The notes beneath the pieces are model-generated. The model ran no database searches and had not been told where the DNA came from. It worked only from the letters and a program-made list of their open reading frames with translations. A stretch of 21,825 bases of DNA from IMG/VR virus record IMGVR_UViG_3300035698_013312, positions 1 through 21,825 of that record, one strand, 5' to 3'. Below are positions 1-21,825 of the stretch, piece by piece. This stretch comes from a virus. Each line of letters starts with the position of its first letter. Position 1 is the stretch's first letter. A program made the translations under genes and the position numbers.

Positions 1-1
1 A

Positions 2-88
2 TTTAGATTGTCGAATTGTTGGGTTTCATATTTTATCACTTATGAAAATTATAAAAAAATAGAATTAAGTAGTATAAGTTATATTTAA
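2..88 (+). CDS. Possible C-terminal end of an upstream gene (partial)
   Basis: An open frame runs in from the window edge and ends in TAA one base before the next gene's ATG. The same stop-T-ATG spacing is seen at 4431-4437, which favours this frame. A second open frame (from base 3, ending TAG at 60-62) is also possible and ends in a Lys/Ile-rich tail. The visible 28 residues show no recognisable domain, so no function is given. Confidence 0.3.
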   Translation, partial: FRLSNCWVSYFITYENYKKIELSSISYI

Positions 89-89
89 T

Positions 90-668
90 ATGTCTAGTCA
101 TTCAAGGCAACAATTAGAAGATTGGTTGAAAACAATTGATATAAAATCAAATTCTCTTCTTGATGTTGGTGGATCACAATTGCCTATCAAGGGCAGAACG
201 AAGAGTTGGGATGTGAATAATTATAGGATTTTAGATATAGAGCAACCTCATGAAGTGAAACGAAAACCAGATAATGTTGGAGATATTCAGAATTATAGAG
301 GGTTTGATAATGTTCATGATGTTGTTTTTTGTATAGAAGTTTCTGAATATTGGCATAATCCTTTACAAGCATTAATAAATATTCATAGAGCATTAAAAAT
401 GGGTGGAATATTATATATCTCATATCATTCAACTTATCCACTTCATAAGCCTACCGGCAAAGACTATTTGAGATACACCTATTATGGAATTGAAAAGTTA
501 TTGACAAAAGTAGGATTTGAAATTGAAACACATGATTTAAGACATATCAAAAGAGAAAAACAGCAATTAGATATTTACCTTGCAGAGTTCAAGCCAGACA
601 AAGAAGATATTGCAAGAGTTTTATCTAGTGGTGGAATGATCAAAGCAATTAAGAAAAAACTATGTTAG
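90..668 (+). CDS. Class I SAM-dependent methyltransferase
   Basis: A protein of 192 residues with a Rossmann-type methyltransferase layout. Motif I is LLDVGGS at about residues 23-29, and an acidic strand end (LDIEQ) follows. The post-motif segment reads VVFCIEVSEYWHNPLQAL, and the ALKMGGILYIS strand with its Gly-Gly turn is typical of the Methyltransf_11 group. The length fits a compact single-domain enzyme. The ATG at 90 follows an A/T-rich stretch without a Shine-Dalgarno sequence. It stands next to sugar-nucleotide and glycosyltransferase genes, so a sugar or glycan O-methyltransferase is the simplest inference, but the acceptor cannot be read from sequence. Its last codons overlap the next gene by 7 nt. 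Confidence 0.75.
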   Translation: MSSHSRQQLEDWLKTIDIKSNSLLDVGGSQLPIKGRTKSWDVNNYRILDIEQPHEVKRKPDNVGDIQNYRGFDNVHDVVFCIEVSEYWHNPLQALINIHRALKMGGILYISYHSTYPLHKPTGKDYLRYTYYGIEKLLTKVGFEIETHDLRHIKREKQQLDIYLAEFKPDKEDIARVLSSGGMIKAIKKKLC

Positions 669-868
669 AAACTTATTATTTTACTTTTGGTTTTGGTCAA
701 GTTTATGAAAATTGTTTTCATAAAATCAAAGCGAAAAATAATGGCGAAGCTAGAAAGCAAATGGTAGAAAAGTTTGGATTTCTATGGGCTTTTCAGTATA
801 ATGAAAAAGAATGGAATCAAGACGGAATTAGTCAGCAAAAACAATTTGAATTAAAAGAAATAAAATAA
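662..868 (+). CDS. Small conserved phage-type hypothetical protein
   Basis: A protein of 68 residues starting inside the end of the methyltransferase gene, at an 'aaaaaactATG' start identical in style to those at 875 and 8169. The pattern is a YYFTFGFGQ N-terminus, a central basic/alpha-helical part and WAFQYNEKEW. Short proteins with a YxFTFG opening and a WAFQY segment are, from memory, common in tailed phages, with no assigned function. There are no membrane segments and no metal-binding cysteine pairs. It is probably co-transcribed with its neighbours because the genes overlap. Confidence 0.6.
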   Translation: MLETYYFTFGFGQVYENCFHKIKAKNNGEARKQMVEKFGFLWAFQYNEKEWNQDGISQQKQFELKEIK

Positions 869-874
869 AAAACT

Positions 875-1045
875 ATGAAAGGATTATCAATCGCAAGTAT
901 TGTTCTTGGTGGAATGGGATTACTTATGTGTTTTATTGCAATTGAACCAGAAGATTATGACGCTTTGCTTGGTTGGTGCTTTATTCTTGGAGTTTATGCA
1001 CTTGTATTTGGAATCATTGGAGTAAGAAAGAATAAGAATAAATAG
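875..1045 (+). CDS. Small two-helix membrane protein
   Basis: A 56-residue protein with start context 'aaaaactATG' 6 nt after the preceding stop. It has two hydrophobic segments, about residues 4-23 (opening LSIASIVLGG) and 31-50 (ending VFGIIGV), separated by an acidic turn EPEDYD. A basic tail RKNKNK suggests both ends face the cytoplasm. The SIASIVLGGMGL opening resembles DUF4190-type small membrane proteins. A holin role is possible on architecture alone, but no endolysin gene lies beside it, so I leave it unassigned. It ends 4 nt before the inverted repeat at 1050-1160. Confidence 0.6.
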   Translation: MKGLSIASIVLGGMGLLMCFIAIEPEDYDALLGWCFILGVYALVFGIIGVRKNKNK

Positions 1046-1049
1046 CTAT

Positions 1050-1160
1050 TAATGGGCGTAGAATTGCTTCAAAACTGATTTTTTAATTTGTTCTTTATGT
1101 CAGTTTAATTAGAATGATTAGTCATACCGTCATTTCTATAACTACATTCTACGCCCATTA
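1050..1160 (+). repeat. Perfect 15-bp inverted repeat enclosing smaller stems (structured element)
   Basis: The arms 1050-1064 (TAATGGGCGTAGAAT) and 1146-1160 (ATTCTACGCCCATTA) are exact reverse complements with a GC-rich core in very AT-rich surroundings. Inside the 81-nt loop, 1072-1078 (AAACTGA) pairs with 1100-1106 (TCAGTTT), and 1113-1117 (AATGA) pairs with 1130-1134 (TCATT). As RNA this would fold as a three-way junction. The 3' arm ends 15 nt before the epimerase ATG at 1176. It could be a noncoding or leader RNA, or a small transposon-derived element, since both ends carry TA. No known RNA family was recognised. The interval otherwise holds no gene. Confidence 0.7.
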
Positions 1161-1175
1161 TTGGCTCGTAAAAAT

Positions 1176-2039
1176 ATGTTATTAATTACAGGCGATCAAG
1201 GTTTCATCGGAACACATTTAAAAAAGCATTGTAAGAAATTAAATATTCCTTATGTTGGGTATGATCTTATTAATGGTCAAGATATAAGGGATCAAAGAAA
1301 ACTCGATAAATTTTTTGAAGAGAATCAAATTACGGAAGTAATTCACTTGGCGGCGTTGGCAGGTGTTCGAAGTGGAAATGAATATCCGGAAGAATATATT
1401 TCAACAAATATTTTAGGGACTTGGAATGTAGTAAAAATGGCAGAGAAGCACGATGTAAAAGTATTGATCAATTATTCAAGTTCATCTGTTTACGGAAATG
1501 GAAAACCGCCAATTGAAGAAGCTGATCCGCAAAATCCGATAAGTTTGTATGGTATAACAAAATTAGCAGGTGAGAAAATAGTAAGCAATTCAACAATTCA
1601 AGGAACGATTTCAGTAATACCATTTACAGTCTATGGAGAGGACGGACGGAAAGACGAAGTTATTTATCGGTGGTTAGAACAATATAAAAACGGAAAGCCT
1701 ATTACAGTTTATGGAAATGGAGAATCATGTAGAAGTTATATTTATGTAAAGGACATTGTTCAAGCAACAATTGAATTATTGTATATCCAGAAAAAGGTTT
1801 TTAATTTCAAGATAAATTTAGGGGGTAGTGAGATCATAAAACTAAAACAATTAATATCTATTTTTAAAGATAATATAAACGACATTAAAATTGATAATCA
1901 ATTAATGCCGGATACTGATATATATGAAAATTATTCCGATTGTACTTTTGCAAAAAAATTAATTGATTTTGATCCAAAACCTCAATTTGAAAAAATAGTA
2001 AAAAAGATAATTAAAAAAGAACTAAAAAAATCATTATGA
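1176..2039 (+). CDS. NAD-dependent sugar-nucleotide epimerase/dehydratase (extended SDR)
   Basis: A 287-residue protein of the extended short-chain dehydrogenase/reductase family, which epimerises or dehydrates nucleotide sugars in the cytoplasm. The N-terminus holds the dinucleotide motif TGDQGFIG. Then come HLAALAGV (the usual HLAA segment), SSSVYG with the catalytic Ser, and Y125-x3-K129 in LYGITKLAGEK. The substrate part includes a VYGNGES-RSYIYVKD stretch typical of GalE/RmlB-like enzymes. A TTG at 1161 would add five residues, but that codon lies at the end of the inverted repeat. The ATG at 1176 has the local 'aaaatATG' context and places the nucleotide-binding strand at the very start, so I chose it. 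It overlaps the next gene by 4 nt (ATGA). The exact sugar is not determinable. Confidence 0.88.
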   Translation: MLLITGDQGFIGTHLKKHCKKLNIPYVGYDLINGQDIRDQRKLDKFFEENQITEVIHLAALAGVRSGNEYPEEYISTNILGTWNVVKMAEKHDVKVLINYSSSSVYGNGKPPIEEADPQNPISLYGITKLAGEKIVSNSTIQGTISVIPFTVYGEDGRKDEVIYRWLEQYKNGKPITVYGNGESCRSYIYVKDIVQATIELLYIQKKVFNFKINLGGSEIIKLKQLISIFKDNINDIKIDNQLMPDTDIYENYSDCTFAKKLIDFDPKPQFEKIVKKIIKKELKKSL

Positions 2040-2896
2040 CAAATCAAGAAGATAAAAAACCATTAATTGGAATGATCGGTACAGGTTGGATTGGATCAAA
2101 TTTAGCACAAGATTTTGAAGAGCGTTGTTATACAGTTATCAGATATGATCTTGAAGAGAATGAAAACAATGAAGAGAAAATCAAGGAATGTGATATTGTA
2201 TTTATTGCAGTTCCAACGCCAAGCACCCCAGAGGGATTTGACTATTCAATAGTTGAATCTGTTTTAAAGTTTATTGGAGAAGATAAGATAGCAGTAATCA
2301 AATCAACAGTTTTGCCTGGTACAACGGAAGCATTGCAGAGAAGTTTTCCACATGTATATTTAATGCATAGTCCGGAGTTTTTGACGGAGAAGACAGCAAG
2401 AGAAGATGTTAAAAATCCGGCACGAAACATAATCGGTTATACAAATAAGTCAATAGACAGGACGCAGGAAGTCATGAATGTTTTACCGTCAGCACCATAT
2501 CAAAAAACTATGAGATCAGGGGAAGCAGAGTTATTGAAATATGCCGGTAATATTTGGTTTTATTGGAAAGTTATTTATGTGAATATGCTTTATGATTTAT
2601 CAAATTCATTAAATATTGATTACGATATAGTTAAGGACGCAATGAAAGCCGATAATCGAATTGGTGGAACACATCTTGAAGCAATACATCAAGGAGGGCG
2701 TGGAGCAGGTGGTCATTGCTTCATAAAAGATATGAGTGCATTTTTCGAATTGTATGAAGAGAAATGCACAGATGATGATTTGGGACTAGCTATTTTATCA
2801 GATTTGCAAAATAAGAATGTAGAGTTATTGAGCCACACAGAAAAAGACAAGGATTTATTGAATGGAGTATATGGAGAAAATTATAAAATAAAATAA
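2036..2896 (+). CDS. UDP-glucose/GDP-mannose 6-dehydrogenase homologue lacking the C-terminal domain
   Basis: The family oxidises a nucleotide sugar twice to a uronate with NAD. Residues 15-20 (GTGWIG) are the NAD motif. KSTVLPGTTEAL, PEFLTEKTAREDVKNP and EAELLKYAGN are family motifs. C228 in GAGGHCFIKD corresponds to the catalytic cysteine of the usual GxCxPKD. The protein stops about 58 residues later, at 286 residues, whereas the family is usually above 400 and carries a C-terminal UDP-binding domain. That domain is absent, and no remnant is seen downstream, where the next gene starts 4 nt after the stop. The enzyme may be a phage-minimised variant, may act on another substrate, or may be inactive. 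Translational coupling with the epimerase is likely (ATGA overlap). Confidence 0.85.
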   Translation: MTNQEDKKPLIGMIGTGWIGSNLAQDFEERCYTVIRYDLEENENNEEKIKECDIVFIAVPTPSTPEGFDYSIVESVLKFIGEDKIAVIKSTVLPGTTEALQRSFPHVYLMHSPEFLTEKTAREDVKNPARNIIGYTNKSIDRTQEVMNVLPSAPYQKTMRSGEAELLKYAGNIWFYWKVIYVNMLYDLSNSLNIDYDIVKDAMKADNRIGGTHLEAIHQGGRGAGGHCFIKDMSAFFELYEEKCTDDDLGLAILSDLQNKNVELLSHTEKDKDLLNGVYGENYKIK

Positions 2897-2900
2897 ATTT

Positions 2901-4433
2901 ATGAAAACCTTAATCATAGCAGATGTTGATTGTTGGGCTATCGGAAAATTATCACAGGCGATAGCTAGATATTCCAATACTGAAACAAGGATAATATATG
3001 TACACCCCCGAGACGCTGAAAAGGGCTCAGAGATAGCGAGAGTAGAAAATGAATTACTCAAATTCAAACCGACTGTTGTTCATTTCCAATATTGGAATAC
3101 AGCACAGAAATTAATAAAAGCTATTCCACAATTAAAAGAAATAAAAACAGTTTTGACACATCATAATCAAAAAAATACATGTTCAGAAGATTGGAACAAA
3201 TTAGGGATTAATTATCATATTGTTCACACAAAAAAGAATTATGAAAAATTAATAGAAAAAGGTTATCGAAAAGAAAAAATACAGATTATTCAGCATGGGA
3301 TTAATTTGGATTTTTTTGAATATAATCAAGAGTTGCCGACAGAAGATAAGATGTTTGGATATATAGGACGAGTTTGTCCTTGGAAAGGAATGAAAGAAAT
3401 ATTACAAGCGTCATGCGAAATTGGTTTCCCCTTATTATTTATGGGGAAAGTTGATAAGGTTGATTATTGGTCCAGTATTCCGGAATCAGACAAATCAAAT
3501 TTATATACTCAATTCATGGAGTGCAAAGATAGTGAGAGAAGAGAAGCGATAAAATGTATGAATGTTTATGTCGGAAATTCAAATGACGGAAGAGAAGAAG
3601 GAACGCTTGGATTATTGGAAGCAATGGCGTGTGGAATCCCAGTAGTTACAACTCCAAGTGGAGAAGCAGAAGATATATGTAAAAACGAACACAATGCTTT
3701 AGTCGTACCATTTGGAGATTATAAAGCATTAAAAGAAGCCATGAAAAGATTAATGTACGATGAGGATCTTGCAAATAAATTAAGGTCAAATGCTTGGAAC
3801 ACTGTTAAGAATATGACTGAGAAAAAAATGTCTTTAGAATATCAGAGAATGTATAAAAAACTTAATGGGGGTAATAGTGTTTTAGTCAGTGTGATAATTC
3901 CATATACACCAGAGCAAGAAGAATTAAAAAATAGAGTAATTGAAGCATACGAAGAACAGACATACAGAAATATAGAATTAATCTTGTATAATGACGATCA
4001 GCAAGGTTATAATCTAGCAGAAGTAAGAAACAAAGCAGTGATTGAAGCAGACGGAGAATTGTTAGTATTTAATGATGTACGGATTTTACCTAGCAAAACA
4101 GCAGTAGAACAATTTGTAGTTGAATATGAAAAAGATCGTCATCGGTTGTGTTGGTTTTTTGGCAATAAGGACGAAGCAAACAAAACAAATTTTGTAGAAA
4201 ATTTCAGTGCTATTAGAAGAAATTTTTTTATAGGTTCAGGAATGTGTTGCGAAAGGATAAAACAATATGGTGGAATGAGCCAAGAATTAAGAAGTCGATT
4301 TAGTAATCAGATATGTGATTTTCAATTTTGTCCGGACATACATGCAACTACACAAAAAAAGAGTGGGAAATCTATTTCAAGAAGAAAAGATATAATAGAA
4401 TCAAAGTATTTATTATTTAAAATGGGATTATAA
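2901..4433 (+). CDS. Bifunctional-looking glycosyltransferase: GT4 domain fused to GT2-like domain
   Basis: A 510-residue protein with two modules. Residues about 1-320 form a GT-B retaining glycosyltransferase of the GT4 type: MFGYIGRVCPWKGMKEIL is the start of the C-terminal Rossmann half, and EEGTLGLLEAMACGIPVV (from about 231) is the donor-binding E-x7-E segment. Residues about 328-510 look like a GT2 (GT-A) domain: SVIIPYT, then NLAEVRNKAVIEADGELLVFND. In GT2 enzymes the last segment usually ends in DDD or DxD, but here it is NDV. The later GGF.E..ED motif is also eroded (GGMSQELRSRFSNQICDF). The second domain may be catalytically weak or only structural. It probably transfers activated sugars made by the preceding enzymes. 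Confidence 0.85.
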   Translation: MKTLIIADVDCWAIGKLSQAIARYSNTETRIIYVHPRDAEKGSEIARVENELLKFKPTVVHFQYWNTAQKLIKAIPQLKEIKTVLTHHNQKNTCSEDWNKLGINYHIVHTKKNYEKLIEKGYRKEKIQIIQHGINLDFFEYNQELPTEDKMFGYIGRVCPWKGMKEILQASCEIGFPLLFMGKVDKVDYWSSIPESDKSNLYTQFMECKDSERREAIKCMNVYVGNSNDGREEGTLGLLEAMACGIPVVTTPSGEAEDICKNEHNALVVPFGDYKALKEAMKRLMYDEDLANKLRSNAWNTVKNMTEKKMSLEYQRMYKKLNGGNSVLVSVIIPYTPEQEELKNRVIEAYEEQTYRNIELILYNDDQQGYNLAEVRNKAVIEADGELLVFNDVRILPSKTAVEQFVVEYEKDRHRLCWFFGNKDEANKTNFVENFSAIRRNFFIGSGMCCERIKQYGGMSQELRSRFSNQICDFQFCPDIHATTQKKSGKSISRRKDIIESKYLLFKMGL

Positions 4434-4434
4434 T

Positions 4435-4575
4435 ATGAAAGAAGTTTTTGAACCAATAATATGTATGTTGATAGCAAATATTTTTATGTGGCTTTCAATT
4501 GGAACAATATTTTGGTATATATTCTTGCTTTTTTTTGTAGTATCTTTACTTTGGTTTTTATATAAATTAAAATAA
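4435..4575 (+). CDS. Tiny two-helix membrane protein
   Basis: A 46-residue protein starting one base after the glycosyltransferase stop (TAA-T-ATG). It is almost entirely hydrophobic: segment 1 covers about residues 8-22 and segment 2 about 25-43 (WYIFLLFFVVSLLWF), with a short Lys tail. Its tight placement between two glycosyltransferase genes suggests it is a real co-transcribed gene. It may anchor the soluble glycosyltransferases at the membrane, but that is inference from position. No homologue is recognised. Confidence 0.55.
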   Translation: MKEVFEPIICMLIANIFMWLSIGTIFWYIFLLFFVVSLLWFLYKLK

Positions 4576-4581
4576 AAATAT

Positions 4582-5604
4582 ATGAAAAAATTAAAAGCGT
4601 TCAATCACCCATGGCATTTGGGCAACCAATATGAAATAATGAAAACCCCAGAGATCGAGTGGGATTGGTTGATTAATACAAGACGGAGATTTGGAGAATT
4701 GCCGAGAGGTAATATGGTTCAGCAGTTTGGTATTAATTGGGTTACCCATTATGAAAAAGGAAAATATGATTTTGCTTTACTACATTTCGATCAACAATGT
4801 TTTGAACCGAAGTTATGGTCAAGGGGAAAAGGAAGCATGTTCAGAGAATTGAATGAAGTAATTAAAGATATTCCAAAAATAGTTATTTGTCATGGTACAC
4901 CATATTATCCGGAAAAATATCCGGCAAAAAATAAGCATGGATTGGATTGTGACGGAATAAGCCAAGAATTGATTGATATAGCGAAAGAAGCAACAAGGGG
5001 TTGTTATGTTATCATGAACAGTCATAGAGCGTCGGAACAGTGGGGTTTTGGAACTCCTATCTGGCATGGTATGGATAAGGACGAATGGTTTGATCGACCG
5101 AAAGAGCCAAGAGTAGTTACAATGTTATCTCCGGCAGGGTTAGATAAATATTATGATCGAGCATTTTTAACAGCTATAAGAGAAAATTTAGCAGAGCATG
5201 GAATCCAACATTGTCATATTACAGTTGATTGGAGTGCTAATAATTGGGAGCAGTACAGGGAATATTTAGGACGAAGCTTAGTTTATCTTAATCCAACCTT
5301 AGAAAGTCCCATGCCTAGATCAAGAACAGAAGCAATGCTATCTGGTTGTTGTGTAATTACTACACCACATCAAGACGCAGATAAATTCATAATTGACGGA
5401 GAGAATGGTTATATAATTAAAGAGAGAAATCCACAAGCAGTTACGAAGAAAATAATTGAATTGTTAAAAGATTATAAGCAGACAGTAGCAGTAGGACAAG
5501 CAGGAAAGAAAACAGCACAAAATCTTTTCAGTACAAAAGTATTTACAACTAATTGGAGAAAGTTTGTTGATCATGCAATAGAAGATTTTAATAGTAAAAA
5601 ATAA
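4582..5604 (+). CDS. GT4-like glycosyltransferase
   Basis: A 340-residue, GT-B fold glycosyltransferase. The N-terminal half includes KIVICHGTPYYPEKYP, and CYVIMNSHRASEQWGFGTPIWHGMD is the linker region where GT4 enzymes read '…S…G…I.HG.D'. The C-terminal half has SRTEAMLSGCCVITTPHQDADKFI, the donor-sugar binding segment with the conserved Glu, followed by NGYII. There is no signal peptide or membrane helix, so it is cytosolic or peripheral. The start is 'aaaaatatATG' without Shine-Dalgarno, 6 nt after the small membrane protein. Donor and acceptor are unknown. Neighbours making modified nucleotide sugars suggest it extends the same glycan. Confidence 0.82.
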   Translation: MKKLKAFNHPWHLGNQYEIMKTPEIEWDWLINTRRRFGELPRGNMVQQFGINWVTHYEKGKYDFALLHFDQQCFEPKLWSRGKGSMFRELNEVIKDIPKIVICHGTPYYPEKYPAKNKHGLDCDGISQELIDIAKEATRGCYVIMNSHRASEQWGFGTPIWHGMDKDEWFDRPKEPRVVTMLSPAGLDKYYDRAFLTAIRENLAEHGIQHCHITVDWSANNWEQYREYLGRSLVYLNPTLESPMPRSRTEAMLSGCCVITTPHQDADKFIIDGENGYIIKERNPQAVTKKIIELLKDYKQTVAVGQAGKKTAQNLFSTKVFTTNWRKFVDHAIEDFNSKK

Positions 5605-5608
5605 AAAT

Positions 5609-6505
5609 ATGAAAGTTGGATTTTTAGGCTTTGATCAATTTCAAGGAAAGTTCAATATTGGCTCTTCACGAATTAGGTGTGATTGGGTTATTAATTATTG
5701 GGACGAAGCAGAGCGATATAAAATGGGAGAGAAATATGACGCTATTATTTTTCAGAAAGCTTATTTTATTGATTACATGAAAGAGTACAAAGGCGTTAAG
5801 ATTCTTGATCTTTGTGATCCGGATTGGCTCGATCTTAATTCAAGGGTAGTTGAAACAATAACAGAAGTTGACGCTATTACATGCTCATCACAAGAGTTAG
5901 TTGATCGAGTAAAAGATTTTACTGATAAGCCTGTTCTTTTGATCCCAGACAGAATTGATTTCAATTTGCATAAAGAAAAAAAGATACATATCAATAAAGC
6001 AGAAACGGTTGTATGGTTTGGATATTCTCACAATTTTGCTGTATTGCATAAAGCAATAAAAGCAGTGATTGATTTGGATCTTGAATTGATAGTAGTTAGT
6101 GATCGAGCATATAATCCTCCGGCAGGACTTGCGATAAAACTTAATTTAACAAATATAGTTTATGATTATGAAACGATTAATAAGGATTTATTGAAAGCTG
6201 ATATGGTTATTAATCCAATATCAAAGTTAGGCAGATTTAAATTCAAGAGTAATAATAAAACCTTAACAGCTTGGTCGTTAGGACTGCCGGTAGCAAATAA
6301 CGATGTAGAAATGAAAAACTTTATTGATCCAATTGAAAGATCGAAAGAAGCAGAGAAAAGATATAAAGAAGTTTTAATAGATTACGATGTTCAAGATAGT
6401 GTGGTTGAATATAAGAAATTAATTGAAACATTAAATAGACCGAAACTTGATATTCTAACAAAGAAAGAATATCACGAAGCAAGCGAACCTATAATAATAA
6501 AATAA
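5609..6505 (+). CDS. Glycosyltransferase-like protein (GT-B fold)
   Basis: A 298-residue protein. The opening MKVGFLGFDQF is a typical first strand, and YDAIIFQKAYFIDYM and KILDLCDPDW fit the N-terminal domain of a GT-B enzyme. ITCSSQELVDRV and VLLIPDRIDF mark the inter-domain region, VVWFGYSHN the first strand of the donor domain, and NNKTLTAWSLGLPVANND the donor-binding helix with the usual Gly-Leu-Pro turn. The canonical E-x7-E is not intact in this last segment, so the donor site is divergent. It lies 4 nt after the preceding gene. The product could be a divergent GT4 enzyme or a non-catalytic homologue. Confidence 0.7.
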   Translation: MKVGFLGFDQFQGKFNIGSSRIRCDWVINYWDEAERYKMGEKYDAIIFQKAYFIDYMKEYKGVKILDLCDPDWLDLNSRVVETITEVDAITCSSQELVDRVKDFTDKPVLLIPDRIDFNLHKEKKIHINKAETVVWFGYSHNFAVLHKAIKAVIDLDLELIVVSDRAYNPPAGLAIKLNLTNIVYDYETINKDLLKADMVINPISKLGRFKFKSNNKTLTAWSLGLPVANNDVEMKNFIDPIERSKEAEKRYKEVLIDYDVQDSVVEYKKLIETLNRPKLDILTKKEYHEASEPIIIK

Positions 6506-6509
6506 TAAT

Positions 6510-6698
6510 ATGGGCTTTAGACCTAGAAAACCAAATATTCCAAATATGAATTGCATTGATTGTGGAGAAACATTAATTACTTCTTCAATATTAAAGAAGC
6601 GTTGTTTTGATTGTAAGAAAAGTTTTAAAGCAGAACGCAAAAAATTACAAAAAGAAAAAAAAATTAATTATGCCAGTGAAATTTCAAAATACGAATAA
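6510..6698 (+). CDS. Small zinc-ribbon protein
   Basis: A 62-residue protein with two CxxC pairs, CIDC at residues 15-18 and CFDC at about 32-35, the spacing of a one-zinc ribbon. A strongly basic helix follows (KSFKAERKKLQKEKK), suitable for nucleic acid contact. It starts 4 nt after the previous stop and overlaps the following nuclease by 29 nt, so it belongs to the same transcript. No specific family was recognised; an RNA/DNA-binding accessory protein is likely. Confidence 0.6.
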   Translation: MGFRPRKPNIPNMNCIDCGETLITSSILKKRCFDCKKSFKAERKKLQKEKKINYASEISKYE

Positions 6699-7017
6699 AT
6701 TCAAGAATGTTCCTCAATGTTATAATAACTATTGCTATCAATCGAAAAAGGAAGCTATGTATGCTTATGAGTTAGATTTGAGAGTGAGAGCAAAAGACAT
6801 TAAGAGTTGGGACAGACAGAAGCAGATTGAATTATATATGTATGATAAGAAGATTTGTAATTACTATATAGATTTTATAATTACTCACAATGACGGAACG
6901 AAAGAATATATCGAGGTGAAAGGTTTCGAGACAAATACTTGGAGATTGAAGTGGAAAATGTTTGAGGGGAAAATGAAAAAAGAAGAGCCAAGAGCAATAT
7001 TAACAATAGTAAGATAA
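6670..7017 (+). CDS. DUF1064-like PD-(D/E)XK nuclease-fold protein
   Basis: A 115-residue protein matching the pattern of phage DUF1064 proteins: KFKNVPQ at the start, then SKKEAMYAYELDLRVRAKDIKSW, and a core with D68 in YYIDFIIT and E82-V-K84 in YIEVKGF. This is the D…ExK arrangement of PD-(D/E)XK nucleases, and E29 in SKKEA could be the helix-1 acid. A longer reading frame from 6607 exists but would start inside the upstream gene with a poly-Lys leader; the ATG at 6670 gives the family-typical N-terminus and local start context. Members are usually encoded among phage replication or packaging genes. Function (Holliday-junction or flap-type nuclease) is inference. Confidence 0.75.
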   Translation: MPVKFQNTNKFKNVPQCYNNYCYQSKKEAMYAYELDLRVRAKDIKSWDRQKQIELYMYDKKICNYYIDFIITHNDGTKEYIEVKGFETNTWRLKWKMFEGKMKKEEPRAILTIVR

Positions 7018-7024
7018 TAAATTT

Positions 7025-7570
7025 ATGAAAATTAGACAAGTTTTAATTGAAGATCTAAAACCGGCAGAATATAATCCTAGACAAATGAATGAGAAGCAGG
7101 TTAAGGATTTGGAAAATAGTATAAGAGAATTTGGGCTAGTTGATCCGATTCTAGTAAACAGCAACGAAGATAGGCACAATGTTATCATAGGTGGTCATCA
7201 GCGTGTCAAAATAGCTTCTAGTTTAGGTTATACCGAAGTGCCGGTCGTATATATCAATTTGACTGAAAAGAAAGAGAGAGAGTTAAATTTGAGGCTCAAC
7301 AAGAATATTGGTAGTTGGGATATGGATTTATTGGCAAGTTTTGAATCGGAAGAATTAATCAGTGTGGGCTTTGATCAGGATTTTTTATCAATATTTCAGG
7401 GAATAGAAGAGAAAGAAATATTGGAAACAAAGGAAGAAGATATAAAGAATTTTAAAAAATCTCATATCTTAATATCATTTCCCCCAAATGAATTTGAATT
7501 AATAAAAGAACACTTGGAAGCCATAATAAAAGTATCTAAAAATATTGAATATGAACAAGCAAGTAATTAA
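7025..7570 (+). CDS. ParB/Spo0J-like N-terminal domain protein
   Basis: A 181-residue protein. Residues 1-100 are a ParB-type nuclease/CTPase-like domain: LKPAEYNPR (NPR at 17-19), ENSIREFGLVDPILV and the central motif GGHQR at 56-60, then LGYTEVPVVYI. The C-terminal third reads HILISFPPNEFELI and ends in EYEQASN, a tail I associate from memory with phage-encoded ParB-like proteins. There is no helix-turn-helix partition domain, so plasmid-style segregation is unlikely. In phages such domains are often fused to or next to DNA methyltransferases, and here the next gene has a methyltransferase fold and overlaps by 20 nt. A role in DNA modification or nicking is plausible. Confidence 0.85.
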   Translation: MKIRQVLIEDLKPAEYNPRQMNEKQVKDLENSIREFGLVDPILVNSNEDRHNVIIGGHQRVKIASSLGYTEVPVVYINLTEKKERELNLRLNKNIGSWDMDLLASFESEELISVGFDQDFLSIFQGIEEKEILETKEEDIKNFKKSHILISFPPNEFELIKEHLEAIIKVSKNIEYEQASN

Positions 7571-8114
7571 AAAAACTGATAACTCTTTTCTGTATGACAA
7601 GATTAAATTAAGATTAGATAATTTACCAGAAAAAAACGAGATAAGGGTTTTGGATTGTTTTGCCGGAAGACAAAAGATATGGGCTGAAATAATATTACGA
7701 TCAGATAAGAAAATACATTATACACCGTTAGAAGAAAGAAATATAAAAGGTAAGATTTATTTGAAAGGAGATAATTTAAAGTATCTAGAAAATCTTGATA
7801 TTGAAAGCTACGATGTTATTGATCTTGATAGTTATGTCGTACCATTTGAACAATTACAAATTATACTGCCAAGAGTAACAAAAGATCAAATTTTATTTAT
7901 TACATTCATTCAAACAATGTATGGTGCATTGAATAAAAAAATGCTCATGCAAATAGGATACACAGAAGAAATGATCAAAAAAATTCCGTCACTATTCAAT
8001 AAGAATGGATTTGATAAATTAAAAAACTATTTATCGCTCCATGGAATATCAACAATAAAATACAAATCTTTTCAGCAAAAGTATTACATAAAATGTTGTG
8101 TGGATAAGATTTAG
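7551..8114 (+). CDS. Small methyltransferase-fold protein (Trm1/TcmP-like signature, function unknown)
   Basis: A 187-residue protein. Residues about 31-39 read RVLDCFAGR, a class I SAM-binding motif I. KIHYTPLEER and IKGKIYLKGDNLKYL follow the usual second and third strands, and YDVIDLDSYVVPFEQL is the motif IV position. Here there is IDLDSY rather than the DPPY/NPPY of DNA adenine methyltransferases, closer to the IDLDP(F/Y)G pattern of Trm1-like tRNA methyltransferases and of some phage three-Cys partner (TcmP-type) proteins. Those resemblances are from memory and weak. I use the ATG at 7551, because the TTG at 7545 only adds two residues. It is coupled to ParB and followed by a separately promoted radical SAM gene. 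Confidence 0.55.
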   Translation: MNKQVIKKTDNSFLYDKIKLRLDNLPEKNEIRVLDCFAGRQKIWAEIILRSDKKIHYTPLEERNIKGKIYLKGDNLKYLENLDIESYDVIDLDSYVVPFEQLQIILPRVTKDQILFITFIQTMYGALNKKMLMQIGYTEEMIKKIPSLFNKNGFDKLKNYLSLHGISTIKYKSFQQKYYIKCCVDKI

Positions 8115-8128
8115 CTAAACTTAGCCAA
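8111..8128 (+). repeat. Direct octamer repeat upstream of promoter (operator-like)
   Basis: TTAGCTAA (8111-8118) and TTAGCCAA (8121-8128) are repeated with a period of exactly 10 bp, one helical turn, just upstream of the -10 element at 8136. The first copy is a perfect palindrome. The position would suit an activator or repressor site for the radical SAM/terminase transcript. The repeat overlaps the last codon of the preceding gene. Confidence 0.4.
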
Positions 8129-8132
8129 GATA

Positions 8133-8152
8133 TGCTATAATTACACTATAAT
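8133..8152 (+). promoter_or_regulatory. Extended -10 promoter (TGCTATAAT) before radical SAM and terminase genes
   Basis: The gap before the radical SAM gene carries TGCTATAAT at 8133-8141, a perfect extended -10, and a second perfect TATAAT at 8147-8152. No good TTGACA-like -35 lies 16-18 bp upstream, as is common for extended -10 promoters. The start codon at 8169 gives a leader of roughly 15-20 nt. It would drive the radical SAM gene and the terminases. Confidence 0.6.
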
Positions 8153-8168
8153 AAGTAATTAAAAAACT

Positions 8169-8966
8169 ATGCCTATTTATGAGCCGAAAGGAAAAGCAAG
8201 GGAATACAGCCCACTTGCATTTAATGTGTATTCTGGTTGTGATCATCAATGCAAATATTGTTATGTAAGAAAAATTGACGAACTTTGTGGAAGAGATTTT
8301 AATAGAGCAGTAAAGCCGACAAAAGATTTGTTGGTAAAATTAAAAAAAGAAGCTCCAAGATTTAAAGGTTGCAAACAAGTATTACTAAGTTTTACCGGAG
8401 ACGCTTATTGCAAGGCAAATGATGAGTACAAGATAACAAGAGAAGTATTAAAAATTTTATTAGAGAATAGAATTGCAGTAGCAATATTAACAAAAGGTGG
8501 AACAAGATGTTTGCAAGATTTAGATATAATCAAACAATTTGGAAAGCATATCAAAATAGGTGCGACTATGGTATTTGATAATGATAAAGATATAAAAGAA
8601 TATGAATCCGGAGCTTCTAAGATTAATGATAGGTTGGAAATGTTGAAAGTTTTGAAAGAAAACAATATTAGTACATGGGTTAGTTTTGAGCCAGTAATAA
8701 AGCCGGAGCAAACATACAAGCTAATTGAATTGACAAAAGATTTTGTAGATGAGTTTAGAGTTGGAAAGATTAATCATTATCAGTATGGTAAAGATATTGA
8801 TTGGTCCGATTTTTTACAAAAAGTTTTATTAAAATTAAGAAAATACAATAAAACAATTTACATAAAAGATGATCTATATGATTTTAATCCTAGCATTGTT
8901 CTAGCGTCAGAAAGAAATAAAGATGATAACCTTGCAAAAAGTTTTCAAGATAGTAAATTGTTCTAG
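8169..8966 (+). CDS. Radical SAM protein (COG1533/SplB-like, CxxxCxxC)
   Basis: A 265-residue protein. C24-x3-C28-x2-C31 in YSGCDHQCKYCYVRK is the [4Fe-4S]/SAM cluster motif. The flanking YSPLAFNVYSGCDHQCKYCY is the pattern of the spore photoproduct lyase-related and phage Gp37/DUF5131-like group. QVLLSFTGDAYCKAND is the following beta-alpha motif, and ISTWVSFEPVIKPEQT is the late barrel strand found in the same group. It lies behind its own promoter and 6 nt before the small terminase gene. Radical SAM enzymes of this class act on nucleic acid lesions or on unknown substrates. No substrate can be assigned. Start context is 'aaaaaactATG'. Confidence 0.85.
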   Translation: MPIYEPKGKAREYSPLAFNVYSGCDHQCKYCYVRKIDELCGRDFNRAVKPTKDLLVKLKKEAPRFKGCKQVLLSFTGDAYCKANDEYKITREVLKILLENRIAVAILTKGGTRCLQDLDIIKQFGKHIKIGATMVFDNDKDIKEYESGASKINDRLEMLKVLKENNISTWVSFEPVIKPEQTYKLIELTKDFVDEFRVGKINHYQYGKDIDWSDFLQKVLLKLRKYNKTIYIKDDLYDFNPSIVLASERNKDDNLAKSFQDSKLF

Positions 8967-8972
8967 TAATTT

Positions 8973-9461
8973 ATGAAAGATTTATCTAAAAAAAAAGGTA
9001 ACTTATCCATACTTGCGGCTTATCAGTTTTTTGCTATCGAGGAAAAATATAAAGGGGTAATGTATAAAGATATATCAAAAAAGATAAATATTAAATACAG
9101 TATCAATGTTCCAGTTACTACTATAAAATGTTGGTTTTGGAAAGGTGGAATATTAACACCAATGTATAGAGATTATGCAGATATAATGATTGACATGGAA
9201 ATAGAAGAAACAAGGGATTTGATAAAGGGTAATTTGAAAAGTGCAGTAAAGGGTTTGGCAATGTCAATATCTGGAAGAGGTAATATGGCACAAGTATCAG
9301 CCTGTAAAGAATTTTTAGATAGAGGATTGGGAAAAGTTAAAGATGAAGTTGATATGAAACATAGTGGATCAATTGCAATTGGTGTGGTGGATATATTGAA
9401 AGCAAAAAATGAATTAGAAAAACAAAATGAACAAGACGCAAAAAATAGTAAGAGCATGTGA
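8973..9461 (+). CDS. terS: Terminase small subunit
   Basis: A 162-residue protein upstream of and overlapping the large terminase by 35 nt. The N-terminal part holds a helix-turn-helix-like segment (YKDISKKINIKYSINVPVTTIKCWFWKGG, about residues 30-58). A helical oligomerisation part then follows, with SACKEFLDRGLGKVKDEVDMKHSGS, a tail resembling many small terminases. The role is recognition of the phage DNA packaging site and regulation of the motor. It is one of few genes here ending in TGA. The assignment rests on position plus this architecture, since sequence motifs in the family are weak. Confidence 0.8.
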   Translation: MKDLSKKKGNLSILAAYQFFAIEEKYKGVMYKDISKKINIKYSINVPVTTIKCWFWKGGILTPMYRDYADIMIDMEIEETRDLIKGNLKSAVKGLAMSISGRGNMAQVSACKEFLDRGLGKVKDEVDMKHSGSIAIGVVDILKAKNELEKQNEQDAKNSKSM

Positions 9462-10785
9462 TGACTTCTATTTTTTTGTGACTGAAATTTTTGCAAAGTC
9501 AGAGAGTTTATTCCCAAATGGTTTTATTGACGGAGAGTATATTGAATTTGTTTGTGAGCAATTGAAAGATAAGAAAACAGCAAGAGTGTCTGCTCGTGAT
9601 CATTTCAAATCAACAGCTTTTTATGCACATTTCATGCACAAACTATTAAATGGTTATGGGAAGAATATTGAAGCACATTATTTTTCATATCAATATAGTT
9701 TGGCAGGTTATCATATAAATAAGATTAAAAAGGCAGTTGCTAGTAATCCTTATTTTTCAGAAATAATTGATAAGAAAAAGAACGCTGAAAGCATAATCAA
9801 ATACACTTGGGACAACAAATCATTCATGACACTTGAACCTCATGGATTGTTAGAGTTTAAGCGTGGTATTCATGCACCATTGATTTATGTAGATGATCCA
9901 TTTCAAGATCCGAGTAATAAAATGATTTTGACATTAATTACCAAGATCAACACAATTTTTAAAGCACAAATTCTTGACATGGCAATGGACGAATTGCATG
10001 TCTGTGGTACACCTCAAACGAATGAGGATTTTTTCTTTGATAAAAAAGTAATGCAAAGATTTAATGTTTCAATATTACCGGCAATTAAAGACGAGATTAA
10101 TAAGATAGCATTATTTCCAGAGTGGATGAGTTATGAAGAATTGATGATCCGGAAATCAGAGAAGGGAGAGAAGTTATTTAAACAGGAATATTTATGTTCT
10201 CCAACTTATGCCGAAGAAGCGTTTATCAATAAAGATGTTTTATATTCTCTAGTAAATAAAGATTTGGAAAATAAAAGTCATTTCAAACAGTATGAAACTG
10301 AAAATGATGTTATCGGTGGATTTGATATAGGAAAGAAAGCACATCCGAGTCATCTAACATTATTTGAAATTGTAAATGGAAAAAGAATCAATATACACCA
10401 AAAGTTCATGGATAATTGGGATTATGTTGATCAATTAGCATATTTAACAACAGCTATTGAGAATTTTGGAATCACTGAATTGTATTATGATAACACAAGG
10501 GGAGAGTTTGAAAGTTTTGCAGAGCAGAATTTATTGCCACTAGAAATGAAACCAGTTGTCTTTATGGTAAAAACGAAACAATCTATGGCAGTTCAACTCG
10601 ATCGAGCGTTATCCACAGGTAACATAGAATTTTTGAATGATAGGCGATATTTAGAACAATTACTATTAGTCACAAACGATTTACAAGCTATTGAAACCCC
10701 AGAGGGTCATGCAGATAGTTTTTGGAGCGTAGCAATGACATTTAAATATGAAGAGAATCCACAGCCGATAATAACACTACTATAA
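9427..10785 (+). CDS. terL: Terminase large subunit (packaging ATPase and nuclease)
   Basis: A 452-residue two-domain motor protein. The ATPase has a Walker A-like SARDHFKST at 55-63, a Walker B of IYVDD at 153-157 and a coupling motif CGTPQ at 193-197. The RNase H-like nuclease carries three acids: D300 (GGFDIG), D355 (YYDNTRGE) and D430 (GHADSFW). The length is normal and the frame is intact. It starts within the small subunit gene and its stop overlaps the next start (TAATG). It translocates DNA into the prohead and cuts the concatemer. A perfect DnaA box happens to lie in its coding sequence at 10609-10617. Confidence 0.95.
   Translation: MNKTQKIVRACDDFYFFVTEIFAKSESLFPNGFIDGEYIEFVCEQLKDKKTARVSARDHFKSTAFYAHFMHKLLNGYGKNIEAHYFSYQYSLAGYHINKIKKAVASNPYFSEIIDKKKNAESIIKYTWDNKSFMTLEPHGLLEFKRGIHAPLIYVDDPFQDPSNKMILTLITKINTIFKAQILDMAMDELHVCGTPQTNEDFFFDKKVMQRFNVSILPAIKDEINKIALFPEWMSYEELMIRKSEKGEKLFKQEYLCSPTYAEEAFINKDVLYSLVNKDLENKSHFKQYETENDVIGGFDIGKKAHPSHLTLFEIVNGKRINIHQKFMDNWDYVDQLAYLTTAIENFGITELYYDNTRGEFESFAEQNLLPLEMKPVVFMVKTKQSMAVQLDRALSTGNIEFLNDRRYLEQLLLVTNDLQAIETPEGHADSFWSVAMTFKYEENPQPIITLL
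10609..10617 (+). promoter_or_regulatory. DnaA box (TTATCCACA) inside terL
   Basis: This is a perfect match to the consensus 9-mer, within codons for Leu-Ser-Thr. It may be chance, but two more perfect copies occur 386 and 407 bp downstream. Confidence 0.35.
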
Positions 10786-10985
10786 TGAATGGAATTGTTT
10801 TACATTGCCCTAGTAATAATTGCCGGAAGCTTCTCATGAAAGAAGTAATTTTAATGCCTGGTACATCTTTTATATTCAAATGTTATTATTGTGGAACAAT
10901 GTTAAAAATAAAAGCATTGAATAGATCAATTGAAATAGAGAATTTAGATAAGGAAAAACCAGAAGATAGCTTTACAATCCTGTAA
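10785..10985 (+). CDS. Com-like zinc-ribbon protein
   Basis: A 66-residue protein sharing one base with the terL stop (TAATG), so translationally coupled. The cysteines are C8-x5-C13 (CPSNNC) and C33-x2-C36 (CYYC). The order 'C…C-RKLL…I-x-C-x-x-C-G-T' matches the layout of the Mu Com family of small zinc proteins, which bind RNA to control translation of the mom DNA-modification gene. I see the layout but not a specific match, so any RNA-binding role is inference. It is the last gene before the terminator at 10991-11031. Confidence 0.6.
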   Translation: MNGIVLHCPSNNCRKLLMKEVILMPGTSFIFKCYYCGTMLKIKALNRSIEIENLDKEKPEDSFTIL

Positions 10986-10994
10986 AACATAAAG

Positions 10995-11003
10995 TTATCC
11001 ACA
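10995..11003 (+). promoter_or_regulatory. DnaA box, perfect consensus (left arm)
   Basis: The sequence is TTATCCACA. Together with the reverse copy at 11016-11024 it forms an inverted pair, 21 bp between starts, about two helical turns. Confidence 0.55.
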
Positions 11004-11015
11004 AGATATTTTACA

Positions 11016-11024
11016 TGTGGATAA
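11016..11024 (-). promoter_or_regulatory. DnaA box, perfect consensus (right arm, inverted)
   Basis: The + strand reads TGTGGATAA, the reverse complement of TTATCCACA. It lies just upstream of the extended -10 at 11031-11039, where a -35 region would be expected. Confidence 0.55.
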
Positions 11025-11030
11025 CTTTTT

Positions 11031-11039
11031 TGTTATATT
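11031..11039 (+). promoter_or_regulatory. Extended -10 promoter candidate (TGTTATATT) for the structural operon
   Basis: A TGn-TATATT element directly follows the terminator. No -35 match is seen. Expected start of transcription is near 11046, giving a leader of about 85 nt that contains the short ORF at 11076 and the second terminator. The upstream terminator insulates it from the terminase transcript. Confidence 0.45.
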
Positions 11040-11075
11040 GAAAGTAGAGAATTTAACAATTCATTGATAGGAACT

Positions 11076-11135
11076 ATGCGTGTCCTTGATGTAGTTGAAC
11101 TATGTGCGTCAATAAGACGCTATTTTTTTTTATGA
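11076..11135 (+). CDS. 19-codon leader peptide ORF overlapping the portal start
   Basis: The ATG at 11076 stands in 'gaactATG', the same start style as five other genes here (662, 875, 8169, 16165, 18280). It encodes MRVLDVVELCASIRRYFFL and stops at TGA 11133-11135, which overlaps the portal ATG at 11132 (ATGA). The ORF runs through the whole terminator hairpin at 11106-11131. A ribosome on it would cover the hairpin, the geometry of translation-dependent antitermination. A near-repeat of the start region (11071-11084 against 11097-11110, 12 of 14 identical) provides a second ATG at 11102, in frame with the portal. The peptide has not been recognised in any family. Confidence 0.5.
   Translation: MRVLDVVELCASIRRYFFL
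11106..11131 (+). terminator. Intrinsic terminator immediately before the portal ATG (attenuator-like)
   Basis: GCGTC (11106-11110), loop AATAA, GACGC (11116-11120), then TA and nine T's (11123-11131). It abuts the portal ATG at 11132, so there is no space for a promoter behind it. Transcripts must pass through it to express the structural genes. The stem is only 5 bp but has four G-C pairs and a long U tract. Confidence 0.65.
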
Positions 11136-13309
11136 AAATCAATTATAACAACATAACAAAAAGACAAAACGAATTAATACAAGACAGTATTAAGCCAGTA
11201 GTAAAGCAAAAGGGGGTTGGATTTAGTGATATTATTGAGAGAAGACAATTACCGAACGAAGCCTATCCATTGACAAAAACTTCTGAATATTTAAGATCTG
11301 CTTTAGGGTGGGTCTATTCTTGTGTCAGCGTTATATCAGATGAAATCGGTAATATTGATTTAACTTTATATCAACAGAAAAAAAATGATATTGAAATCGT
11401 AAGAGATCATGACGCTTTGAAAGTTCTATATCGAGCAAACAACTTCACAACAAAGTTTGATATGTTTTATCAGATCCAAACATATCTTGAATTGACAGGA
11501 GAAGCCCCTGTTTTGCTTCTAAGGAACAATTCAGTAGTAACTGATCTATTGCTATTAAGACCGGATTTATTGACTGTAATACCCGGTAAAACTCAATATA
11601 TAGAGGGATATAAATATAAAGTAGGAATGAATGAAACAGTAAAATTAGAAGCAAAAGATGTTTTATTTATTAAATACCCAGATCCGGTCAATATATTCAG
11701 GGGAAAAGGAACACTCCAAGCGGCAGCCAAAACAGTTGATATAGATAATTTTTCAGAAGATTATAACAGAAATTTCTTTTATAATTCAGCAATGCCGGGA
11801 AGTATCTTGAAAACTGAACAAAAATTAACCAAAACAACAAAAGATTATCTAAAATCACATATAGATAAGTTGTATAAGGGAATTAATAAAGCACACCAAG
11901 CAATTGTTCTTGAACAGGGACTAGATTGGAAGCCAATGCAAGTCAGCCAAAAAGACATGGATTTTCTTAATCAACAGAAATTTAGCAGAGATAAGATTCT
12001 TGGAATATTCAGAGTACCTAGAACAGTTTTAGGAATTACCGATGATGTGAATAGAGCAAATGCAGAAGCAACTGATTATGTATTTGCACGAAGAACAACC
12101 AAACCGAAAATGCAAAGACTTGTTGAACAGTTGAATGAATTTTATTTACCACAATTTGAAGGAACTGAAAATATGTTTTTTAATTTTGCAGATCCAGTAC
12201 CAGAAAATGAAGACTTGAAATTGAAGAGATATGACAACGGATTCAAGAATGGTTGGTTGACTATAAATGATATAAGAAAAGATGACGGTTTGCATGGTAT
12301 AGGAGCAGACGGAGATAAGATCTATTTACCATTGAATTTACAGCAAGTTCTTAATGTTAAAAAACAGACGAAATCAGCAACTCCAAAAAATATTATTCTC
12401 ATGGCAAGAAATAGAAAAGCTGATACAATCAAGGCAAAGGAACTTGATTTGCAGGATAGTATACGAAACAAAATTTCTCCAATTATTAAAACATTAATAG
12501 ATAAACAGAAAAAAAAAACAGTAAAAAAGGAACAAGAGCGTGAAACAGATAAAAAAATATATCATGATTGGCTTGATACAAAAATAGTAAAAGTAGATAA
12601 ATTGGAAGCTGAATTTGCAAGAAGACAATTGAAACTATTTAAAATTCAAGAAAAAGAAATATTATCAATCATGCCAAGTAAGGGGATTAATGAAGATTTG
12701 AAAAAATGGAAACTTGATCCGAAGAAAGAAGTGAAGCGTGGTTCGAAAGAATTTAAGCCGGTATTAGAAGAAACTATTATAGAGGGAAGCAAGGACGGAT
12801 ATGAATTAATAGGAATGAGTGATGTAATTGATGTTAGTAATCCAGATGTTCAGAAATATCTTGAAGATGATATGAGTAAATTCTTGACTGCAACAACTGA
12901 AACAACAAATGTAAGGATTGGGAAAACTTTATCAGAGGGCGTAGAACTTGGAGAATCAATCCCCCAGTTGCGAACAAGAGTACAAGAGTTGTTTGTTGGA
13001 ATGGCAAAGAGTAGAGCTGAAACTATTGCAAGATCCGAAGTAATCCGAGCCAGTAATTGGACAACAGAAAAAGCATATATTGATAGTGGAGTAGTAGAGG
13101 GAAAGATTTGGCTAACAGCAATGGACGAAAGAGTTTGTGAGTTTTGCCAACCAATGGACGGAAAAGAATTAGGTCTTGGAGAAGCATATTTTGAAGAGGG
13201 TTCAACAATTACAGGATCAGACGGTGGAAAATTACCAGCAGACTATGAAACTATTGAAAGACCTCCACTCCATGCAAGGTGTAGATGTACAATAATTCCA
13301 AAAGTTTAA
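11132..13309 (+). CDS. Phage portal protein fused to a MuF-type head morphogenesis domain
   Basis: A 725-residue protein. Residues about 10-430 are an HK97-family portal: SALGWVYSCVSVISDEIGNI, DVLFIKYPDP, an RDKILGIFRVPRTVLGI clip/stem region and YVFARRTTKPKMQRL. Residues about 440-560 are a long charged helical linker. Residues about 570-725 are a MuF/SPP1 gp7-type domain: ETIARSEVIRASNW, then CEFCQPMDGKEL (C669) and PPLHARCRCTII at the end. The portal forms the dodecameric vertex for DNA entry; MuF domains lie inside the head. Most phages encode the two separately. An in-frame ATG at 11102 would add MCVNKTLFFF, encoded by the terminator. Either start may be used: 11102 has the better local start context, 11132 the more usual N-terminus. 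Confidence 0.92.
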   Translation: MKINYNNITKRQNELIQDSIKPVVKQKGVGFSDIIERRQLPNEAYPLTKTSEYLRSALGWVYSCVSVISDEIGNIDLTLYQQKKNDIEIVRDHDALKVLYRANNFTTKFDMFYQIQTYLELTGEAPVLLLRNNSVVTDLLLLRPDLLTVIPGKTQYIEGYKYKVGMNETVKLEAKDVLFIKYPDPVNIFRGKGTLQAAAKTVDIDNFSEDYNRNFFYNSAMPGSILKTEQKLTKTTKDYLKSHIDKLYKGINKAHQAIVLEQGLDWKPMQVSQKDMDFLNQQKFSRDKILGIFRVPRTVLGITDDVNRANAEATDYVFARRTTKPKMQRLVEQLNEFYLPQFEGTENMFFNFADPVPENEDLKLKRYDNGFKNGWLTINDIRKDDGLHGIGADGDKIYLPLNLQQVLNVKKQTKSATPKNIILMARNRKADTIKAKELDLQDSIRNKISPIIKTLIDKQKKKTVKKEQERETDKKIYHDWLDTKIVKVDKLEAEFARRQLKLFKIQEKEILSIMPSKGINEDLKKWKLDPKKEVKRGSKEFKPVLEETIIEGSKDGYELIGMSDVIDVSNPDVQKYLEDDMSKFLTATTETTNVRIGKTLSEGVELGESIPQLRTRVQELFVGMAKSRAETIARSEVIRASNWTTEKAYIDSGVVEGKIWLTAMDERVCEFCQPMDGKELGLGEAYFEEGSTITGSDGGKLPADYETIERPPLHARCRCTIIPKV

Positions 13310-13325
13310 AATATATTTAAAAAAT

Positions 13326-14036
13326 ATGAAAAATAAATTGAAAGCATTGCTTGAGATTATCAAGGGAAAAATGACAGCTATTGCGTCAGATGAAACCGTT
13401 GATAGACATGGAGATAGTTTAAAAATTGCCGATTGGGATTTGAAAAATTTCAAAACAAATCCAGTAATTCCTTTTGCTCATGACTATTGGCAACCGCCAG
13501 TAGGAATTGCAAAGAATATCAAAATCAAAGACGGTAAGTTGACTTTTGAACCAGTTTTTCATGAGATCACTCAATTAGCAAGAGAAGTGAAAAAGATGTA
13601 TGAAGACGGAATTATGAAAGCGTTCTCTGTTGGATTTATTCCACATGATATGGGAGAAAAAGGTGTAAGACTTGAATTATTGGAGATCAGTGCAGTGCCT
13701 GTTCCTAGTAATCCGTCAGCACTTGTTTTGGAAAAATCAATGAAGAAAAAAATTACTGAATCAGAACGAAAAGAATATGACACTTGGTATAAGGAATGTA
13801 ATGAAGTTGAAAAAAGAGAGGGAAAAGTTTTATCTAAAAAAACAAAGGGGTTATTAAATAAAGCTATTGAAGCATTATCAGAATTAGTAGGATTAGAAGA
13901 AGATGATAAAAAAGACAGTTCACAATTAAAATTAAAATCTAAATATTTTAAAAAAGGTCGTAGCCAAGAAGCGAAAGCACTTGAGAAACTCAACAATCAG
14001 GTTGGGTTTATAGTAAGACAATTAAAAAATAAATAA
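13326..14036 (+). CDS. HK97-family prohead maturation protease
   Basis: A 236-residue serine protease (U35 family) that processes the capsid protein scaffold region. H52 in PFAHDYW and S101 in KAFSVGFIP are the visible catalytic residues. PPVGIAKNIKIKDGKLTFEPVF and LLEISAVPVPSNPSAL are family segments. The C-terminal ~80 residues are Lys/Glu-rich and probably helical, as in other proteases of the family where the tail binds the capsid protein. It lies between portal and major capsid gene in the standard HK97 order. Start context is 'aaaaaatATG'. Confidence 0.9.
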   Translation: MKNKLKALLEIIKGKMTAIASDETVDRHGDSLKIADWDLKNFKTNPVIPFAHDYWQPPVGIAKNIKIKDGKLTFEPVFHEITQLAREVKKMYEDGIMKAFSVGFIPHDMGEKGVRLELLEISAVPVPSNPSALVLEKSMKKKITESERKEYDTWYKECNEVEKREGKVLSKKTKGLLNKAIEALSELVGLEEDDKKDSSQLKLKSKYFKKGRSQEAKALEKLNNQVGFIVRQLKNK

Positions 14037-14043
14037 AGTAAAT

Positions 14044-15360
14044 ATGAACTTAAAAAAGATTTTGAAAGAACTTCTTGCGAGAGGGTTTGCAACAAGTCTT
14101 GAAAAACTCACAATCAATGCATTGTATAAAGAATTGGAAGAATCAGGAGCAGACGGAGAAGCAGAGGAAGTGAAAGAAGATGTTGAGAAAGTAGAGGATT
14201 TACCAGAAGAACCAGCAGAAGAAGAAAATGCAGAAGAAAAAAAGGAAGATGAAGAAGAAAATGCAGAAGAAAAAGAAGAAGAAAAAAAGGAAGATGTAAC
14301 AGAACAAGCAAAAGCAATTGGGAAAGAAATTGCAAAAGAAATCACAGCAGGAATTAAAGGGTTGAAAGAGGGAATGAAAGAAAATGAAACAACAATTGCA
14401 AAATTCTTGAATGGTAAGAATTTGAAAGACTCTAGTAGATTGACAGCAAATGAAAAAATCGTTGGATTTTATCATGCGTTAGTGACTGATGATAAAGCAG
14501 TTTTGAAAGCATTATCAGAGGGGACACTGGCAGACGGTGGTTATCTATTTCCAGATGAGTTTAGGGCTGAATTGATTAAAACTTTAGAAGGTCCATTCAC
14601 GATGAGGGGACTTGTTAGAGTTGTGCCAATGAAGAAAGATGTTTTGACAATGCCAACTTTGGCTTCAAGACCACAGGTAACATGGACCGAAGAGAATGAA
14701 ACGAAATCAACGACAACTGCTCATTTTGGAACTATTTCAATCACAGCATTTAAAGTGGCGGCAATCTTATATAGTTCTGATGAGTTGATTGAAGATAGCA
14801 CAGAAATTGATGTTGTAAGATTGATTATTGATCTATTTGCAGAAGCTATTAAAGATGAAGAAGATCGAGTAATTTGTGCAGGTAATGGAACTACACAACC
14901 TTTAGGATTAGTTACAGCCAGAGCTGCAGACACAATTGCGTCAATTGTTTGTGCTGGTAATCTGAATTTTGATGAGATTAAAAGAGTGTATTATTCTTTG
15001 AAGCCTGGTTATAGATCAACTGCAAAATGGCTTGTAGCAACGAAAAATATTCTAGAATTGAGCATGTTAAAAGATTTGAATGGTAATTATATCTATAAAG
15101 AACCAGTTACGGAAAATTTACCGGCAACATTGTTAGGAAAACCTGTTATTGAACAAGATTATGTAGGAGAAGCAAACATCTTTTTTGGAGATTACAAAAA
15201 GGGTTATTGGCTTGGAGATAGGCACAATATGCGTGTTAAAATTTCACAGGATACTGAAACAGCATTTACGAAAGATCAAACTGCAATCAGAGTTGTTGAA
15301 CGAGTTGGTGGTAATGTAGTCCTTGGCGAAGCTATTAAAGCATTAATCCAAATTCCATAG
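14044..15360 (+). CDS. HK97-fold major capsid protein with acidic N-terminal scaffold region
   Basis: A 438-residue protein. Residues 1 to about 110 form a delta-domain-like region, with a Glu/Lys repeat at 60-84, expected to be removed by the upstream protease. The mature part runs from about 115: LADGGYLFPDEFRAELIKTL is the typical start of the HK97 fold. RGLVRVVPMKKDVLTMPTL, AAILYSSDELIEDS, VICAGNGTTQPLGL (the G-loop segment) and NIFFGDYKKGYWLGDR near the end all match the family pattern. It forms the icosahedral shell. The cleavage site cannot be read with certainty. A strong hairpin and a 40-codon ORF follow. Confidence 0.94.
   Translation: MNLKKILKELLARGFATSLEKLTINALYKELEESGADGEAEEVKEDVEKVEDLPEEPAEEENAEEKKEDEEENAEEKEEEKKEDVTEQAKAIGKEIAKEITAGIKGLKEGMKENETTIAKFLNGKNLKDSSRLTANEKIVGFYHALVTDDKAVLKALSEGTLADGGYLFPDEFRAELIKTLEGPFTMRGLVRVVPMKKDVLTMPTLASRPQVTWTEENETKSTTTAHFGTISITAFKVAAILYSSDELIEDSTEIDVVRLIIDLFAEAIKDEEDRVICAGNGTTQPLGLVTARAADTIASIVCAGNLNFDEIKRVYYSLKPGYRSTAKWLVATKNILELSMLKDLNGNYIYKEPVTENLPATLLGKPVIEQDYVGEANIFFGDYKKGYWLGDRHNMRVKISQDTETAFTKDQTAIRVVERVGGNVVLGEAIKALIQIP
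14221..14295 (+). repeat. Imperfect tandem repeat encoding acidic Glu/Lys-rich segment of the capsid scaffold
   Basis: Copy 1 (14221-14250) encodes EENAEEKKED. Copy 2 (14254-14295) encodes the same with a 9-nt insertion (EENAEEKEEEKKED). The purine-only tract is a good substrate for slippage, so its length may vary between relatives. Confidence 0.8.
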
Positions 15361-15394
15361 GTCGGCTTTGGGATTTGATTAATATAGTTTTTTA

Positions 15395-15429
15395 CACTGC
15401 TCCCACTCATGGAAGGAGCAGGAGCAGTG
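15395..15429 (+). other. Hairpin after the major capsid gene with two alternative pairings
   Basis: CACTGCTCC (15395-15403) pairs perfectly over 9 bp with GGAGCAGTG (15421-15429). TGCTCC (15398-15403) can instead pair with the tandem copy GGAGCA at 15415-15420. No T-run follows, so it is not a standard terminator. It may slow polymerase, act in RNA processing or stabilise the capsid transcript. The rest of 15361-15441 shows nothing else. Confidence 0.6.
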
Positions 15430-15441
15430 ATAAGAAAATAT

Positions 15442-15564
15442 ATGAATGATTATAAGTCACAATTACAGGCAGTTAAAGATAAATTATTTTATAATTCAGA
15501 AAATAAAATGATCGATCCAAAGAATAAAAAAGTTAAATTAAGATATGTCAAATTACACAAATAA
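15442..15564 (+). CDS. Small basic hypothetical protein
   Basis: A 40-residue ORF starting at 'aaaatatATG', beginning MNDYKSQLQAV and rich in Lys. It contains IDPKNKKVKLRYVKLHK at its end. Position between capsid and first connector gene is where small head or connector accessory proteins are often found, but no family is recognised. The start context matches real genes of the window. Confidence 0.45.
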   Translation: MNDYKSQLQAVKDKLFYNSENKMIDPKNKKVKLRYVKLHK

Positions 15565-15606
15565 AATAATGTTGAAAAATACACCGGAGAAGATTATCCA
15601 AGTTCA

Positions 15607-16161
15607 ATGAATAGTTATATTGAATCTTATCTTGATTCTGTTGATGAGTGGATTGAAAATTATATCGGTAGAAGTTTAAAAGACGGATCAAGTGCTACAA
15701 AGTATTATGATTTGGCAGGTGGTAGGGAAGTTTGGATTGATGATTTTGAAGGAGATCCAAGTTCAGTTGTTACGCTTGATCTTCATGGAGATGATAGTCA
15801 TACCTTAGTAATTAATGATGATTATATTACTAAGCCATTGAATGAAACTATAAAAAATAGATTAGTATTAAGAGCAGGAAATAAAATAGGTAATTTCAGT
15901 CATGGTACGAAAAGATTAAAAGTCACTGCAAGTTTTGGTGCAATAACAATTCCGGCAGACCTAGTTTTGGCAGCTACAATGCTCATGGCTTCAATTTTAA
16001 CAAAATATGACGCCGGTGGAGTAATAAAATCAGAGAAAGTAGGCGATACAGCTTTTTCTTATAAAGATGTTGATGAGTTTGTAAGAGGTAATTATGAAAA
16101 TCAAAAAGTAATGGGAATATATAGTATTTTAGATCAATACAGACTCCCACAATTTGCATAA
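15607..16161 (+). CDS. Head-tail connector protein (HK97 gp6-like)
   Basis: A 184-residue protein with the classical opening YIESYLDSVDEWIENYIGR, in which adjacent helices form the ring interface, followed by a beta-rich part (KYYDLAGGREVWIDDF) and a C-terminal helical segment. It would form the adaptor ring under the portal. The ATG at 15607 is the only in-frame start, yet the codons just upstream (15571-15606, KYTGEDYPSS) look like the missing N-terminus. The ATG at 15569 would supply it if the A5 run at 15574-15578 had one more A (see findings), so the annotated N-terminus may be short by about 13 residues. Confidence 0.82.
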   Translation: MNSYIESYLDSVDEWIENYIGRSLKDGSSATKYYDLAGGREVWIDDFEGDPSSVVTLDLHGDDSHTLVINDDYITKPLNETIKNRLVLRAGNKIGNFSHGTKRLKVTASFGAITIPADLVLAATMLMASILTKYDAGGVIKSEKVGDTAFSYKDVDEFVRGNYENQKVMGIYSILDQYRLPQFA

Positions 16162-16164
16162 ACT

Positions 16165-16482
16165 ATGAGATTTAGACACTGGTTAAAAAATACAGTTATC
16201 ATTTCTAGAATGACAACTGTTAGTGGAAATAAAATTGCTTTGACAACTGTTACAGGGTGTTCTGGCCATATACAACCATTATCGGCAGAACGATCAAGTT
16301 TGGTCGGTGGTGTTTATGGTAAAACATATATGATTTGGGTAGAGAGTACGATCGATATTGAAGACGGAGATCTATTACGAGATGAGAACTCTGTGAAATA
16401 TAAAGTTAAAAAGGGTGGTGTTACACATAGGAATTTTGGAAGTTTTGATTATAAGCAAGTTTTAATTGAGAAAACTGTATGA
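16165..16482 (+). CDS. Head closure / head-tail adaptor protein
   Basis: A 105-residue beta-rich protein in the position of head closure proteins (HK97 gp7 / SPP1 gp16-like). It is 3 nt after the connector, at 'cataaactATG'. The sequence has GHIQPLSAERSSLVGGVYGKTYMIW and GDLLRDENSVKYKVK, similar to adaptor proteins that hold a beta-barrel loop in the channel. It ends in an ATGA overlap with the next gene. Assignment is mainly by order and size. Confidence 0.72.
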   Translation: MRFRHWLKNTVIISRMTTVSGNKIALTTVTGCSGHIQPLSAERSSLVGGVYGKTYMIWVESTIDIEDGDLLRDENSVKYKVKKGGVTHRNFGSFDYKQVLIEKTV

Positions 16483-16838
16483 AAATGACAATTAGATCGA
16501 TTCCACCACTTGATCGAATAGCGAAAAATCTTAGACGCATACCCTCTAGAATAGATAATAGAATGCAAAAAGCAATAAAACAATCGGCATTCATGATCGA
16601 AGCAGAAAGTAAAAAGAAAACGCCAGTTGATACAGGACGATTGAGAGCAAGTATTTATACAGTAATAAAATCAGATAGTGCAACAGTACAACCGAAAACA
16701 AATTATGCTTTAGCAGTTCATGAGGGAACTAGCTTTATGAAAGGACGACCGTTCATGTTTGAGGGAACTAAAAAAGCATTTCCAAGAATAAAGAGTTTGT
16801 TTGCAGAACAGGTTGGTTTATCAATAAGATTAAAATAA
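16479..16838 (+). CDS. HK97 gp10-like tail completion protein
   Basis: A 119-residue protein: an N-terminal helix (IPPLDRIAKNLRRIPSRI), an AESKKKTPVDTGRLRASI segment that is the hallmark of the HK97_gp10 family, then NYALAVHEGTSFMKGRPFMF with the usual YA..vE.GT…pf.f pattern, and a short helix. It forms part of the neck/tail terminator assembly. Its ATG overlaps the previous stop by 4 nt. Confidence 0.9.
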   Translation: MKMTIRSIPPLDRIAKNLRRIPSRIDNRMQKAIKQSAFMIEAESKKKTPVDTGRLRASIYTVIKSDSATVQPKTNYALAVHEGTSFMKGRPFMFEGTKKAFPRIKSLFAEQVGLSIRLK

Positions 16839-16839
16839 T

Positions 16840-17277
16840 ATGTTTGAAATATTAATAGAAAAAATTAAATCAATATTAGAAGCGAATAATCTTATCCAAG
16901 AAGTGTATGGATATGAGAATGAATCCTTGCAAGGAGATCCAGTGGCAATAGTCACGCCATCTGCAAATGAATCAGATTATCATTCAACAAGCGAAAATAG
17001 GCGTATATATGCTTTTAATATAAAATTGATAGTAGATAGGACGACTAGGGGCGATAAGGCTTGTGAATCAGTTTTGAGAGAATTATGCGATAGTGTACTA
17101 GATGATTTTGATAAAAATTATATGTTATCAGGAATAGAACAGCCGACAGGATATACAATGTTATTCACTGAAGCAATGCCTAGTGCATGGGGATATATTG
17201 AAAGAGAAAGTGTATATCGTGTAGCAGAACTTAATTTCAGGGTTCATGTAGATGTAGATGTAAATTTAATAACATAA
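16840..17277 (+). CDS. Tail terminator/completion protein
   Basis: A 145-residue protein between the gp10-like gene and the tail tube gene, the standard place for the tail terminator. The N-terminal helix (FEILIEKIKSILEANNLI) is followed by AIVTPSANESDY and a strand-rich region (YAFNIKLIVDRTT), and the end is LNFRVHVDVDVNL. The alpha-beta layout fits tail terminator proteins (lambda gpU/SPP1 gp17-like), but motif support is weak, so position carries most weight. Confidence 0.68.
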   Translation: MFEILIEKIKSILEANNLIQEVYGYENESLQGDPVAIVTPSANESDYHSTSENRRIYAFNIKLIVDRTTRGDKACESVLRELCDSVLDDFDKNYMLSGIEQPTGYTMLFTEAMPSAWGYIERESVYRVAELNFRVHVDVDVNLIT

Positions 17278-17288
17278 CATAAAATAAT

Positions 17289-18260
17289 ATGAGTAAATTT
17301 ATCGGACGATTATGCAATATCGGAATTGCAAAAGAAACAGTAAGGGGCGTTGGTGTAGCTCCAACATTTTGGATACCAAAAATGGTTTTATCTTTTGATG
17401 ATAAAGCAGTAAAAGTTTTATCCAATCAAAGTTTTGGAACAATTAATCAAGTAGGCAATCAATCTCTTGTAGCACAAAAGAATGCAGAGGGATCAATTGA
17501 GGGCGATATTTTTGATAAAAGTTTTGGCTTGTTCTTATTATCTAGTCTTGGAGCTGTTTCAAGTGCGTCAGATAATGGAGCATATAAACATACATATTCA
17601 TTGTTAGAAGATAATCAACATCCAAGTTTGTCATTAACGCTTGATGAACCGAGTGGAGATTTAGCGTTTGAATTAGCTATGGTGGAAAGTATGGAAATTA
17701 CAGCAACACCAGAGGAAACTGTAAAATATACAATTAATTTTAAATCAAAATCTAGCGTAGGAAGTTCAGGACATTCTGCTAGTTATGCAGCAGAGAATAA
17801 ATTTATCGGACGAAATGTTAGTGTTAAATTAGCGTCATTGACATCTGGACTTAATGCAGCGACAGCTCTTTGTATTAAATCATTGACATTGACAGTAGCA
17901 AAAAATTTAGTTCTGGATTATTGTCTTGGAACTGTACAACCAGAAGATGTTTTGAATAAAGCAATGTTGATTACTGGAAGCTTGGAATTAGATTACGAAG
18001 ATCGAACATACGCTAATTATATGCTTGACGGAACTTATCGAGCAATGAGAATTGATATTGTAAATGATCAAGTTACAATCGGAACAACGAATCCAAGTTT
18101 AAGATTTGATTTTTCTAGGGTAAGTTTTGATGCATGGGAACCAACAAGAGACAATGACGAATTAGTAAATCAAACAATTACTTTCACAGCTCTCTGGGAT
18201 ATTACAAATGGAAATGTGATTGATGATTGTTATTTGATCAATGAAGAAGTAAGTTATTAA
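17289..18260 (+). CDS. Major tail tube protein
   Basis: A 323-residue protein. The opening IGIAKETVRGVGVAPTFWIP is a pattern of phage tail tube proteins (IG.aKEt..Gt…..wiP). The remainder is a beta-rich body with repeated strand segments such as SLTLTVAKN, LELDYEDRTYANYMLDG and NQTITFTALWD. The strong hydrophobic/hydrophilic strand alternation and lack of cofactors agree with a self-assembling hexameric tube ring. It is followed directly by the chaperone and tape measure genes, the conserved siphophage order. Confidence 0.85.
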   Translation: MSKFIGRLCNIGIAKETVRGVGVAPTFWIPKMVLSFDDKAVKVLSNQSFGTINQVGNQSLVAQKNAEGSIEGDIFDKSFGLFLLSSLGAVSSASDNGAYKHTYSLLEDNQHPSLSLTLDEPSGDLAFELAMVESMEITATPEETVKYTINFKSKSSVGSSGHSASYAAENKFIGRNVSVKLASLTSGLNAATALCIKSLTLTVAKNLVLDYCLGTVQPEDVLNKAMLITGSLELDYEDRTYANYMLDGTYRAMRIDIVNDQVTIGTTNPSLRFDFSRVSFDAWEPTRDNDELVNQTITFTALWDITNGNVIDDCYLINEEVSY

Positions 18261-18279
18261 TAAATAAAAAGAAAAAACT

Positions 18280-18567
18280 ATGCCAATCTTAACTGATTTT
18301 AGAAAAACAAAAAAGATCACATTATCCAAGTTTGAGGGATCAGAAATTGAAATTTATGATTGTGTTTTAACAGGCGAAGTGATCGATATTCCAGACAAAG
18401 CAACTTTGGAGCGTGTCAGTAAACTTATTAAATCTTGGAATTTTACAGATGCAGAGAATAAAGAATTGCCAATAAATAGTGATAGTTTGAAAATGTTAGA
18501 TTCTGAAAGCTTTGCCGAATTAATGGAAAAGACAATGGAGTTCAATACAATGAAAAAAAAAGATTAG
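18280..18567 (+). CDS. Tail assembly chaperone, short form (gpG-like)
   Basis: A 95-residue protein between tail tube and tape measure, in the position of the lambda G product. It begins MPILTDFRKTKKITLSKFEG and ends at TAG 18565-18567 just after nine A's. The protein carries a mostly helical acidic part (LPINSDSLKMLDSESFAELM). Start context 'aaaaaactATG' is standard for this window. Its major role is to coat the tape measure protein during tail assembly. The 0-frame stop at once after the A-run is the usual arrangement for frameshift-coupled chaperones. Confidence 0.82.
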   Translation: MPILTDFRKTKKITLSKFEGSEIEIYDCVLTGEVIDIPDKATLERVSKLIKSWNFTDAENKELPINSDSLKMLDSESFAELMEKTMEFNTMKKKD

Positions 18568-18689
18568 AACAGATCACTCAAATTTGTCTAGAAATGGGCT
18601 GGACTGAAAAACAGTATTATGAAAATAGTACCTGTTTCATAGCGCAATTAGTTAGAGTTATAAATTATAGAAATAAAAATGCCAACTGA
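18280..18689 (+). CDS. Tail assembly chaperone, long frameshift form (gpGT-like)
   Basis: A -1 shift at the nine-A run (18553-18561) continues the chaperone past its stop. After K94 the -1 frame gives RLEQITQICLEMGWTEKQYY and ends in INYRNKNAN, terminating at TGA 18687-18689, 11 nt into the tape measure gene. The product would be 136 residues, about 30% of them from the second frame. The extension is a helical, tryptophan/tyrosine-containing segment typical of T-domains, has no stop codon, and the tail order agrees. The exact slip (A AAA AAA heptamer by the ribosome, or slippage by RNA polymerase on A9) is not decided by the sequence. Confidence 0.85.
18553..18561 (+). promoter_or_regulatory. 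Slippery site, nine A's, for -1 frameshift
   Basis: In the 0 frame it is AAA AAA AAA followed by GAT TAG. A AAA AAA heptamers of this kind support -1 slipping. Confidence 0.85.
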
Positions 18690-20190
18690 ACACGTACAAA
18701 TTATAATTGATGCTAAAAATAATACGGATAAAGCATTTAGGGGAACTGCTAAAAATGTTGGTTTTTTAGATACTAAAATTCAAACAATGGTCAAGGTAGC
18801 TATCCCAGCCTTAATACTTGGATTAGGGAAAAAGGCTGTAGATGCAGCGAGTAAATTTGAAACATCTATGGGTAATTTGAAAACATTATTAGGGGAAGAT
18901 GATAAAGCAATTGCAGGATTTGATAAGGGATTGAAAAATCTAATGAGAACAATACCAAAAGACGCAGATGATCTTGGCGCAAGTGCCTATGCTGTTGTGT
19001 CTGCTGGAATATCTGATACTGGTGAAGCATTAGAGGTATTAGAAGCGTCTGGAAAACTAGCAGTAGCTGGACTGGGGGAAACTTCTGAAGCAACGGATAT
19101 TATGACATCGGCTATTAATGCCTTTCAGCTTGAAGCGTCGGACGCAAATCAGATTGCTGATGTATTTTTCAAAGCAGTTAAAAATGGAAAAACAACAGTA
19201 GGAGATTTATCACAAGGATTTGGGCAAATCGCTCCATTAGCAGAAGAAATGGGTGTTTCTTTTGAAGATTTGTTGTCAGCAACTTCTGGCATGACAACTT
19301 CTGGTTTAAATGCTAGTGTAGCATATACACAAATTAAAGCTTCGTTGTCAAATTTAATAAAGCCAACAGGAGATATGGAAGAAGCTCTGGCTTTATTGGG
19401 GGTTAGTAGCAAGGATCAATTAGAAGTTATGTTAGGGGAAAAAGGATTAGTTGGAACTTTTAGTGAATTGAAAAGAGTAGCAGAAGAAAATGACATACCT
19501 TTGGCGAAAATGTTTGGATCTGTTGAAGCATTAAATGCTGTAATGATGCTAACTGGAGAAACTGGAGAGCAAGTAAATGATATATTTGAAGATATGACAG
19601 AAAAATCAAATGCACTTGATGAAGCTTTTAAAGTACAGACAGAAACATATGAGAATCAAGTAAAATTATTAAAAGGAGAATTAAATGTAGCATTAATTCA
19701 ATTAGGCAATATTATAATGCCAGCTTTACTTAAAATAATGCAAACAGTAAATGGATTTATCCAAGATAGTTTGGGTCCTGCATTAAAGATAATCGGAGAT
19801 TTTATCAGATCCATGGGGGACGCAATTGTTTGGGTCGGTGGATTATTAAAAGATTTTATTATTCAAATGAAAGAAGCGATTGAATTAATGGCAAAAGTCG
19901 CTTCAAATGCAAATATTTTTGGTGCAGCGAGAGCAATTGGAACGAGAGTATTCGGTGGTGGACGAGCAGAGGGTGGTCCAGTGAGTTCGGGAACTTCTTA
20001 TATGGTTGGAGAAAGGGGGCCAGAACTATTTTCGCCTGGTCAGAATGGAAATATTACACCGAACAATAGATTCGGTGGTGGTGGTGGTAGTGTCGTAAAT
20101 AATTTTTATGGCAATTTTTTAAGTGAAGATATCGCTGGAATGTTTGGAGATATGGTTGTAAATTCATTAAAACAAGAAGTATTAATTTAA
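18679..20190 (+). CDS. Tape measure protein (TP901 core family)
   Basis: A 503-residue protein. An N-terminal charged stretch and a hydrophobic helix (VKVAIPALILGLGKKA, about 34-50) come first. FETSMGNLKTLLGED, then DDLGASAYAVVSAGISDTGEAL and TSEATDIMTSAINAF, is the TP901 tape measure core. A second hydrophobic helix lies near 380-400 (GDAIVWVGGLLKDFII). The C-terminal tail RAEGGPVSSGTSYMVGERGPELFSP is a recurring tape measure end motif, and a Gly-rich run follows (RFGGGGGS). At about 0.15 nm per residue the tail would be some 75 nm, which is short for siphophages. The start overlaps the frameshifted chaperone extension by 11 nt. Confidence 0.93.
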   Translation: MPTEHVQIIIDAKNNTDKAFRGTAKNVGFLDTKIQTMVKVAIPALILGLGKKAVDAASKFETSMGNLKTLLGEDDKAIAGFDKGLKNLMRTIPKDADDLGASAYAVVSAGISDTGEALEVLEASGKLAVAGLGETSEATDIMTSAINAFQLEASDANQIADVFFKAVKNGKTTVGDLSQGFGQIAPLAEEMGVSFEDLLSATSGMTTSGLNASVAYTQIKASLSNLIKPTGDMEEALALLGVSSKDQLEVMLGEKGLVGTFSELKRVAEENDIPLAKMFGSVEALNAVMMLTGETGEQVNDIFEDMTEKSNALDEAFKVQTETYENQVKLLKGELNVALIQLGNIIMPALLKIMQTVNGFIQDSLGPALKIIGDFIRSMGDAIVWVGGLLKDFIIQMKEAIELMAKVASNANIFGAARAIGTRVFGGGRAEGGPVSSGTSYMVGERGPELFSPGQNGNITPNNRFGGGGGSVVNNFYGNFLSEDIAGMFGDMVVNSLKQEVLI

Positions 20191-20196
20191 ATATTT

Positions 20197-21726
20197 ATGT
20201 CAGTTACAGTTGAGATTAAATCTGTTGATCGGACAACTCTTATTTCTAATGAAAGTTTGAAGATTAGTAATATATTAACAAACAAGGTAGATAAATGTTC
20301 GTTTATAATAAATACTTATGCTGGAAAAACATATACACCAGATCTTGGAAATGAGGTTGTTATTAAGAGGGACGGAGTAAAGATATTTGGTGGTGTTATT
20401 TTGAAAATTAATCAAGTACCAGAAGCATTTAAGATTATGGGCGTTAAGATTAAATGCGTAGATTATACAAGATTAATGGACGCTAAAAAGGTTGTAGAAG
20501 TTTATCAGAATCAAACGGTCAATGATATTATTGCAGATCTTATTACCAGATACACTGTAAATTTCACAAATGTCAATGTTGATTGTACTGAATCAATTGA
20601 ATATATATCATTCAATTATCAATCGTTGTCTAGTATATTATCAGATCTTGCCAAAAGATATGAGTATGATTGGTATGTAGATTTTGACAAAGATGTACAT
20701 TTCTTTTCAAAGGAAACTAATCCAGCACCTTTTGATCTGAATGATGATGACGGAAGTTATATATTTGATTCTCTAGAAATTAGACGAGACAATTCACAAG
20801 TAAAGAATGTAATTATCGTAGAGGGTGGGGAATATTTAGCCAATACATTGACAGCTGATATAAATTGTTCTGGAACGGATAGGATTTTCAATATTAATTA
20901 TAAGTTTGAACAGATTGAAGCAACTTTGTCTGCAACACCATTGAGCATTGGTATGGATTTTTCGGCTGATCCAGATGATGTAGATGCATTATGGAATAGA
21001 GAAGAAAAAATATTAAAATTTAAAGATGCAGATAAGCCTTCAGTTGGAGCAACTTTGAAAATTGTAGGAGAGCCATATTTGCCAGTATTGATAAAAAAAC
21101 CAAATTCTGTTTCGGTACAATCGATGTTGAGTGCAGAGGGGGACGCAGGTGGAACAGGGGAATATGAATATTATATTAATGACGCAACTATTAATTCCAA
21201 AGACGGAGCAATTGAAAGAGCCAGTGCAGAATTATATGGTTATGCAAATTCAATTAGTGAGGGATCTTTTACGACAGAAAGTGATGGATTAAAAGCTGGG
21301 CAACAGATCAGAATTAATAGTGTTCAAAGGGGAGTTGATCAGATGTTTATGATCAATAAGGTTACAATGTCAATGAGAACGCCAGAAAAGATTTTATATA
21401 AAGTGTCTATTGTTACAACGAAAACCTTTGGAATGATCGAACTATTACGGAAATTATTACGGACTGGGGATCAAAGTAATTTGACAGTAGCTAGAAAAAT
21501 CTTGAATTTAATTGCCGGAGCAGATGAGAAGATCACAATGTCGGACAGTATTGCTTCTGCAACAACTCATAATCCAATTGGAGAAACTACAACTGTTGAT
21601 GAAACATTGACAGTTCAAAGTCCAGATTATGATGTTGAGTTCGTAGTTGGTCCTTATGTTCATGGTGGCGAGGGATCAGGAGACAAGAAAAGACAATTTT
21701 TAATAGGTGGTTCAATATTACATTAA
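20197..21726 (+). CDS. Tail baseplate hub-like protein (gp27/gpD-type)
   Basis: A 509-residue protein. VEVYQNQTVNDIIADLITRYTV, then SLSSILSDLAKRYEYDWYVDFDKDVHFF (about 145-170), is the pattern of the hub domains of gpD/gp27/Tal-type proteins. A beta-rich part follows, with ISEGSFTTESDGLKAGQQIRI and SVQRGVDQMFMI near residue 350-390. The C-terminus is variable and ends at a Gly-rich tip. It sits where Dit and Tal genes are usually found. No enzymatic motif is visible. It could combine Dit and hub functions, but that cannot be shown here. Confidence 0.75.
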   Translation: MSVTVEIKSVDRTTLISNESLKISNILTNKVDKCSFIINTYAGKTYTPDLGNEVVIKRDGVKIFGGVILKINQVPEAFKIMGVKIKCVDYTRLMDAKKVVEVYQNQTVNDIIADLITRYTVNFTNVNVDCTESIEYISFNYQSLSSILSDLAKRYEYDWYVDFDKDVHFFSKETNPAPFDLNDDDGSYIFDSLEIRRDNSQVKNVIIVEGGEYLANTLTADINCSGTDRIFNINYKFEQIEATLSATPLSIGMDFSADPDDVDALWNREEKILKFKDADKPSVGATLKIVGEPYLPVLIKKPNSVSVQSMLSAEGDAGGTGEYEYYINDATINSKDGAIERASAELYGYANSISEGSFTTESDGLKAGQQIRINSVQRGVDQMFMINKVTMSMRTPEKILYKVSIVTTKTFGMIELLRKLLRTGDQSNLTVARKILNLIAGADEKITMSDSIASATTHNPIGETTTVDETLTVQSPDYDVEFVVGPYVHGGEGSGDKKRQFLIGGSILH

Positions 21727-21736
21727 ATAAATTAAT

Positions 21737-21825
21737 ATGATCGAAGAAAATAAAAATGAAGAAGTGTGTTTGAAAGGACACTACAAATTCACAATAAGGG
21801 ACGCTAAAACTGGAAAGATAAAGCG
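21737..21825 (+). CDS. Truncated small tail-region protein (runs off the window)
   Basis: The first 29 codons begin MIEENKNEE and continue into KGHYKFTIRDAKTGKI, a short beta-hairpin-like segment. The start 'attaatATG' matches local style, 10 nt after the previous stop. The sequence resembles the N-termini of small phage tail-fibre-region proteins, but the visible part is too short for a confident family. Confidence 0.5.
   Translation, partial: MIEENKNEEVCLKGHYKFTIRDAKTGKIK

Follow-up and report, generated by a model that had tools for sequence, protein, structure and literature searches.

The window analysed here, a virus record from IMG/VR of 21,825 nt in its entirety, raises the question of how transcription enters a phage head operon when an intrinsic terminator lies directly in front of its first gene. 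That gene (11132–13309, plus strand) encodes a fusion of portal protein (PF04860, E 4e-68) and Mu F-like domain (PF04233, E 6e-14) and follows the terminase large subunit gene (TerL; 9427–10785, plus strand; PHROG 38, E 4e-10), a small gene for a Com-like zinc ribbon, and a stretch at 10986–11131 that comparison of sequences indicates is a real, conserved regulatory leader. A sequence-only reading had described an attenuator-like leader in which ribosomes on a short ORF control the terminator. The regulatory leader, its terminator and the conservation of the layout stand, whereas translation of the leader ORF is not conserved. The locus is most likely an antitermination switch under the control of the Com-like protein, and as such would be a variant of known antitermination; that a small RNA-binding protein relieves the leader terminator and thereby switches on the head operon is considered reasonably probable.

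The nearest annotated phages show no DNA match to the window, only distant matches, and in GBK2 and Silence the TerL and portal genes are adjacent without a leader. Just 5' of the packaging genes, the window carries a radical SAM protein (PF04055; 8169–8966) near a ParB-like gene (7025–7570). The genes at 1161–6505, also 5' of the packaging genes, are putatively assigned, by eye, to glycosyltransferase-like and nucleotide-sugar functions, and the same putative sugar genes recur in that place in L009, L010 and many portal relatives. Shine-Dalgarno sequences are nearly absent at gene starts in the window (mostly above -3 kcal/mol), which have A/T-rich tracts in front instead.

Architecture of the leader

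Two hairpins and a promoter-like site lie in the leader, all on the plus strand. The upstream hairpin (10991–11031), recovered by folding and a motif scan, has a 13-bp stem (10991–11028) followed by six T's and is probably the terminator of the TerL-com operon; its stem contains two perfect DnaA boxes in inverted orientation (TTATCCACA; 10995–11003 and 11016–11024). It is stronger than the terminator next to the portal. Between the two hairpins sits a sigma-70-type promoter-like site (11010–11039), TTTACA-18-TATATT with an extended -10, which was identified by a motif scan and comparison with relatives, where stronger promoters occur at the matching relative place. Neither the upstream hairpin nor the promoter-like site was listed in the sequence-only reading. 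Transcription is predicted to start near 11046, and a leader RNA of ~85 nt is predicted to extend from the promoter to the T-run (11046–11131).

The leader terminator (11106–11131, plus strand) has the form GCGUC-AAUAA-GACGC followed by U9. Its stem, GCGTC/GACGC at 11106–11120, is only 5 bp long (fold -7.4 kcal/mol); the nine T's occupy 11123–11131 and the portal ATG comes next at 11132. This stem and T-run had been noticed in the sequence-only reading and were recovered independently by a terminator scan. The other features picked out in the same reading are likewise present as described: a tandem near-repeat, an ATG at 11102 that shares the reading frame of the portal, and a short plus-strand ORF (11076–11135; MRVLDVVELCASIRRYFFL) that overlaps the portal start as ATGA. 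An Rfam scan of the window gave no match above the gathering score.

Conservation of the promoter-terminator layout

Relatives were collected with a two-sequence terminase profile, which returned 24 viral contigs and one contig of a metagenome-assembled genome (MAG), and with a portal profile search, from which the best 80 of 483 relatives were taken; the window and its portal relatives form a set of 78 leaders. A DNA pattern of the core was rejected as a search tool, finding two contigs only, and the portal profiles recovered the remainder. One relative comes from a MAG classed as gammaproteobacterial, on a short contig that is possibly misbinned. TerL of the relatives is 40–63% identical to that of the window. 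In L009, L010, L012 and L032, TerL is separated from the portal by a small cysteine-rich gene, a promoter, and then a hairpin with a T-run. The small gene is frame-broken in L010, where frames are broken in the terminase (4983–6360), the Com-like gene (6362–6560) and the portal (6589–8836), perhaps through assembly errors.

Of the 78 leaders, 56 have a terminator no more than 100 nt from the portal ATG, compared with 43 of 390 shuffles (11%) and 8 of 273 other gene starts scanned in the same contigs (Fisher 7e-38). Among these 56 terminator-bearing leaders, 41 have a promoter upstream of the terminator in which 10 or more of 12 positions match, against 7.7% of shuffles, and 25 have one with 11 or more matches, against 0.6%. 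The shared layout is thus a promoter, an RNA of ~45–150 nt, a terminator and the portal; the U-run is retained while its distance to the ATG ranges from about 7 to 23 nt, and neither the length of the RNA nor its sequence outside the hairpins is conserved. In a small held-out set of 26 mostly distant loci, a terminator was found in 10, against 10% of shuffles. It had been argued from the window that no promoter fits behind the terminator, and this arrangement proves to be kept in dozens of relatives. Since the terminator abuts the portal, leaves no room for a promoter and is kept in this layout so widely, read-through would be the way into the head operon. A portal start kept without hairpin or leader, which speaks against the earlier reading, was found for L008 (TerL 46% identical, portal 4 nt after TerL), which lies at a larger distance, and such cases are confined to phages beyond the cassette-bearing clade. 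With the portal directly following the terminase in L008 and several others, not every relative has the leader.

A covarying hairpin that overlaps the terminator

The near-repeat (11071–11084 and 11097–11110) is a small hairpin in two copies, with the pattern NN(A)C-YANGNGN-GN'N' (motif A), and this motif occurs at these two sites only in the entire window. Copy 1 (GGAACUAUGCGUGUCC; 11070–11085, plus strand) has a bulged A and a C-G closing pair, and copy 2 (GAACUAUGUGCGUC; 11097–11110, plus strand) ends in five bases (11106–11110) that form the 5' arm of the leader terminator; both were defined by motif and covariation. When pairing is not required, the loop pattern AC-YANGNGNG is found in 16 copies in 11 window-type leaders, a density ~165 times the background. 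The flanks are complementary in all 16 leader copies but in only 10 of 67 background copies. Across the 16 copies, 95.3% of cells are paired, with two-sided changes at three of the four pairs and a C-G closing pair throughout; none of 500 shuffles reached the paired-cell percentage or the covariation score, and slid-pairing controls gave 23–44% paired. The motif definitions used here and below were derived from the same data as most of the tests. The sequence-only reading had taken the near-repeat as a source of two start choices, but L154 has ACTACG and CTAAGT rather than ATGs at the equivalent positions, and two copies of a conserved, covarying RNA hairpin explain it better.

The last copy of motif A overlaps the terminator by 3–13 nt in 11 of 11 leaders. 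In the window, the overlap (5 nt, 11106–11110) was read from the coordinates, as the automatic search chose the upstream DnaA-box hairpin. Hairpin 2 and the terminator are therefore mutually exclusive in the sequence. By itself hairpin 2 is unstable (+2.3 kcal/mol, against -7.4 kcal/mol for the terminator), so that it would need a stabilizing partner to shift the equilibrium in its favour. With the terminator's 5' arm taken up by hairpin 2, binding of such a partner would block termination.

Small upstream genes and matching hairpin types

The small gene ahead of the window leader (10785–10985, plus strand) encodes a four-cysteine zinc ribbon of 66 aa. Its assignment as Com-like draws on profile comparison with Mu Com, a match of an orthologue to PF10122 and an AF2 model. 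A profile of its family (A4) aligns with Mu Com in hhalign at a probability of 90.5 and E 1.3e-6, a remote resemblance. The L162/L012 orthologue, one of eight members, matches PF10122 at E 9.7e-5 with 22.2 bits, just below the 22.9 cut-off, and a Pfam search with the window protein by itself gave no match to Com. The AF2 model is mostly beta (mean pLDDT 83.7). The product is proposed to be an RNA-binding antiterminator. Searches of phage records with the small proteins returned no match.

Three kinds of small upstream gene occur among the relatives: the Com-like type, a second zinc-ribbon type (YIWHCP...) related to it, and a DUF2292-like type, for which the best match to PF10055 has E 4.5e-9 and 7 of 16 members match. 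Under fixed motif definitions, protein type and hairpin type correspond. Motif A is present in 9 of 9 leaders of the Com-like class; at least two copies of motif B (loop UYANGR) are present in 17 of 20 leaders of the second zinc-ribbon class; and motif C, a pentaloop hairpin, is present in 10 of 21 leaders, or half, of the DUF2292 class. No motif crosses classes except for one single B match in class C, at the shuffle rate. Motif B is paired in 35 of 51 copies, against 6% in the background.

Several leaders show these hairpins in characteristic arrangements. In L168, L171, L175, L179, L182 and L193–L198, two to three tandem hairpins with UUACGA, UUAAGG or UCAAGG hexaloops lie 5' of the portal; these loops resemble the CUGCGA loop of mom RNA and adjoin a different zinc-ribbon gene. 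In L202, L209, L210, L212, L226 and L227, a DUF2292-like gene is followed by a pentaloop hairpin of 3–4 bp and then directly by the terminator. These pentaloop hairpins covary (CGG/CCG, UGG/CCA), and other members of the DUF2292 class seem to have a looser version.

Class partly follows descent, since the portal tree requires four class changes among 56 rows, and the match between protein and hairpin is partly explained by shared descent because the small gene adjoins the leader; leader and small gene may move together. The held-out locus L273 carries motif A although it lies among DUF2292 phages in the portal tree, and its upstream ORF has four cysteines. Homology of this ORF to Com could not be demonstrated, and L273 is therefore not counted as proof.

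DnaA boxes beside the leader promoter

The DnaA box TTATCCACA is found 14 times in the 300-nt regions 5' of portals (22.6 kb), where shuffles predict 0.2. Elsewhere, there are 3 in 30 kb of other non-ORF DNA (Fisher 0.001 for the enrichment 5' of portals over this fraction) and 13 in 626 kb of ORFs. The boxes often lie close upstream of the leader promoter. Besides the window, the carriers are L154, L164, L172, L178, L179, L182, L191, L196, L210, L212, L224 and L226. It is possible that they link replication to late transcription. The double DnaA-box hairpin of the window was considered as the main feature and rejected; because it is missing from L010, L032 and L009, it is not the conserved core. 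The underlying palindrome, an inverted GTTATCCACA-N-TGTGGATAAC pair, is common in viral contigs (L033–L119), with preferred spacers of 6 and 13–17 nt.

Relationship to known systems

In phage Mu, Com activates expression by binding the loop of a hairpin that is closed by a C-G pair and that adjoins and partly overlaps an inhibitory structure (PMC6483171). The Mu com/mom system and the window share a four-cysteine zinc ribbon, a small C-G-closed hairpin, more than one copy of the motif, and partial overlap of the hairpin with an inhibitory structure 5' of a phage gene (PMC6483171). In the window, however, the role of that structure falls to an intrinsic terminator, the head operon takes the place of mom as target, and the com-like gene precedes the promoter without overlapping its target gene, unlike in Mu com/mom. 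The loop in Mu is six bases long and includes a critical GA, whereas here it is seven bases long, with GA in 9 of 16 copies and in neither window copy. With this difference from the six-base GA loop, the window system is not filed as Com/mom, though it may work alike. A counterpoint to the parallel is that Mu Com acts on translation rather than termination, and that its resemblance to the window protein is remote.

Other leader-based systems share parts of the arrangement. Attenuators of the trp type also place a leader terminator before an operon, though a conserved leader peptide was not found here. In the BglG/SacY/LicT family, a protein-stabilized RAT hairpin has some of its bases in common with a terminator's 5' arm, as the hairpin here does in 11 of 11 leaders. 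Protein binding is proposed for the window, and the adjacent protein is a 66-aa zinc ribbon rather than a BglG-type protein, with phage late genes as targets. Small hairpins in phage leader RNA are also known from lambda N/boxB and HK022 put, and hairpin-protein pairs differ between phages; RNA-only put requires no protein. The mechanism proposed here differs from both in being a refolding at one terminator. Lambda Q is loaded at a pause near the promoter by way of a DNA element, whereas the proposed site here is an RNA hairpin and the proposed read-through is local. The order of promoter, terminator and late genes without a further promoter is the same in both, the late promoter pR' being followed by a leader terminator, tR', that has to be overridden for the late genes (PMC7171158).

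Alternative explanations

The earlier proposal, that ribosomes translating ORF 11076–11135 cover the terminator and then reinitiate on the portal, now seems very improbable. In its favour are the ATGA overlap and an SD-like AGGA ahead of the ORF; the SD match of this 'excellent local start' is indeed among the two best in the window (-6.3 kcal/mol), but SD strength is uninformative here because the other genes of this phage are almost without SDs. A GTG ORF likewise ends at +4 in L032. Conservation of the ORF was nevertheless rejected: no terminator-crossing ORF exists in L155, L156 (on the same contig as L009) or L161, and elsewhere its start, frame and stop differ. What is conserved, through compensatory changes, is base pairs rather than a peptide, and the ORF is judged not to be the conserved element. 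An unlikely, though less remote, explanation is translational control of the Mu com/mom type, with a protein opening a hairpin at the portal start and termination secondary or absent. The Com precedent points that way, as does the position of the window hairpin, 11 nt 5' of a start codon without an SD. Yet the start codon is not within the stem, the U-run is kept although its distance to the ATG varies, and the close upstream promoter of most leaders implies a short transcription unit.

That unit could also be a trans-acting RNA with its own promoter and terminator, such as an analogue of the phi29 packaging RNA, and it does lie beside the packaging genes as a promoter- and terminator-flanked RNA of 45–150 nt. 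The variable length and sequence outside the hairpins and the tracking of hairpin type with the adjacent small protein argue against this, and the portal mRNA would still have to pass the terminator; a literature search on packaging RNA found nothing for this gene order. This explanation is improbable, and so, to a similar degree, is one in which the small protein represses or times the head operon by stabilizing termination or blocking elongation. Binding to the leader would be equally compatible with repression, but hairpin 2 cannot coexist with the terminator, and the precedent of the Com family is activation.

Proposed switch and its significance

In the antitermination switch favoured here, the promoter at 11010–11039 would give rise to a short transcript, terminated at 11106–11131 just before the portal, in which a single kind of small hairpin is present twice. 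Both copies would be bound by the Com-like zinc ribbon, which on hairpin 2 would prevent the terminator from forming, so that RNA polymerase continues through the portal gene and the rest of the head operon. An influence on translation from the start codon nearby may contribute. The sequence comparisons cover the conservation of promoter, hairpin, terminator and small gene, as well as the matching of protein and hairpin types; from these we infer binding of the hairpins by the protein, with read-through rather than repression as the result.

More tentatively, many tailed phages with this portal type may turn on head-gene expression with a small protein of their own, which is DUF2292 or a zinc ribbon of the Com-like or the second type, together with a matching hairpin that is often tandem and overlaps or abuts the leader terminator. 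The leader promoter in such phages often has a DnaA box, and late genes could in this way be coupled to replication. Such an arrangement of swappable hairpins and proteins was not found in the literature searched. If this reading is correct, late-gene control in a large, mostly uncultured phage group would depend on swappable RNA-hairpin/protein pairs. It would also provide a function for the phage DUF2292 and Com-like proteins, whose functions are unknown or little known, and would offer new compact RNA-protein pairs for genetic tools.
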